Source of the DNA: Deltaproteobacteria bacterium
GTDB lineage: Bacteria; Myxococcota_A; Polyangia; JAAYKL01
Length of the DNA stretch: 64,000 nt
NCBI GenBank assembly: GCA_028713995.1
Contig: JAQTNF010000005.1
Span: 1-64,000 of the forward strand
Direction of reading: 5' to 3'
The notes under the pieces were generated by a model that had not been told where the DNA came from, did not search any database, and saw only the letters and a list, made by a program, of their open reading frames with translations. This document shows, piece by piece, positions 1-64,000 of this stretch; position 1 is the first letter of the stretch; every line of letters begins with the position of its first letter. Made by a program: the position numbers and the translations under genes.

Positions 1-78
1 GCCCCCGAGGACTGGTTGCCCTGGAACTATCACCTCGCCCTCGCCGAGCTCGACGCGATCGCCGCAACCCACGACTGA
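1..78 (+). CDS. C-terminal fragment of a CDS truncated by the window edge
   Basis: Frame 1 open from base 1 to TGA at 76-78 (APEDWLPWNYHLALAELDAIAATHD*). Confidence 0.4.
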   Translation, partial: APEDWLPWNYHLALAELDAIAATHD

Positions 79-175
79 CCGCGTTCGTGTCGACTTTTGC
101 GAGGCGCGACATGCCTGCCGAAAACTCGCCATCGGGGGAGAAGAGCGGAGTTATGGTCAATGGAGTTATGGCCTG

Positions 176-204
176 TTGACACCTGGGGCAATGTCGCATA
201 AAGT
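176..204 (+). promoter_or_regulatory. sigma70-type promoter, TTGACA-N17-TAAAGT
   Basis: -35 at 176-181, -10 at 199-204, 17-bp spacer, upstream of the ATG at 255. Confidence 0.5.
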
Positions 205-254
205 GTCCTTTGTGGGGGATAACCCTACAGGCAAAGGTCAGCGGGGAGGCGAGA

Positions 255-455
255 ATGAACAACAAAAGCGATAAAAGAAAACAGAGCCTCTATTTCCCGG
301 AAGACATGCTTCAGGAGATCACTGCCGAGGCCGCGCGACAGGACAGATCTCTTTCGTGGATAGTACAGAAATCATGGAAGATATCTCGAAAGGAGATCAT
401 GCAGTATCCGTCGGTCAATGGGCCGGGCGAGGATGACGGCGAACCTTCCGAGTGA
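255..455 (+). CDS. small ribbon-helix-helix-like protein (TIGR04563-like)
   Basis: MNNKSDKRKQSLYFPEDMLQEITAEAARQDRSLSWIVQKSWKIS; ATG at 255 after GGGGAGGCGAGA. Confidence 0.65.
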   Translation: MNNKSDKRKQSLYFPEDMLQEITAEAARQDRSLSWIVQKSWKISRKEIMQYPSVNGPGEDDGEPSE

Positions 456-1386
456 ACCGGCCGCGGCGAAGCGCCCATCGGCTTCGTCCGCCGGGTTCGT
501 CCGGTCTTCCGACGGCACGGAGCTCCACTTTGATCGTCAAGGCGTTGGCAGGTCCGTACTTTTGTGCGACGGGCTCCTGTGCGACGGACACATCTGGAAA
601 TACGTCGCGCCCGCCCTTTGTGGCGAATGTGATCTTCTGCACTGGCATTACCCGGGGCACGGCGAGTCGCAGGATCCGCCCGAACAGGCGGATGTGGGGC
701 CAAAGCGCTTGGCCGACGACGCAGCTCTCGTCGCAAGGAGCGCGGGGTTCGATCGCGTCACGGTTCTCGGGCACAGTCTCGGGGTTCAGGTCGCCCTCGA
801 GCTCTGGCGGCGCCACCGTGGAATCGTGGACGGCCTCGTCCTCATCTGCGGCTCGCCCGGCAACATCGTCCGCGACTTCCATGAGAACGCCGTCCTCAAG
901 TGGCTTGTGCCGGTCGTCGATGTGGCCGGTAGATTTCTGCCCTCCGCCGTGACGGCGCTGTGGCGCAGAATCCCGTCCGACCCTCTCCTATGGCTCGCCA
1001 TGCATTCGCGCGAGGTGAACACGAGGCTCATCAAGACTGCCGATCTGGCCCAGTATTTCGGCAGGCTCGGGCGAGTGGAGATCCGACTCGCCCTGCGCTT
1101 CCTCGAAGCCGCCGGGCATCACGACGCGACTCCTTTCCTGCGAGACATAGATGTCCCCGTGCTCGTGGTCGCGGCCGAACAGGATCGCTTCACGCCGGCG
1201 CAACGCTCGCGGTTCATGGCTTCGGCGATTCCGGGGGCGGAGCTGCTCATGGTGCCGCAGGGCACGCACTCGCTGCCCATCGAACAGCCGGAGATCGTCA
1301 ACCTGAGGATCCGTCGGTTCCTGCGGGAGCGGCTCGATCCGCCGGCCGCCGCCGCCACCAATCCTCGACCTCGTCCATCCGAGTGA
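418..1386 (+). CDS. alpha/beta hydrolase
   Basis: GHSLGVQ nucleophile elbow, HYPGHG oxyanion region, C-terminal GTHSLPIEQPE; start may lie downstream of 418. Confidence 0.8.
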   Translation: MGRARMTANLPSEPAAAKRPSASSAGFVRSSDGTELHFDRQGVGRSVLLCDGLLCDGHIWKYVAPALCGECDLLHWHYPGHGESQDPPEQADVGPKRLADDAALVARSAGFDRVTVLGHSLGVQVALELWRRHRGIVDGLVLICGSPGNIVRDFHENAVLKWLVPVVDVAGRFLPSAVTALWRRIPSDPLLWLAMHSREVNTRLIKTADLAQYFGRLGRVEIRLALRFLEAAGHHDATPFLRDIDVPVLVVAAEQDRFTPAQRSRFMASAIPGAELLMVPQGTHSLPIEQPEIVNLRIRRFLRERLDPPAAAATNPRPRPSE

Positions 1387-3262
1387 CCCGCGGGCACGGC
1401 GGCAACGAGGCGAGGAAAGTGCTCGCGTAGGCCATGGTCCCGAGCCGCCGATCGAGGATCGCAACCACTCCCCGGTCATCCCGCGTGCGGATCAGCCTGC
1501 CGAAGCCCTGCTTGAGCGCGAGCGCGGCCATGGGGATCTGGTACTCGACGAAGGCGTTTCGTCCCTCGGCTGTGAGGTGTGCGATCCGCGCGGAGACGAG
1601 CGGATTGTCGGGCGAGGAGAACGGGAGCTTGTCCATGACCACGAGCCGCAGTGCATCGCCGGGAAGATCGACGCCCTGCCAGAAGCTCGTGGTGGCGCAC
1701 AGCACGGAAGCTGGATCGGCCATGAAGCGCGCAAGCAGCACGCTCTTGGGCGCGGTGCCCTGGATCAGGAGGGGGCCCGGCGTTCGCCCCTCCAACCGAC
1801 CGTGGATCGCACGCATGTTGCGGTGAGACGTGCACAGGACCAAGGCGCCGCCCGAGGTGAGCCGGATGAGCCGCTCGATTTCCAAAGTGGCGTTCTCCTC
1901 GAACTCGGGATCCCTGGGATCAGGGAGATGTCCCGGCATGTAGAGGCATGCCTGCCGGGGGTAATCGAAGGGAGACGGGGCCGACAGCTCGTCGGCGTCG
2001 AAATCGATGCCGAGTCGCGACTTGAGATAGCGGAAATCACCACCCGTCGAAAGGGTTGCGCTGGTGAGGACGATGGTTCGTAGTCGGAAGAAAATTTTTT
2101 CGCGCAGGAAGTCCGAAACATCGATAGGCGAGGCGCCCAGTGTCACAAAGCGGCCCCGCGTCTCTACCCAGTGGATATGGCCCGTCTCGGCCCGGCCCAA
2201 CACCGTGTCGAGATCGGAGCGGACGTTGGCGAGCCGATCGGCGCACTGATCGACGATCTCATTCCGGCCCTCGAGCACGCGTACCGAGTGCTCGACTGCG
2301 TCGAGCGCTGCATCCAATCGGAAATAGGCGGCTTCCATGTCGCCCCCGGGCTCGAGCGGCTCGAGCTGGCGGCGACCCGCCTGGCCAAGGAGCAGACGGA
2401 ACAGACTTTCAGCCGCCCCCCGGGCGCCCTCGACGAGCCGGGGCCGTGCGACGCGCGACGGATCCTCGGCGAATCTTGCGGCCTCGACCGCAGCCACCAC
2501 GTCGTCGAGCAGGCGCCGTACCTGGCCCGATGAGGCCTTGATGCTGAAGAACTCCGTGGCCACATCCTCCACCGCGTGGGCTTCGTCGAAAACCACCACA
2601 TCGTGATCGGGGAGGATGGCGCCACCCTTGAGTCGCGTGGCGAGATCCGCGAAGTAGAGGTGGTGGTTCACGACCACGAGAGCCGCGCGCATGGCATCCT
2701 GGCGTGCGCGCGTGAGGTGGCACTCCTCGAAGCGGCTGCAGCGCGCGCCAAGCCGTGTCTCCTTGGTCGAACACACCTCGAGCCACATCGGGTCGTCGTC
2801 GGGAAGCCCCTCGAGCTCCATACGGTCACCGGTCTCGGTGGCCCCGGCCCAGCGTTCGAGCTCGGCCACGCGACGCGACGGGTAAGCAAGCGACCTGGGA
2901 GAGCGCAGGAAGTCGGCGAGGCGCCTCTTGCAAAGGTAATTCTCCTGGCCCTTCAGGTAGACCGCGTGCGCCGGCCGCCCGAGCGCGCCTTCGAGGAAGG
3001 AGACGTCCTTGAAGAAGACCTGCTCTTGCAGGTTGCGCGTGCCGGTCGACACCACCACGGTCCTTCCGCACAAGATCGCCGGAACCAGATACGCGAGGGT
3101 CTTGCCCGTGCCCGTGCCCGCTTCGGCGAGCAGCACGCCGCCATCCTCGATGGCGCGGCCGACCGCCTCGGCCATGCTGACTTGCGACGCGCGCGCTTCG
3201 TATTGGACGAGGCTCGAGGCGATCGGGCCCGTCGGCGAGAAGATGTCGGCGACCCCGCTCAA
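1298..3262 (-). CDS. ATP-dependent DNA helicase, DinG/XPD-like
   Basis: AEAGTGTGKTLAYLVP Walker A, VVFDEAH, Fe-S-type Cys cluster (YLCKRRL...CSTKETRLGARCSRFEECH), GFGRLIRTRDDRG. Confidence 0.88.
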   Translation of the reverse strand: MSGVADIFSPTGPIASSLVQYEARASQVSMAEAVGRAIEDGGVLLAEAGTGTGKTLAYLVPAILCGRTVVVSTGTRNLQEQVFFKDVSFLEGALGRPAHAVYLKGQENYLCKRRLADFLRSPRSLAYPSRRVAELERWAGATETGDRMELEGLPDDDPMWLEVCSTKETRLGARCSRFEECHLTRARQDAMRAALVVVNHHLYFADLATRLKGGAILPDHDVVVFDEAHAVEDVATEFFSIKASSGQVRRLLDDVVAAVEAARFAEDPSRVARPRLVEGARGAAESLFRLLLGQAGRRQLEPLEPGGDMEAAYFRLDAALDAVEHSVRVLEGRNEIVDQCADRLANVRSDLDTVLGRAETGHIHWVETRGRFVTLGASPIDVSDFLREKIFFRLRTIVLTSATLSTGGDFRYLKSRLGIDFDADELSAPSPFDYPRQACLYMPGHLPDPRDPEFEENATLEIERLIRLTSGGALVLCTSHRNMRAIHGRLEGRTPGPLLIQGTAPKSVLLARFMADPASVLCATTSFWQGVDLPGDALRLVVMDKLPFSSPDNPLVSARIAHLTAEGRNAFVEYQIPMAALALKQGFGRLIRTRDDRGVVAILDRRLGTMAYASTFLASLPPCPRVTRMDEVEDWWRRRPADRAAPAGTDGSSG

Positions 3263-3489
3263 AGCACATACCGGAAGATAAAGAACACAAGAACGCCGAA
3301 CGTCAATAAAAAGGCCGCGATGACCCAGGGATCGGTGCGCGTGGCGTCGAGGATGGACTGTGCCCTCTTCCTCACGCCCTCCGGGCTGTCGCCTGTGACG
3401 AGCTCGTGCGCCAGATTGCGTGCGGTGCGGTAATCACCGGCAATGTAAGCGCGCTCTGCCTTTTCGAGAGTCGCCGCAGGATCACTCAT
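3259..3489 (-). CDS. small protein with C-terminal transmembrane helix
   Basis: ADPAATLEKAERAYIAGDYRTARNLA TPR-like helix plus PWVIAAFLLTFGVLVFFIFRYVL; 4-nt overlap with the helicase start. Confidence 0.6.
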   Translation of the reverse strand: MSDPAATLEKAERAYIAGDYRTARNLAHELVTGDSPEGVRKRAQSILDATRTDPWVIAAFLLTFGVLVFFIFRYVL

Positions 3490-3496
3490 GGGAAGG

Positions 3497-3526
3497 ATTC
3501 TATGTTCGCGCTCCGGCCGGGGTCAA
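3497..3526 (-). promoter_or_regulatory. promoter TTGACC-N18-TAGAAT
   Basis: -35 at 3521-3526, -10 at 3497-3502, upstream of the 3489 start. Confidence 0.45.
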
Positions 3527-3606
3527 CGTTCTTGCGCGGCTTCCGGCCCGTCTTCCGGCTCGACGTCGCTTGTTGTCCGGCGCGCCATGGGCTAGGATAC
3601 GCCGCG

Positions 3607-4227
3607 ATGTCGATTGGGACTCGAGACAGGCCGTCGGGGGATGAATCGTCCGAGGTGCAAGGCGAGATCGCCCGAAGGCCTGCGTGGGCTCCGTTGCGGG
3701 TGCTCGCGATCGTGACCGGTCTCTTCCTGGTGCGCGGTCTGCTCGGCCTTCTCGCGCGTTACTGTCTGGGCCTGCGCCGCGTCGCCACGGCGAGGTGGGA
3801 TGGCGTGTCGCTTTCCCTTGATACCGAGTGGTCGGTTTTTGGTAGGGTCGTGCGCCGTCAGAAGACCCTGGCACGCCTCGCGGACCTGCGCGCCGTAAGG
3901 TTCGAGAACCGCAAGCGGTACGTGTACCTCCTCGTGGGCTTCGGCGCGCTCGCGATTGGGACGTGGATCGGGATCCAGTGGCTCGTGGACGGCCTCAGGG
4001 CCGGGTACCCCTACCTCGCGCTGATCGGCGCCGGCGTGATCGCGCTCGGTGTCGCGGTCGACCTATGCCTGTACCTTCTCGTCCCCGCAGGACGGGACGC
4101 GAGCAGGTTGTTGATCGTCGTCGGGCCGTGGTGCACGGTCCTGACCGGCGTCGACCCCGGCGCTGCCGAACGTTTGCTCGGGGCGATTCGCGGTGCGTTC
4201 GGCTCCCTCACGGCCCAACGCCGCTGA
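3607..4227 (+). CDS. membrane protein of unknown function
   Basis: Three to four hydrophobic segments; internal ATG at 3607 preferred over the ORF start. Confidence 0.6.
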   Translation: MSIGTRDRPSGDESSEVQGEIARRPAWAPLRVLAIVTGLFLVRGLLGLLARYCLGLRRVATARWDGVSLSLDTEWSVFGRVVRRQKTLARLADLRAVRFENRKRYVYLLVGFGALAIGTWIGIQWLVDGLRAGYPYLALIGAGVIALGVAVDLCLYLLVPAGRDASRLLIVVGPWCTVLTGVDPGAAERLLGAIRGAFGSLTAQRR

Positions 4228-5162
4228 TGGACGATCTGCTCGGCAAGCGCTTCGTCGTCGTCGCCGGCAAGGGCGGTGTGGGGCGCACCACGGTTTCTCT
4301 CGTGATCGGAAAGCTCGCCGCCTTGCGCGGTAAGCGGGTGCTCGTGTGCCTCGCGAACGCTCCGCCCCGCTATTCCGATTTGCTGGAGGAGACCGTTCTC
4401 GATGCGAAGATCCAAGAAGCCGTGGGCGGCCTCCATGTTGTGAACCTGGATCCGAAGGTGTGCGAGGAAGAGTACGGCCTCATGATCCTCCACAACAGGA
4501 TCCTTCACCGTCTGGTCTTCGGCAGCAGGATCGTCAGGACGTTCCTCGACGCGGTGCCGGGGCTCGCCGAGTGGGCCATGCTCGGCAAGGCCACTTACCA
4601 TGCGCTCAAGACGTCGGACGGGGGGCCCGAGTACGACATGGTCGTCTTCGACTCGCCGGCCACGGGTCACGGTCTGGACGTGCTTGCCTTGCCGCGGGCC
4701 ATCGTGTCCGCCGTCCCGGGCGGCCGCATGCGCGAGGAGGCGGAGCTCAGGGTCGCGCTCATGGGTGACGCCTCTCAGTGCGAGGTCGTTCCGGTCACGA
4801 TCCCCGAGGAGATCCCTGTGAACGAGACCATCGAGCTCGTTGCCGCCTTGGGGAGGCTCGGGCTCGCCGTGCGGCGCATGGTGGTCAACATGATGTCGTC
4901 GCGGGCGGACGCGGATGAGCTGCTGGGACATATCGCCGGGCTCGCGGAGGAGGGCGTGACCAGACCCTCCTGGCTCGTTCCAGCGGCTGCGGCCGTTCGT
5001 GCGCGGCAGATGGAGAAGGACAGCCTCGCGCGTCTCGCAAAAACGGTCTGCGTCCCGCAAATCGAGCTGCCCGCCCTGCCGGGGGGCTGGCTGCACGAGG
5101 GGTCGATCCTGACGCTGGTCCGTGCTTTCGAGGCGGCTTTCACGCCAAAGCAGCGCGCTTGA
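4227..5162 (+). CDS. ArsA-like anion-transporting ATPase family protein
   Basis: KFVVVAGKGGVGRTTVS deviant Walker A, DMVVFDSPATGHGLDVL; ATG overlaps the upstream stop (TGATG). Confidence 0.75.
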   Translation: MDDLLGKRFVVVAGKGGVGRTTVSLVIGKLAALRGKRVLVCLANAPPRYSDLLEETVLDAKIQEAVGGLHVVNLDPKVCEEEYGLMILHNRILHRLVFGSRIVRTFLDAVPGLAEWAMLGKATYHALKTSDGGPEYDMVVFDSPATGHGLDVLALPRAIVSAVPGGRMREEAELRVALMGDASQCEVVPVTIPEEIPVNETIELVAALGRLGLAVRRMVVNMMSSRADADELLGHIAGLAEEGVTRPSWLVPAAAAVRARQMEKDSLARLAKTVCVPQIELPALPGGWLHEGSILTLVRAFEAAFTPKQRA

Positions 5163-5165
5163 AAC

Positions 5166-5750
5166 CTACCTGCGCATTGTCGAGGCGGCGCGCGTGGTGA
5201 CGAAATAGCGGGCCGGCCATTGCCTGTAGTAGACGGCGTCGAGCAACACGCCGCCGCGGTCATCATACTCGCAAACGGTCTGCTCCTCGTCGTTCTGCTT
5301 ACACCGCACCTTGCCGAATACGCGCAGGAGGGAGCCGGGCTGCACTTTGTTAAGCCCCGGGGACGTGTCGGTCGCCGTGAGCGCGACGATGGCCGAGAAG
5401 CCGCCCGAGGTCTTGAAGTGCACCGTGACACGACACGATCCGCTGGAGTCGTCGTCGCACAGATGGCGCTCCTGGTGCTGCCGGTGCGACAGAGCGATGA
5501 GGTATCGTCCGTCCGGCGCCTGGGTCACCTTTTCGACGACGCCGAACCATGCGATCAGCTTGCCTTCGAAACTCGAAGGAGAGGACGTCACGTCGCCGTA
5601 CCCGTATTCCTTGCCCTGTTCGTCGTAGGACTCTTCGTCGTCGAGAGGCACGTAGTAGCGGGAAAAGCCGTACTGGCCGGCGCCGCACCCCGCGAAGGCC
5701 GGTGCAAGCGCGGCCGCGAGCAACCCAAGAAAGCGTACCTGAGCGCTCAT
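5166..5750 (-). CDS. putative lipoprotein
   Basis: N-terminal LAAALAPAFAGCG signal/lipobox-like sequence. Confidence 0.6.
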   Translation of the reverse strand: MSAQVRFLGLLAAALAPAFAGCGAGQYGFSRYYVPLDDEESYDEQGKEYGYGDVTSSPSSFEGKLIAWFGVVEKVTQAPDGRYLIALSHRQHQERHLCDDDSSGSCRVTVHFKTSGGFSAIVALTATDTSPGLNKVQPGSLLRVFGKVRCKQNDEEQTVCEYDDRGGVLLDAVYYRQWPARYFVTTRAASTMRR

Positions 5751-6094
5751 CGCCGCGAGCTCTCTTCGAAACGTTCCATGAGTAATCCGATCTCCCTCAG
5801 TTGATCCTGGAGCAGGTTGACCTGCATGCGCTTCTCCTCGATAGCCTGGTTCATGGACGCGATCTCGCTTTGCAGGTGCACGATGTGCTGCGTGATCTCA
5901 TCCTGCCTTTCAGCCGAGGCCTGCAGCAGTGTCGGGATGTTGACCCCCATGCTCTCCAGGGTCCGGCGGATGACGTTGACGATGAGCTTCTCGTTCAGCC
6001 CCTCGAGAGGGACCTGTTTCATGAGGCTGAGCGCCTGATCGACGCCGTACTGCATCTGGGCCGCCGTTCCGTATTCGTATGGTCCTTGGGACAT
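5747..6094 (-). CDS. small coiled-coil protein
   Basis: Heptad-rich HIVHLQSEIASMNQAIEEKRMQVNLLQDQLREIGLLMERFEE; 4-nt overlap with the next gene. Confidence 0.6.
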   Translation of the reverse strand: MSQGPYEYGTAAQMQYGVDQALSLMKQVPLEGLNEKLIVNVIRRTLESMGVNIPTLLQASAERQDEITQHIVHLQSEIASMNQAIEEKRMQVNLLQDQLREIGLLMERFEESSRR

Positions 6095-6132
6095 GCCGCC
6101 TCCTTCTTGCGCGATTTCGCCCCCAAATAGAA

Positions 6133-6161
6133 AACATAGTCGTCCTTCCCGCCACGGTCAA
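6133..6161 (-). promoter_or_regulatory. promoter TTGACC-N17-TATGTT
   Basis: -35 at 6156-6161, -10 at 6133-6138, upstream of the 6094 start. Confidence 0.5.
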
Positions 6162-6273
6162 CGTTCATCGAAGTCCGCCGTGTTCACCGGTTTACGCGCC
6201 GTTGCCCTCCTGATAAATTCAAATCTCCGGGCTTCCACACGCGCGAGTCCCTGCCGCGGTTCGAGGTGAGGAG

Positions 6274-7974
6274 ATGATTGTCAGGAACAGGATTCTGGTG
6301 CTCTTCTTCCTGGGGCTCTTCCTGCCCGTCGCCGCGGTCGTGCTCCTTTCCCTCATCGGGCTCGTCGCCATCGATGTTGACTTTTCGGGTCGTTCGCTCG
6401 TGTTCGGCGTGGGTGCGCTCGCTCTCCTCGTGACGGCCACCCTGCTCGTGCTGCGCGCACTGCTCGGCAAGGTGGCGGACCCGGTCGCACAGATGCTCGC
6501 GGGGATCGAGGAGATATCGCACGGGAACCTCTCTCCGACGTTGCCTCCCACCGCGCCCGGAGAGCTGGGGGTGATCAACGAGGCGCTGCGCACCATGTGC
6601 GGACAGATGCGGATGATCCTGTCTCAGCTGCGTATGCTTTCGACCCGCGTCGTCGAAGCCACCGACCGTGCTGGAACAGCCTTCGACGAAGTGCGGGACG
6701 GCGCCTTGGTCCAGTCTGAGACGGTTGCCAAGACTTACTGTGCCGTGGGGGAGCTCAGCGAGGGGCTGCTCGGTGCGTCCCGGGAGATCGAGGCGCTGGC
6801 AAAGCGCATCGACGACGGCGCATCCGCGATCTACCAGATGGACGTTACCATCTGCCGCGTCGCGGAGAACATTGGCGGCCTGCGGACCAGCATCGAGGAG
6901 GCCATCCGCACCACGCGCGACGGCGACAAGAACGTGAAGCTCCTCGCGTCCGACATGGGCGATTTGTCGTCGCGCATCGAGACCGCCAAGAGCGCTCTCG
7001 GACAGATGATTTCCGGTACGGAGCAGGCGCGGCATGACGCCCGCGACGCGACCGAAATCATGGGCGGGCTCGAGAGCGAGACCGAGCGCATCGGCAAGGC
7101 CATCGAGGCTGTCATCGAGGGCTCGAACGCGGTGCATGTCTCGAATGACCGGATCCTTGAAGTCACAACCACATTGGAATCCAGAGTGGAGAGGGTCGAT
7201 GACGTCATCGAGTTCATCCGCAACCTGGCCGAACGGACCAAGCTGCTCTCCATCAATGCCTCCATCATCGCATCCGAGGCCGGGGAGCACGGGCGGGCGT
7301 TCGCTGCCGTGGCGCACGAGATAAAAGACCTGGCGCAGTCCACGGCCGGCGCCATCTCCGAGATTTCCAAGGTCGTGGCCGGGCTCAAGGAGGGCTTCGC
7401 CCAGACCGTGGGCACGATCCAGAAGGGCCAGGCCGACGTCGACTGCGGCGTGAGCCTGGCGCGGGACGCGGTGGTGCTCCTGCACTCCATCCCCGAGCAG
7501 GTCCACCGGGCGGCGGCGCGCAACAGCGAGATCGCGGGCCGCACCGAGACCCAGGTGCAGAAAGGGCGGGAGATCGAGGAGATCATCGGAAAGATCCTGT
7601 TCACCCTCAACCAGGTGAGCGAGCTCCTGTCGGCTCAGATCACCCGCAACGACCGCACCCTGGCCCTCTACCACAACATCGGCGTCACGTCGGATCAGGT
7701 CCTCGGCTCCACACGCGAGCATGCCTACACCTCGAACGAGGTCACGCGCTCCGTCGAGGGCATCAGCGCCGACTTCCGCACGCTGGCCGACCTGGTGCGC
7801 CAGCACCTCGCTTCCTTGGGAACGGTGGTCAAGCTGTCGCAGGACGTGGTGAAGATCACCGAACGCAGCAACAAGGGGGCAAGTGAGCTGTCCGCCCTCA
7901 TCGAGGACCTCAACCGATGGGCGCAATACCTCGGCGACGACTTCCGAAAGCTCGATGTGAGTGGGGCCGACTGA
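6274..7974 (+). CDS. methyl-accepting chemotaxis protein
   Basis: Signalling tip-like NLAERTKLLSINASIIASEAGEHGRAFAAVAHEIKDLAQST; two N-terminal TM helices and HAMP-like linker. Confidence 0.85.
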   Translation: MIVRNRILVLFFLGLFLPVAAVVLLSLIGLVAIDVDFSGRSLVFGVGALALLVTATLLVLRALLGKVADPVAQMLAGIEEISHGNLSPTLPPTAPGELGVINEALRTMCGQMRMILSQLRMLSTRVVEATDRAGTAFDEVRDGALVQSETVAKTYCAVGELSEGLLGASREIEALAKRIDDGASAIYQMDVTICRVAENIGGLRTSIEEAIRTTRDGDKNVKLLASDMGDLSSRIETAKSALGQMISGTEQARHDARDATEIMGGLESETERIGKAIEAVIEGSNAVHVSNDRILEVTTTLESRVERVDDVIEFIRNLAERTKLLSINASIIASEAGEHGRAFAAVAHEIKDLAQSTAGAISEISKVVAGLKEGFAQTVGTIQKGQADVDCGVSLARDAVVLLHSIPEQVHRAAARNSEIAGRTETQVQKGREIEEIIGKILFTLNQVSELLSAQITRNDRTLALYHNIGVTSDQVLGSTREHAYTSNEVTRSVEGISADFRTLADLVRQHLASLGTVVKLSQDVVKITERSNKGASELSALIEDLNRWAQYLGDDFRKLDVSGAD

Positions 7975-8041
7975 CCTCAAAGATACGTTGTTTCGATGGG
8001 TTGGAGCCGTTTCGCACTTCGAACGTTTCCCGTCATTGGCC

Positions 8042-8070
8042 TTGACCCTGGATCTGCCATTTGATAGTAG
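8042..8070 (+). promoter_or_regulatory. promoter TTGACC-N17-TAGTAG
   Basis: -35 at 8042-8047, -10 at 8065-8070, upstream of yajC. Confidence 0.4.
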
Positions 8071-8128
8071 ATGACGGCCTTTTCGCGACACGCGGTTTTC
8101 AGCAGGTTCAGCGTAAAGGTGAGGAGAC

Positions 8129-8566
8129 GTGTTGATGCACGCCACACAGGCAGCGTTGATAGGCTGGGCCCAGCCGACAGGGGCCGCGGCTCCCTCTGGC
8201 GGTGCGCCAGCGACGGTTTCAGGCGAAGGCAAGGCGGGGACCAAGGCCCCTGGTGGTCCGGGTGGGATCCCCCCCGGGCCGTGCGGGGACATGGGCTCGG
8301 CCACCTCGATCGTCCTTATGCTGGCCATGTTCGCGATCTTTTACTTCCTGCTCATCCGGCCGCAGCAGAAAAAGGCCAAAGAACACCAAAAGATGATCGA
8401 TTCCGTCCAGAAGGGCGATGAGATCATCACGGCCGGGGGCCTCGTGGGCCGCGTAACCGGGACCTCGGATCGGTTCTTGACCATCGAAATATCGGAGAAG
8501 GTGCGCGTGCGCGTGGTGAGATCCCAGGTGGCCAGCAAAGAGGTCGCCACGGCGGAGAAGAAATAG
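8129..8566 (+). CDS. yajC: preprotein translocase subunit YajC
   Basis: FYFLLIRPQQKKAKEHQKMIDSVQKGDEIITAGGLVGRV; directly upstream of secD. Confidence 0.92.
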   Translation: MLMHATQAALIGWAQPTGAAAPSGGAPATVSGEGKAGTKAPGGPGGIPPGPCGDMGSATSIVLMLAMFAIFYFLLIRPQQKKAKEHQKMIDSVQKGDEIITAGGLVGRVTGTSDRFLTIEISEKVRVRVVRSQVASKEVATAEKK

Positions 8567-10380
8567 TGGAACGCAAGTGGTACTGGAAGGTTGGTTTCTG
8601 GGTCGCGCTGCTGCTCATCGGCGTGGCGGCCTCACTCACGTCGTTCGTACCCAGGCCCGCCGACGGGGCGAAGCCCGATATCCTCCCCAAGTCGTTGCGC
8701 AAGCTCTTTCCGGGGATCAACATGGGGCTCGATCTCCAGGGCGGTATCCGACTCGTGTACGAGGTACAGGTCGACTCGGCCGTCCAGGACAAGCGCGATC
8801 ACATGGCGCACGCAATCGTGCAGCAGTTCGAGGAGAAGGCCGAGCTGAAGGGCGTCAAGTTCATCCGCAGCCGCGAGGACTCGCGGAAGTTCGACCTCGT
8901 CTTTCCGTCCGAGGGCGACCGGCAGGCCGAGGACGTGCGCGTGATCCTGAAGGATTTCAGGCAGAGCGTGACGGTCGAGATGGAGGAGGGAGCGGTCTCC
9001 CACTGCATCATGGTCGAGGCGCTCGTCAACGATACGCGCGACATGGCGGTCAAGCAGGCCATCGAGACGATCGGCAACCGCATCGACGAGCTCGGCCTGG
9101 CGAACACGACCGTCGCGCCCCGCGGGGTCGACATCATCGTGGAGATCCCGGGTGTCGACGAGAGGCAGATCACGAGGATCAAGCGTATCATCAGCACCAC
9201 CGCCCGTCTGGAATTCAAGATCGTCGACGAGAGCGGGAGCGAGAAGTTCTTTGAGCCGCTCTCGGAGAAGCTGGTCAAGGACGGACCCATCAAGCTTCAG
9301 AAGGAGCGCGTGCAGGCGGGCGAGGAGGGGACGGTCTGGTCCTACTACCTCGAGGCCAAGGATCAGCCCGGCGGCAAGACCGGCCGTCAGATCCTCAAGG
9401 AATTCTTGAAGGACAAACAGCTCCCCGACAACCGCTCTGTCGGCTTTCAGCGTCGGCAGGCCACGGACGAGGCGGGCAACCCGACCCCCGACGTGGTATG
9501 GCGCACGTTTTACATGGACGCCACCGCCGGCATCACGGGCGACTACGTGGACACAGCCATGGTCGCCAACGACGACCAGAGCGGCCAGCCCTACGTATCC
9601 CTGTCGTTCAGTCAGGCCGGGGCCGATATCTTCGCCAAGCTCACCGAGAAGAACGTGAAGAGGCGCATGGCCATCCAGCTCGACGACAAGGTGAACTCTG
9701 CGCCCGTCATCCAGGAGAAGATCGGCGGCGGCCAGTGCCGCATCACGCTCGGCGGCTACGAGGCCTACAACAAGCTCTACACCGAGGCCCAGGATCTGGT
9801 GGTCGTGTTGCGGGCCGGCGCTCTGCCTGCGCCGGTGCGGCCAATTACGGAGACGACCATCGGACCGGCAATGGGCCGCGACGCGATCGCGCTGGGCAAG
9901 ATGGCGGCAGTGGTCGGCACCGTTCTCGTCCTGCTGTTCATGGCCGTCTACTACAGGGGCAGCGGCGTGGCGGCGAACGTCGCGCTCATCGTCAACCTGT
10001 TCGCGATCATCGCCATCCTCGGCGGCGCGGGCGCAACCCTCACGCTTCCCGGCATCGGAGGCATCGTGCTCACCATGGGCATGTCGGTGGATGCGAACGT
10101 GATCATTTATGAGCGCATCCGAGAGGAGTTGCGCGGCGGCAAGTCGCCGCGCGCGGCGGTCGAGACGGGCTATGCCCGGGCATTTTGGACCATCTTCGAC
10201 TCCCATCTCACGAATTTCATCGCCGGCGTGGTCCTCCTGCAGTACGGGACCGGGCCTATCAAGGGGTTTGCCGTGACACTTCTCGTCGGCATCGCCACGA
10301 GCCTGTTCACGGCCATTTACGTCAGTCGGATCGTTCTCGACTGGCTCACCCGCAACAGGGCAGAGCGCCTCAGCATCTGA
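8566..10380 (+). CDS. secD: protein translocase subunit SecD
   Basis: GINMGLDLQGGIRLVYEV, GMSVDANVIIYERIREELRGG. Confidence 0.95.
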   Translation: MERKWYWKVGFWVALLLIGVAASLTSFVPRPADGAKPDILPKSLRKLFPGINMGLDLQGGIRLVYEVQVDSAVQDKRDHMAHAIVQQFEEKAELKGVKFIRSREDSRKFDLVFPSEGDRQAEDVRVILKDFRQSVTVEMEEGAVSHCIMVEALVNDTRDMAVKQAIETIGNRIDELGLANTTVAPRGVDIIVEIPGVDERQITRIKRIISTTARLEFKIVDESGSEKFFEPLSEKLVKDGPIKLQKERVQAGEEGTVWSYYLEAKDQPGGKTGRQILKEFLKDKQLPDNRSVGFQRRQATDEAGNPTPDVVWRTFYMDATAGITGDYVDTAMVANDDQSGQPYVSLSFSQAGADIFAKLTEKNVKRRMAIQLDDKVNSAPVIQEKIGGGQCRITLGGYEAYNKLYTEAQDLVVVLRAGALPAPVRPITETTIGPAMGRDAIALGKMAAVVGTVLVLLFMAVYYRGSGVAANVALIVNLFAIIAILGGAGATLTLPGIGGIVLTMGMSVDANVIIYERIREELRGGKSPRAAVETGYARAFWTIFDSHLTNFIAGVVLLQYGTGPIKGFAVTLLVGIATSLFTAIYVSRIVLDWLTRNRAERLSI

Positions 10381-10385
10381 AGAAT

Positions 10386-11612
10386 ATGGAATTTTTCAAA
10401 ACAGTCCCGAACTATGACTTTATGGGCCGCAGCCGTTTCTGGCTGACCGTGTCCGGCATCGCGATCACGTCGAGCATCCTCCTCACGATCATCGTGGGGC
10501 CCAAGTACGGCATCGACTTCGCGGGCGGCACGGAGATCCAGGTCGCATTCAAGCACACGGTGGACACCGGCGAGGTGCGCAAGACACTCGAGGAGATCGG
10601 CCTGCCGGCAAGCGAGGTCGTGACCTTCGGGACGCAGGAGGCCTCGTACCTCCTCCGGCTCCAGGCCATCTCTCCGGTCACTCCCGAGAAGCTCGCGAAG
10701 GCCAAGGCGGCGTTCGTGAAGCGGCTTGAAGGCAACGGGGTGAGTCGTTTCGACCTGTCGCCGGGCGGCGACAAGCTCACCATCTTCCTCGCTAAGGACG
10801 TTCCCATAGCACAGGTCGAGAAGGGCATCGTCGACTCCGGGCTCATGCTCGGCCTGCGCGACGAGCGCGAGCAGGAAGTGAAGAGCAAGGGGGAGGACGA
10901 CGAGGAGGAGGCTGCGGAGGCGTCCAAGCGCTGCGAGAGCGTGAGTTGCTCGTGGCCTCAGCAGGGTATCCAGGCCTACGAGGTCAACCTGAAGGGCGTG
11001 GCCGACCACGTCATGGAAGGCCTGCGCGCGAAGCCGTTCGGCAAGGACGCGGTCAAGCTCACGTCGGAGTGGGTGGGCCCCAAGGCCGGAAAGCAGCTCA
11101 GGGACGCGGGCATCGCGTCCGTCGCGTACGCGCTCCTCTTCATCATGATCTACATCGCGGTGCGGTTCGATCTGAGGTTCGCGCCGGGTGCCGTCATCGC
11201 CCTGTTCCACGACGTGGCCATCGTCATCGGTGTCTTCGTCATCGCGCGCATCGAGATCACCATGGAGATCGTGGCGGCCGTGCTCACGGTCGTGGGGTAC
11301 TCCAACAACGACACCATCGTGGTCTACGACCGCATCCGCGAGACGCTGGGCAGGCTCAAGGACCGCGAGATCGAGAGCGTGGTCAACAGGGCCATCAACG
11401 AGACCCTGAGCCGTACGATCCTGTCGTCGCTCACCACGCTCATCACGGCCCTGTCGCTGCTCATCATCGGCTGGAATACTTCTATTCGCGACTTTGCCTT
11501 CGCCGTGTTTCTCGGCGTCATCGTGGGCACGTACTCTTCCATCTTCATCGCTGCTCCGGTCATCGTGTTCCTCGAAAAGCGCTTTTCCAAGCTCTCTCGT
11601 AAAAAGGCCTAG
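10386..11612 (+). CDS. secF: protein translocase subunit SecF
   Basis: YGIDFAGGTEIQV, VVGYSNNDTIVVYDRIRETL. Confidence 0.94.
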   Translation: MEFFKTVPNYDFMGRSRFWLTVSGIAITSSILLTIIVGPKYGIDFAGGTEIQVAFKHTVDTGEVRKTLEEIGLPASEVVTFGTQEASYLLRLQAISPVTPEKLAKAKAAFVKRLEGNGVSRFDLSPGGDKLTIFLAKDVPIAQVEKGIVDSGLMLGLRDEREQEVKSKGEDDEEEAAEASKRCESVSCSWPQQGIQAYEVNLKGVADHVMEGLRAKPFGKDAVKLTSEWVGPKAGKQLRDAGIASVAYALLFIMIYIAVRFDLRFAPGAVIALFHDVAIVIGVFVIARIEITMEIVAAVLTVVGYSNNDTIVVYDRIRETLGRLKDREIESVVNRAINETLSRTILSSLTTLITALSLLIIGWNTSIRDFAFAVFLGVIVGTYSSIFIAAPVIVFLEKRFSKLSRKKA

Positions 11613-13322
11613 GTGCCGCCATCGCCGCCATGGACTGTTGCCAGCCCTGACCCGGTGCTTGTCGACCGACTGATCGACGAGTTGGCTGTGGTGCGACCGA
11701 TCGCCGCCTGCCTCGTCAACCGCGGATACAAAGACGCCGCCGCGGCCAGACAGTTCCTGGACCCGCGGCTCGCCGAGCTCAGCCTGCCATCCGGAATGGC
11801 CGATATGGACAAAGCGGCGGGCCGGGTCGTTTCGGCGATCGGAGACAAGGAAAAGGTCGGAGTCTTCAGCGACTATGACGTCGACGGCGTCTCGAGCGCC
11901 GCTCTCACCGCGTCGTTCCTCGGCGATCTCGGGGTGGAGACCGAGACGATCATCGCCGATCGTTTCGCGGGCTACGGTCTCGGCGCGGACGCCGTTGACC
12001 GTTTCGCTGCTGCAGGGTGCTCGCTTGTCCTCGTCTTCGACTGCGGCACCAGCGATCACGCGGCGATCCGGCATGCCCGCGAGCGCAAGATGGATGTGGT
12101 GGTCGTGGATCACCATCGCATCGAGGGCGCCGTCCCCGACGTGCTGGCCTTCGTGAACCCCCAGAGGGTGGACTGCGGGTTCGGCGACACGACGCTGGCC
12201 TCGGTGGGGCTCGCGTTCTACTTCGCGGCGGCGATCCGCACCCGGCTTGCGCAGAACGGGTTGATCTCGAGGAAGGATGTGGATCCCAGGTCGCTGCTCG
12301 ATCTCGTGGCGCTGGGCACCGTGGCGGATGTCATGCCGCTCGCCGGCAACAACCGCATCCTCGTGCACCACGGGCTGCGCCAGATCTCGTCGGCGTCCCG
12401 CCCGGGAATCCGCTCCCTCATCCGGGCCGCCCGCATCCGCGCAATTCGCGTGAGGGCCAACCACATCGCGTTCCAGCTTGCTCCCCGGCTGAACGCCGCC
12501 GGGAGGCTGGGGAGCGCCATGGAGGCCTTCCACCTCCTCATGGCGAAGACCCCGGCGGATGCCGATCGGCTGGCCGACAGGCTCGATCGTTTGTCCCAGG
12601 ATCGCAGGGCGGTCGAAGACGAGGTCGTGAGCATGGCGCGGCGCAAGATCGAGGAGGCCGATGCGGGTGGCGAGCCCATCGTCTTCGTCGCCGAGGACGG
12701 CTGGCACCGCGGCGTGCTCGGGATCGTAGCCGCCAGGATCGCCGAGGAGTCGCGCAAGCCCACCTACGTGGTCGGTTTCGAAGGGGACGTGGGTACGGGA
12801 TCGGCGCGGGCTCAGGGACAGATCGATCTCCACGAGAGCCTCTCGCACGCCGCGTCGTCCCTGCTGCGTTTCGGTGGGCACCGCGACGCGGCGGGGTTTA
12901 CGGTCGAAAAGGGCAGGGTGGGCGAGTTCAAGCGATTACTGGTCGAATTCGCGCGAGAGAACCTGCGGCTCGTGGAGGGAAAGGGCGTGGTGTGCGACGC
13001 CAGACTGCAGCCCGTCGAGATCACGCGGGAGCTCCTTGCCGATCTGGAGCGGCTCGGACCTTTCGGACAGGGCAACCCGGAGCCCGTGTTCGATGTGGAC
13101 GGGCTGTACGTGCTCGACAAACGGGTCGTCGGCCGCGAGCACTTGAAGCTCGAGCTCAAGACGCCCGTCGCGTCCGTGGCGGCGTTCGGTCCTCGTATGG
13201 GAGCCGGCATCGACAGTATCCCCGCGCTCATCAGAGTCGCTGCGGTCGTGTCCCCGGACGAATGGCGCAAGGAGGGATCGCCGGAGCTTCGCTTGGTCGC
13301 CTCTCCGGTGCAAGGGACGTGA
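11613..13322 (+). CDS. recJ: single-stranded-DNA-specific exonuclease RecJ
   Basis: FSDYDVDGVSSAAL, VVVDHHRI, RFGGHRDAAGFTV, GPFGQGNPEPVF; GTG start abutting the secF stop. Confidence 0.92.
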   Translation: MPPSPPWTVASPDPVLVDRLIDELAVVRPIAACLVNRGYKDAAAARQFLDPRLAELSLPSGMADMDKAAGRVVSAIGDKEKVGVFSDYDVDGVSSAALTASFLGDLGVETETIIADRFAGYGLGADAVDRFAAAGCSLVLVFDCGTSDHAAIRHARERKMDVVVVDHHRIEGAVPDVLAFVNPQRVDCGFGDTTLASVGLAFYFAAAIRTRLAQNGLISRKDVDPRSLLDLVALGTVADVMPLAGNNRILVHHGLRQISSASRPGIRSLIRAARIRAIRVRANHIAFQLAPRLNAAGRLGSAMEAFHLLMAKTPADADRLADRLDRLSQDRRAVEDEVVSMARRKIEEADAGGEPIVFVAEDGWHRGVLGIVAARIAEESRKPTYVVGFEGDVGTGSARAQGQIDLHESLSHAASSLLRFGGHRDAAGFTVEKGRVGEFKRLLVEFARENLRLVEGKGVVCDARLQPVEITRELLADLERLGPFGQGNPEPVFDVDGLYVLDKRVVGREHLKLELKTPVASVAAFGPRMGAGIDSIPALIRVAAVVSPDEWRKEGSPELRLVASPVQGT

Positions 13323-13334
13323 GGAGAGAGCCGT

Positions 13335-14612
13335 TTATCGCAGGCAGAACAGGAGGACGCCCTCGCCGCTCAGCTCGAGCGAGTTGAGGCTGGGGTCGAA
13401 GGGGCCGCCGCGGGCCGGTCGCGGGAGCAATCGACCGAACCAGCCCACGAGCCCCCCGGCCGGCACGACCACACCCTGGTCCGGGGTGACCTCGAGGGAG
13501 AACGGCGCGACCGGGGTACGAAGCGCGACGGCGCCGCGCCCGGAGAAGTTGACGAGCGGGTCGTTGACGCCCGGGAGCCGTCCGTTTTCGAAGCCGACCG
13601 TGCGATCGAAGGCGAACACGAATTCCTCGCGGATGTAGGCGGTCTCGTCGTCGAGCGTCACCGCCGTGAAGACGGCGTCGCGCGGGTGGAATCCGAGCCT
13701 GCCGGAGCCCTCGATTTCGAAGACCGGGCTTTCTGTCGAGCCGAACAGCTCCTCCACCTCGTGCCCCTTTTGCCTGCGTTTGAGAGGCCTGTACGCGAGC
13801 CCGGGGCTTATGCAGAAGTGGAGCCCGTCGAGGCGCGCGAAGCCCTTGTTCTTCACCTCCATGACGAGGTAGCCCGCGGCGTTGACGAGAAAGCCGCCGT
13901 CGAGTGGGATGGGCAGGCGGGCTTGCGACACCAGATCGGCCACAGCCACCGGCTCTCCAGCGTTCTGCGAGTTGTGCGAGAGAGGCAGGGGATTCGCTGC
14001 GGTGAGCGTAACCCATCCGCCCATATCACCGTGCTGGCGCCCCGTCCCCGCGGCGACCGGGTGTTCGGACGTGCCGGCTCCATGTTCGCCCTGCGCAAAC
14101 GGGCTGGCCTGGCAGTCGGGGGTCGAGAAATGGTCCATCCTTTGGATGCCGCCGCCTGCGCCGGCCTGACGGAACGCCTCTTCAGCGGCCTCCTGGTCGC
14201 CGAGCCGCAAGCAGGCCAGCCCGAGGTAGCCGTAGGCCTTGCGATACTCCGGATCCATATGCAGCGCCTCATGAAGCTCTCCGCGAGCTTCGATCGTGCG
14301 GCCCGCTTTCAGGTAGACGAGCGCCAGGTTCAGGCGCAGCCTCGGCTCCTTTGGGCTCTGCGCAACGAGCCGTTCAAGGATCGCTATTGCGCGCGGGTAC
14401 AGGCCGATGTGGAAGCAGACGAGGCCCATCGTGGCAAGCCCGGCGGGGTCGGACGGCTGGGACTCGAACGCGGCGTCAACGGCCCTTTTCGCTTCCTCGA
14501 TCTTGTCGGCCTTCACGAGCTCCGCGCTCCTATGGAGATGCAGGAGAAACTCCTCGCACGCCACCATTCCGCTCCCCCGATCGTCGAACTCGATGATCTT
14601 TTCGGCTGTCAT
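13335..14612 (-). CDS. TPR protein fused to an AIM24-like domain
   Basis: N-terminal TPR units; C-terminal VFEIEGSGRLGFHPRDAVFTAVTLDDETAYIREEFVFAFDRTV resembles AIM24. Confidence 0.7.
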   Translation of the reverse strand: MTAEKIIEFDDRGSGMVACEEFLLHLHRSAELVKADKIEEAKRAVDAAFESQPSDPAGLATMGLVCFHIGLYPRAIAILERLVAQSPKEPRLRLNLALVYLKAGRTIEARGELHEALHMDPEYRKAYGYLGLACLRLGDQEAAEEAFRQAGAGGGIQRMDHFSTPDCQASPFAQGEHGAGTSEHPVAAGTGRQHGDMGGWVTLTAANPLPLSHNSQNAGEPVAVADLVSQARLPIPLDGGFLVNAAGYLVMEVKNKGFARLDGLHFCISPGLAYRPLKRRQKGHEVEELFGSTESPVFEIEGSGRLGFHPRDAVFTAVTLDDETAYIREEFVFAFDRTVGFENGRLPGVNDPLVNFSGRGAVALRTPVAPFSLEVTPDQGVVVPAGGLVGWFGRLLPRPARGGPFDPSLNSLELSGEGVLLFCLR

Positions 14613-14721
14613 TCCGTGGAGGTTAGTTCCCTTGGGTCTTCTTTTCAAGCTGGGCCGCGATCAGACAGGGATGCCACGACGGGAGGCGGGATCGAACCAT
14701 GGGGAATGACCTTGCGAACGG

Positions 14722-14805
14722 TGCGAAAGAGGGGAGTCGAACCCCTACACCCGAACGGGTACAGGTACCTGAAACCTGCGCGTCTGCCAGTTCCGCCACT
14801 TTCGC
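14722..14805 (-). tRNA. tRNA-Leu (anticodon CAG)
   Basis: GCGAAAG/CTTTCGC acceptor, anticodon loop TTCAGGT, long variable arm, T-arm GGGGTTCGACTCCCC; CCA not encoded. Confidence 0.95.
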
Positions 14806-14862
14806 ATGCGGCCGGAATCTTCATACACGAATGGGAACGACTGTCAAGCGACGGGCTCGGCC

Positions 14863-17433
14863 CTACTCAAGATCCGGGGCTTCGCTGTCGTTGTCGGGAA
14901 GCTGCCTGGGCTCCTCGTCCTCGAGGGGCGAGGAATCGATATCCTCGAGCGGGTCGCCCGTCATATCCGCACCAGCCTCGACGAGGATTTCGCGGATGTC
15001 GGATTCGCGCGCAACAAGGGGACCCTGTGGGCCTTCTCCCGGGGCCTCGTCCGGCCCGGTCGCGTCCCGAGTCGTACGCATCGAGCGCTCACGCTTCAAC
15101 ACCGCGGCCAGGATTTTCATGTTCTTCTTGCGCACCTCGAGCGACTTGCGCAGTTGTTCCGCGGTCGCACGAAGCTTCTCCCGGTCCTCGGCGAGCCCGG
15201 CGATGAGGCTCTCTTGCTCGGCCAGCACGTGCTGCAAATCGGAGTTGCTCCCCTCGTGCTCCGCCGCGGAAGTGCTCGCGGCGATTTCCGCGCGCAGGCG
15301 TACGATCTCCTCCCGCAGCTCCCAGATCTCGCCGTGCCGCGCCTCGAGCTGTGAGGAAGCGTACTTGAGCTCGGTCTCAAGATCCTCACGCACCTTGAGG
15401 AGCCCGGTCTCATTCTCCTCTTTGAGCCTCGCCACTTCCCGCTCGATCTCCAGGACCCTCCGGCCCCGTTCGGAAATTGGGGACCCGTTGTCGTCCGTCG
15501 TCCCGCTCTCCTTGTGTGCTTCCTCGATCGCCCGCTCGCCGTCGGCAAGAGCGGCCATGGCGCGCTCCAGATCCGCTTCGAGCTGTTCGGTCCTGGCCGA
15601 GGCGCTGCCGACCTGATCCTTCGCCCGCGCGAGCTCGACTTCCAGATCGACCGCGCGCGCTTCGGCAGTGAGAGCCCTCGTCCTGGCGGCTTCGGCCGAA
15701 GTTGCGTTGGGCCGCAGGCGTTCGAGCTCGAGGCGTGCAGCGACCAGATCCACCCGGGCCTGGTCAAGCACCACCTCGATTTCCGCGGCGCGTTTTTCCG
15801 CAGCCAGAGCCCTTCTCGTGATCGTGTCGATGGCCAGTTCCTGACGCTTGTTCTCGTCTGCCCTTTGCTCAAGCTGCCGCTCAAGCTCGGCGGCTCTCGC
15901 CTGGGCGCGCGAAAGGTCCTGCTCGAGCGTCGTGCGGCGCGTCTCGTTTTCGAAGAGCCTCTGCTCCGCTTGGGCACGGGCGGCCTCGAGGTCGCGCTTC
16001 CCCAGCTCGACCTGTACGAGCCTTGCGTCTGCGGCGGTTAGGTTCCGCTCGGCCTTTTCGCGCGCCGCCATCTCGCCTACGAACCGCTGGCGCTCCTCGC
16101 GCAAGGTCGACTCGAGCCGTTCGTGTTCGCTCGCGGTACGGGATTGCAAATCGTTCCGCTCGGCCTCGAGGCGCGCGAGATCCGCCGCGCGCTCGTTTGC
16201 CTCGGCGAGCTCGATTTCCAAGCGTCGGACGCGCTCCCTGGCGCCCGTCAGCTCACGTCTTTGTCGTGAGGCTTCGGAGTGGAGGGCCGAGAGCTCGGCC
16301 TGCGCCGCAGCGGCCTGCTCGACCGCTTCGTCCTGGTCGCGTTGGCGCGCCTTGTTCTCGGCCCGTAGCGTCCTCGCTTCGGCCGCCAGCCTGTCCCTCT
16401 CCCGTTCGAGGTCCTCGCGCTCCCTGGCGGAGAGGTCGCGCTGATGGCTCACGTCGGCCAGAACCTGGGCGGCCTTACGTGCATCCCGGCCGGCTTCGAG
16501 GAGCCGCGTGTCCATCTGCGAGAGGCGCTCCGCGAAGTCGTTGCGGGCGGCGTCGGCATCGGCGATGAGCTTGTCGCGTCTCGCGAGCTCACGCTCCAAC
16601 CCGGTCGCCTTGTCGCCGAGGGTCGCGATCTCGAGGCGCAGATCCGACACGTCCTCGAGCTTCGAGGTCAGAGCCGCAATGCGGGTTTGCTGGGCCTCCA
16701 CGTTGCGGGCCCGCGCCTCGGACTCCTTTTCAACCACCGCAAGGACGCCGGAGAGCTCACCGAGCCGCCGCCTCACCGGATCCGCGAGCAGACTGTACGG
16801 CAGCTCGGCGATGACGTTGTCGTCGACCTTGCGGTAACGCGACGAGCACAGGCACAGGAAATGACTCGGCGGCTCGACCTGCTCGGACGTCATCCGGTCG
16901 TCGAGGATCGGGGACTCCGCAACCTCGCGGCGCCCGACCGGAAAAAGGACGGCTCCATGCAGGGGCTGCTGCCCGAGCAAGGTCACGTGCGGGAAGTGCC
17001 GACGCAGGGCACGCTCCAGGTCGAGGAATCCCGGTAGGCCCGCGGGCGCTGAGCCCTCGAGGAGCTGCGCGTCCCTGTTGGGCACCAGGATGGCGAGCAG
17101 TCCCGAGGGCTGGATCGCGGAGCGCGCCGCCTTGAGCAGGGGGTCGATCTCCGGCCTGTATGAGGTCTCCATCGCGGCGAGCGCCGTGATGATCACCAAA
17201 TCCGCGGCGGGCTGGGAGAGCGGCAGGTCGGGCAAGTGTGCCACGACGCGGCACAACGGGCCTGTCTGATTCCGTGTCTCCCGTTTCGTCCCATGCACGA
17301 CCAGAACGCCACCTGCTGTCCGCGCGAGGAACGCGGCTCCGCGCTCGTCGGGTGGGTATAGGTCCACGACGATCTTCCCCTGAGCCAAGCGCTCGCAAAA
17401 GAGGTAGGTCGGGACATGCGACGCAACGTCCAT
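14863..17433 (-). CDS. long coiled-coil protein with N-terminal methyltransferase-like domain
   Basis: About 200 aa Rossmann-like N-term (SQPAADLVIITALAAMETSY...IQPSGLLAILVPNRD), then about 600 aa Glu/Arg/Leu heptads. Confidence 0.7.
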   Translation of the reverse strand: MDVASHVPTYLFCERLAQGKIVVDLYPPDERGAAFLARTAGGVLVVHGTKRETRNQTGPLCRVVAHLPDLPLSQPAADLVIITALAAMETSYRPEIDPLLKAARSAIQPSGLLAILVPNRDAQLLEGSAPAGLPGFLDLERALRRHFPHVTLLGQQPLHGAVLFPVGRREVAESPILDDRMTSEQVEPPSHFLCLCSSRYRKVDDNVIAELPYSLLADPVRRRLGELSGVLAVVEKESEARARNVEAQQTRIAALTSKLEDVSDLRLEIATLGDKATGLERELARRDKLIADADAARNDFAERLSQMDTRLLEAGRDARKAAQVLADVSHQRDLSAREREDLERERDRLAAEARTLRAENKARQRDQDEAVEQAAAAQAELSALHSEASRQRRELTGARERVRRLEIELAEANERAADLARLEAERNDLQSRTASEHERLESTLREERQRFVGEMAAREKAERNLTAADARLVQVELGKRDLEAARAQAEQRLFENETRRTTLEQDLSRAQARAAELERQLEQRADENKRQELAIDTITRRALAAEKRAAEIEVVLDQARVDLVAARLELERLRPNATSAEAARTRALTAEARAVDLEVELARAKDQVGSASARTEQLEADLERAMAALADGERAIEEAHKESGTTDDNGSPISERGRRVLEIEREVARLKEENETGLLKVREDLETELKYASSQLEARHGEIWELREEIVRLRAEIAASTSAAEHEGSNSDLQHVLAEQESLIAGLAEDREKLRATAEQLRKSLEVRKKNMKILAAVLKRERSMRTTRDATGPDEAPGEGPQGPLVARESDIREILVEAGADMTGDPLEDIDSSPLEDEEPRQLPDNDSEAPDLE

Positions 17434-17504
17434 GGTGCACGATTCTATCGTGGAACCTCCGTCGCGTCACCAGTGCCGCTAAAAAGGGAGAACCGGAAAT
17501 CTGG

Positions 17505-17560
17505 ATAAAAAAACGGCGAACTCGGTGGATGTGGGGGGGGGCATCCGGGGCGAGTCCGCC
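17505..17560 (-). terminator. intrinsic terminator-like hairpin with T tract
   Basis: Minus strand GGCGGACTCG-CCCC-GGATG-C9A-CATCC-AC-CGAGTTCGCC then GTTTTTTT. Confidence 0.6.
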
Positions 17561-17858
17561 GTCAAAGGGCGTTGTGAAAGCAAATATCGTGCCGCAAAAC
17601 GATCCCTGCCATGTTATCTTGATCTGACGGGCTCGAAGTGATTGCGAATTCCATCCATACAGCAGGGACCGTTCAAAAATCGCACCGATCGCGTCAGGAT
17701 GCGGAATCCATGGAAAACGAGCCTCGTCCTCTCGCTGTTCCCGTGTTTCGCGCGCGCAAGTTGGCGTTGCAATGTTTCCGTTGAATTGGAACGTTTATTT
17801 CACATATGAAGAAAATAATTGCTTTTTTGAAATGAGAGTAGGCTCAAACTGGGAGGAA

Positions 17859-18722
17859 TCAGAAAATGTATTCGGCGCGTGTCCCGAGCTGGAAGCCGAG
17901 CCCGAAACCGCCGTCCACGTAGACCGCGACGTTCCTGTGCGGCTTGAACCTCGCTCCGACCAGGAAGTTGACCCACGGGACGATGCCTGTCGGCAGATCG
18001 TCCACTGTCCCGTAGTCTTCACCTTTGTTGCACCAGTCGTCCACGCCGATATCGGCGGTCTTACACTTGTCGAAGCCGCCCGACTTCTTGGTGGCCTCGG
18101 TCTCCACGATGTCGCCCCACGGGATGCCGAGCCCGAGGCCCGCGCCGTAGGTGATGGCGACCCAGTCCGTGAACGACGTGCTCCAGATAAAGTCCACGGT
18201 GAGAAAGAAGGCCTGCAGATCGTTGGTGATCACGGACCAGCTGTTGCCGTCCTTGCCGGACTCCTTGTAGGAGATGGGGTCGCTCCAGCCCAGGCTTGCC
18301 CACCAGGCCGCGGCCGTGATGTCGAAGCCGCCCTTGCGATACGTGAACTCCGCGCCCACCGCCACGTTGCTGATGAGGGGCAGCGCGGACTTGTTCCTCG
18401 ACTGCGTGTCCACGCCGAACATGGTGATGAACCAGTTCGGGATCATGATCCAGCGCAACCTCGGGCCCACCCCGAAGTACGGCGTGTCCGGGTTCTCGGC
18501 GCGGCCCGCGTCCTGCTCCACGACCGGCGCCGCGATCTCGGGCTTCGCCTCCTTGCCCGCGAGAAAGTCGTCGTCACCGGTCCCGGCGTCTCCACCTTGC
18601 GCCGGTTGCGCGATCGCCGGCTGCGGCCCCTCGCCCGAGCCGGCGGGATCCATCTGGGCCCGGGTGGTTGCGGGCATGGCGAGCGCCGCGACAGCGAGGA
18701 GCATGCACAAGGTTGCTCTCAT
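17859..18722 (-). CDS. outer-membrane beta-barrel-like protein
   Basis: Signal peptide MRATLCMLLAVAALAMPATTRAQ; alternating beta-strand pattern; C-terminal Phe (RAEYIF). Confidence 0.6.
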   Translation of the reverse strand: MRATLCMLLAVAALAMPATTRAQMDPAGSGEGPQPAIAQPAQGGDAGTGDDDFLAGKEAKPEIAAPVVEQDAGRAENPDTPYFGVGPRLRWIMIPNWFITMFGVDTQSRNKSALPLISNVAVGAEFTYRKGGFDITAAAWWASLGWSDPISYKESGKDGNSWSVITNDLQAFFLTVDFIWSTSFTDWVAITYGAGLGLGIPWGDIVETEATKKSGGFDKCKTADIGVDDWCNKGEDYGTVDDLPTGIVPWVNFLVGARFKPHRNVAVYVDGGFGLGFQLGTRAEYIF

Positions 18723-18763
18723 GGGCGTATCCTCCGCGTCCTGTGGGTTTCGGATCGCAGGAC

Positions 18764-18792
18764 AGTATAGGCCCACAATCCCCCGCGCTCAA
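18764..18792 (-). promoter_or_regulatory. promoter TTGAGC-N17-TATACT
   Basis: -35 at 18787-18792, -10 at 18764-18769, upstream of the 18722 start. Confidence 0.55.
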
Positions 18793-18813
18793 CTCGGTTC
18801 AGGGACAAAGAAG

Positions 18814-19140
18814 CTACTGGGCGATCGTGGACTTGCCGGGCTGATCCTCGTCGACCTTGCGCAGGAGATCAGAAGAGTCCTTCTTGATGTCGCGCAGCGC
18901 GCCTTCCATGCGCGCCATGGCGCGGCGCAGGTCATCCACGTCTTCCTGGGTGGCCAAGTTGAAGAGGGCCACGACCCGTTCTTTCTGCGCCTCGAGCACA
19001 CCGGAGAGCTTTGCGGGCGCGCCGATGGCCAGCTCCATGAGCTTGCCGGCCTTCTCGCTCTCGAGGATCTTGGCCACAGCCGGGGACGACAGAAGCGCCA
19101 TCCCCTTGCTGATCACCTTGTCTTTAATGGATTCCAGCAT
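18814..19140 (-). CDS. small phasin-like helical protein
   Basis: MLESIKDKVISKGMALLSS...VALFNLATQEDVDDLRRAMARMEGAL; C-terminal DLRRAM helix typical of PHA-granule/phasin-like families. Confidence 0.55.
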   Translation of the reverse strand: MLESIKDKVISKGMALLSSPAVAKILESEKAGKLMELAIGAPAKLSGVLEAQKERVVALFNLATQEDVDDLRRAMARMEGALRDIKKDSSDLLRKVDEDQPGKSTIAQ

Positions 19141-19183
19141 CGTCTCCTCCTCGCCTCGCCGTGGGTCCGGCGCGGGCCTGCAA

Positions 19184-19212
19184 TAGATAGGGTCCGGACT
19201 CCCGGTTGTCAA
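19184..19212 (-). promoter_or_regulatory. promoter TTGACA-N17-TATCTA
   Basis: -35 at 19207-19212, -10 at 19184-19189, upstream of the 19140 start. Confidence 0.5.
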
Positions 19213-19234
19213 CAGGTGGCTCGGCCCCCAAGCT

Positions 19235-20491
19235 TCAGATTGCTTGGCCAACGAAACACTGGGAATTGGCCGGCGCGGGCAGCTCGATCTCGGTGATTGG
19301 GGAACGACTTGCCGTGTCGAACACCCGCAGCGTCTCCGCGTCTGCGGTCCGGTCCGCCAGGAAGACCTTGTCCCCGCCCGGGGTCGCGGCCAGGTGCCAC
19401 AGGGAGTCGGCTGCAGCCTCGTGCACCACCGTCACGGACGGCGGATCCGCAGCCAGGTCGATATCCACAAGAGCATCCGAGGCGCCGTCGCCCGTGTCCG
19501 GACGGTTCACGACCGCCCACAGCCGATCGTCCGCGACGAAGGTCCATGAGAAGATGTTCCCGCTGGCCTCGGTCTCGGTCACGAGCGGGCCGAGATCCTG
19601 TCCGCTCGCGAGGTCCACGGCGTCAATCGCGCCGTCGTCGTAGCCTCCGGCCCAGCTCGAATCCCCGCTGGCATTGAAAAGCAGACGCGCGCCGCGAACC
19701 ACGAGCGCGTTGTCGAAGATGTGCGTGCCCTCCACCTCGATGCCTTGCACGCCGTTCAAGCCGTCGTCCATATCGACGAGACTCCCGTTCACCGGATCGT
19801 AGACCGCAATCGTGGCGAACGGTGTGGCCTTGTACTCCTTCTCGTGGCCGAGACCGACGAAGAGCCGGTCCCCGGCGATTGCGACCGGCCCGGGATCCGG
19901 GTTGCCGTCGTCGTCCTTGCCCGCGGCGAAGGCGGTCAGATCGATGGTCTCGGCAAGGCCGTAGGGCTCGGTGGTGGTGTCGACCCGGTCGAGCATGCCG
20001 GAGCCGAAAGCGGTCACATAGACGTGGGTGCCGTACATGACCGCGCCGTGCAGGTTGGCGTAGAGCCCGAGCGCGAGCTCGCCTTGCACCGCGAGGTCCG
20101 GCCCGGCGAGGTGCACGAGGCGATTCTCGGTCGCGTCGGGCGGTGTCGGGAAGTAGCGGTCGAGCACGAACGCGTTCTCCCCCTGGCAGCGCACGACCGC
20201 GTCCGTGCCGGTCGCCACGCCGAGGTCTGTCACCTCGTACGTTTCCGGATCCACGGCGTAGACGCCACCGCCGGTCCCGCTCCAGTCCGCAGCGGCCACG
20301 ACCAAGGTGATCCGGTCGTCGCCCGTGTCCGTGTCCCCGCCGTCCCCGCCGCCGTCCGCGCCCACGTCTGTTTCGGTGTCCGTGCCGGCCGCGTCCGCCT
20401 CGGAGTTGGCGTCATCGCCACTTCCGCAGCCGAGCGGGCCGCCGACCGCGCATGCGGCTGCAAGCAGCGCTCCCCAGTGTCTCTGTGTCAT
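19235..20491 (-). CDS. predicted lipoprotein with Thr/Asp-rich linker and YVTN-like beta-propeller; candidate cobalamin-binding surface protein
   Basis: MTQRHWGALLAAACAVGGPLGCGSGDD leader; repeated VYAVDPETYEV, IAVYDPVNGSLV, AIDAVDLASGQDL, LRVFDTASRSPI; downstream of a cobalamin riboswitch. Confidence 0.7.
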   Translation of the reverse strand: MTQRHWGALLAAACAVGGPLGCGSGDDANSEADAAGTDTETDVGADGGGDGGDTDTGDDRITLVVAAADWSGTGGGVYAVDPETYEVTDLGVATGTDAVVRCQGENAFVLDRYFPTPPDATENRLVHLAGPDLAVQGELALGLYANLHGAVMYGTHVYVTAFGSGMLDRVDTTTEPYGLAETIDLTAFAAGKDDDGNPDPGPVAIAGDRLFVGLGHEKEYKATPFATIAVYDPVNGSLVDMDDGLNGVQGIEVEGTHIFDNALVVRGARLLFNASGDSSWAGGYDDGAIDAVDLASGQDLGPLVTETEASGNIFSWTFVADDRLWAVVNRPDTGDGASDALVDIDLAADPPSVTVVHEAAADSLWHLAATPGGDKVFLADRTADAETLRVFDTASRSPITEIELPAPANSQCFVGQAI

Positions 20492-20639
20492 GTCGTTCCT
20501 CGGTGGTTCCCTGTGGGGGTTGTCCGCCTCCCCTCCCGGGAGGGCGGGCGCCCGTTCCTCGAGACCCACGAGGCCAAGGTCCGTGCGCGCGCGCGCCAGG
20601 GAACCGTGATTCCTTGCACCCCGAAGGTCTGAGGTGCCG

Positions 20640-20857
20640 CCGAGCAGGTCTCCTGGCTTCCGGATCGACCTACTCGCAGGACCTTCCCAGGCGGCGAACC
20701 TCCTTGCAAAGGAGATCCCTCGCGCCCAGTGGGCCACCCTGCTTTCGTTCCCGGTTACAGTGGCGGGGGCCGCGCCGGTGTTGCACCGGCTTCCCTGGAC
20801 GGGCTTTTTTCGCCCATCCGTGCCACGGCGGCAAAGCACGACTTGGAAAAGATCGAC
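20640..20857 (-). promoter_or_regulatory. cobalamin riboswitch
   Basis: Minus strand GGGAAGCCGGTGCAACACCGGCGCGGCCCCCGCCACTGTAACCGG and GGAAGCCAGGAGACCTGC core/B12-box elements. Confidence 0.95.
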
Positions 20858-20863
20858 TCCGAC

Positions 20864-20892
20864 CGTCTAGCAGAGCGCATCCGCAGGGTCAA
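20864..20892 (-). promoter_or_regulatory. promoter TTGACC-N17-TAGACG for the riboswitch transcript
   Basis: -35 at 20887-20892, -10 at 20864-20869; predicted start near the riboswitch 5' end. Confidence 0.5.
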
Positions 20893-20906
20893 TGTCGAAC
20901 GCCGAC

Positions 20907-21626
20907 TTAGAGCGGCGGGCGAACGTCCACGATGCCGTCCTCGTCTGACTCCGAGACCAGCACGTCCGTCTGGTCCGCGAGCGCCGCCTCGAGCTCCGCG
21001 TGGATGTGATCGAAGCACACGTTGTTGCGGTACAGGTAATGGATGGCCGCGGATGTGGTGAACGCCACGCCGATGTAGTCGGTCTCGTCGGTCATGCTCA
21101 CGACCTGACCGTCGAATGTGCTCAGCATGTTGAGGATGAGGCGCGTGTCGGAATCGATGCGCAGGTACACTGGCTGGTTATAGTCGATCGAAAACTGGAG
21201 CATGTCGTGCCAGACTTGGCCGGCGGGCGTGCTCGCGTCGAAGGTCACTGGCTCCGCGCTCGCGAAGGTCACGGTCTCGATGTTCTGCACCGGCGCCGAA
21301 ATGGCTGTCACGATGTCGAGCACCATGGCGTCGGGCGCGTCGACGAGACAGTCCTCCGACCCGGTGCTCGTGTCCGTGTCCCCGTCGGAATCCGTGTCCA
21401 TGTCCGTATCAGCATCCGTGTCCGCATCAGCATCCGTGTCCGCGTCCGCGCCGCTGTCCGAGCTCGCGTCGGTACCAGTATCGGTCCCACTAGCGGTCTC
21501 GCTGTCGGTCTCCTGGTCCGTCCCTGTGCCAGTGTCGTCCTTGTTGCCTGAGCTGCTCTCGCCGCATGCCGTGAGCAGGAACCCGCACAGCAGCGCCACG
21601 CCAACTTTCGACATCGTCGTGTCCAT
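20907..21626 (-). CDS. lipoprotein with Thr/Ser/Ala-Asp repeat linker
   Basis: GFLLTAC lipobox; DTDSDGDTD... linker; globular C-terminus. Confidence 0.65.
   Translation of the reverse strand: MDTTMSKVGVALLCGFLLTACGESSSGNKDDTGTGTDQETDSETASGTDTGTDASSDSGADADTDADADTDADTDMDTDSDGDTDTSTGSEDCLVDAPDAMVLDIVTAISAPVQNIETVTFASAEPVTFDASTPAGQVWHDMLQFSIDYNQPVYLRIDSDTRLILNMLSTFDGQVVSMTDETDYIGVAFTTSAAIHYLYRNNVCFDHIHAELEAALADQTDVLVSESDEDGIVDVRPPL
21360..21460. repeat. short GTCCGNGTC-type repeats encoding an Asp-rich linker
   Basis: Iterated gtccgcatcagcatcc / gtccgtgtcc units. Confidence 0.55.
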
Positions 21627-21646
21627 GCATTCACCTCCCGTTTCTC

Positions 21647-24436
21647 TTACTTCGCAATCTTCCACTGGTGATCAAAGAACCCCGCGGCCAGTACCGGCCG
21701 CCCGTCGAGGGCGAGGCCTCCCTTTCGTCCCCACGATGACGCATCGAACACCACGTAGTCCGGCAGGAGCCCAGGTAGGTGCTCGGCGTAATACAGGGCG
21801 CGCGCGCTCGCGCCGGTGTACACGAGCACGTAGCGCGAGGGCTCGAGCGGATTCGGATGGATGAACGCGGCTGCAACGGTCTCGCCGCTGTACATCGTGT
21901 CGCCCGCGATCACGGCACCGAGCTTCGCGTGGACGGGGAGCGCATCGTTCATGGACGCGAGGAGCCGGTTGCCGCGGGGCGTGCCGATGATCACGAGCGA
22001 GCTCGCCTTCATATCCTCGGCCGTGATTTCGGTGTCGGCCTTGACGGGCCAGTGAACGAACGTCCCGTTGCCGGGGTTGGACATGGAAAGCGCGATGCGC
22101 TTCGTGATGGCGCACTCGGTCTTGTCCGCGGTGCCGTATACGAAGACGAGCGGCTCGTAGAAGGCGTCCTCGATGGGACCGGACAAGCCTGGCCGCTTGC
22201 AAGCCTGCGCGCAGGGGATTGCCGGGCCGGCCAGCCACGCCTGCTTGTCCTTGTGGAGCGCGAAAGGCCCCGGCCCGTCGAGCGCGATCGGCGCCTGCCC
22301 GTCCACGGCGATCGAGAGCGCCATCGTGCCCTTGGCGAGCGCCTCGTCCCGCGCCACGGTGAGCGCGGCCACGTTCTCGGTGGTCGCTTTCAAGGCGCCG
22401 GATCTCTCCCACACGGCGTCGATCTTGGCCCATGCGCCGTACTCGGCCACGTCGTCGATGGAGAGCCAGCGCGAAGTCCTGTAGCGCAGGTTGGCGGTCA
22501 GAAACGTCACGTGGCGCGGGTGCATGTCGCGCCGGTACTTGCGGAAATGCTCGAAGATGCGCCCTCCCTTGTAGGCCTCGTCCCACACGTTGTGGCCCAG
22601 GTCCGGCGTCTCGAAAGTCACGTCGTAGCCGAGCTGCTTGTAGCGATCGACGAGCACGCTCGACGTACGCGGCTGGTCCTTTGTCCCGTGCACGAGGTAG
22701 AGCGGCAGGTGGCGCCCGTTCTCGGCCCACGAGGTGTTGGAGCGCGCGCTGGCCATGAGCTTCTCCCACGGCAGGAGCGTGACGCCCGCGAGGGAGCTGC
22801 TCGCGAGCACGCTGTGGTACCCGCACAGGGGTACCGCCGTGGCGAACATGTCCGGGTAGTGCAGCGGGATGGAAGCCGCGCCGATGCCGCCCATGGACGC
22901 GCCTGTCATGTAAACGCGGTCGGGGTCGATGCGGTAGCGCTCCATGACGCGCGCCACGGCTTCGAGCACGTCCACCTCTCCGAACGTGCGGTACCATGAG
23001 TTGCCGAACGCCTCGGGCGCGAGCACGAAGAACGGCTGGTCGTTCATGGGCTTGGGCGCCCGCTCGCGCGAGATCTTGGTTTCGCCCGGCACGTCGGCCA
23101 CGCCGAACACGGACTGAATCATGGAGATGGGCAGCCCGTTCATACCGTGCAAGGCCACGATCAATCCGAAGCGCCGCTCCTTCTGCTCGCGCCAGGCGCG
23201 GGGCACGTAGAGCGCGTAGTAGCGGTAGGAGCCGTCGATGGCGGAGCGGTAGCCGCGGCGCTGGATCTCCCCGCGCCTTCCGGCGAATGGATCACGCCCT
23301 GCGGCGAGCTCCTTGGCCATCTTCGCTGCGAGCCCGATCTCGCTGCCGAGGTAACGGGTGTCCTCGTCTCCCGCGCGCACCAGAGAGGTGAGGGTGTCCA
23401 CGCGCGCCGCGACGCTCTCCACGCTCGTGCGCGGCACATCCGCGAGCCGCGCAGCCGAACCCATGTCCGCGCTCGCTGTGGCCAGAGCCTTCACGTCGCC
23501 CATGCGCATGGCCACACGCGCGCTCCACCTGGCGCCGCCCGCTTCGATCTCGACGACCTTGGGGATCGTCCCGTCGTTCCACCCGAGAACCGTGAGCCGC
23601 GCGGTGGCCGACCCGGCTGCGGTGAGATCGATGGTCGCGCTCCTTGTCTTGTCGGGCCCGCCGTCGGCCGAGACGGTCGCTGCGATGCTGCCCAGCACGG
23701 GCGCGCCGCCCGGGAAGTCGAGGATCACCGCCGCGGACGCCGCTGCCTTGTCGAGATCGACGCTGCGTTCGAGGCGCAAGGATCCCGTCCGTCCGACGAG
23801 CGTTGCGGGCGATTCGCCCAAGCCCGGCAGCACCACGGTCAGATCGGCCGGCCGGCCGAACGCCTCATCCATGAGGCGCAGGAAGACGCGGAAGGGTCCG
23901 GGTGACGGGTGCTTTGTGGCGATGACGAGCAGGTTGTCGCCGGCCACGAGGTCGAGCGCGAAGAGATCTGTGTCTTTGACCGCGCGCCTGTCCGTATCCG
24001 TGCGAAACGCTTCCTTTCCGGACAGCCATGCGCGCAGCGGGCCGTCGCTCCCGGTCGCGGCCCACAACCGTCTCGCGCGCGGCGTCCGCAGGAGCGCCGC
24101 CAGATAGGCCGTGCCGGTCTTCTTCCTATCGAGGCTCGCACCCTCTTCACTGGACGCGTTCCACGTCCACCGATCGCTGAGCGTCCTTGCTCCGCTTCTC
24201 GGGAGGGCCTCGGGCGCCCACAACACCGCCGGCATGGTGGCGTCGCTCGGCTCGTTTGCGAGCGGACCGAGCACGAGCCACGTCGACACGAACCCGTCGG
24301 GTCCGGGCGTGAACACTGTCTCTGTTGCAGGATTCTGCGCGCTCCCGTCATCGATCGCGGCGGCTCCGGGGCCCGCGAAGACGGCCGCGACGGCCACGGC
24401 CAGGGCTGCGGCTCGCGTCGAGCGCGGTCGGCGCAT
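21647..24436 (-). CDS. secreted PHB-depolymerase/prolyl-oligopeptidase-type alpha/beta hydrolase
   Basis: LIVALHGMNG, VYMTGASMGGIGA catalytic-Ser motif, VHGTKDQ; N-terminal signal peptide. Confidence 0.75.
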   Translation of the reverse strand: MRRPRSTRAAALAVAVAAVFAGPGAAAIDDGSAQNPATETVFTPGPDGFVSTWLVLGPLANEPSDATMPAVLWAPEALPRSGARTLSDRWTWNASSEEGASLDRKKTGTAYLAALLRTPRARRLWAATGSDGPLRAWLSGKEAFRTDTDRRAVKDTDLFALDLVAGDNLLVIATKHPSPGPFRVFLRLMDEAFGRPADLTVVLPGLGESPATLVGRTGSLRLERSVDLDKAAASAAVILDFPGGAPVLGSIAATVSADGGPDKTRSATIDLTAAGSATARLTVLGWNDGTIPKVVEIEAGGARWSARVAMRMGDVKALATASADMGSAARLADVPRTSVESVAARVDTLTSLVRAGDEDTRYLGSEIGLAAKMAKELAAGRDPFAGRRGEIQRRGYRSAIDGSYRYYALYVPRAWREQKERRFGLIVALHGMNGLPISMIQSVFGVADVPGETKISRERAPKPMNDQPFFVLAPEAFGNSWYRTFGEVDVLEAVARVMERYRIDPDRVYMTGASMGGIGAASIPLHYPDMFATAVPLCGYHSVLASSSLAGVTLLPWEKLMASARSNTSWAENGRHLPLYLVHGTKDQPRTSSVLVDRYKQLGYDVTFETPDLGHNVWDEAYKGGRIFEHFRKYRRDMHPRHVTFLTANLRYRTSRWLSIDDVAEYGAWAKIDAVWERSGALKATTENVAALTVARDEALAKGTMALSIAVDGQAPIALDGPGPFALHKDKQAWLAGPAIPCAQACKRPGLSGPIEDAFYEPLVFVYGTADKTECAITKRIALSMSNPGNGTFVHWPVKADTEITAEDMKASSLVIIGTPRGNRLLASMNDALPVHAKLGAVIAGDTMYSGETVAAAFIHPNPLEPSRYVLVYTGASARALYYAEHLPGLLPDYVVFDASSWGRKGGLALDGRPVLAAGFFDHQWKIAK

Positions 24437-24444
24437 GGGCGTCC

Positions 24445-24882
24445 TCAGCGCCGGTTGCAGGCCATCACCCGTTCACCGGCCTCGAACAGGATGTGGGCCT
24501 TGCTCGGATCGTTGACCGCGGTCACAACGCCGAGGCCGAAACTCGGGTGCGTGACCAGGTCGCCGACGCCGAGGGTGAGAGAGACCGCGTACTTCATGGC
24601 CTGGGTGAGATCCCGATCCTCGAGCAGGCGGCGCAGGGTGTCGGCGGCGCCCTTGCCGGATTCCACGTGCCGCTTTCTGGCCGCGGCGCGCCTGCGCTCC
24701 GCAGTCTCCTTGAGCTTTGCCTTGGTCTTCGCGCGCGGGACCCGGAAAGGTCCCTCGCCTTTGCATCTCTCGCAGCGAACGAGCCTGATCTGGAGGCCTT
24801 CCATCTCGATGATGGTATGGCCGCCGTCAGCCTTGCACTTCATGCAGTAGCCTTCGATGGTGGTTCCTGGAACGTACGGCAC
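24445..24882 (-). CDS. small protein with two CxxC motifs and a CarD/CdnL-like C-terminal segment
   Basis: YCMKCKADGGHT...LVRCERCKGEG; C-terminal LGVGDLVTHPSFGLGVVTAV; GTG at 24882 after GAAGGAG. Confidence 0.6.
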   Translation of the reverse strand: MPYVPGTTIEGYCMKCKADGGHTIIEMEGLQIRLVRCERCKGEGPFRVPRAKTKAKLKETAERRRAAARKRHVESGKGAADTLRRLLEDRDLTQAMKYAVSLTLGVGDLVTHPSFGLGVVTAVNDPSKAHILFEAGERVMACNRR

Positions 24883-24962
24883 GGTGTGCTCCTTCGCCCC
24901 TCGCGGGCGAGTATATCCCCATCCACGGTCCGAAACCACAAGTGCCGTGCTCGCCCCGCGCA

Positions 24963-25004
24963 CAAAAAAAAACCGCCGGCCCCGAGAAGGGACCGGCGGT
25001 TCAC
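24963..25004 (-). terminator. intrinsic terminator of the Cys-rich gene
   Basis: Minus strand AACCGCCGGTCCC-TTCTC-GGGGCCGGCGGTTTTTTTTT. Confidence 0.9.
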
Positions 25005-25026
25005 GATCAGAACCGGGGGCCGGACG

Positions 25027-26442
25027 TCAGCCGACCTTCAGCACCGCGAACAGAGAGAGCTGACCCTCGACGGTCGTCTTGGTGTCGCTCGCCACGGAGC
25101 CGAGGATCGTGACGGCGTCCTCGAACGCCGGAATCACGCAGGGCAGGAGCCCGGCCGGGATGTCGTAGGAGCCCAGATCCGCTTTGACCAGCGCCTTGAC
25201 CTGCCCCGTGATGGCCACGAGCGGGCACTCGATGCCGAGCTCGGCCGCGTAGTTGGCGTCGACCAGCGCGCGCATCTGGGCCATACCCTGGATGATGCCG
25301 ATCATCTTCAGGCGGAAGCCTTCCATCTTCGCCAGGAACTCGGCCTTGGCCTTCGCATCGGCCTCGAGGGACGCGTTCAGGTTGAACGCGATCTCGAGCG
25401 ACGGGGGCGTGCACTCGAGGCTCGCGGACGCCTGGGCCGACGCCTGGGCTTCGCACTTCGCGGAGGCATCGCAGTTCGCGCTGCACGAAGGCGGCGTGGC
25501 CTTGCCCTCGCACCCGCCGGAGCACTCGCCCGTGCACTCTGCATCGCACTTCGCCTCGCCCTTGCACTTCACGTCGGCAGTGGCCTCGACCTTGCACTCG
25601 CCCTTGCAGGAGCCCTCGCACTTGCCTTCGGGCGGCGTGGCTTCGCACTTGCCGTTGCAGGAGCCCTCGCATTTCGCGGCGCCCTGGATGTTGCACTTGG
25701 CGTCGCACTGACCATCGCACTTGCCGGTGCAGGCCACGCCGTCGACGTCGTTGCCGTCGCACTTGCCGGTGCAGTTCCCCTCGCAGGTGCCCGTGCACTG
25801 GACGCCCGCCTCGACCGTGCAGGTTCCGTTGCAGGAGCCGCTGCAAGCGACCGATGGACCTTCAACCTCGCAGGTGCCTTCGCAGGAGCCGCCGCACTTG
25901 CCGTCGACGTCCACGTCCACGCTGCACTCCATCTTGCCCGAGCAGCCGCCGGAGCAGCCGCCGGAGCATGAGCCCTCGCACTTCACTTTCACGCTGCCCG
26001 GATCGCACTTGGCGTCGCAGCCGCCCTTGGCCTCGCACTTGGCCTGGGCGTCGACTGCCACGCTGACGTTCGCGGAGCAGGCGGGAGCCTTGTACTGGAT
26101 GGTGAGCCCTCCATCGACGTTGGCAGCGATCTGCCCTTCGATCTCGGCCTTCACCGCGGCCACCAGGTCCGGCAGCTCCATCTCCGCCGCGCCCTCGATG
26201 TTGAACAGGGCGGCGAGCTCCTCGACCTGGGCCCTGAAGTTCCCCTTGATCGTCGCCGTCGCGGTGCCGAGCGTGCCGACGGCCTTGAAGAACCCGTCGA
26301 GCTGGGCATCGCCGGAGATCGTCGCGTCGCCGGTGGACACCTTGCCGCACGGCCCGCACGCCTCGGTGACGCTGTCGCACGTACCGCCGAAGCCGACGAC
26401 GGCAAGCACCATGATCACAAACAAAGCTTTCATCCTATTCAT
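25027..26442 (-). CDS. secreted cysteine-rich repeat protein (CxGxCxGxC type)
   Basis: Signal peptide MNRMKALFVIMVLAVVGFGGTC; repeats such as KCEGSCSGGCSGGC, TGTCEGNCTGKCDG; 38 Cys between CSANVS and LEC. Confidence 0.85.
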   Translation of the reverse strand: MNRMKALFVIMVLAVVGFGGTCDSVTEACGPCGKVSTGDATISGDAQLDGFFKAVGTLGTATATIKGNFRAQVEELAALFNIEGAAEMELPDLVAAVKAEIEGQIAANVDGGLTIQYKAPACSANVSVAVDAQAKCEAKGGCDAKCDPGSVKVKCEGSCSGGCSGGCSGKMECSVDVDVDGKCGGSCEGTCEVEGPSVACSGSCNGTCTVEAGVQCTGTCEGNCTGKCDGNDVDGVACTGKCDGQCDAKCNIQGAAKCEGSCNGKCEATPPEGKCEGSCKGECKVEATADVKCKGEAKCDAECTGECSGGCEGKATPPSCSANCDASAKCEAQASAQASASLECTPPSLEIAFNLNASLEADAKAKAEFLAKMEGFRLKMIGIIQGMAQMRALVDANYAAELGIECPLVAITGQVKALVKADLGSYDIPAGLLPCVIPAFEDAVTILGSVASDTKTTVEGQLSLFAVLKVG

Positions 26443-26538
26443 GTCCGCTCTCCTTTTTCCCCTCCCTCGAAGGGTTGGTGTCCGAGTTTTTCCCCGGAAC
26501 CGTTTTGTTTGGCTGCGTCTTGCTCTACCGTTTTATTG

Positions 26539-26580
26539 AAAAGTTTGAACTTTTATACCTCTCATTAAAGACGGCTTCAA
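26539..26580 (-). promoter_or_regulatory. promoter TTGAAG-N17-TATAAA with overlapping inverted repeat
   Basis: -35 at 26575-26580, -10 at 26552-26557; AAAAGTT-TG-AACTTTT at 26539-26554. Confidence 0.6.
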
Positions 26581-26670
26581 GTATGAATAATAAGCCGTGT
26601 GTTAGCCGCACCCCATTCGACGAGCAATTCGCCGAGGTTATTCAAGGCCCGCGGGATAAGAAAAACCTTG

Positions 26671-28473
26671 TCACTCCACCCCGGGGTTGATGGCGCCCAG
26701 GCTCATGCCGCCCAGGTAGGCGTACGAGTCGTACGCATCCCAGCCGACCACAACCACCCCCAACCCGTTGTCTTCATTCGCGCTCGCGAGCGTGTGCACC
26801 CCGTCCGGAGTCAGGTGGCGAGCCACCTCGTAGCCGCTGCCGCCCACGGCCACGAACTCGCCGTCCGGGATCGCGGTTCCGTCGAGCAGCACCTGGCTGC
26901 CCGCCTTGCGCGTGACGATGAGCACGTCGTTCTGCCACGTGGCCGGCACCAGCACCACGTAGCGCGGCAGGAACTGCTCGGTCGGGCTCGTCCACACCAT
27001 GGCCGGATCGCCGGGCGCGTACATCCCTATCACTCCGGACGCGGTCATGTACTGCATCAGGCCCACGGGCTTGTCCGCCGTGAGCGCGAAGTCGCCGGGG
27101 TTCGCCTGCGGGCCGGAAACGTAGAACTCGAGCTCCTGCCCCTTGTTGAGGAAGGTTGGCGAGGCGGGCAGCCCGGTGACGCCGGCGGCGGTGGCGAACT
27201 CGACTTTCGTGTTGTCCTCGCTCGCGTAGAGCTGCCACAGCACCACATCCGACGTGGCCCCGGTGCTGCGAACGGGCATGCGCGCGGCCACGAGCTCCTT
27301 GCCCCAGAAGCGTAAGCCGGGAAGCTGCTCCTCCAGATGGTCGCAGCAGCAGGTGGTCTCCGGGATGTAGGCGCACTCCTGGCCCGAGAATACGGAGATG
27401 GGGTGGTCGGCGTTGCTCTCCACGCGAGTGCCTGTGAGTGAGTCGCCGATGTTGTTGGTGGCCACCTCGAGCACGTCGCCCTCGCTCATGTTCACGACGA
27501 AGGGTGTGGTCGTGGCTTGCACCGGCCCGCCCGCGAGCGGCGGCACAGAGGGCGCGATCGTGACGACCGTGCCGTCCATGGTGGCCACAACGGTGAAGTA
27601 GGCCCGCATGGAGCCGTCCGGCGGATTGACGTAGGTCGGGTCGTTTCGTTTCCAGCCCATGACGTCGTACGTAAGGCTGAGCGACGTGGCCGGGATGAGC
27701 ATGGACGCGTCGGAAATGAACGACATTGAGCCGTCCACCGGGTTGAACTGGTAGGCGATGATGGGGATGTCGGACTGGATCTTGAACGACCCCTTCTGCT
27801 TGAGCCCGGACCACTGCTGGTTGTAGTTGGGCAGGTTGAAGGTCTGAAGGCTCATGGGGCCGATGGAGACGTTCTGCACCTGGGTCCACCCGCCGCCCTG
27901 ACCCTGGAAGATGATCACGTTGGCGGCCTTGCTCTCGTTCACGTTGGACACGGCCACCGCATACTGGTTCGTTTCCACGCCGTCGCAAGTGTCCAGGTCG
28001 ACCGCGTAGAAGAGGCAGCCCACGGTGGTGGTGGCCTGGGCGGCCTGCTCGCACGTCTCCGGGATGATCGGGCCATCATAGTGGGTGCTCGTATCCACCG
28101 CCTCGTCCGTGACTCCGTCGCAGTCGTCGTCGAGCCCGTTGTTCGGCGCCTCCTCCGCGTTCGGGTTGATAGCCGAGTCGGAATCGTTGCAGTCGAGCCC
28201 CGCGCACCAATCATCGCTGTCGTTGTCCACGCAATTCGTCGAGGTTTCTGTGTCGGTGTCCGCGTCGGTGTCGGCATCCGCGTCGGTGTCCGAGTCGGCG
28301 TCGGTATCCGAATCCGAATCCGCGTCCGAGTCGGCGTCCGCGTCCGAGTCGGCGTCGGCTGCCGCGTCCCAGGTATCCGTAGCATCGTCGCCAACACCGA
28401 CCGAGCTGTTTCCGCCCGAGCACGAAATCATCGCTGCGGCGACGAGGCACAGGAACCAGTTGGTCATCCTCAT
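26671..28473 (-). CDS. IgGFc-binding-like lipoprotein with MopE-type metal-binding motif
   Basis: LVAAAMISCSGG leader; Asp-rich linker; CVDNDSDDWCAGLDCNDSDSAINPNAEEAPNNGLDDDCDGVTDE; IgGFc-binding N-terminal-type body. Confidence 0.75.
   Translation of the reverse strand: MRMTNWFLCLVAAAMISCSGGNSSVGVGDDATDTWDAAADADSDADADSDADSDSDTDADSDTDADADTDADTDTETSTNCVDNDSDDWCAGLDCNDSDSAINPNAEEAPNNGLDDDCDGVTDEAVDTSTHYDGPIIPETCEQAAQATTTVGCLFYAVDLDTCDGVETNQYAVAVSNVNESKAANVIIFQGQGGGWTQVQNVSIGPMSLQTFNLPNYNQQWSGLKQKGSFKIQSDIPIIAYQFNPVDGSMSFISDASMLIPATSLSLTYDVMGWKRNDPTYVNPPDGSMRAYFTVVATMDGTVVTIAPSVPPLAGGPVQATTTPFVVNMSEGDVLEVATNNIGDSLTGTRVESNADHPISVFSGQECAYIPETTCCCDHLEEQLPGLRFWGKELVAARMPVRSTGATSDVVLWQLYASEDNTKVEFATAAGVTGLPASPTFLNKGQELEFYVSGPQANPGDFALTADKPVGLMQYMTASGVIGMYAPGDPAMVWTSPTEQFLPRYVVLVPATWQNDVLIVTRKAGSQVLLDGTAIPDGEFVAVGGSGYEVARHLTPDGVHTLASANEDNGLGVVVVGWDAYDSYAYLGGMSLGAINPGVE
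28245..28375. repeat. Asp/Ser/Thr linker-coding short tandem repeats
   Basis: Iterated gtccgagtcggc / gtatccgaatcc units. Confidence 0.7.
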
Positions 28474-28491
28474 GGAAACCTTCTTCCGCTT

Positions 28492-30351
28492 TCACCAGAC
28501 TTCAAGCAGATTGAGACCGCCCGGGTACCAGTAGCTCGTGTACTGGCCGTACCCGTAGACCGTGATCCCGATCTTCTCGTCCGATTCCACCTTGTGGTTG
28601 CCGTTGCCGCTGCTCGCGAACAGCACGCGAGAGATGCCGAATCCGGTCGAGCCCACCGCAGTCCAGGCCGTCACCGCGTTGCCGTCCAGCGTCACGCTCG
28701 AACCGGTCGGCGCGATGATGTTCACGTAATTCTTCTCGTAGTTCACGGGTGCGTGGAACAGGTAGCCCGTGCGGAACTGGTAGGTCGCCACGGCGAGGGC
28801 CATGGCCGGGTCGCCCGAGCTCCCGCCGGCGTCCTGACCCTTCATGTACTGCGACACCAGCACCGGCTCGCTCGCGGTAATCTTGAAGTCCACCGCCGAG
28901 TCGATCTCAACATATTGGCCGGCATTGGCGATCCCGGTCGGCCAGGCTCCGTTCGGCGGATCGTACTGCAAGGTGGTGCCGGCCTTTGTGGCGATGATCC
29001 GTACGAAGAATGCCTTGGGCTGGGTCATGGTCGGGAGCGACGGCGGGCTCACGATGTACTCCTTGGCCAGCGTCGGAATGGGGAACATCGACTCCTCGAG
29101 GTGATCGCAGTACCCCACGCTCGCCGGGACAAACGTGCAGTCGTGCCCGCTGATGACCTGGATCGGCTTGTCCGCGGTCAGCAGGGTCCCGGTCAGATCG
29201 TCGGTTGCGAATGTGCCGGACAGCACCTGGAGCACGTCGCCGCTGTTGAGCGTCACGTTCCCGGAGTTGCTCGTGAGCCCGGCGCCCTGCCGGATCGCCG
29301 TCCCGGTCGCGGAAGACGTGATCGTCACGGTCGTGTTGTCCTCCTTGGCCACCACCGAGTAGAATCCGGGAAGGTTGGAGGTGTTCCAAATCCACGTGTT
29401 GCGCGAGGCGACCATGTAGGCCTTACCCCACGCGTTGACCGGCAGGAGCAGCGAGGCGTCGTTGGTTTGGGTGTAGAGGCCCCCTGAGCCGTACTCGAGG
29501 GGGTTGAACTGGTACACGGTCACCGGCCGATCCGAGATGAGGTGGTAAGCGCCGTCGGTCACCTTGACCGTGCCGGAGATGCTCGTGCGCAGGCCGGTCC
29601 AGGGAAGGAAGATGAGGGCCACGGAATCCGCCGCCACCGATTGGGTCGCCACGGTGCTTGCTCCAATGGTGACGGTCACGTTGGCCGTAACGGTCGACGT
29701 GTTCGAGACCGCGACCGCGTAATGGACCTGGCTGATCGGCGGCTGATACATGGGATTCGAGCAGAGCTGCGAGTTGAGCGTGACCGTGGGATAGTACTCG
29801 CAGCCGATGTAGCTCTTGCCGAGCTGGAAAGCCGAGCACGGGCTCGTGCAGTCCGTGTCCGTGCAGGCAAGCTCGTCCGTCTCGCCGTCGCAATCCTCGT
29901 CGATCCCGTTGTCGGGGATCTCCGGTGCGTACGGGCGGATCGCGCTGTCGGAATCGTTGCAGTCCACGTCCGCGCACCACCAGTCGCTGTCGTTGTCCAC
30001 ACAGACGGTCGTGGTCTCGGTGTCGGCCCCAGTTCCGGTGTCCGAGTCGGTGTCCGAGTCGGTGTCCGAGTCGGTATCCGTGTCGGTGTCCGAGTCGGTA
30101 TCCGAGTCGGTGTCCGAGTCGGCGTCCGTGTCCGAGTCGCCGCCCCCGTCCTTGCCGGCATCCATGTCGGTATCCGAATCGGCGTCGGTGTCCGAGTCGC
30201 CGTCCGAATCGCCGTCTGCGTCCGTGTCCGCGTCGGTCGCCGTGTTCCAGCTGTCCGTGGCGTCATCGCCAAGATCGATCGAGTTGTTTCCACCCGAGCA
30301 CGAAATCATCGCTGCGGCGACGAGGCACAAAAACCGGTTGGTCAGCCGCAT
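28492..30351 (-). CDS. paralogous IgGFc-binding-like lipoprotein with MopE-type motif
   Basis: MRLTNRFLCLVAAAMISCSGGNNS leader; CVDNDSDWWCADVDCNDSDSAIRPYAPEIPDNGIDEDCDGETDE; 18-bp gap to the downstream paralog. Confidence 0.75.
   Translation of the reverse strand: MRLTNRFLCLVAAAMISCSGGNNSIDLGDDATDSWNTATDADTDADGDSDGDSDTDADSDTDMDAGKDGGGDSDTDADSDTDSDTDSDTDTDTDSDTDSDTDSDTGTGADTETTTVCVDNDSDWWCADVDCNDSDSAIRPYAPEIPDNGIDEDCDGETDELACTDTDCTSPCSAFQLGKSYIGCEYYPTVTLNSQLCSNPMYQPPISQVHYAVAVSNTSTVTANVTVTIGASTVATQSVAADSVALIFLPWTGLRTSISGTVKVTDGAYHLISDRPVTVYQFNPLEYGSGGLYTQTNDASLLLPVNAWGKAYMVASRNTWIWNTSNLPGFYSVVAKEDNTTVTITSSATGTAIRQGAGLTSNSGNVTLNSGDVLQVLSGTFATDDLTGTLLTADKPIQVISGHDCTFVPASVGYCDHLEESMFPIPTLAKEYIVSPPSLPTMTQPKAFFVRIIATKAGTTLQYDPPNGAWPTGIANAGQYVEIDSAVDFKITASEPVLVSQYMKGQDAGGSSGDPAMALAVATYQFRTGYLFHAPVNYEKNYVNIIAPTGSSVTLDGNAVTAWTAVGSTGFGISRVLFASSGNGNHKVESDEKIGITVYGYGQYTSYWYPGGLNLLEVW
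30020..30235. repeat. Asp/Ser/Thr linker-coding short tandem repeats
   Basis: Iterated gtccgagtcggt / gtatccgagtcg units. Confidence 0.75.
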
Positions 30352-30446
30352 GGGGACCTCCTGATGACGCCGGGATGAGCCGGCGGGGTGCCTCGGACAA
30401 AATTCAAATTCATTCCATTATCAATATTCATTCTTTTCTAAGTTAA

Positions 30447-30475
30447 ATTATACCGCCGTTCCAAACGGCTCTCAA
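30447..30475 (-). promoter_or_regulatory. promoter TTGAGA-N17-TATAAT
   Basis: -35 at 30470-30475, -10 at 30447-30452; GCCGTT-CCA-AACGGC inverted repeat at 30455-30469 in the spacer. Confidence 0.65.
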
Positions 30476-30591
30476 GCACTCTTCCCCCGCTCACCACGGC
30501 TTTGCCCCTGCCACCGGGAGTTGACGCGGGCGCGAGTCGCGGCCATAGGGAAGAGACAACGTGTCCCGTGCAGACGCGGAAAGGACCGGCC

Positions 30592-31131
30592 ATGGACGAA
30601 ATCCTGATCCTGGTTGACGAGAACGACCGGCAGATCGGCATCGGCGAGAAGATGGACGTGCACCGCCGCGGCGTGCTGCACCGCTGCTTCTCGATCTTCG
30701 TTTTCGACGGCGACGGGCGCGTCATGCTCCAGAAGCGCGCCGCGTCCAAGTACCACTCGGGCGGCCTGTGGACGAACACCTGCTGCGGCCATCCGCGCGA
30801 CGGCGAGGACGTGTCCGCCGCGGCGCACCGACGCCTGCGCGAGGAGATGGGCTTCGATTGCGCCCTTGATGAGATTTTCACTTTCATCTACCGGGCCGAG
30901 CTCGACCATGGGCTCACCGAGCACGAGCTCGACCACGTCTACGCGGGCACGTACGCAGGCACGCTCACGCCCAACCCCGGGGAGGCGGATGGCTACTCCT
31001 GGGAGCCGATCGCGCTCGTGCGCAGCGACATGGCCGCGCACCCCGAGCGCTACACCGTCTGGTCCCGCATCGCCGTGGCCGAGCTCTTGTCGCGCTTCCC
31101 GGATTATCTCCAAGGAGGGCGGCGTCCATGA
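30592..31131 (+). CDS. idi: isopentenyl-diphosphate delta-isomerase, type 1
   Basis: TNTCCGHP and Nudix-like RRLREEMGF; ELDHGLTEHELDHVYAG. Confidence 0.92.
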   Translation: MDEILILVDENDRQIGIGEKMDVHRRGVLHRCFSIFVFDGDGRVMLQKRAASKYHSGGLWTNTCCGHPRDGEDVSAAAHRRLREEMGFDCALDEIFTFIYRAELDHGLTEHELDHVYAGTYAGTLTPNPGEADGYSWEPIALVRSDMAAHPERYTVWSRIAVAELLSRFPDYLQGGRRP

Positions 31132-31850
31132 CCGAAAGACGCACGCTCATCGTCACGCCCACCTACAACGAGCGCGAGAACCTCGAGAAGCTCGTCGAGG
31201 GCATCCGCGAGAACGCGCCGCACGCCCACCTGCTCGTGGTCGACGACGGCTCGCCGGACGGCACGGGCGATCTGGCCGAGAAGCTCGGCCGCGGGGACGA
31301 GCGCATCCGGCTTCTGCGGCGGCCCGGCAAGATGGGGCTCGCGTCCGCGTACCTCGATGGCTTCAAGCTCGCGCTCGAGCAGGGCTACGAGGTCGTCATG
31401 GAGATGGACGCCGACCTGTCCCACGACCCCAGGCACCTGCCCGCCATGCTCGGCGCCCTCGACCGTGCCGACGTGGCCATCGGCTCGCGCGGCGTGCCGG
31501 GCGGCGGCGTGGAAGGCTGGGGCCCCATGCGCCACTTCATCTCCAAGGGCGGGAGCCTTTACTCGCGCCTCATCCTGGGCATGCCCGTCAGGGACATGAC
31601 GACAGGCTTCAAGGCATGGAAGGCCGGGGTGCTGCGCGCCATGCCCCTCGACGAGGTCAAGAGCGAGGGCTACGCGTTCCAGATCGAGCTCAACTACCGG
31701 GCGCTGCGCCTCGGCTTCCGCATCGAGGAGGTGCCCATCATCTTCGTCGACCGCCGCGCCGGACAGAGCAAGATGTCCTCGCACATCTTCGCCGAGGCCA
31801 TGTGGATGATGTGGCGCCTGCGCCTCGACGCCTTGCGCGGCAGGCTGTGA
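31128..31850 (+). CDS. dolichol-phosphate-mannose-synthase-like GT2 glycosyltransferase
   Basis: VTPTYNERENLEKLVEGI, VVDDGSPDGTGD, VMEMDADLSHDP; overlaps idi by 4 nt. Confidence 0.9.
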   Translation: MTERRTLIVTPTYNERENLEKLVEGIRENAPHAHLLVVDDGSPDGTGDLAEKLGRGDERIRLLRRPGKMGLASAYLDGFKLALEQGYEVVMEMDADLSHDPRHLPAMLGALDRADVAIGSRGVPGGGVEGWGPMRHFISKGGSLYSRLILGMPVRDMTTGFKAWKAGVLRAMPLDEVKSEGYAFQIELNYRALRLGFRIEEVPIIFVDRRAGQSKMSSHIFAEAMWMMWRLRLDALRGRL

Positions 31851-31889
31851 GCCCGCGCGTCCCTCAGCGGCACTCGATCTTGGCGTAGA

Positions 31890-32240
31890 GAGGGCATAGG
31901 GGCACTTGCCAGCTCTTCATCCAACTGGCGGCTCGCCACGACGCGGGACTTTGCGCGAATCCTGGGCAATGCGACGGTGAACAACGAGACAGGCCCAAGC
32001 TTCACGGGCACGGCGTGCACCAACTCGTCCACGGGATGCTACGCGATGTTCGACTCAACGACGCGCGGCACGACCGGGCTCTGGACCCAGAGCGTGGCCA
32101 GCTCGTCGAACGGCGGCAAGGCGAACCTGAGCACCGGCGCGGTCACGAGCGTGGCCAGGACCGGGGCCAACCCGGCGTTGTGTTTGCGCGACATGGACGC
32201 GGCAGCGGCCTGCCAATCGGCTGCCTCGGCCTTCGTGTAC
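31890..32240 (+). pseudogene. 5'-truncated remnant of a DUF1566-like domain
   Basis: Open frame without convincing start: NWRLATTRDF...GLWTQSVA...NLSTGAVTSV...NPALCLRDMD. Confidence 0.4.
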
Positions 32241-32465
32241 AGCTTCGAGAACGGAGAGCCTGCAACGACCCTATTGCTCGGGTGCCCGCGCACGGCCGTG
32301 TACTCGAACAGCCTGTCGTACACGACCAACTGGGCCGAAGGACCCAGGAAAGGAAACCACACGGGACAGCTCTGTGGTTCTGACGCTTGCGGCGTTGCTC
32401 GCGTTTGTTCAAGTACGCCGCTCGCGATGCTTGGCGCGCGGCCCCGATGCTGGCACAATGGAACC

Positions 32466-32960
32466 ATGGACCGAGCCAAGACCATCGTGCTCGCCGTCGC
32501 CTGCGCCGCGCTCGCCGCGTCGTGCTGGGTCGAGGACGACATGGGGATCGGCGGCGACGGGATCGGGTGCACGGAGATCGGGTGCGACGACATGGTCACC
32601 GTGAGGATCGAGCGCTCGGACGAAGCGACCTTCCCGGACGGCCTGTACACGTTCACCTTCACGTTCGAGGACGCCTTGTCCGTGGAGTCGCAGTGCGTGC
32701 TCGAGGGATCCGACCTCAACTGCGGCGGCGACCTCTCGGATCTCATGATCGAGGTCAACGCCTCGGCCGAGCGCTTCACGGCCATGTATTTCGGCGCGCC
32801 GGGGCACGTGACCGTGCGCGTCAAATACGAGGCACAGATCCTCGGCGAGCGCACCTTCCACCCGAGCTACGACCTCGTGAGCCCCAACGGCTCCGATTGC
32901 CCGCCCACGTGCTCGCAAGCCACGGCCGACATGGACGTGGCCGCGCCCGAGGAGGGCTGA
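32466..32960 (+). CDS. putative lipoprotein
   Basis: MDRAKTIVLAVACAALAASCW signal/lipobox; 32466 chosen over the ORF start. Confidence 0.65.
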   Translation: MDRAKTIVLAVACAALAASCWVEDDMGIGGDGIGCTEIGCDDMVTVRIERSDEATFPDGLYTFTFTFEDALSVESQCVLEGSDLNCGGDLSDLMIEVNASAERFTAMYFGAPGHVTVRVKYEAQILGERTFHPSYDLVSPNGSDCPPTCSQATADMDVAAPEEG

Positions 32961-32961
32961 C

Positions 32962-33297
32962 ATGGACATCCGCATCCCATCCGGACCGCCCGCGACGCCC
33001 GACGTCCCGGCAACGGACGGCGCGACCTCGGAGGCGGCCGCCGCGGGGGCGCCCGGCGGGATCGGCACCGTGGGAGCGGACGCGGTGCAGCGCGTGGTCG
33101 ACGATCTGGCCGCGGGCCGCATCACGCGCGGGGAGGCGGTGGACAGGCTCGTGCAGGGCGCGCTCGACGGCAAGATGGCGCAGGCCGTCCCGTCCGAGGT
33201 GCGCGCCGAGATCGCGCAGGCCCTGCGCGCGCTCGTCGAGACCGACCCGCACCTCGCCTCCCTGGCATCCGGCCTCTCCCGCGGCGAGGGCCGCTAG
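32962..33297 (+). CDS. small helical protein of unknown function
   Basis: ATG 1 bp after the upstream stop; VQRVVDDLAAGRITRGEAVDRLVQGALDG. Confidence 0.5.
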   Translation: MDIRIPSGPPATPDVPATDGATSEAAAAGAPGGIGTVGADAVQRVVDDLAAGRITRGEAVDRLVQGALDGKMAQAVPSEVRAEIAQALRALVETDPHLASLASGLSRGEGR

Positions 33298-33344
33298 CCC
33301 GCCCGAAGTTGCATCGCATCGCGCCGGCGCGGTATACGCCCCGC

Positions 33345-34625
33345 ATGGGCTACCCGGGGTTCATCGGCTCGAGGTACCTGCGCTCGCGCAAGAAGAGCTC
33401 GATCTCGGCCATCACGATCATCGCGATCATCGGCGTGGCGCTCGGCGTGGCCGCCCTGTCCGTGGTGATCGCGATCTCGTCGGGCTTCGAGGAGGAGTTC
33501 ACGGCCAAGGTGCTCGGCGTGAACGCGCACGTGCTCGTCATGAAGTACGGCGTGGACTTCACCGAGTACCGCCAGGTCATGAAGACCGCCAAGGAGGTGA
33601 GGGGCGTCAAGGGCGTGGCCCCCTTCATCATCCAGGAGATGATGCTGTCCAAGGGCGACCGCACCGCGGGCGTGCTCCTCAAGGGGGTCGATCCGGAGCT
33701 GCTCGGGGAGGTGCTCGACCTGCCGAGGCACATCGTGAAGGGCGGCCTCGCCGGCCTGCGCGTGCCCGGCTCCGGCCCGCCGCGCCCGGGTGCGCCCGCG
33801 GCCTCGGAGAAGGGTCCCATGCCCGGCATCATCCTCGGCCAGACCCTGGCCGAGAACCTGAACGCCAAGGTGGGCGACACGGTGCAGGTCACGACCCCGC
33901 TCATCGGGCTCGACGTGATCGGCTGGTCGCCCTCGGACGACACGCCGCGCAGCCTGTCGTTCAAGGTGGTCGGCATCTTCTACGCCGGGTTCCTCGAGTA
34001 CGACACCAAGCTCGTGTACGTGGATCTCTACCAGGCCCAGCGCTTCTTCGACCACGGCGACTCGGTCATCGGCGTGGAGATCACGCTCCACGACATCAAC
34101 CAGGCCAAGGACGTCTCGGCCCGGCTGCGCGGGCTGCTCGGCGGCGGACCCTACCATACGGTCGACTGGCAGCTCCTCAACGAGCCGCTCTTCACGGCGC
34201 TCAAGATGCAGAAGGTGGTGCTCACGATCGTGCTCGCCGTGATCATCGGTGTGGCCGCCTTCAACATCATCGCCACGCTCGTCATGATGGTCTTCGACAA
34301 GCGCCGCGAGATCGCCATCCTCAAGTCCATGGGCGCGAGCCACCGGGGCATCCTCTCGATTTTCATGTACGTGGGCACCGTGGTGGGGCTCGCGGGCATC
34401 ACCATCGGCCTCGCGCTCGGCTTCGGCGTGTGCCTGCTCCTCTCCGAGGTGGGCTGGCCGCTCGATCCCAAGGTCTACCTCATCGACCACCTGCCCGTGC
34501 GCCTGGCCGCCCTCGACTTCGTGGCGTGCGCAGGCGTGGCGTTCCTCATCTGCCTGCTCGCCACGATCTGGCCGTCCATGAGCGCCTCGCGCTTGAAGCC
34601 CGTGGACGGGCTGCGCCAGGACTGA
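33345..34625 (+). CDS. FtsX-like permease, LolC/LolE family
   Basis: FIGSRYLRSRKKSSISAITIIAIIGVALGVAALSVVIAISSGFEEE; FNIIATLVMMVFDKRREIAILKSMGAS. Confidence 0.88.
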   Translation: MGYPGFIGSRYLRSRKKSSISAITIIAIIGVALGVAALSVVIAISSGFEEEFTAKVLGVNAHVLVMKYGVDFTEYRQVMKTAKEVRGVKGVAPFIIQEMMLSKGDRTAGVLLKGVDPELLGEVLDLPRHIVKGGLAGLRVPGSGPPRPGAPAASEKGPMPGIILGQTLAENLNAKVGDTVQVTTPLIGLDVIGWSPSDDTPRSLSFKVVGIFYAGFLEYDTKLVYVDLYQAQRFFDHGDSVIGVEITLHDINQAKDVSARLRGLLGGGPYHTVDWQLLNEPLFTALKMQKVVLTIVLAVIIGVAAFNIIATLVMMVFDKRREIAILKSMGASHRGILSIFMYVGTVVGLAGITIGLALGFGVCLLLSEVGWPLDPKVYLIDHLPVRLAALDFVACAGVAFLICLLATIWPSMSASRLKPVDGLRQD

Positions 34626-34639
34626 AGGGGGGGCTCGCC

Positions 34640-35068
34640 GTGGAGGCGCGACGTCTCGGCATGGAGAACTATGACGCGCTCGTCGCGCTGTGGGCCGAGG
34701 CCGGCCTGCCCGTGAAGCTCAGGGGCCGTGACGCGCGCGAGGCGATCGAGCGCCAGCTCAAGCTCCCCCACATCGCCTTCCTCGGCCTGTTCGACGGGGA
34801 TCTTCTGGTGGGCGCCGCGATCGCCACCCACGACGGCCGCAAGGGCTGGGTGAACCATCTGGCCGTGCGCGCATCGCACCGCAGACGGGGCCTCGGCCGC
34901 ACGCTCGTGCGCGCGTGCGAGCAGTGGCTCGACGCCGAGGGCATCCGCATCTTCGCGTGCCTCGTCGAGGCGGGGAGCGACGCCTCGCGCGCCCTGTTCG
35001 GCACGCTCGGGTATGCCCTGTTCGAGGGCGTCACGTACCACACGAAGAGGCTCGATCCCGGGGCGTGA
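34640..35068 (+). CDS. GNAT-family N-acetyltransferase
   Basis: VNHLAVRASHRRRGLGRTLVRACEQWL acetyl-CoA motif; GTG start at 34640. Confidence 0.82.
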   Translation: MEARRLGMENYDALVALWAEAGLPVKLRGRDAREAIERQLKLPHIAFLGLFDGDLLVGAAIATHDGRKGWVNHLAVRASHRRRGLGRTLVRACEQWLDAEGIRIFACLVEAGSDASRALFGTLGYALFEGVTYHTKRLDPGA

Positions 35069-35072
35069 CCGA

Positions 35073-35101
35073 TTGACATGACCAAGTAGTGGACTTAATA
35101 T
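35073..35101 (+). promoter_or_regulatory. promoter TTGACA-N17-TAATAT of vapBC
   Basis: -35 at 35073-35078, -10 at 35096-35101; ATG 6 nt after the -10. Confidence 0.7.
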
Positions 35102-35107
35102 TGAATC

Positions 35108-35353
35108 ATGATCAGGATCAACATCCACGAGGCCAAGACCCATCTGTCGCGCTATCTCGGGCGTCTCGAAAAAGAGGGTCGAATTGTGATCTGCAAGCGC
35201 AACGTGGCCATCGCCGAGATCAGGCCGACGGAAAACCGTGACCCGAAGCCGAGGCGCATCGGGCTGGCAAAGGGCCGGTTCGACGTCCCCTCATCGTTCT
35301 TCGACCCGCTCCCGGATGACCTGCTCGCGGCCTTCGGCGGCGACGCGAGGTGA
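35108..35353 (+). CDS. type II antitoxin, Phd/YefM-VapB-like
   Basis: MIRINIHEAKTHLSRYLGRLEKEGRIVICKRNVAIAEIRP. Confidence 0.88.
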   Translation: MIRINIHEAKTHLSRYLGRLEKEGRIVICKRNVAIAEIRPTENRDPKPRRIGLAKGRFDVPSSFFDPLPDDLLAAFGGDAR

Positions 35354-35357
35354 AGCC

Positions 35358-35744
35358 TTGAAGCTCCTCCTCGACACCTGCACGTTCCTCTGGATCACCC
35401 TGGATGCGCCCGAGCTGTCGAAGCGTTGCCGCGAGCTCTATCTCGATCCGGAGAACGAGGTCCATTTCAGCGCCGTGTCCGCCTGGGAGATCGCGATCAA
35501 GAACCAGCTCGGCCGGCTCCCGCTCCCCGAACCGCCGGAGAGGTTCGTTCCGATTCAAAGGGAGAAGCACGGCATCGCGGCGCTCCCGCTCGACGAGATC
35601 TCGGCCCTGCACGCACGTCGCCTCCCGCCCCTCCACCAAGATCCCTTCGACCGCATGCTCGTCTGCCAGGCCATCGTCAACGGCATGACCATCCTCACCC
35701 CTGACGAGCACATCTCCAGGTATCCCGTCCTCACCGAGTGGTGA
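35358..35744 (+). CDS. PIN-domain toxin, VapC family
   Basis: KLLLDTCTFLW, SAVSAWEIAIK, PPLHQDPFDRMLVCQA, ILTPDEHI; TTG start inferred at 35358. Confidence 0.88.
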   Translation: MKLLLDTCTFLWITLDAPELSKRCRELYLDPENEVHFSAVSAWEIAIKNQLGRLPLPEPPERFVPIQREKHGIAALPLDEISALHARRLPPLHQDPFDRMLVCQAIVNGMTILTPDEHISRYPVLTEW

Positions 35745-35758
35745 GACGGGGGGCCGTC

Positions 35759-36082
35759 CTACTTCCCTTCCCCCGGACACCGCCCCGAGTCGTCGCGGCA
35801 GGTTCCCGGCCTGCACTCGCCCCTGAAGAAGGCCCACTCCTCGCAGCGCGAGCCGTCCGCGAACACGCACACCCCGTACTGGCCCGCGGCCTCGGTCCTG
35901 ATCTCGAGCCTGCCGCCGTTCTTCACGCAATTCACGCTGGCCGGATTCGCAATTCGGACGTTGTCGGACGGGGCCGGCTCCTTCACCGCCGCGGCGCCGG
36001 GCGCCTCGGGTGCGCGCTTCTCGACCTGCCCGCACGCCAGGGGGAGAACGATCGCAGCAAGCGCAATGACGAAGCGCCTCAT
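35759..36082 (-). CDS. DUF333-type small lipoprotein
   Basis: [18 protein letters not shown] leader; [45 protein letters not shown]. Confidence 0.85.
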
Positions 36083-37140
36083 GGCGTTGCGCCTTCCGCG
36101 AGCCTTCCGATGGTCTCGGCGTTCGGAGGCTGCGCGAGCCCCCGGTCCGTGATGAGCGCGGTCACGAGACGCGCCGGGGTCACGTCGAAGGCCGGGTTGC
36201 GCACGGGCACGCCTTCGGGCGTGACGCGCCGCCCGTGGATGTGCGTGACCTCGTCGGCCGCACGCTCCTCGATGGGGATGGCTGCGCCGTCCGGCGTGGC
36301 CAGGTCCACTGTGGACCACGGGGCTGCCACGTAGAACGGGACTCCGTGCGCGGCCGCGGCCAGCGCCACGCCCAGCGTGCCGATCTTGTTCGCGAAGTCG
36401 CCGTTGGCCGCCACCCGGTCCGCGCCCACGACCACCATGTCGATCTCGCCACGCGCGAGGTGCGAGGCCGCAGCGCCGTCCACGATGACCGTGACCGGGA
36501 TGCCGTCGCGCGCGAGCTCCCAGGCCGTGAGGCGGGCCCCCTGGAGGAGCGGCCTCGTCTCGTCGGCCAGGACGCGCACGCGCTTGCCCTGCTCCACCGC
36601 GGACCGCACGACCCCGAGGGCCGTTCCGTGGCCGGCCGTGGCCAGGCCGCCCGCGTTGCAGTGGGTCAGGATGGTGGCGCCGTCCGGAACCAGGGCCGCG
36701 CCGTGGCTTCCCATCCGGCGGCACATGGCGATGTCCTCTTCGCGGATGGCGAGCGCCTCGGCAAGCAGGGCCTGCCGGAGAGCCACCGCGTCGTTCGAGG
36801 TCGAGGAAGAGAGGCGACGGCGCATGCGGTCCAAGGCCCAGAACAGGTTCACGGCCGTGGGCCTGGTGGCGGCCAGAAGATCACACGCGTCGTTCGCGGC
36901 CCGGGCTACGGCGCGCGCATCCCCGGAGGTCCTGGTCGCGGCGAGGGCCACGCCGAGCGCGGCCGCCACTCCGATGGCCGGAGCCCCGCGGATGACCATG
37001 GTGCGGATTGCATGCGCCACGCCGTGCGCGTCCTCGTAAGTGTTGTATCTCTCGATCTCCGGGAGCAGACGCTGGTCGAGCATGACCACAGCGCCGTCGC
37101 GCCAGCAGACCGTCTCGAACGATGAAGGCCTTTCGCTCAT
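36079..37140 (-). CDS. mtnA: S-methyl-5-thioribose-1-phosphate isomerase
   Basis: [49 protein letters not shown]; start at 37140. Confidence 0.93.
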
Positions 37141-37264
37141 GGGAAGATCACCTCCCTGCTGGAGATTGTCGCCCGGATCATATCGGCCGGGCTCGCCCCT
37201 GACAACGTCTGCTTGCACGGCCGCGCGTTTCGGGTCACACAGGACGCGGAGGAACGAAGAGGAC

Positions 37265-38572
37265 GTGACGCGCCTTCGAGTCGCCATCGCCACCGTGGGC
37301 TGCCGCGCCAACCAGGCGGACAGCGCCTCGCTCGCCCGTTCGCTCGGCGCGGACGGCGTGGAGATCGTCTCGTCTTTCGTGGACGCGGACGTGGCGGTGG
37401 TCAACACCTGCTGCGTGACCGCCGAGGCCGAGCGCGACAGCCGCAAGGCCGTGCGCCGCGCCCTTGGCGCATCGCCCGCGACCCGTGTGGTGGTCACGGG
37501 CTGCGCGGTGACGGCTCTCGCCGGCTTCGGAGAGGGCTTCGGGCCGCGAGTCCGGGCGATCGCCGGCACGGACACGGACATGACCCGGGTGGCCGCGCTC
37601 GTGGGCGCCCTCGAAGGAGGCCGGGACCGGGACGCCGGGCAAGCCCGCGGCCCCGTGGGAAGGCCCTTGGGTCGGGAGCGCGCCCTGCTCAAGGTGCAGA
37701 CCGGGTGCAGCCACGGGTGCACGTACTGCGTGGTGCCCGCGGCCAGGGGCGAGGAGCGCTCCATGCCGCTCGGCGAGGCCGTGGAGCGGGCCGCGGCCCT
37801 GTTCGGCGAGGGGCGTCCGGAGGTCGTCCTCACGGGCGTGCAGCTCGGGGCGTGGGGGTGCGATTTGCCGGGCTCGCCACGGCTCGCGTCGCTCGTCGCC
37901 GCTCTGGCCGATCGCGCCGCGCCCGGACGCGTGCGCCTCAGCTCAATCGAGCCCTGGTCCGTGGACGACGCGCTCCTCGACGTGGTGACAGGTCACGACC
38001 GGGTGTGCCCGCACCTGCACCTGCCGCTCCAGAGCGGCTCCGACAGGGTGCTTGCGGCCATGGGGCGGACCTACGACGGTCGGGGCTTTCTCGGAATCGT
38101 CGAGAGGGCGAGGGCGCGGCGCGCGGATCTCGCGCTCGGGACCGACGTGCTGCTGGGGTTTCCGGGCGAGGACGGGGCCGCGTTCGCGGACACGCTCGCG
38201 GTGCTCAAGGACGCGCACCCGTCCTACGTGCACGCCTTCGGCTTCTCACCGCGGCCCGGCACGCGGGCCTGCTCCATGTTCGGCAGGCCGTCGCGCGACG
38301 AGGTGCGCGAGCGCGTCCGCGAGACGCGGCTCTTCGGGGATCACGCGCGCGCGGCGTTCTTCGCGGCGCAAGGGGGCGCGGTGCGCGAGGTCGCGATCGA
38401 GGGGCGCGGCGCGTCGGGCCCGCGCGGCCTCACCGACAACTTCATCCCGGTCTTCCTGCGCGGCGAGGAAGCGGCGCCGGGATCGCTCGTGCGCGCCCGG
38501 CTCGGCACGGCGGTCGTGGGAGGAAGGCTCGAGGCCGAGCCCGCCTTGCGGGACACCGGGCTTTCAAGATAG
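37265..38572 (+). CDS. mtaB: MiaB-type tRNA methylthiotransferase, probably MtaB
   Basis: [58 protein letters not shown] start. Confidence 0.9.
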
Positions 38573-38615
38573 AGCGGAAAGGCAGGCGACCCCGCGCGGC
38601 CGCGAAAGGCGTATC

Positions 38616-39848
38616 TTGACTCTCAAGGCGTCACTGTTCAGCGGGCTCAAGGACAAGCGGGTGCCGTGCCGCACCCGCGGGTGCAAGAACACGTGGACCT
38701 TCACGGGGGAGGACCAGCTGCGGTGGATGCGGGAGGGGAAGACCGATCCGCCGGAGCGCATGTGCCCCGAGTGTTACGCCAAGTACAACGAGCTCGAGGA
38801 CCGCGAGGTGCCGTGCGCCAACGAGGCGTGCAAGGGCACGTGGACCTGGAGCAAGGCCGCGCGGCTCGCGGCGCTCAAGCGCGGGCAGACCGAACCGCCG
38901 CACGGCGTCCTGTGCAAGGCGTGCCGCGAGCGGTCGAAGGTCGTGGAGCGGTTGGAGGTTCCCTGCCGTGTGCGCGGTTGCAGCAACACCTGGGTGTGGA
39001 CCGCCGAGGAGCGCATGGCCGCGGACGGGGGGCAGGGCACCGCGTCGCCGCCGGTGCGCATGTGCGACGAGTGCTACGGGCGGTGGCGCGATCTTGCGGA
39101 CAGGCAGGAGCCGTGCCGCGTGTCCGGCTGCGAGGGCACATGGATGTGGACCAGGGGCATGCAGCTCGAGGCCGGGCGCAAGGGTGTCACGTCGCCGCCC
39201 CGCCGTCTGTGCGCCGCATGCGGCGAGGTCCTCGACGGGCTCGAGGACAAGGAGCAGCCGTGCCGGGTGCGGGGCTGCAAGGGAACCTGGGTGTGGACGC
39301 GGCTCGCGCAGGTGGAGGCGAAGCGCGCCGGAGACGGTGGGCCGCCCCATAGGATGTGCGACGCCTGCTACGAGCGCATGAAGGGCCTCGAGGATCGGCA
39401 GCAGCCGTGTCGCATCAAGGGTTGCAAGAACACGTGGGCGTGGACGCGGACCATGCAGCTCGAGGGCTCGCTGCGCGGGCGCACCGCGGCGCCGCGGCGC
39501 ATGTGCGACGAGTGCGCGGCGGCCGTGACGCGCCTCGTGGATCGCGACGCGCCGTGCAAGCACGAGGGGTGCGGCGGCACCTGGAACTGGACCGCCGAGA
39601 TGCAGCTTTCGGCCGAGCGCGCCGGCCGCGGCAACGAGCCTCCGCGCCGCATGTGCGCCGCGTGCGAGAAGTTCCTCGAAGAGGTCCGCCCGGTGAGCCT
39701 CGCCTGCTCCTCATGCGGCAAGGAGATCCTGTGGACCACCCAGGGGCAGCTCATGGCGCGCCTCGGCAAGTGGGTGCGCCCCAGCCTGTGCGCGGACTGC
39801 CGCAAGGCCATGAGCCCGGCCGACGTCGAAGGGCAGGGGCAATCCTGA
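38616..39848 (+). CDS. protein of eight tandem zinc-ribbon-like repeats
   Basis: Repeats PC(R)xxGCxxTWxWTxxxQL...PPxRMCxxC...LEDRx; TTG start inferred, SD-like AAGG upstream. Confidence 0.75.
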   Translation: MTLKASLFSGLKDKRVPCRTRGCKNTWTFTGEDQLRWMREGKTDPPERMCPECYAKYNELEDREVPCANEACKGTWTWSKAARLAALKRGQTEPPHGVLCKACRERSKVVERLEVPCRVRGCSNTWVWTAEERMAADGGQGTASPPVRMCDECYGRWRDLADRQEPCRVSGCEGTWMWTRGMQLEAGRKGVTSPPRRLCAACGEVLDGLEDKEQPCRVRGCKGTWVWTRLAQVEAKRAGDGGPPHRMCDACYERMKGLEDRQQPCRIKGCKNTWAWTRTMQLEGSLRGRTAAPRRMCDECAAAVTRLVDRDAPCKHEGCGGTWNWTAEMQLSAERAGRGNEPPRRMCAACEKFLEEVRPVSLACSSCGKEILWTTQGQLMARLGKWVRPSLCADCRKAMSPADVEGQGQS

Positions 39849-39958
39849 CCGTCCGGCGCTCCCTGCCGAGCCCGCCCGCGCAAACCCGTTCGCGCAAACC
39901 CGCTCGCCTCGCACCCGGTCTTTTGCTATGTTTCCGACCCGCATGGAGGGAGGAACCC

Positions 39959-40255
39959 ATGGACAGTGAGATGAAGCGCCGCATCGAGGAGCGCGCCGAG
40001 GTGGTGCGGATCGTCAAGCAGGACCTCATCACGCGCCTCAACCTGCCGTACGGGCCGGACGACCTGCACGAGGACGTCTCGCTCCTCGGCTCCGGCCTGG
40101 GCCTCGACTCGCTCGACGCGCTCGAGGTCATCCTGGGCATCGAGCACGCGTTCGGCATCAAGATCGCGGACGACAACATCGGCATCCTGCGCTCGATCAA
40201 CACCATCGCCGACCACGTGATCGCCGCGCGGCGCAATTCGGAGGTGCCCGCATGA
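39959..40255 (+). CDS. acyl carrier protein-like protein
   Basis: LGSGLGLDSLDALEVILGIEHAFGIKI phosphopantetheine-site region; SD GGAGGG. Confidence 0.88.
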   Translation: MDSEMKRRIEERAEVVRIVKQDLITRLNLPYGPDDLHEDVSLLGSGLGLDSLDALEVILGIEHAFGIKIADDNIGILRSINTIADHVIAARRNSEVPA

Positions 40256-41352
40256 GGACCTCACCCATCCGCGATCTTCTCCTTTCGCGCGGCGCGATCC
40301 TTGCGGAGAGCCACGGCGTGGAAGTCGTGTCCCGTTTCGGCGACGACGTGGCGGCCGAGTACCGTGCCGTGCGCGACGCGGTGGGGCTCACCGACTTCTC
40401 GTTCATGACGCGCCACCGCGTGCCCGAGGCCGGGCTCGACCTGCTCGAGCGCTACGCGACCGGTCCCGTGGCCAACATCCGTTTCGGACGGCTCCTGCAC
40501 ACCATGGCCGCGAACGAGGAGGGCCTCGTCGAGGCCGACCTCTACATCGCCAACAACGACGAGGAGCTGCTCGTGCTGGGCGAGAGCCTCGTGGGCGACG
40601 AAGCGACCGCACAGGTGCTCGCGAAACTTGGCGGCGCGGAAGCGGGCCTCGAGGATCTGGCCGCGGGCACGGCGCTCATCGGCATCGACGGGTACCAGGC
40701 CTTTGCCGTGGTGAAGGCACTGTTCGGCCCGGACGTGCTCGGCCTGCCGTACCTGTCCATCGAAACGTACGACTTGAGCGGAGCACAGGTGCGCCTCATG
40801 CGCGCGGGCAAGACCTCGGAGTTCGGCTACCTCCTGCTCGTGCCTTCGGACGCGGCGGCCATGGCGTGGGAGAGGCTCGAGCGGGCGGGCGAGCCCCACG
40901 GCATCCGCCCGGTGGGCATGGAGGCCCACTGCGTGCTGCGCCTCGACGGGCGCTTCTTCAACGTGCACGAGGAGGGTCGGAAGGTGCGCGACCCGCTCGC
41001 GCTCGGCCTGCAGTGGATGATCGACTTCGGCAAGGAGGAGCACCGGGGCAGGAAGGCGATCGCGGATCGGCGCGCGGCCGGCCCGGGCCGCAAGGTCGTC
41101 GGCGTGTCCGCGGCAGAGGGCGCGGCGCTCGAGGCAGGAGAGAAGATCCTGCACCAGGGCGAGATCGTGGCCGAGGTCGTGACCGCCGCCTTCTCTCCCA
41201 CCATCGGCCGCAGCATGGGCCTCGCACTGTTCGAGCGGCCATACGCATACGCCGGGCTCTCGTTCGAGACGGCGGACGGCAGAACGGTCGACACGATCTC
41301 CCTGCCGCCGTTCATGCCCAAGAGCCTCGGCGTCAAGCTCGACGAGATGTAG
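40252..41352 (+). CDS. GcvT-like aminomethyltransferase/folate-binding protein
   Basis: YRAVRDAVGLTDFSFMTRHRVPEAGLDLLERY; EFGYLLLVP; IRPVGMEAHCVLRLDGRFF; 4-nt overlap with the ACP gene. Confidence 0.75.
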   Translation: MRTSPIRDLLLSRGAILAESHGVEVVSRFGDDVAAEYRAVRDAVGLTDFSFMTRHRVPEAGLDLLERYATGPVANIRFGRLLHTMAANEEGLVEADLYIANNDEELLVLGESLVGDEATAQVLAKLGGAEAGLEDLAAGTALIGIDGYQAFAVVKALFGPDVLGLPYLSIETYDLSGAQVRLMRAGKTSEFGYLLLVPSDAAAMAWERLERAGEPHGIRPVGMEAHCVLRLDGRFFNVHEEGRKVRDPLALGLQWMIDFGKEEHRGRKAIADRRAAGPGRKVVGVSAAEGAALEAGEKILHQGEIVAEVVTAAFSPTIGRSMGLALFERPYAYAGLSFETADGRTVDTISLPPFMPKSLGVKLDEM

Positions 41353-41354
41353 CC

Positions 41355-41786
41355 ATGGGAGAGACCCCGTCCCGCCTCGTCGTGCGCAGGCTCACCGTGC
41401 GGGTGGAGTTCCACCATGTCGACATGATGCGCGTGGTGCACAACGTCCAGTACCTCTACTGGTTCGAGCGCGGACGGCTCGCGGTGCTCGAGGACATCTT
41501 CCCCATGACGTGGGCCATCGAGAACCGCATCGCGACCCCGGTGGTCATGAACCGCATCGAGTACAAGAGCCCGGCGGCCTACGGCGACGAGCTCGTCGTC
41601 ACGACCCGCCACCGCAAGGTCGAGCGCTATGACGGGCGGTTTCTGTTCGAGCACTCGGTATCCAACCAGAAGACCAAGGCCGAAGTCTGCGCGGGCGAGA
41701 GCGCGGTGACCGTGATGGAGCTCGACACGCATCGCCTCGTCAAGTCGATCCCGGACGACGTCTGGGCCAAGTACCAGGCCCTGTAG
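41355..41786 (+). CDS. acyl-CoA/ACP thioesterase, 4HBT hotdog family
   Basis: VRVEFHHVDMMRVVHNVQYLYWFERGR. Confidence 0.82.
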   Translation: MGETPSRLVVRRLTVRVEFHHVDMMRVVHNVQYLYWFERGRLAVLEDIFPMTWAIENRIATPVVMNRIEYKSPAAYGDELVVTTRHRKVERYDGRFLFEHSVSNQKTKAEVCAGESAVTVMELDTHRLVKSIPDDVWAKYQAL

Positions 41787-41788
41787 GC

Positions 41789-42871
41789 ATGCCCGACCGC
41801 GCGAGCTTCGCCGAGCGCATCGCGGGCAGGATCGTGGTGGCCGGGTTCGACGGCACGGAGCTGCCGCATGATCTGGCGCAGGACGCGCGGCGCGGCGCCC
41901 TCGGCGGCCTCGTCCTGTTCAAGCGCAACGTGGAGTCGCACGCCCAGGTGGCCGCGCTTCTCGCCGAGCTTGCGGGCCTCGCACCCGAGGACGCCCCCTC
42001 GATTGCCGCGGTCGATCAGGAGGGCGGGCGGGTGGTGCGCCTGCGAGAGCCGCTCACGGTCCTGCCGCCCATGCGCGCGCTCGGCCGGGCCGACGACGCA
42101 GGGCTCACGCGCGACGCAGGGCTCCTCGTGGGACGCGAGCTTTGCGCCCTGGGCTTCACCCTCGATTTCGCGCCGGTCCTCGACCTCGACACGAACCCGA
42201 AATCGCCGGTCATCGGTGATCGCTCGTTCGGCGCGGACCCGCGGCTCGTCGCGCGGCACGGGCTCGCGTTCGCGTCGGGCCTGCGCGAGGGCGGAGTGTG
42301 GCCGTGCGCCAAGCACTTCCCCGGGCATGGGGACGCAACCGTGGACAGCCACGAGGCCCTGCCGCGCGTGACGCACGAGGCGGACCGGTTGCGTTCGCTG
42401 GAGATGGCGCCGTTCGCCGCGTGGGCCGCGGCGCGATCGGGGCCGATCATGACCGCGCACATCGTGTGCCCGGCGCTCGATCCCGCGCTGCCTGCCACCA
42501 TGAGCGCGGCGATTGTCACGGGCGAGCTGCGCGAACGGCTCGGCTTCGACGGGCCCGTCCTGTCGGACGATCTCGAGATGGGTGCCATCGCCGAGATGGG
42601 CGGACCGGCGGCAGCGGCCGTGAGCGCGGTTCGCGCGGGCGTGGACGGCCTGCTCGTGTGCCGCAGCCTTGCGCTGCGCTCCGAGGTGATCGCGACCCTG
42701 GCCCGCGAGGCCACGGATGACCCCGTCTTCTCGGACCTCCTCGAGCGTGCCGCCGCGCGCCTTTCTCCCCTTGGCCGCCCGTGCGGCCCGGTGCGACCAT
42801 TGTCCTGGATCGGCTCGGACGAGCACATCTGCTTGAAGGAATCGATACTCTCCCGGCTGGGGAGGAGCTGA
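41789..42871 (+). CDS. nagZ: GH3 beta-N-acetylhexosaminidase (NagZ-like)
   Basis: AVDQEGGRVVRL, CAKHFPGHGDATVDSHEALP, LSDDLEMGAI. Confidence 0.9.
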   Translation: MPDRASFAERIAGRIVVAGFDGTELPHDLAQDARRGALGGLVLFKRNVESHAQVAALLAELAGLAPEDAPSIAAVDQEGGRVVRLREPLTVLPPMRALGRADDAGLTRDAGLLVGRELCALGFTLDFAPVLDLDTNPKSPVIGDRSFGADPRLVARHGLAFASGLREGGVWPCAKHFPGHGDATVDSHEALPRVTHEADRLRSLEMAPFAAWAAARSGPIMTAHIVCPALDPALPATMSAAIVTGELRERLGFDGPVLSDDLEMGAIAEMGGPAAAAVSAVRAGVDGLLVCRSLALRSEVIATLAREATDDPVFSDLLERAAARLSPLGRPCGPVRPLSWIGSDEHICLKESILSRLGRS

Positions 42872-42877
42872 GGCGGC

Positions 42878-43387
42878 TCAGCCGGCTTCGAGGTCGAACT
42901 CGGGCATGTCGAACCAGTAGCCGAACCCGGCCACGGCGTCCTTCTCGGCGCCGACAAGCGCCAGGTGGCCTTCCTCGATCTCGACGAACGGCCTGAAGAA
43001 CGCCTGCCCCTCGGCGTCGAGCTCGGCCACCATGCGCCTGTAGAACGCGCTCGTCTCCTGCTCCATTTCGAACGCGCGTGCCAGCATCTCGACCTCGGCC
43101 GCGCCGGCCGCCGGGGCCACGCCCTTCTTGAGCTCGCGCACCTTGGCCGCGATTGCGACCTTCTTGGGGAGCGCGGTCCTCACCTCGCCCGGCACGACCT
43201 TGCCCGTGCGCGCAAAATCGGCCAGCTTGCCCTCCAGGTAGCGCACGTGGTTCTGCTCCTCGCTCGCGAGCAGCGCGAACACGCGCCTGCCGACCGGATC
43301 CGTGGCGCGCTTCACCGCTTCTGCGTAAACCCCGCGCACCTCGACCTCGAACGCGATCGCCGTCTTCAACGCTTTTATGATGCTCAC
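42878..43387 (-). CDS. ferritin-like/rubrerythrin-type protein
   Basis: EVEVRGVYAEAVKRATDPVGRRVFALLASEEQNHVRYLEGKL; GTG start. Confidence 0.8.
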   Translation of the reverse strand: MSIIKALKTAIAFEVEVRGVYAEAVKRATDPVGRRVFALLASEEQNHVRYLEGKLADFARTGKVVPGEVRTALPKKVAIAAKVRELKKGVAPAAGAAEVEMLARAFEMEQETSAFYRRMVAELDAEGQAFFRPFVEIEEGHLALVGAEKDAVAGFGYWFDMPEFDLEAG

Positions 43388-44094
43388 GTGACTTGCCTCC
43401 TTGCAGTCCGTAGTATGGCCTCGATGAGGGCCGCGTCTACCGTGCGTACGACCGCGTCCGCACCGCAGGCCTCGAGCTCGCGCCTGCCGTACTTCCCGGT
43501 GGTGACGGCCACGCACCGGCCGCCGATCGCGTGCGCGGATGCCACGTCGTGAGGCGTGTCGCCCACCACCACGACCGGCAGCGTCCGGGACGGATCGCAG
43601 CGTCTCGCACCGACCTCGAGCACCTCGTCTCGTGTGTCCCCGTCTTCGCCGAAGCCGCCACGCTCGAGCGGGGCGAGGTCCGCGAGGCCCGCGCTCTCGA
43701 GCTTGATCGCGGCGCCGCGCCGCACGTTGCCCGTGCCGTAGCCCAGGGTCGCGCCGCAGGCCGCGAGCGCCGCGAACACCTCGCGCGGCGAGCCGATGGG
43801 CCTGTACGGACGCTCGGTCACGCCCTGCGCGAGAAACGCCACGTAGTGCCCGAGGAGCTGGTCGATGCGCGCGCGTCCGGGGTCGGGCTCGCCCGCCGCG
43901 AGGAGCAGCCCGCGCGAGATCTGGCGATCCGTGCGGCCGTGAAACTCCACGCGCGCCGCCACATCGCGCTGCCCGGACATGGTCTCGATGGCGCGGCACA
44001 TGGCCTCGTAGCCCGCGGTACGCGCGCGCGGCGGCCCCTGCACCAGCGTGCCGTCAAGATCGAACAGAACGAGGCACCGCGCGTCCTCTCCCAT
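43384..44094 (-). CDS. HAD-superfamily phosphatase
   Basis: VLFDLDGTLVQ, GYGTGNVRRGAAIKLE, VVVGDTPHDVASAHAIG. Confidence 0.88.
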   Translation of the reverse strand: MGEDARCLVLFDLDGTLVQGPPRARTAGYEAMCRAIETMSGQRDVAARVEFHGRTDRQISRGLLLAAGEPDPGRARIDQLLGHYVAFLAQGVTERPYRPIGSPREVFAALAACGATLGYGTGNVRRGAAIKLESAGLADLAPLERGGFGEDGDTRDEVLEVGARRCDPSRTLPVVVVGDTPHDVASAHAIGGRCVAVTTGKYGRRELEACGADAVVRTVDAALIEAILRTARRQVT

Positions 44095-44173
44095 GGGCCC
44101 TCTCCCTCGATGCCTCCCCTTTCTCTTGTACAATGGACGCACCGCGAGCGCACGCCGCGTGTTGCACGCCGCG

Positions 44174-44202
44174 TTGACACCCGGGCCCCCACCCGGTAGG
44201 CT
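44174..44202 (+). promoter_or_regulatory. promoter TTGACA-N17-TAGGCT
   Basis: -35 at 44174-44179, -10 at 44197-44202, ATG at 44213. Confidence 0.5.
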
Positions 44203-44212
44203 GCCGGCGCTC

Positions 44213-46783
44213 ATGTCACAAGGAGCTTTTCGCGTGAAATCGCATCGCCTCAGGGGCGCTTTGTTGAGTGTTTTCGGCGCCGTATTGCTCGGCGCGCTCA
44301 TGTGGTTTCCCAGGTTCGCGAGCTTCGGCATCGCGCTGGGCACCGTCCTCCTGGCGGTCGTCCTCCTGGGGCTGCTCGACTTCGCAGGAGCCCTGCGTCT
44401 CGAGCCCGCGCCCCCGGCGCCGCCACGTCCGGCCCCTGTGGATCTCAAGGACGCGCCCCGCTGGCTCAAGCTGCTGGTCGGGTTCGACGTGCGCATCCTG
44501 TATCTGGGGTTGGCCCTCGTGGTGGCCGGAATCTGCCGTATCTCCGTGATCGGCACCATGGCGGCCAAGGTCCCGTGGACCGGGCCGCTGCTCGTGGTCC
44601 TGGGTCTCGCCGCGGTGGCGGTGGCGCGCCGGCGCAGGCGGCCGTTCGACGGGGAGCTGCACCAGGGTTTCCTCGTGCTGGCCGTGTCCACGGCCATGGT
44701 CATGGCCACCCTGGGCAGCCAGGGCCTGTGGGACTGCTGGGAGACCCACTACGGCGAGGTGGCGAGGCGCCAGCTGGAACAGGACGACTGGATCAGCCTG
44801 TGGTGGGAGGCCGAGTGGTTCTACTCGAAGCCCATCCTCATCTTCTGGATGATGAATTTGGGCATGGCGCTCTTCGGGGTCCGGGTGGGGCCCGATCAGA
44901 TCCCGGGCTACGTGGAATGGGGCGTGCGGTTCTTTGTCGCGGCGCTGTCCATTGCCGCGGTCTACGGGGTCTACGAGCTGCTCGCGAGGCGCGTCTCCAG
45001 GAGGTCCGGCCTGTTCGCGGCCATCGCGCTCACGACCATGCCGCTGTGGGGATTCATGACGCGCCAGGCCATCACCGACCTGCCGTTCGTGGGGTTCATG
45101 ACACTGGCCGTGGTCTTCTTCCTGCTGGGCGTCACGGCCGATCCCGAGGCCCGCGTCGAACCGTGGCGCGTTCCCGTGGGTCGCGGCAGGACCCTGCCCC
45201 TGTCGGCGTTCCACGCGGTCGTCGCCGGGTACGTGGCCGTGGGCTTCCCTCAGTTCCTGTACTACGCCACGAGGAGCAGCGTGTTCCGCTCGGGCACCCT
45301 GGCGCGCGACGATCTCCGGAACGTCGCGTCCCAGGGACACTTCTTCCATCTCTCGCTCTCCAACCTGGACGCGAGGCTCGGCGGCGCGATCTCGTCCGTC
45401 CTCGGCCTGCGCCTCGGCGGCCCCATCGACCTCTCCCTCGACTGGTTCGTGCTGGGGATGCTGTTCCTCGTGCCGTTCCTGCTGCTCCTGTTCACGCTCC
45501 GCAACGAGCGGCGCGTCTCAAGGCTGTGCTTCCACGGCATGTACATCACGCTGTCGCTCTCGATCATGGCCAAGGGGCTCGCGGGCCTGGCGCTCCCCAT
45601 CCTGGGGCTCTTCGGCTACTGGCTCGTGATCGCGCCGTGGGATTCCCTCGGGAAGCCGATCGCGTTCGTCCGCTGGCATCTTGAGCGCGCAAAAAGGCTC
45701 GACATGCTGCGCGGCTCGATCCTGTTCCTGCTCATGTCCATGTCCTGGTACGTGGCCATGACCGTCCGGCACGGGATGGCCTTCATCAACCGGTTCTTCA
45801 TCCACGACCACCTGAAGCGCCTGACCGCGGGTGTGCACGGCGACACCGGGACGTTCGGCTACTTCGCGGAGCAGTTCGGCTACGCGGCCTTCCCCTGGGT
45901 GGCCCTCGTCCCGTTCGCCCTCCTGGCCTGGCCCCGCTTCGGCGCTGTTCCCAAGGACGCTCCGCCGGCGGAGCGCGCGCGCGCGACGATCCGCCTCTTC
46001 ACAGCGGCGTGGGGACTGCTCTCCTTCGCGCTCCTGTGCATGATGGTCACCAAGTTCCACCACTACATCTTCCCGGTGCTGCCGGCGGCCGCCATCCTCA
46101 TCGGTCTGCTCGTCGACGACGTGTGGGAGGACCGCCTGAAGCGCGTGTGGCCGCTCGTGCTTGCCGGTGTGGCCTTGCTCGCGGCCGTGGCCGTCGACTT
46201 CGCCGCAGATCCCCAGGGCAAGGGCAACGGCCTGCGCGGGGACGCCCGGCTCGTGATGCTGTTCATCTACAAGTACTCGAGGCCGTATCCCGAAGGACCG
46301 GCCTTCGACTTCCACGCGCCGCTCATGGCCTTTAGCGCGATCTTCCTCGCAGTCCTTCCCCTGTGGCTCGTGGCGAGATGGCGCAAGGCGGCCATCGTGC
46401 TCACCATGCTCGCGGCGCTCGCCTTCAGCCACTTCGTCACGCAGCATTACATGGTGCAGCTCGCTCCCCACTGGACCCAGAAGCACCTCATCGACGAGTA
46501 CTACGCGAGACGCACGTCGCCCGCCGAGCGGCTTGTCGCGTTCCAGATGAACTGGAAGGGCGAGAACTTCTACACCGGCAACCGGGCCGTCATCTACGTG
46601 TCCACCAAGGACAACAAGTTCGAGGACTGGCTCGCCAAGCACCGAGGCGAGCGCCACTTCTTCATCACCGAGCACTCGCGCTTCGCCAACATGTCGCGGC
46701 GCGCCGCGGCGGCGAGCGGCCCCTTGAAGCCCTTCAAGGACACGTGCAACAAGTACATGGCGGGGTGGGCCGACAAGCTCTAG
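44213..46783 (+). CDS. GT39/ArnT-like membrane glycosyltransferase
   Basis: Multi-TM; WDCWETHYGEVARRQLEQDDWISLWWEAEWFYSKPILIFWMM. Confidence 0.82.
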   Translation: MSQGAFRVKSHRLRGALLSVFGAVLLGALMWFPRFASFGIALGTVLLAVVLLGLLDFAGALRLEPAPPAPPRPAPVDLKDAPRWLKLLVGFDVRILYLGLALVVAGICRISVIGTMAAKVPWTGPLLVVLGLAAVAVARRRRRPFDGELHQGFLVLAVSTAMVMATLGSQGLWDCWETHYGEVARRQLEQDDWISLWWEAEWFYSKPILIFWMMNLGMALFGVRVGPDQIPGYVEWGVRFFVAALSIAAVYGVYELLARRVSRRSGLFAAIALTTMPLWGFMTRQAITDLPFVGFMTLAVVFFLLGVTADPEARVEPWRVPVGRGRTLPLSAFHAVVAGYVAVGFPQFLYYATRSSVFRSGTLARDDLRNVASQGHFFHLSLSNLDARLGGAISSVLGLRLGGPIDLSLDWFVLGMLFLVPFLLLLFTLRNERRVSRLCFHGMYITLSLSIMAKGLAGLALPILGLFGYWLVIAPWDSLGKPIAFVRWHLERAKRLDMLRGSILFLLMSMSWYVAMTVRHGMAFINRFFIHDHLKRLTAGVHGDTGTFGYFAEQFGYAAFPWVALVPFALLAWPRFGAVPKDAPPAERARATIRLFTAAWGLLSFALLCMMVTKFHHYIFPVLPAAAILIGLLVDDVWEDRLKRVWPLVLAGVALLAAVAVDFAADPQGKGNGLRGDARLVMLFIYKYSRPYPEGPAFDFHAPLMAFSAIFLAVLPLWLVARWRKAAIVLTMLAALAFSHFVTQHYMVQLAPHWTQKHLIDEYYARRTSPAERLVAFQMNWKGENFYTGNRAVIYVSTKDNKFEDWLAKHRGERHFFITEHSRFANMSRRAAAASGPLKPFKDTCNKYMAGWADKL

Positions 46784-46831
46784 CGATGCGGCCATCGCGT
46801 CGTTGGAGACAGGCCGCCCGCGGCTCCCGCG

Positions 46832-48154
46832 CTAGAGATCGAACGGGTACTTGATGGTGAGCGACTCGTCGGTGAAGCGCGGGAACTTGGCGAGCTTGGC
46901 CGCGCGGGCGGCACACACGCCGGCGGGTGTGCCGACATGTTCGGGATCCACCACCTCCGCTGCGGTCACGCGTCCCGTGGCGCCCTGGACCGTGACCTTC
47001 ACCACGATACGCCCCTGCTGACCCGGAGCGCACGCCTTCACCTGCGACGAGATCCCACCCATTGCGGTCTGCACGTTCTCGCGCGAGGGCTTGGCCGGTG
47101 AGCTCGACGGCTCGTCGCCCGCGGGCATCGGCATGGGCGCCTCTTTCGTGCCCTGCGCGCTCTCGGGCGCACGCTTCGTGAGCGCGTTGTCGATGAGATC
47201 GTCGATCTCGGCGGACGACTTGCCGGTTCCCACGGCCGGGCCGGACACTGCCCTCGGCGGCGGTGCCTCGGCGACGGGCTCCAGACCGGCGTACGGGTTG
47301 TCGTCCGCGGCGGTTCCTCCCGCGCGCACGCCCGTCCCGATTTCTCTCTCGCCCTCCCTGCGTTCCGGGCGCTCCCGGCCGTCCGCGGCGGCTTGCGTCG
47401 AGGCCGCGGCGGGTTCCCGGGCGCGTCGCGACAGATCCACCTTGAGGAGCTTGTTCGAGAGCGCGGCCGCGTCGTTCTTTTCGTGCTCGAGGAGCTGGGC
47501 CAGGTCATCGGCGCGCTTCACGTCAATGGGATCGCCGGTCCCAAAGAGCCGTTCGATGCGGATTTTGAGGAACTCCGCCTGCCGTTTCGAGGCGAGGCGC
47601 ATGCCTTCGATCATCTGGTTGCGCAGCCTGAGCTCCGAGGTGAGCAGGGCGATGGAGTTGTCTGAAGCCTCCTTGTCGCCGCGCAGCCGCACGATCTGGA
47701 TGGCGCCGAGGGCGATGACCACGAGGCCGGTGAGCGCGACGGCAGCGATGCCCAGCTTGAGACCGAGCGTGGCGCCGCCGGGCGCAGGCATGATCGAGGC
47801 GCGCGTCGGGAGGGGGCGGGCACCTTGTAGGTCCGCCTTGACGTCGACGAGGCTCGCGTAGATCGGCGGGGGGGTGGACGAGAACCGCTTGCGGGCGTCC
47901 ATGTCGGGCTCGGGCGTGTCCAGATCCGGGCGCTCCTTGGGCGCCGGGTCCACTCCGCCACGCTCGATCCAGGCCTGCTCCTGACCCACCCATGGGGCCT
48001 CGGGCGAGGCGAATGTCCCAAGTTCATCGAGGTCGCCACTCTCTTTGTCAGGCCGGGCAGGCGCTTCTTCCTTCTTGGGCTCCGCAGGATCGCTGGCGAG
48101 CAGCTCGAAAGGATCCGGCAGCTCGAACTTCAGAGGATCTTGTTCGTCTGTCAT
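46832..48154 (-). CDS. single-TM protein with AgmX/PglI-type C-terminal domain
   Basis: TM LGLKLGIAAVALTGLVVIALGAIQIV; C-term SSQVKACAPGQQGRIVVKVTVQGATGRVTAAEV. Confidence 0.7.
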   Translation of the reverse strand: MTDEQDPLKFELPDPFELLASDPAEPKKEEAPARPDKESGDLDELGTFASPEAPWVGQEQAWIERGGVDPAPKERPDLDTPEPDMDARKRFSSTPPPIYASLVDVKADLQGARPLPTRASIMPAPGGATLGLKLGIAAVALTGLVVIALGAIQIVRLRGDKEASDNSIALLTSELRLRNQMIEGMRLASKRQAEFLKIRIERLFGTGDPIDVKRADDLAQLLEHEKNDAAALSNKLLKVDLSRRAREPAAASTQAAADGRERPERREGEREIGTGVRAGGTAADDNPYAGLEPVAEAPPPRAVSGPAVGTGKSSAEIDDLIDNALTKRAPESAQGTKEAPMPMPAGDEPSSSPAKPSRENVQTAMGGISSQVKACAPGQQGRIVVKVTVQGATGRVTAAEVVDPEHVGTPAGVCAARAAKLAKFPRFTDESLTIKYPFDL

Positions 48155-48491
48155 CTGATTCCTCCGCCCCGAGTGGTGCGCCCCCCTTCCCGGTAAATCT
48201 GGACGCGCTCTCGCCCCAAGCAAGGACTATATGGCGAAGACGATGTAGATATCCAGCATTTGTCTAAACATTGACCCTCCCTGAAAACAACTGATCCGGT
48301 CTTCGTCCACGATGTCAGCGCCCATCCACCCACGTTCCATGTAGCTTTCAATGTCTCTGGCACCGCGAAAGGCAGGACAAAAGGGATTGTTTATTTGGCT
48401 GTAAAACAGAGGGGGAATGGTCTTTTTTATACGGTAATCATATTTTACAAGACTTAAATCTCAATAATAAGTTGAAAAATCTGAGATACCG

Positions 48492-48504
48492 GTGCACCGT
48501 GCAC
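48492..48504. promoter_or_regulatory. palindrome GTGCACCGTGCAC upstream of glnN
   Basis: Symmetric about the central base; 51 bp before the ATG. Confidence 0.35.
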
Positions 48505-48555
48505 TGTGGTCCTGAACCGATGTCCAGGCACGAAACGAACCGAGAGGAGGTCCCC

Positions 48556-50694
48556 ATGACCGACGAGTCCAGACCGGTATCCGCGAGCTTTGGCGAGAAC
48601 ACGTTCAGTTTCCATGTCATGCGGGAGCGCCTGCCAAAGGAGTTCTTCGAGAAGCTCATGTTCTCCATCCGCAACCACCGTCCGATCAGCCCGGACACGG
48701 CCGACGTGATCGCGCACGCCATGAAGGAGTGGGCGCTCACGCGCGGCGCGACCCACTACACGCACTGGTTCCAGCCGCTCACCGGTCTCACCGCCGAGAA
48801 GCACGACTCGTTCCTGGCGTTCGACGACACGGGCCGCCCCATCGAGCGCTTCTCCGGGCGCCAGCTCATCATGAGCGAGCCGGACGCTTCGAGCTTTCCG
48901 CACGGGGGCCTGCGCTCCACGTTCGAGGCGCGCGGCTACGCAGCCTGGGATCCGTCGTCGCCCGCGTTCCTCATGAAGCGGGCGGGCAGCGCCACCCTGT
49001 GCCTGCCGTCCATCTTCGTCTCGTACAAGGGCGAGGTGCTCGACAAGAAGACGCCCCTCATCCGCTCCGTGGCCGCGGTGAGCAAATCATCCGTGCGCAT
49101 GTTGCGACTGCTCGGCAACAAGCGCGTCACTTTCGTGACACCCAACGTGGGCGCCGAGCAGGAGTACTTCCTCATCGACGCGGCCCTGTTCGAGCGTCGC
49201 CCGGACCTGTGCGAGGTGGGGCACACGCTGTTCGGCGCGAGGCCTGCGCGAGGCCAGCAGCTCGACGACCACTACTTTAGGGCCATCAACGACCGGGTGC
49301 TCGAGCTCATGGAGCGCGTGGAGCAGGAGCTCATCCGTCTCGGCGTACCGGCCAAGACGCGCCACAACGAGGTGGCGCCCGGGCAGTTCGAGCTGGCCTG
49401 CCTGCACCAGCCCGCCAACATCGCGGCCGACCAGAACCAGCTCGTCATGGAGGTTCTCCGAAGGCTCGCGCCCATGCACGGCATGCAGGCGCTGCTCCAC
49501 GAGAAGCCCTTCGCCGGCATCAACGGCTCGGGAAAGCACAACAACTGGTCGCTCATCGACTCCGAGGGACAAAACCTTTACGAGCCGGGCTCGAGCTTCT
49601 CGTCCCACGTGCGTTTCCTCATCTTCCTCATGGCGGTGGTGCTGGGCGCGCATCGCCACGGACGCCTGCTGCGCAGCATCGTGGCGAGCCCGGGCAACGA
49701 CCTGCGCCTGGGCGGCAACGAGGCGCCTCCCTCGATCATCTCGGTCTACCTGGGCGATCACCTGACGAGCCTGCTCGAGGGGCTGGCCGACAAGCGTCCC
49801 GAGGCCCGCGCGAGCCTCGAGGACATCGACCTGTGCACGGGCGGCGTGGCGCGCATCCCGCGCGACACCACGGACCGCAACCGCACGTCGCCCTTCGCCT
49901 TCACCGGCAACAAGTTCGAGTTCCGCGCCGTGGGCGCCTCGGCCGCGATCTCCCTGCCCAACGCGGTCATCAACACAATGGTGGCCGAGAGCCTGGATCT
50001 CATGGCCGACCGGATCGAGGCGCGCACGGAGAAGGGCGAGGAGCGCCTTGCGGCGGCGGTGGAGGTGCTGCGCGAGGTCATCGCCGAGTCGCGCCCCGTG
50101 CGCTTCGACGGCGACAACTACTCCGAGGAGTGGCTCAAAGAGGCGCGGCGGCTGCGGCTCGGAATGGCGAACACCACGCCCGAGGCCCTCGAGGCCCTGT
50201 GTGAGGAGTCCTCGCTCGCCCTGTTCGAGCGCTACGGCGTCCTGACCCGCGAGGAGATGGCGGCCCGACGCCGGATCAAGCTCGATTTCTATGTCAAGAC
50301 GGTGGCGGTCGAGCTCAAGGTGGCGCGCCGCATGCTCTCGGTCCACGTGTTGCCGGCGGCCCTCCGTTGCCAGGAGCGCCTGGCGCGCGCGATCAACGAG
50401 ACCGCGCAAGCCCTGCCCGGGCCGGGTCCGGGCCTCGAGGCCGAGCGCAAGCGCCTCGCGTGCCTGACCGCTCTCATCGGGGAGCTCCTCGCCGGCATCG
50501 CGGTGCTCGAAGCGGACGAAGGCGCGCTCGCCTCGAACGGCGACCTCGCGGACCATGGGCGGCGTTGCGCCGGGGAGGTGCGGCCCCACGTCGCGGCCGC
50601 GCGCGCCGTGTCCGACGCCATCGAGGAGCTCGTCGACGCGCGCGACTGGACCCTGCCCAAGTACGACGAGATGCTCGCCATCTCCAGGGCGTAG
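48556..50694 (+). CDS. glnN: type III glutamine synthetase
   Basis: THYTHWFQPLTGLTAEKHDSF; LHEKPFAGINGSGKHNNWSL; SD AGAGGAGG. Confidence 0.95.
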   Translation: MTDESRPVSASFGENTFSFHVMRERLPKEFFEKLMFSIRNHRPISPDTADVIAHAMKEWALTRGATHYTHWFQPLTGLTAEKHDSFLAFDDTGRPIERFSGRQLIMSEPDASSFPHGGLRSTFEARGYAAWDPSSPAFLMKRAGSATLCLPSIFVSYKGEVLDKKTPLIRSVAAVSKSSVRMLRLLGNKRVTFVTPNVGAEQEYFLIDAALFERRPDLCEVGHTLFGARPARGQQLDDHYFRAINDRVLELMERVEQELIRLGVPAKTRHNEVAPGQFELACLHQPANIAADQNQLVMEVLRRLAPMHGMQALLHEKPFAGINGSGKHNNWSLIDSEGQNLYEPGSSFSSHVRFLIFLMAVVLGAHRHGRLLRSIVASPGNDLRLGGNEAPPSIISVYLGDHLTSLLEGLADKRPEARASLEDIDLCTGGVARIPRDTTDRNRTSPFAFTGNKFEFRAVGASAAISLPNAVINTMVAESLDLMADRIEARTEKGEERLAAAVEVLREVIAESRPVRFDGDNYSEEWLKEARRLRLGMANTTPEALEALCEESSLALFERYGVLTREEMAARRRIKLDFYVKTVAVELKVARRMLSVHVLPAALRCQERLARAINETAQALPGPGPGLEAERKRLACLTALIGELLAGIAVLEADEGALASNGDLADHGRRCAGEVRPHVAAARAVSDAIEELVDARDWTLPKYDEMLAISRA

Positions 50695-50773
50695 GGGAGG
50701 GATGGCAAACCGCTCGAAAATGCTTAATCGCTAGCGCCTGGCACCTCATCTCCTCCATCTACGCAGCCCGCGT

Positions 50774-50802
50774 TTGCACGGGGAAAACCGTTCTCCTATA
50801 CT
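50774..50802 (+). promoter_or_regulatory. promoter TTGCAC-N17-TATACT
   Basis: -35 at 50774-50779, -10 at 50797-50802, ATG at 50829. Confidence 0.5.
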
Positions 50803-50828
50803 CGAAAAATCCCACGAAGGAGGGGTCC

Positions 50829-52025
50829 ATGAACGCACCATCCGATTCGAAACGCGGGCTCGTGGTCGCATGTCTCGCCGTTGTCGGGTTGTCGGGTTGC
50901 AGCCTGTTCAAGACCATCATGGGGACGAACACGATCATGCTCGACGACTACGAAGTTTTGTCCATGAAGGTGGACATCCGCAAGCCCGAGAAGACCATCT
51001 GTCCCATGGAGGCCACGCAGATGGCGGTGTTCGCGACCGTCAGGGATCCCGAGGACGCTTCCAAGACCGTCGAATACGAGACGTGGCAGGGCGATCCGAA
51101 CGCGCGTCGCAACGGCGCGCTCGACTTCGCGAACGTCACCTTCACCTCGCCCGACGGCGACTTCGACGAGCACGGCTTTTTCCATCCACGAGGCGGCGTG
51201 GCGGCCACGGCGGGCAAGGAGTTCGAGATTCGCGCCGTGTTGCGCAAGCAGCCCGACAAGTTCAGGTTCGACCTCAAGTACAGGCCCGACTACCGCTGCG
51301 TCGGCGGCGCGCGCTTCGACGGCTCGGCCGGCCAGCCCGGACAGGCGGGGATAGAGGGCCAGGCGGGCCAGGGCGGAGCATCCGGCGGGGAGGGGCAGGG
51401 GCAGAACGGCACGGGCGGCGGCTCAGGCGGACAGGGCGGCAACGGCCAGCCCGGGCAGGACGGGGACGAGATCGAGGTCCTTGCCACGTTCGTGAAGACG
51501 CCGTTCTACGAAAAGCTCGTGGCCGTGAAGGTGAAGTCGTCGGGCGGGGTGGGGCTGCTCCTTGCGCATCCGGATCAGCCGCTCGAGATCGCCGCGAACG
51601 GCGGACCGGGCGGGTCGGGCGGTGCCGGCGGACCGGGCGGCGCCGGCGGAGGCGGCGGCTCGGGCAAGCCGGGCGGGAGCGGCGGCAACGGCGGGAGCGG
51701 CGGGGGCGGCGGGAACGGCGGAAATGGCGGGAACGGCGGCACCATCCGGTTCATCTACGACGCGCGCTTTCCGGAGCTCGCGCAGGCGATCCGTCTCGTG
51801 ACCGACGGCGGCTCGGGCGGGCCGGGCGGCATGGCGGGCCAGGGCGGCCCTGTTGGCTCGGGCGGATCCGGCGACAACGGGGCCGCGCAGGGACAGGCCG
51901 GCGTCAGGGGCTCGGACGGCGCGGCGGGCCAAGCGGGCTTCTCGGGCAAGGCAGGGAGGGTGACAGCGGCGACCGGCCAGGTGGCGGACGAGCTCCGCGG
52001 CGTCCCGGGGCTCGACGTCCTTTAG
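50829..52025 (+). CDS. glycine-rich (PGRS/collagen-like) lipoprotein
   Basis: CLAVVGLSGCS lipobox; long GGxGG tracts interrupted by structured segments. Confidence 0.75.
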   Translation: MNAPSDSKRGLVVACLAVVGLSGCSLFKTIMGTNTIMLDDYEVLSMKVDIRKPEKTICPMEATQMAVFATVRDPEDASKTVEYETWQGDPNARRNGALDFANVTFTSPDGDFDEHGFFHPRGGVAATAGKEFEIRAVLRKQPDKFRFDLKYRPDYRCVGGARFDGSAGQPGQAGIEGQAGQGGASGGEGQGQNGTGGGSGGQGGNGQPGQDGDEIEVLATFVKTPFYEKLVAVKVKSSGGVGLLLAHPDQPLEIAANGGPGGSGGAGGPGGAGGGGGSGKPGGSGGNGGSGGGGGNGGNGGNGGTIRFIYDARFPELAQAIRLVTDGGSGGPGGMAGQGGPVGSGGSGDNGAAQGQAGVRGSDGAAGQAGFSGKAGRVTAATGQVADELRGVPGLDVL

Positions 52026-52128
52026 TCTCTCTTCACGTCCCGTGCCCCGGTCTGGTATGAATGGGTCGTGGGCGTGAACGTTTCGCCGAGCGCCTTCGTC
52101 CAAGTCTTGGAAGCGGGAGGAGGACCCC

Positions 52129-52881
52129 ATGAAAACGGTCGGACTGCTCGTCACTTTCGCCACGATCGCGGCGTTCGCGCTGCCTTCCCTGGCCAAGGGC
52201 AAGGAGCTCGAGCTGCAGATTTCCAAGGAAGACGTGGATCTGTCCACGCGTACCGTGGGCTTCAGGCTCAACCGGCCGTGCGCCTCGGCCCAGATCCAGA
52301 TCTTCGGCGCGGGCAACGCCCTCATGGGTGAGTCCGTTCAGGAGTACAACGGCGCCGCGGCCGGCACCAAGCTCTCGATCCAGTGGAAAGAGGTCTACAA
52401 CGACGTGGCGCGCATCGAGCTCAAGGCCACGGACGTGAACGGCTTCTGGGTCTCGTGGGAGATCGTCCCGTTCTTCGTGGACATCCCGCACGAGGAGGTG
52501 GTGTTCGAGACCGGCAAGTCGGTCATCCGACCGTCCGAGGCGCCCAAGCTCGACGCCGCGCTCGTGCTGCTCCTCGACGCCATCAAGAAGCACGGCCGTG
52601 ACATGCAGTGTGAGGTCTACGTGGCTGGCTTCACGGACACGGTCGACTCGGTGGCCTACAACCGGCAGCTGTCGCTCGACCGCGCGCGCGCCATCGCCCG
52701 CTACTTCATCGAGCACGGGCTCAAGGGGATCCCCATCTGGGTGCGCGGGTTCGGCGAGGAGGTGCTCGCGGTGCAGACCGCGGATAGCGTGGCCGAGCCC
52801 CGCAACAGGCGCGCGTCCTACATCGTGGGTGTGGTGCCGCCGGACATCAAGGGTCCCGGCGCGTGGCAGCGCCTCCAATAG
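52129..52881 (+). CDS. OmpA-family peptidoglycan-binding protein
   Basis: Signal peptide; VYVAGFTDTVDSVAYNRQLSLDRARAIARYFIEHG...FGEE. Confidence 0.87.
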   Translation: MKTVGLLVTFATIAAFALPSLAKGKELELQISKEDVDLSTRTVGFRLNRPCASAQIQIFGAGNALMGESVQEYNGAAAGTKLSIQWKEVYNDVARIELKATDVNGFWVSWEIVPFFVDIPHEEVVFETGKSVIRPSEAPKLDAALVLLLDAIKKHGRDMQCEVYVAGFTDTVDSVAYNRQLSLDRARAIARYFIEHGLKGIPIWVRGFGEEVLAVQTADSVAEPRNRRASYIVGVVPPDIKGPGAWQRLQ

Positions 52882-52887
52882 CCGCGA

Positions 52888-53739
52888 TCAACTCTTCACC
52901 AGCTTGATCATCGCCTTGCCCTCCCGGATCACCACCTTGAAATCCACGCCCTGTCCCTTGGCCTCGGCCTGCTTGCGCAGCGACCCGGCGAGCTTGTCGT
53001 AGCTCACGTTGTCCGTGGGCTCGTTGCACCGCTTGCGCGCGGTCAGGTACGCCCGGTAGATGGACTGCAGCCGCTCCTCCGAAAGCCCGGTCTTCGCGGC
53101 CGGCGCGGGCTTGGATTGCGGCCTGGCCGCGGGCTTGGACATGGGCGCCTTGGAGGAGGGGCGCGGCACCGGTGGAGCGGAAGGGGCGGGCGCCATCTCC
53201 GCGTCGCCGAAGGGGGCGTCGAGGGTCGCCACGCGGCGCACGCGCTCGAGCTCGGCCGCGTCCGCGAAGGGCTCATCGATGTCGAGGTCGCTCGGAAGCG
53301 TGAAGCACGCCGCGGGCCTGGCCGCGGGCGTCGGGATCGAGGCCCGCTCGCCGATATCGTCGGACTCCGAGAAGGGCACGTCGATGGACAGGCCGGCCAT
53401 GGGCCGCTCGACCCGGTCGGCGCCCTCGGCCTTCTCGATCCTTTTCTGTGCGCGCATCACATCGCGCTTGTAGGTGCCCTCCTCGATCTGCTTGCAGATG
53501 CGGCGCCAGTAGATGGATTGCGTGTTGAACTTCTGGACCTGGGTCTGGAACCTGAAGCGCTGGGCCGTATTGCGCAGCTGCTCGCGCCGCAAGGCCTGTA
53601 CCTTGCGCTCGACCTCCTTGCGCGGCACGGTCGGCTCCAGCCGCTCGATGCCCATGAAGTACTGGTTGTAGAGCGCCTGAAGCCTCTCAAGCTGGTGCTC
53701 GAGGTCGTCGAGCATCTTGTCGACTTCTTCGGGCGTCAT
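52888..53739 (-). CDS. conserved protein with MXAN_5187-like C-terminal domain
   Basis: LSEERLQSIYRAYLTARKRCNEPTDNVSYDKLAGSLRKQ; N-terminal coiled coil. Confidence 0.55.
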   Translation of the reverse strand: MTPEEVDKMLDDLEHQLERLQALYNQYFMGIERLEPTVPRKEVERKVQALRREQLRNTAQRFRFQTQVQKFNTQSIYWRRICKQIEEGTYKRDVMRAQKRIEKAEGADRVERPMAGLSIDVPFSESDDIGERASIPTPAARPAACFTLPSDLDIDEPFADAAELERVRRVATLDAPFGDAEMAPAPSAPPVPRPSSKAPMSKPAARPQSKPAPAAKTGLSEERLQSIYRAYLTARKRCNEPTDNVSYDKLAGSLRKQAEAKGQGVDFKVVIREGKAMIKLVKS

Positions 53740-53756
53740 GGTGCGTCAACCGTCCG

Positions 53757-54410
53757 TCACAGCTCGTACACGACGAGGTCGTCGAAGTAGACCTCGCTCT
53801 CCCAGTCGTTGATGGCGAAGCTGTCGTGGCCCGGTCCCTCGAGCGGCGCCTCGTCGTCGAGCTCGAGGAACGGCCGGCCGTCGAGCAGCCACTCGAACCT
53901 CCCTCCCTTGCGCGAGATCGAGAACGCGTAGGAGCGGCCCGGCTCGGCCCTGGGCTCCGTGCGCGCCTTCCGGTCGTCGCCGTGCTCGTTCATCCGCGCG
54001 ATGATCGAGCGCGAGTTGTTCCAGCCGCCCAGGATGACCACGTAGCTCGTGGCCGTGTACGAGGCCTTGATGGCCTTGGACGCGCCGTCGCCGAAGACCT
54101 CCACCTTGATGTCGACCGCCGGGCTCATGGACCTTGCCTTGAACTCCACGCGCGCGTCGCGAGGAAGCTTGCGCTTGAGCCACAGGGGCTTGTTGTGGGC
54201 GCCCCCCGCGCGCAGCTCGCCGTTCACGATCGCATAGCCCCCGCCCGTGTCGAGCCAGTCCGGGCCCACCTCGGCGCGATCGAAATGATCCTCGAACACG
54301 ACGCGCCCCTTGCCCCCTTGCGGCGCGGCGGTGCCGGGCGTGCCGCATGCGCAGAAGGCAACGGCGACGAGCACGCTCGGTACGATCCCCATGAGCCTCG
54401 TTCGCAGCAT
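53757..54410 (-). CDS. lipoprotein with concanavalin/LamG-like (DUF1080-like) fold
   Basis: VLVAVAFCAC lipobox-like; VFEDHFDRAEVGPDWLDTGGGYAIVNGELRA. Confidence 0.65.
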   Translation of the reverse strand: MLRTRLMGIVPSVLVAVAFCACGTPGTAAPQGGKGRVVFEDHFDRAEVGPDWLDTGGGYAIVNGELRAGGAHNKPLWLKRKLPRDARVEFKARSMSPAVDIKVEVFGDGASKAIKASYTATSYVVILGGWNNSRSIIARMNEHGDDRKARTEPRAEPGRSYAFSISRKGGRFEWLLDGRPFLELDDEAPLEGPGHDSFAINDWESEVYFDDLVVYEL

Positions 54411-54492
54411 GCGTCAAAAGTATCAGACGCCCCCCGGCCGGGCAACACCGCGCAAAGAGGCTGCGCGAAGGGGGGCAAAGCCGCGCCGCGAG

Positions 54493-54521
54493 TTGACGGT
54501 GCGCGCGATGAGGCTTAGATT
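54493..54521 (+). promoter_or_regulatory. promoter TTGACG-N17-TAGATT
   Basis: -35 at 54493-54498, -10 at 54516-54521, ATG at 54534. Confidence 0.45.
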
Positions 54522-54533
54522 CGCCAAAACAGC

Positions 54534-55493
54534 ATGGACTCGCATGGTAGAAAAGCGGTGGCGGCGACCCTGTCCGTGGCGTCCAACACCGCGCTCGTGA
54601 TCTTCAAGATCGTGGTCGGCCTCGTGACCGGCTCGGTCTCGGTCATGTCCGAGGCCATCCACTCGGGCATGGATCTCGTGGCCGCGTGCATCGCCCTCGT
54701 GGCCGTGCGCGCCTCGGGCAAGCCGGCCGACGACGACCACCCCTACGGACACGGCAAGTTCGAGAACCTGTCCGGCGCGATCGAGGCGCTCCTCATCTTC
54801 ACCGCGGCCGGCTGGATCATCTACGAGGCGATCCACAAGCTCCTCGCCCCGAGCCCCATCGAGACTATGGGGCTCGGCGTGGCGGTCATGTTCGTCTCGG
54901 CCGCGGTCAACGTGGTCGTGTCGCGCATTCTCTTCAAGGTGGGCCGCGAGACCGACTCGGTCGCGCTCCTCGCCGACGCCTGGCACCTGCGCACCGACGT
55001 GTACACCTCGGCGGGCGTCATGGCGGGTCTGGGGCTCATCATGGTGGGTGGGGTCGTGCTGCCCGGCGTGAGCCTGCTCTGGCTCGACCCGGTGGTGGCC
55101 ATCGCGGTGGCCATGCTCATCATGCACGCCGCGTTCCGGCTCACGCGGCAGTCGGTGCGCGACCTGCTCGACGCGAGCATGCCCGGCGAGGAGCGGGAGT
55201 GGATCCGCGCGTACCTGGGCAGCCTGGCCTCGCGCATCCGCGGCTTCCACCGCCTGCGCACGCGCAAGGCCGGCCCCACGCGCTTCGTGGAGTTCCACCT
55301 TCTGGTGGCGGCGGACATGCACGTGGACGAGTCCCACGGCATCACGGACGAGATCACCGCGCACATCGTCGACCGCTTCCCGGGCGCGCTCGTCACCATC
55401 CACATCGAGCCGTGCGACGGCACGTGCAAGCCGGTCTGCGTGGACGGCTGCTTCCTCGACGAGGATGGACGACGGGCCGTGCGCGCGTCGTAG
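54534..55493 (+). CDS. cation diffusion facilitator transporter
   Basis: ALVIFKIVVGLVTGSVSVMSEAIHSGMDL; HPYGHGKFE. Confidence 0.93.
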   Translation: MDSHGRKAVAATLSVASNTALVIFKIVVGLVTGSVSVMSEAIHSGMDLVAACIALVAVRASGKPADDDHPYGHGKFENLSGAIEALLIFTAAGWIIYEAIHKLLAPSPIETMGLGVAVMFVSAAVNVVVSRILFKVGRETDSVALLADAWHLRTDVYTSAGVMAGLGLIMVGGVVLPGVSLLWLDPVVAIAVAMLIMHAAFRLTRQSVRDLLDASMPGEEREWIRAYLGSLASRIRGFHRLRTRKAGPTRFVEFHLLVAADMHVDESHGITDEITAHIVDRFPGALVTIHIEPCDGTCKPVCVDGCFLDEDGRRAVRAS

Positions 55494-55497
55494 CCGC

Positions 55498-56721
55498 TCA
55501 GCGGAACGCGTAGAGCTTCCCGTCGTCGCTCCCGACGTAGAGCGTGCCGTCGGGCCCGAGGACCGGACCCGCGTCCACCTGGCCTCCCGTGAGGAAGCGC
55601 CACGCGAGAGCGCCCTCGGGCGTGAGGCAGTAGACGTAGCGATCGCGGCCGCCGAAGTAGACGTATCCGTCCGCGTCCACGAGCGCGCCGGACTCGATGC
55701 CGTACAGGTCGCCGTCGCCCGGCTCGATGTGGAAGCGCCAGCGCACGGCTCCCGTGCGACCGTCGAGCGCCGCGAGGAAAGGCCGCGGGCCGTAGGTCGA
55801 GGCGTAGACCGTGCCGTCGCGCGCGATGGCCGCGGGCGCCCGGATCGGACCGCCGAGATCGGTGGCGAAGCGCAAGGTGCCGCCCGGCGCCACGGCCCGA
55901 AGCCTTCCGTCGTCCGAGCCGAAGTAGACCGTGCCGTCGTCGCCCACGGAGGGCGAGCCGTCGTTGTCGCCGTCCGTGGAGAGCTTCCAGCCGGCCGCGC
56001 CGATCGGGGTGAGCGCGTGGAAGGAACGCCCCTGCGTGCCGAAGAAGATCGTGCCGTCGCGGCCCACGGCCGGGCTCGTGAACACCTTCACGCGCCCCAG
56101 GCCGGCCTCGAACTTCCAGCGAAGGACGCCGGACGCGAAGAGCGCGTACAGGAACCGGTTGCAGCCGAACACCACCGTCCCGTCCGCGGCGAGCACCGGC
56201 GAGGTGTCCACGTCCCACCGCCCGTCCTCGGGCTTGTCGCCTCGCGCCGCGGGCTCGGTGGTGACGAACACCCAGCGTTCCTTGCCCGACGCATCGACCG
56301 CCGCGAGCCGATCGTCGTCGCTGCCCACGTAGATCGTCCCGTCCTTGCCGATGACCGGCGAGGTCCAGATCTTGCCCCCGGCGTCGTACGACCACAGCTG
56401 CCTCCCGTCCTTGCCGATGGCGTAGAGCCTGTGGTCGTGCGAGGCGGCGTAGACCGTGCCGTCCTCGGCCACGGCCGCGTCCGCGCAGATGCGTCCCCCG
56501 GTCGCGAAGGTCCACCTGAGATCCGGTGCCCGCGGGCCCGCCGCGCCCGCGCGACCGGTGTGGGCCGCGTCGCCCCGGAACGCCATCCAGCCCCGCTGCT
56601 CCTGCGGGTTCAAGGTCGCGGGCGGGGAAGCGGACGCGCGTGCCGGGATCGGCTGTGCGTTCGGGGACTGGCTGCACGAGAGGAGCGCGAGAACGACCAG
56701 GGCCGGGCCGCAGGGCCTCAT
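55498..56721 (-). CDS. PQQ-binding-like beta-propeller lipoprotein
   Basis: LALLSCSQ lipobox; repeated DGTVYAxSxDxxLYA / GKDGTIYVGSDD blades. Confidence 0.88.
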   Translation of the reverse strand: MRPCGPALVVLALLSCSQSPNAQPIPARASASPPATLNPQEQRGWMAFRGDAAHTGRAGAAGPRAPDLRWTFATGGRICADAAVAEDGTVYAASHDHRLYAIGKDGRQLWSYDAGGKIWTSPVIGKDGTIYVGSDDDRLAAVDASGKERWVFVTTEPAARGDKPEDGRWDVDTSPVLAADGTVVFGCNRFLYALFASGVLRWKFEAGLGRVKVFTSPAVGRDGTIFFGTQGRSFHALTPIGAAGWKLSTDGDNDGSPSVGDDGTVYFGSDDGRLRAVAPGGTLRFATDLGGPIRAPAAIARDGTVYASTYGPRPFLAALDGRTGAVRWRFHIEPGDGDLYGIESGALVDADGYVYFGGRDRYVYCLTPEGALAWRFLTGGQVDAGPVLGPDGTLYVGSDDGKLYAFR

Positions 56722-56725
56722 CGCG

Positions 56726-59488
56726 TCAGGAGAACACGCCCGGCTTGGGAATCACCGAGTCGCTGTTGCCGGCGAGGGCCGCGATACGCGAGGCCACGTC
56801 CGCGAAACCCGGCTCGCGGCCCTGGATCTTGGCGAAGCAGACGAGCGCCTCGTCGGTCCTTCCCATGAGCTCGTAGGTTCGTCCCAGCTCGTAGAGCAGC
56901 CCCATGTGCTCCTGGCGCCGCGCCCCCTTGATCGCCAGGCCCGCCTTGAGCGTGTCGATCGCCTCGCCGAAACGCTCGAGCCCCACGTAACAGATGCCGA
57001 TCATCTGCTTGCACAAGGCCGCTCGCGACGGGTCGGCGGCCGCGCTCTCGAACTCGCGGATGGCGTCCTCGTAGAGGCCCATCTCCTTGTATGCGATGCC
57101 GAGATCGTAGTGCGTGGAGTAGTCGGAGGCCGCCACCTGCTTGTCGATGTTGACCTTGATCTTGGAGGGAAGGGTTTCGATGTCGGCGGAGGAACCCTCC
57201 GGCTCCTCGGGGGAAGGCTCGACCGGCGACTCCGCGGGCTGCGGGGCCGTCGTCTTAGGCGCCGACTCGAGCTCCTCCAGCCTGACCACGGCGGCCATCA
57301 CCCGCGGATCGGTCGGGTGCTTGGCCGACAGATCATCGATTGCGGTCCTGGCCTCGTCGTACAGACGCTCGCTCAGGAAGAACTCGATCTCGTCGAGTTC
57401 GGACTGAATGTCCGGGAGATCGGCGCCCGCGTCCTTGGGCTTGGCCGGCGCGGGCACCGGGACGCTCTTGCGCTTGGCCGCGCGCTCCTCGGGCGGCGTC
57501 CAGGGCTTCGGCGTCACGGACGGGAGCCGGTCCCGAGGCGGCGCCACAACGTTGCGCGGCTGCGGGAGAGACACACGCCCGCTCGTCCGTCGCGAAGGCT
57601 CCGCGACCTCCGCCGTGCGCAAGGATGGACCGAGCACGCTCGGCCATGACGGGAACGAGGATGCCGTGGGACTGGACGGCGGCGCGGACATGGTCGCGGG
57701 CCTGGGCAAGCGTGCCGTGGACGTCGCCGACCCAAGCGCAGCCGGAAAGCTCGACCGTTCGTTCTGAGGGCGCGGGCTCTCGAACGTGTCTCCCGCTGGA
57801 AGCGAGGCCGGTCCCAAGACCTCCAGCTCCGGCAGATTCTCCCCGTCCGGCTCCTCGCCGAAGAGATCCCCGCCGGCCGCCGAATCCGACGCCGTGTTCT
57901 CGTCGAGCTCCGGTTCCAGCGAGGCGAGCCCGCCGTCCTCAACGTCAATCCCCGCGTCCTCGAGATCATCCTCGGTGAACGTGCGTTCGGGCGCTACGTA
58001 GGGAATGTCGTCGATGGTCGGCTCGTAGTCGGCCGGTACCGAGCCCGCAACCCGGCCGAGATCCCGACCGTCGCCGGGTTCGGACTCCGTGGCCGGCTCG
58101 GGCTGCGCCCGGCCAGGCGCTGCGGCGGTGCCCGCCCGTGCGATCTCGTCCGGCAGCACGCCGCCGAGGTCGAGGATCGCCTTGCGCGCCCGGGCGTTCG
58201 ACGGATCGAGGCGCAGCACCTCGTGCAGGTAGTAGACCGACCCCTCGGGCTGCTGCTCCCGGAACAGCTCCGCAAGGAAGAAGAGCTCCTCGAGCGCCGC
58301 GCCCATGTTGCCCATCTCGACGAGCACGTCCTTGAGCTTCTCCCGCACGTCGATGTTGTACGGATCGAACTCGAAAACCTTCTTGAGGTGGTCGGCGGCC
58401 CGTTCCTTGAGGCCGTACTTGAGCAGCACCTCGGCCTCGGAAATGATCTTGGCCGCGCGCTCTTCGAAGTCCCCGTCGACCGCCGCCGGTTCGTTGTCCA
58501 CGGCCTGTTCGAACGCCCCGGCCAGCGCCCCGGTCGGCGACGGAAGACCGCCCGGATCCGAACCCCAGCCCGCGCCGCTCTTGCCCGCCGCCTGCCCGCC
58601 GCTGAGCTGCTTCATGGCCGTCCGGTTGTGCGGGTCGAGCTCCAGGATGAGCCCCAGGATGCGGCGCTTCTCGTCATCGCGGCCCTGCTCGCCCAGGATC
58701 GTGGCCATCTCCTTGTAGACCGAGATGGCCTTCTCGGGCTGTGCGAGGCCGCGGAACGCGCTGGCCAGCATCTCGAGCACAAGAAGATCCCGCGGCTGCT
58801 TGACGAAACACGTCTGCAGCTTGGCGAGCGCGCGTTTGTACTGGGTGCGCTCCAGGTAGAGTTGTGCGAGCTCCCGCGCCAGATCGATGCGCTCCGCGTC
58901 GTGGTAGAGCAGGCGCTCGCCGACCTTGATGTAGTCCTCGATCCTCCCTTGCGCCTTGAGCTGATCCGCGGCACCCGCGAAATGCAGGGCCGCCTCCCGC
59001 ACCTGCCCCTCCTTGGACAGGTGCTCCGCGATGCGCAGCCGCGTGGCGATGTTCTGGGGGTCGAGGTCGGCCATGCGCGCGAGCACCTCGAGCATGCGAT
59101 TGCTCATGTCCATGCGCTGGAACATGTCCGCGAGCTGCTCGAGCTGGATGAGGGCCTCGGAGGTCAGGCCGAGCCTCACGTAGGAATCGGCCAGGCACTG
59201 GTGGATGTCGAGGAGCGTGGGGTCGATCTTGAGGACCTGCTTGTAGACCGCCACGGCCTTGAGGTGGAAGCCGTTCTTCGTGTACTGCTCGGCGACCTTG
59301 AGGTACGTCTCGGTGGCCTCCTTGCGCGCGCCCATGCGCGTGTAGAGATCGCCGATCTTGAGGCAGGTACGGATATCGTTCGGCTCGACCTTGAGGAGCT
59401 TCTGGTACTCCTGGATCGCCTTCTCGAACTGGCCCTTTGCCACGAACTTCTGGGCCGCTCCGACGATCTTTTCCTTGCTGGTGGTCAC
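56726..59488 (-). CDS. large tetratricopeptide-repeat protein
   Basis: AIQEYQKLLKVEPNDIRTCLKIGDLYTRMG and many further TPR units. Confidence 0.85.
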   Translation of the reverse strand: MTTSKEKIVGAAQKFVAKGQFEKAIQEYQKLLKVEPNDIRTCLKIGDLYTRMGARKEATETYLKVAEQYTKNGFHLKAVAVYKQVLKIDPTLLDIHQCLADSYVRLGLTSEALIQLEQLADMFQRMDMSNRMLEVLARMADLDPQNIATRLRIAEHLSKEGQVREAALHFAGAADQLKAQGRIEDYIKVGERLLYHDAERIDLARELAQLYLERTQYKRALAKLQTCFVKQPRDLLVLEMLASAFRGLAQPEKAISVYKEMATILGEQGRDDEKRRILGLILELDPHNRTAMKQLSGGQAAGKSGAGWGSDPGGLPSPTGALAGAFEQAVDNEPAAVDGDFEERAAKIISEAEVLLKYGLKERAADHLKKVFEFDPYNIDVREKLKDVLVEMGNMGAALEELFFLAELFREQQPEGSVYYLHEVLRLDPSNARARKAILDLGGVLPDEIARAGTAAAPGRAQPEPATESEPGDGRDLGRVAGSVPADYEPTIDDIPYVAPERTFTEDDLEDAGIDVEDGGLASLEPELDENTASDSAAGGDLFGEEPDGENLPELEVLGPASLPAGDTFESPRPQNERSSFPAALGSATSTARLPRPATMSAPPSSPTASSFPSWPSVLGPSLRTAEVAEPSRRTSGRVSLPQPRNVVAPPRDRLPSVTPKPWTPPEERAAKRKSVPVPAPAKPKDAGADLPDIQSELDEIEFFLSERLYDEARTAIDDLSAKHPTDPRVMAAVVRLEELESAPKTTAPQPAESPVEPSPEEPEGSSADIETLPSKIKVNIDKQVAASDYSTHYDLGIAYKEMGLYEDAIREFESAAADPSRAALCKQMIGICYVGLERFGEAIDTLKAGLAIKGARRQEHMGLLYELGRTYELMGRTDEALVCFAKIQGREPGFADVASRIAALAGNSDSVIPKPGVFS

Positions 59489-59601
59489 AGCCTAGATATC
59501 CGTCGTTCCCGGGATCGCGGGAGGTCGCGTTTTTTGCCGTCTTGTCGCCATGTTGCGCGCGGCCTCCTCGCTGGCAGCCGCCGGCTGCGGCACGGTCATA
59601 T

Positions 59602-59630
59602 ACATTACGAGCCGTCCCGGAAGACGTCAA
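59602..59630 (-). promoter_or_regulatory. promoter TTGACG-N17-TAATGT
   Basis: -35 at 59625-59630, -10 at 59602-59607. Confidence 0.45.
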
Positions 59631-59663
59631 GCAACGATGAAATCGCTGAACGGATGCGATATG

Positions 59664-60020
59664 TCAGGCGAGCTCGATGCTGAGCTGTGGCGCCAGGATC
59701 CGGAGCGCGTACCGGGCCTTGCCCAGGTTGCCCTGCGGGGAGAGGGCCAGGATCATGAAGTAGTCGTGGTTCACGATCCGCAGGATCGCGGTGACCTGGT
59801 CGGTGCGGACAGTGACCTCCTCGGTATCGCCCACCGCGAGGAGCTCGGACGCCTTGCGCACCTCCTTGAGCACGACCGAAAGCTCCATGCCCATGGTCTC
59901 GATGTCGAGGCCGTCCTCTCCGGGATAGGACTCGAGGGGGATCCCGTCGAAGCCCATGATGATCGCGGCGCGTCCCCCCGGGATGTCACGCACGGTGCTT
60001 TCGAGCTTGCTGGCGAACAT
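59664..60020 (-). CDS. roadblock/LC7 (MglB-like) domain protein
   Basis: GGRAAIIMGFDGIPLESYPGEDGLDIETMGMELSVVLKEVRKASE. Confidence 0.75.
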   Translation of the reverse strand: MFASKLESTVRDIPGGRAAIIMGFDGIPLESYPGEDGLDIETMGMELSVVLKEVRKASELLAVGDTEEVTVRTDQVTAILRIVNHDYFMILALSPQGNLGKARYALRILAPQLSIELA

Positions 60021-60054
60021 GGATCCTCCTCGAGGTTCTCGACCGGTCCCGAAA

Positions 60055-60083
60055 CTGTAAGGCGTGACGCGCGCCCGCGTCAA
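60055..60083 (-). promoter_or_regulatory. weak promoter TTGACG-N17-TTACAG
   Basis: -35 at 60078-60083, -10 at 60055-60060. Confidence 0.3.
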
Positions 60084-60946
60084 GTGGCGCGGCGGGTCAA
60101 TTCCTCGAACCACTTGGAGATGCGGCGCGTCACGGGCCCGGGATCGCCCCCGCCCACGGGCAGGCCGTTGACTCGCACGACGGACACCACCTCCTTGAGC
60201 GTGCCGGTCAGGAACACCTCGTCCGCGCGGTAGAGATCCTCGGGCAGGAGATCGACCTCCTCCACCTCGAGGCCGCGCTCGCGGGCCACGCGCATGATGA
60301 GGCCGCGCGTCACGCCCTCCAGGATCCCCACGGACAAGGGGGGCGTGAGCAGGCGCCCTTTGCTCACGGTGAACACGTTGCTCGTCGTGGCCTCGGTCAC
60401 GCGCCCCCGGTAGTCGAGCATGATGGCGTCGTCGTCGCCGGCCGCGCGCGCCTCGGCCATGGCGAGCACGTTGTTCAGGTAGTTGCCGGTCTTCACCCCC
60501 GGATCGAGGGCGTTCTTGAGGTTGCGCCGCACCTCCACCACGCGCACGGCGATGCCGTTCCCGCTCGTCCACGCGACAGGGAGCGTGAGCTCCTTTGCGA
60601 TGATCACCATGCGTGGCGCATCGGCGAACGCCGGATCGAGGCCGATCTCGCCCGCGCCGCGCGTGACCACGATGCGCACGTACGTCTCCGCGTTGCCGGC
60701 CGCGGACACGGTGCGATCGATCTCCTCGCGCAGCCCCTCGCGCCCGAAGGGGAGGACGAGACCCACGGCACGCGCCGAGCGCCACAGCCGGTCGAGGTGC
60801 TCTCCGACCGCGAAGAGCCCGCCCGAATAGGTGCGCAGGACCTCGTAGATCGAGTCGCCGTAAAGAAACCCGCGGTCGAGGACCGGGATGCACGCGGCGT
60901 TCCGGTCGGTGACGATCCTTCCGTCGATGTTCGCGGCGAAGCCCAT
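60080..60946 (-). CDS. class IV PLP aminotransferase
   Basis: DRGFLYGDSIYEVLRTYSGGLFAVGEHLDRL; GNYLNNVLAMAEA; VTEATTSNVFTV. Confidence 0.88.
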   Translation of the reverse strand: MGFAANIDGRIVTDRNAACIPVLDRGFLYGDSIYEVLRTYSGGLFAVGEHLDRLWRSARAVGLVLPFGREGLREEIDRTVSAAGNAETYVRIVVTRGAGEIGLDPAFADAPRMVIIAKELTLPVAWTSGNGIAVRVVEVRRNLKNALDPGVKTGNYLNNVLAMAEARAAGDDDAIMLDYRGRVTEATTSNVFTVSKGRLLTPPLSVGILEGVTRGLIMRVARERGLEVEEVDLLPEDLYRADEVFLTGTLKEVVSVVRVNGLPVGGGDPGPVTRRISKWFEELTRRAT

Positions 60947-60984
60947 TGCCCTTTCATCCTCCGTCCCGACCGGTCGCGATTGTT

Positions 60985-63372
60985 TCACGAGCTCTGTGTG
61001 TCGCTGGTCTTCGCGCCGTAGTAGGAGCCCCGGTAATAGTGGTAGTAGCCGCCGCGCCGGGTCGCGACCCCATTGACCACGAGCCCCTTGACCTGGTTCA
61101 TGCGGCCGAGCGTGCCGAGCGCGAGCTTCAGGCTCACGCGGCGACACCGCCTGGGGCGCACCACGAAGAGCACCATGTCCGAGAGCCGCGACGCCACGAG
61201 CGAGTCGGCCACGAGCAGCGGCGGCGTGTCGAGCAGCACGTAGTCGTACGCGGCGCGCCACGAGGCCATGAGCTCCGCCAGGCGGGCCGAGGCCAAGAGC
61301 CGCTGCGACTCCGGCGGCTCGTTGCCCGCCGGCACCACGTCCACGCCGAACTCCGGGGAGCCTGTCGGCGTGAGCCCGGCGCGGCCCACGAGGTGGTCGG
61401 AGATGCCGGGCGAGCGGTGCAGTCCCCACTGCCGGTGCTGGACCGGGCGGCGAAGGTCGAGATCGACCACGAGCACGCGGTGCCCTGCCTTGACGAGGGC
61501 CACGGCCAGGTTGGCGAGGACCGTGGACTTGCCCTCGGACGCCTCGGCGGACGTGATCTGGATGACCCGGATGGGCTCGTCGCCCACCTGTGCGAATTCC
61601 ACGTTGGTGCGGATGGTGCGGAAGGCCTCGGCGCCCGGCCCCTTGGGCGCCCCCCAGATGTGATCCGGCGTCGCATCCTTGCCGCGCTCGAGCCCCGCGA
61701 GCTTGAGATCCGGGACGACGCCGTAGACGGGCAGCGCCGACAGGGACTTGGCCTCCTCTTCGTCGCGCACGGTCGGGTCGAGGGCGCGGCGCGCGAAGGC
61801 GAGCCCCACGCCGAGCAGGATGCCGGTGAGGGCCGCGAGCACGAGCGTGTTGGCGCGGATGGGCTTGGCGCGCCGTATGGGCGTGAACCCGCCGTCGATG
61901 ACGCGCTTGTCCGTGGTGGTCGACGCCTTGAGGATGCGCGCCTCCTCGAGCTTGGTCATGAGGAACGTGTACAGTTGATGGTTGACCTCCATGTTGCGCG
62001 TGATCATGGCCATCTTGCGTTCCTTGTCGGGGAACGTGAGCAGCCGGTCCTGGATCTCTCCCTGGCTGCGGTCCATGACCCGGCGCTGCTCGACGATGCG
62101 ATCGCGCGCGGCCTTGACCAACCCGAGGACCTGCTCCCGAAGCCTGCGCACCTCTTCCGTCAGGCGCACCACCTCGGGGTGGGTCTCGGTCATGTCCGCA
62201 AGCAGCGCCTCCCGCTTCATCTCCAACTCGTTCAGCTTGCCGACGACGTCACCGAGGAGCATGTCCTCGAACAGGAAGTTGCCCGTCAGCGCGGGCGACC
62301 TGTTCCCCTTCGATGCGCGGGTGATCTCGCCCGCAACCATGCCCAGCATCTCCTCCTGGATCCCGATCTTCTTGTATTCCAGGTCGAGCTTGGCGCTGTT
62401 GGCGATCATCTCCTTGGCCTGGTCGGGCAGGAGCACCGCGCCCTCGGTCTCCACGAACGCCTGCAGATCCTTTTCCGAGCCCTCGAGCGCCTTGCGGATG
62501 GATTCGAGCTGGCCCTCGATGAAGATCACGGATCTGTCGGCGGTCATCGTGCGCCACTCGAGGGCGAACGCCATGTACGCCTTCATCACGGCGTTGACGA
62601 GATCGCGGGACGTGGCCCGGTCCGCGTCCTCGAACGTGATGCGCACGAGCCCGGTGTCCGTGCGGCTGCCGCCCACGTTCTCGACGGACAGGCTCTCGGC
62701 CAGGTCCTCGATGGCGAGCGCGTCGGGCACCAGGTTCGCCGTAATCGCGGCGCCCGGCTTGAGGCCGGCGGCGTCCGCGAGTAAGAAGGTCACCCCCCCG
62801 TTCTCGTATGTCCCCTTGGGGGCCACGCGCCGGGCACGACCTTCTCCGTCGAGGCGCACCGACAGCGAGCCGTCCGCCCCTCTTTTGAATTCCGCCTCGA
62901 TCGGCGTGGAAACCGTGTCCGCGATCTTGAGCCCCCTGATCGCCCGGCGCAGGGCCTTCACCTCGGACGGCACGGGCGACGCGCCCCGCAGGGTGATGAA
63001 CAGGTCGAGCGTGACGGGCGGGATCGGCCTTACGATGTTGAGGCCCAAGGACCGCATGGCCTCGCCCACGATGCGCCGGCTGCGCAGGATCTCCACCTCG
63101 GTCTCCACCGACGACGGCCTCTCGATGCCGGCCATCTTGAACATCATGGCCGAGTCGCCCTCGGGCGCGGAAACCTGGATCACGCCCGACGCCCTGTACT
63201 TGGGAACGGCCACGAGCAGGTAGGCCGCGGCCGCGGCCATGACCACGCCGAAGACGAGCGCGACGGTCCTCCACTCGTCGAGGAGGATGACGAGGTACTC
63301 GCCGAGGGACGTCTCCTCGGAAGGAGGACCATGAAGCGGCGCGGCCGGACCGAGATCGCGCGGATCCGTCAT
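60985..63372 (-). CDS. Wzc-type polysaccharide co-polymerase / BY-kinase
   Basis: Wzz-like N-term; SAEASEGKSTVLANLAVALVKAGHRVLVVDLDLRRP. Confidence 0.88.
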   Translation of the reverse strand: MTDPRDLGPAAPLHGPPSEETSLGEYLVILLDEWRTVALVFGVVMAAAAAYLLVAVPKYRASGVIQVSAPEGDSAMMFKMAGIERPSSVETEVEILRSRRIVGEAMRSLGLNIVRPIPPVTLDLFITLRGASPVPSEVKALRRAIRGLKIADTVSTPIEAEFKRGADGSLSVRLDGEGRARRVAPKGTYENGGVTFLLADAAGLKPGAAITANLVPDALAIEDLAESLSVENVGGSRTDTGLVRITFEDADRATSRDLVNAVMKAYMAFALEWRTMTADRSVIFIEGQLESIRKALEGSEKDLQAFVETEGAVLLPDQAKEMIANSAKLDLEYKKIGIQEEMLGMVAGEITRASKGNRSPALTGNFLFEDMLLGDVVGKLNELEMKREALLADMTETHPEVVRLTEEVRRLREQVLGLVKAARDRIVEQRRVMDRSQGEIQDRLLTFPDKERKMAMITRNMEVNHQLYTFLMTKLEEARILKASTTTDKRVIDGGFTPIRRAKPIRANTLVLAALTGILLGVGLAFARRALDPTVRDEEEAKSLSALPVYGVVPDLKLAGLERGKDATPDHIWGAPKGPGAEAFRTIRTNVEFAQVGDEPIRVIQITSAEASEGKSTVLANLAVALVKAGHRVLVVDLDLRRPVQHRQWGLHRSPGISDHLVGRAGLTPTGSPEFGVDVVPAGNEPPESQRLLASARLAELMASWRAAYDYVLLDTPPLLVADSLVASRLSDMVLFVVRPRRCRRVSLKLALGTLGRMNQVKGLVVNGVATRRGGYYHYYRGSYYGAKTSDTQSS

Positions 63373-64000
63373 GGCGCGGCCACGCGCTGGTAGATGCTCC
63401 CGGCCGTGTCCGCGCCGATGAGGAAGGGCAGGATCTGCTGCATGTAGCGGCTCATCACGGTCAGGTTGGTGGGCTGCACGATGAGCCTATCGCCGGGCTC
63501 GAGGAAGATGCGATCCCCGTCGCGCAGCACCGTGTCGTAGTCGAGCGTGTAGACCGTGGGCTCCTGCCACGAGCCGCGGATGAGCTTGATGCTGTCGTCG
63601 TCGGCCTCGGCCGGCAGGATGCCGCCCGCCTGGGCGAGCGCCTCGGCGAGGGGCAGCCGCTGGCTCTTGATGGGCACCGCGCCCGGGTGCGGGACCTCGC
63701 CGAGCACGTATACGGTCTGGTCGCTCGCGGGCGGCACGTACACGAGATCGCCGCCGCGCATGTAGACGTTGCGGCTCGTGTCGCCGCGCACCACGAGATC
63801 CTCGAGGTCGATGGGCAGGACGCCCTTGCCGCGCACCACGTAGGCCCGCGCCAGGTTGCCGGTCTCGAGCACGCCGCCCGCCATGCCGATGCCCTCGAGC
63901 AGGGTCGTGCTCCCGTTCACAGGGAACGCGCCGGGCTTGTCCACCTGGCCGAGCACGAAGAACTTCTGCGACTCGTACTTGAGCACGTCCACCGTGAGCT
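63369..64000 (-). CDS. Wza-type polysaccharide export protein, truncated by window edge
   Basis: SLBB-like FFVLGQVDKPGAFPVNGSTTLLEGIGMAGG and VYVLGEVPHPGAVPI; 4-nt overlap with the Wzc-type gene. Confidence 0.82.
   Translation of the reverse strand, partial: LTVDVLKYESQKFFVLGQVDKPGAFPVNGSTTLLEGIGMAGGVLETGNLARAYVVRGKGVLPIDLEDLVVRGDTSRNVYMRGGDLVYVPPASDQTVYVLGEVPHPGAVPIKSQRLPLAEALAQAGGILPAEADDDSIKLIRGSWQEPTVYTLDYDTVLRDGDRIFLEPGDRLIVQPTNLTVMSRYMQQILPFLIGADTAGSIYQRVAAP

Follow-up and report, generated by a model that had tools for sequence, protein, structure and literature searches.

Can a Myxococcota bacterium capture B12 with a lipoprotein propeller of the kind that BtuG represents in gut Bacteroides, and can it do so from a gene that stands apart from any receptor? 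This question is raised by a 64,000-nucleotide stretch of contig C5 (JAQTNF010000005.1) of a Deltaproteobacteria bacterium (assembly GCA_028713995.1), hereafter the window, in which a cobalamin riboswitch is followed by a single lipoprotein gene. BtuG homologs have been held to be exclusive to Bacteroidetes, a BLASTP search at 1e-10 having found no BtuG outside that phylum, and the same study asked why only Bacteroidetes supplemented BtuB with a capture lipoprotein (PMC6143338). DUF4465 B12 binders have been reported from Myxococcota among other clades, and propellers of the PF16819 family are reported to be encoded next to DUF4465 genes (PMC13398666). For the propeller family in Myxococcota described here, we found no report in the open-licence full-text literature. 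The parts of the locus are, in 5' to 3' order:

20892-20864, minus strand: promoter-like letters TTGACC-N17-TAGACG (boxes at 20887-20892 and 20864-20869), weak, 8 of 12 consensus bases
20856-20626, minus strand: cobalamin riboswitch aptamer RF00174, full length (cmscan)
20621-20626, minus strand: CTTCGG, possible anti-Shine-Dalgarno strand, predicted to pair with CCGAGG at 20498-20503
20597-20605, minus strand: GGTTCCCTG, 5' arm of a 9-bp stem, putative expression platform (RNA fold of the 165-nt 3' part)
20505-20513, minus strand: CAGGGAACC, 3' arm of the 9-bp stem, just 5' of the ribosome-binding site (sequence and RNA fold)
20496-20501, minus strand: Shine-Dalgarno-like GAGGAA (sequence)
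20491-19235, minus strand: P0001, predicted BtuG-like beta-propeller lipoprotein of 418 aa, ATG start

The minus-strand cobalamin riboswitch recognised in a preliminary description of this DNA proved to be the sole Rfam match within the window, covering positions 1-189 of the 189-position RF00174 model with a covariance-model score of 88.6 bits (E 1.6e-20), which passes the gathering cut-off of 31.5. It ends 135 nt from the lipoprotein ATG on the same strand, no other gene lies between the two, and a scan for intrinsic terminators in this interval found none. A 534-aa open reading frame that reads back through the riboswitch is mechanical; the gene begins at the ATG at 20491. The promoter that the preliminary description assigned to the riboswitch fared less well: its letters are present, but a consensus scan gave no support for a sigma-70 promoter there.

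Cobalamin riboswitches usually switch genes off when cobalamin is abundant. At this locus, scarce cytoplasmic cobalamin would permit expression of the lipoprotein and plentiful cytoplasmic cobalamin would shut its gene off; we infer both the direction and the level of this control. The most likely mode is control at translation initiation, given that no intrinsic terminator was found and that the predicted leader pairing can cover the ribosome-binding site. As the predicted fold of the leader around the start codon has no energetic advantage over shuffled sequence (z -0.21), the translational mechanism is put forward as a proposal. A stretch similar to the GGTTCCCTG region also opens contig C178 of the same genome.

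P0001 has the layout of a lipoprotein, with a lipobox (GPLGC, Cys22), an acidic Thr/Asp/Gly linker (residues ~23-59) and a seven-bladed propeller (~60-418), and so bears out the earlier reading of the downstream gene as lipoprotein-like with a Thr/Asp linker. A long linker of Thr/Asp repeats is also present in the lipoprotein-like product of the upstream neighbour (20907-21665, minus strand); in this genome, such linkers are therefore not confined to the propeller. Single-sequence searches of P0001 against Pfam, NCBIfam and PDB returned no family above cut-off and nothing firm, and relatives and profiles were required to place the protein. Its lipobox Cys, the predicted lipidation site, is invariant in all 21 of 21 family members, and the propeller domains of the family are acidic throughout (pI 4.05-5.05). 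The propeller domain of P0001 carries a charge of -38.6, and the whole protein -12.1 per 100 residues; generic propellers range from -2.5 to +2.7 on this scale, and the BtuF of the same genome lies at -0.3.

A family HMM built without P0001 scored it at 144 bits (E 5e-41) and the paralog on C178 at 260 bits, whereas generic YVTN propellers from Sphingomonadales, and one protein from Kapaibacterium, reached 21-38 bits. Judged by these profile scores, P0001 is a member of a riboswitch-linked propeller family. The three Sphingomonadales matches and the one from Kapaibacterium were not accepted as members because of their low scores and because their loci contain no riboswitch; the Candidatus Kapaibacterium protein (L046:3930-5021), a weakly family-like lipoprotein propeller at 20.8 bits, lies on an 8-kb contig where no riboswitch was found. 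More generally, RF00174 is absent from the vicinity of the generic propellers found, and none of these is strongly acidic.

The linkage of this family to riboswitches recurs across Myxococcota, to which the closest family members retrieved from named genomes, all metagenome-assembled, also belong; its linkage to TonB receptors recurs among the relatives. Searches of 59 relatives gave 21 family places. At 20 of these, a same-strand RF00174 match precedes the propeller gene by no more than 5 kb, and at five of the 20 the riboswitch is direct, at a distance of <1 kb. Each of the 16 non-direct places among these relatives includes a TonB plug, which falls between the riboswitch and the propeller except at the single place where no riboswitch was found; there it is upstream of the propeller. 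With the family profile, matches at E <= 0.001 came from 204 of 379 Myxococcota genomes, a count that will include other, distant propellers. In 40 further genomes, taken from the best-scoring additional ones, 36 of 47 places show the same linkage (RF00174 upstream, same strand, 5 kb at most), and 34 of the 40 genomes hold at least one riboswitch-linked copy; the chance expectation is about 0.0008 per place. Seen from the side of the RNA, a family member lies downstream of 55 of the 107 riboswitches listed for the surveyed genomes; some distant members have no riboswitch linkage. Individual loci vary. On G056:C305 (L081), a stand-alone propeller and a TonB receptor each have an upstream RF00174 riboswitch of their own, the two riboswitches being divergent and separated by ~0.8 kb, and at L039:316-715 two riboswitches occupy opposite strands within 400 bases of a 9.7-kb contig that also carries four Acido-Lenti-1 RNAs.

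AlphaFold2 models, computed from shallow alignments of 8 sequences, were compared by Foldseek with 350,542 PDB chains. The P0001 model (pLDDT 71.6, below 50 in the signal/linker and two loops) contains 28 strands arranged as seven four-stranded blades, which places the YVTN-type blades of the preliminary description on firmer ground than the weak single-sequence match to TIGR02276 (E 0.035). The model of L040, a btuB-linked relative, is also a seven-bladed propeller (27 strands, pLDDT 80.0). For L040, BtuG takes rank 1 and 14 of the 15 best matches (best E 2.5e-15), with a TM of 0.78 to BtuG3 with cyanocobalamin, and outranks both YncE and XusB (rank 27, TM 0.67). For P0001, BtuG3 ranks second by E-value, behind the YVTN S-layer protein 1L0Q (TM 0.56); its TM of 0.73 is the highest target-normalised value among the 50 matches listed. 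Structural alignments to BtuG show 10-14% identity. The family profile likewise found BtuG chains in the PDB (1.3e-6 to 4e-4), with the repeat-rich 1L0Q best (7.6e-8) and NirF (0.07) and YncE (0.087) far weaker. The propeller is a generic fold, and 1L0Q outranks BtuG by E-value for P0001 and by profile for the family. PF16819 (DUF5074) had no match in P0001 or its paralogs and one sub-threshold match elsewhere (E 0.128), and was ruled out as an identifier of the family.

The genome from which the window comes (4.98 Mb in 218 contigs, 97% complete) contains three RF00174 matches and three members of the propeller family. As the preliminary description stated, the window holds no BtuB: no TonB plug domain was found on C5. 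This holds for the window only, and the wider search for btuB and further riboswitch loci located TonB receptors beside both paralogs, on contigs C136 and C178. The first of these belongs to a complete locus:

L004:3039-13768 (G000:C136), single strand: cobamide import and salvage operon, in the order riboswitch, TonB receptor, propeller, btuF, btuD, btuC, cbiR, cobU, cobT, cobS, cobQ

Its products include a BtuF-like periplasmic binding protein, an ABC ATPase, a BtuC-like FecCD permease and the remodelling phosphodiesterase CbiR, which passes the cut-off of its NCBIfam equivalog at 259.8 bits. On C178, the ATG of the third propeller overlaps the end of the TonB-receptor ORF. The third riboswitch lies at the very end of C80 and is directed outward; C178 opens with bases that resemble the window leader 3' of the riboswitch (score 29; the highest of 2,979 null draws was 28.5). 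No exact sequence overlap joining the two contigs was found; the position of the riboswitch at the contig end and the similar leader sequence suggest that C80 and C178 are probably parts of one riboswitch-receptor-propeller locus. The window gene is a stand-alone riboswitch-propeller unit, and its two paralogs on other contigs are receptor-linked. CbiC, a corrin-ring biosynthesis enzyme, was not detected in this genome, yet 21 matches to B12-binding domains were, and we therefore consider that the organism is probably a scavenger that must import and salvage cobamides.

BtuG of Bacteroides (BT1954/BtuG2, BT2095/BtuG3 and BtuG1; PDB 3DSM, 8OKV, 8BMX, 8BMZ, 8BAI and 8P97) is the closest known system. 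Structures 8OKV, 8BMX, 8BMY, 8P97 and 8P98 represent BtuG2 or BtuG3, most of them with cyanocobalamin, and BtuG2, the lid on BtuB, has a negative face to which the positively charged cobamides bind (PMC10404256). Like BtuG, the Myxococcota proteins are lipoproteins with a predicted acidic, seven-bladed propeller, encoded in cobalamin-riboswitch loci and usually beside btuB together with btuF and btuCD; in the predicted models, BtuG is the best fold match for the btuB-linked member and among the best for P0001. They differ in phylum and in including stand-alone riboswitch-gene units: btuB adjacency is absent at the window gene and present for its two paralogs and at all non-direct loci of the relatives. 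A further difference concerns export, as the Bacteroidetes lipoprotein export signal has been described as exclusive to that phylum (PMC6143338) and would not be expected in the Myxococcota family. Because PF16819 fails to match, the window gene does not adjoin btuB, identity to BtuG is as low as given above and cobamide binding is putative, we withhold formal membership of BtuG. Generic YVTN, YncE and S-layer propellers (1L0Q, 3VGZ) share the repeat class and general fold of the family; the generic propellers found in the searches show neither its linkage to RF00174 nor its strong acidity. DUF4465/BtuJ and BtuH resemble it as accessory B12-binding lipoproteins of riboswitch loci but are different proteins and not propellers, BtuJ being a jelly roll. 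One btuB-linked propeller (L014:1057-2919, G008:C490) carries a C-terminal extension of ~220 aa that is reminiscent of the BtuG1-BtuH fusion; there is a weak match to the Leptospira lipoprotein family LIC_13355 (E 3.6e-6), and a BtuH/DUF4465 domain as in BtuG1 received no support from Pfam or PDB.

We propose, with a probability of about 0.8, that P0001 is a BtuG-like cobamide-capture lipoprotein, a divergent stand-alone copy under riboswitch control that serves a BtuB-type receptor encoded elsewhere. Three independent lines, namely the riboswitch/TonB linkage, the profile similarity to BtuG and the predicted fold, support this reading and, with it, the suggestion of the preliminary description that a BtuG-like propeller exists outside Bacteroidetes. 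In the mechanism that we envisage, (i) the lipid-anchored acidic propeller would capture cobamides (B12 and its relatives) at the outer membrane; (ii) it would hand them to the BtuB-type TonB receptor from C136 or C178; (iii) BtuF and BtuCD would carry them inward; and (iv) CbiR, CobU, CobT, CobS and CobQ would remodel and salvage the imported cobamides. We infer ligand binding, surface exposure and the partner receptor of P0001, and hence capture and hand-over, from the analogy with the BtuG2 lid on BtuB (PMC10404256), and the strong negative charge of P0001 would fit binding of positively charged cobamides as on the negative face of BtuG2.

The divergence of P0001 leaves some room for a different role. 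It is the most divergent member of the family, with the longest end branch in the tree (1.97), no firmly placed sister and no adjoining receptor gene, and the RLGAD and GLPP motifs present in most members are missing from it; a single weakly supported group unites nine of the ten stand-alone copies placed in the tree, among them P0001. Its function could have drifted, and while the btuB-linked members would capture cobamides, P0001 may have taken over another task in the B12 regulon, such as handling a different corrinoid or precursor, storage or sequestration, or stripping of carriers. We regard this as unlikely, since riboswitch class, lipobox, fold, acidity and family are all the same, and since the uptake loci of B. 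theta also encode several lipoproteins that bind B12 (PMC12751083).

About equally doubtful is that the propeller faces the periplasm and acts as a lipoprotein chaperone that passes cobamides from BtuB to BtuF. The residues after the lipobox Cys differ among members (GSGDD, DDGST and others), several having Asp directly after the Cys, and the C136 gene lies between btuB and btuF, both of which would suit such a chaperone. We are aware of no accepted rule by which Myxococcota sort lipoproteins to the surface, which also counts in its favour. Against it, the periplasm is already served by BtuF, and fold and locus parallel those of BtuG, which is surface-located (PMC6143338).

A B12-controlled propeller with another ligand, for example a siderophore or another metal complex, or with the role of a scaffold, appears improbable. 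MxcH is a siderophore receptor, and both TonB receptors (C136 and C178) obtain their best NCBIfam scores from MxcH, ahead of TonB-B12, all of them below the curated cut-offs. XusB of Bacteroides fragilis (PDB 9HQK, 9HQE), a propeller lipoprotein of similar structure and the partner of a TonB receptor, has ferric siderophores (xenosiderophores) as its ligands. However, the Myxococcota family is under RF00174 control across the phylum, a full btu/cob operon surrounds the C136 paralog, BtuG structures outrank XusB, and TonB-B12 profiles also match both receptors. A bystander riboswitch in front of an unrelated generic YVTN propeller, as the empty single-sequence searches might suggest, is highly implausible in view of the linkage in tens of genomes as against the chance rate given above, the uninterrupted leader and the family HMM score of P0001.

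In summary, sequence comparison reveals a widespread, unnamed family of riboswitch-linked propeller lipoproteins in Myxococcota, usually encoded beside a TonB-type importer, which by analogy very probably captures B12 as BtuG does in gut Bacteroides. We lean towards the view that this is a phylum-wide capture system, formed by an undescribed family that is either convergent with BtuG or anciently diverged from it, too remote for ordinary sequence search and inclusive of a stand-alone copy serving BtuB in trans. If this is true, propeller-based B12 capture would be a wider strategy of cobamide-scavenging Gram-negatives and not a peculiarity of Bacteroidetes. The family offers a metagenome marker for cobamide scavenging as well as new candidate corrinoid binders, and through it the origin of BtuG, by common descent or by convergence, would become testable.
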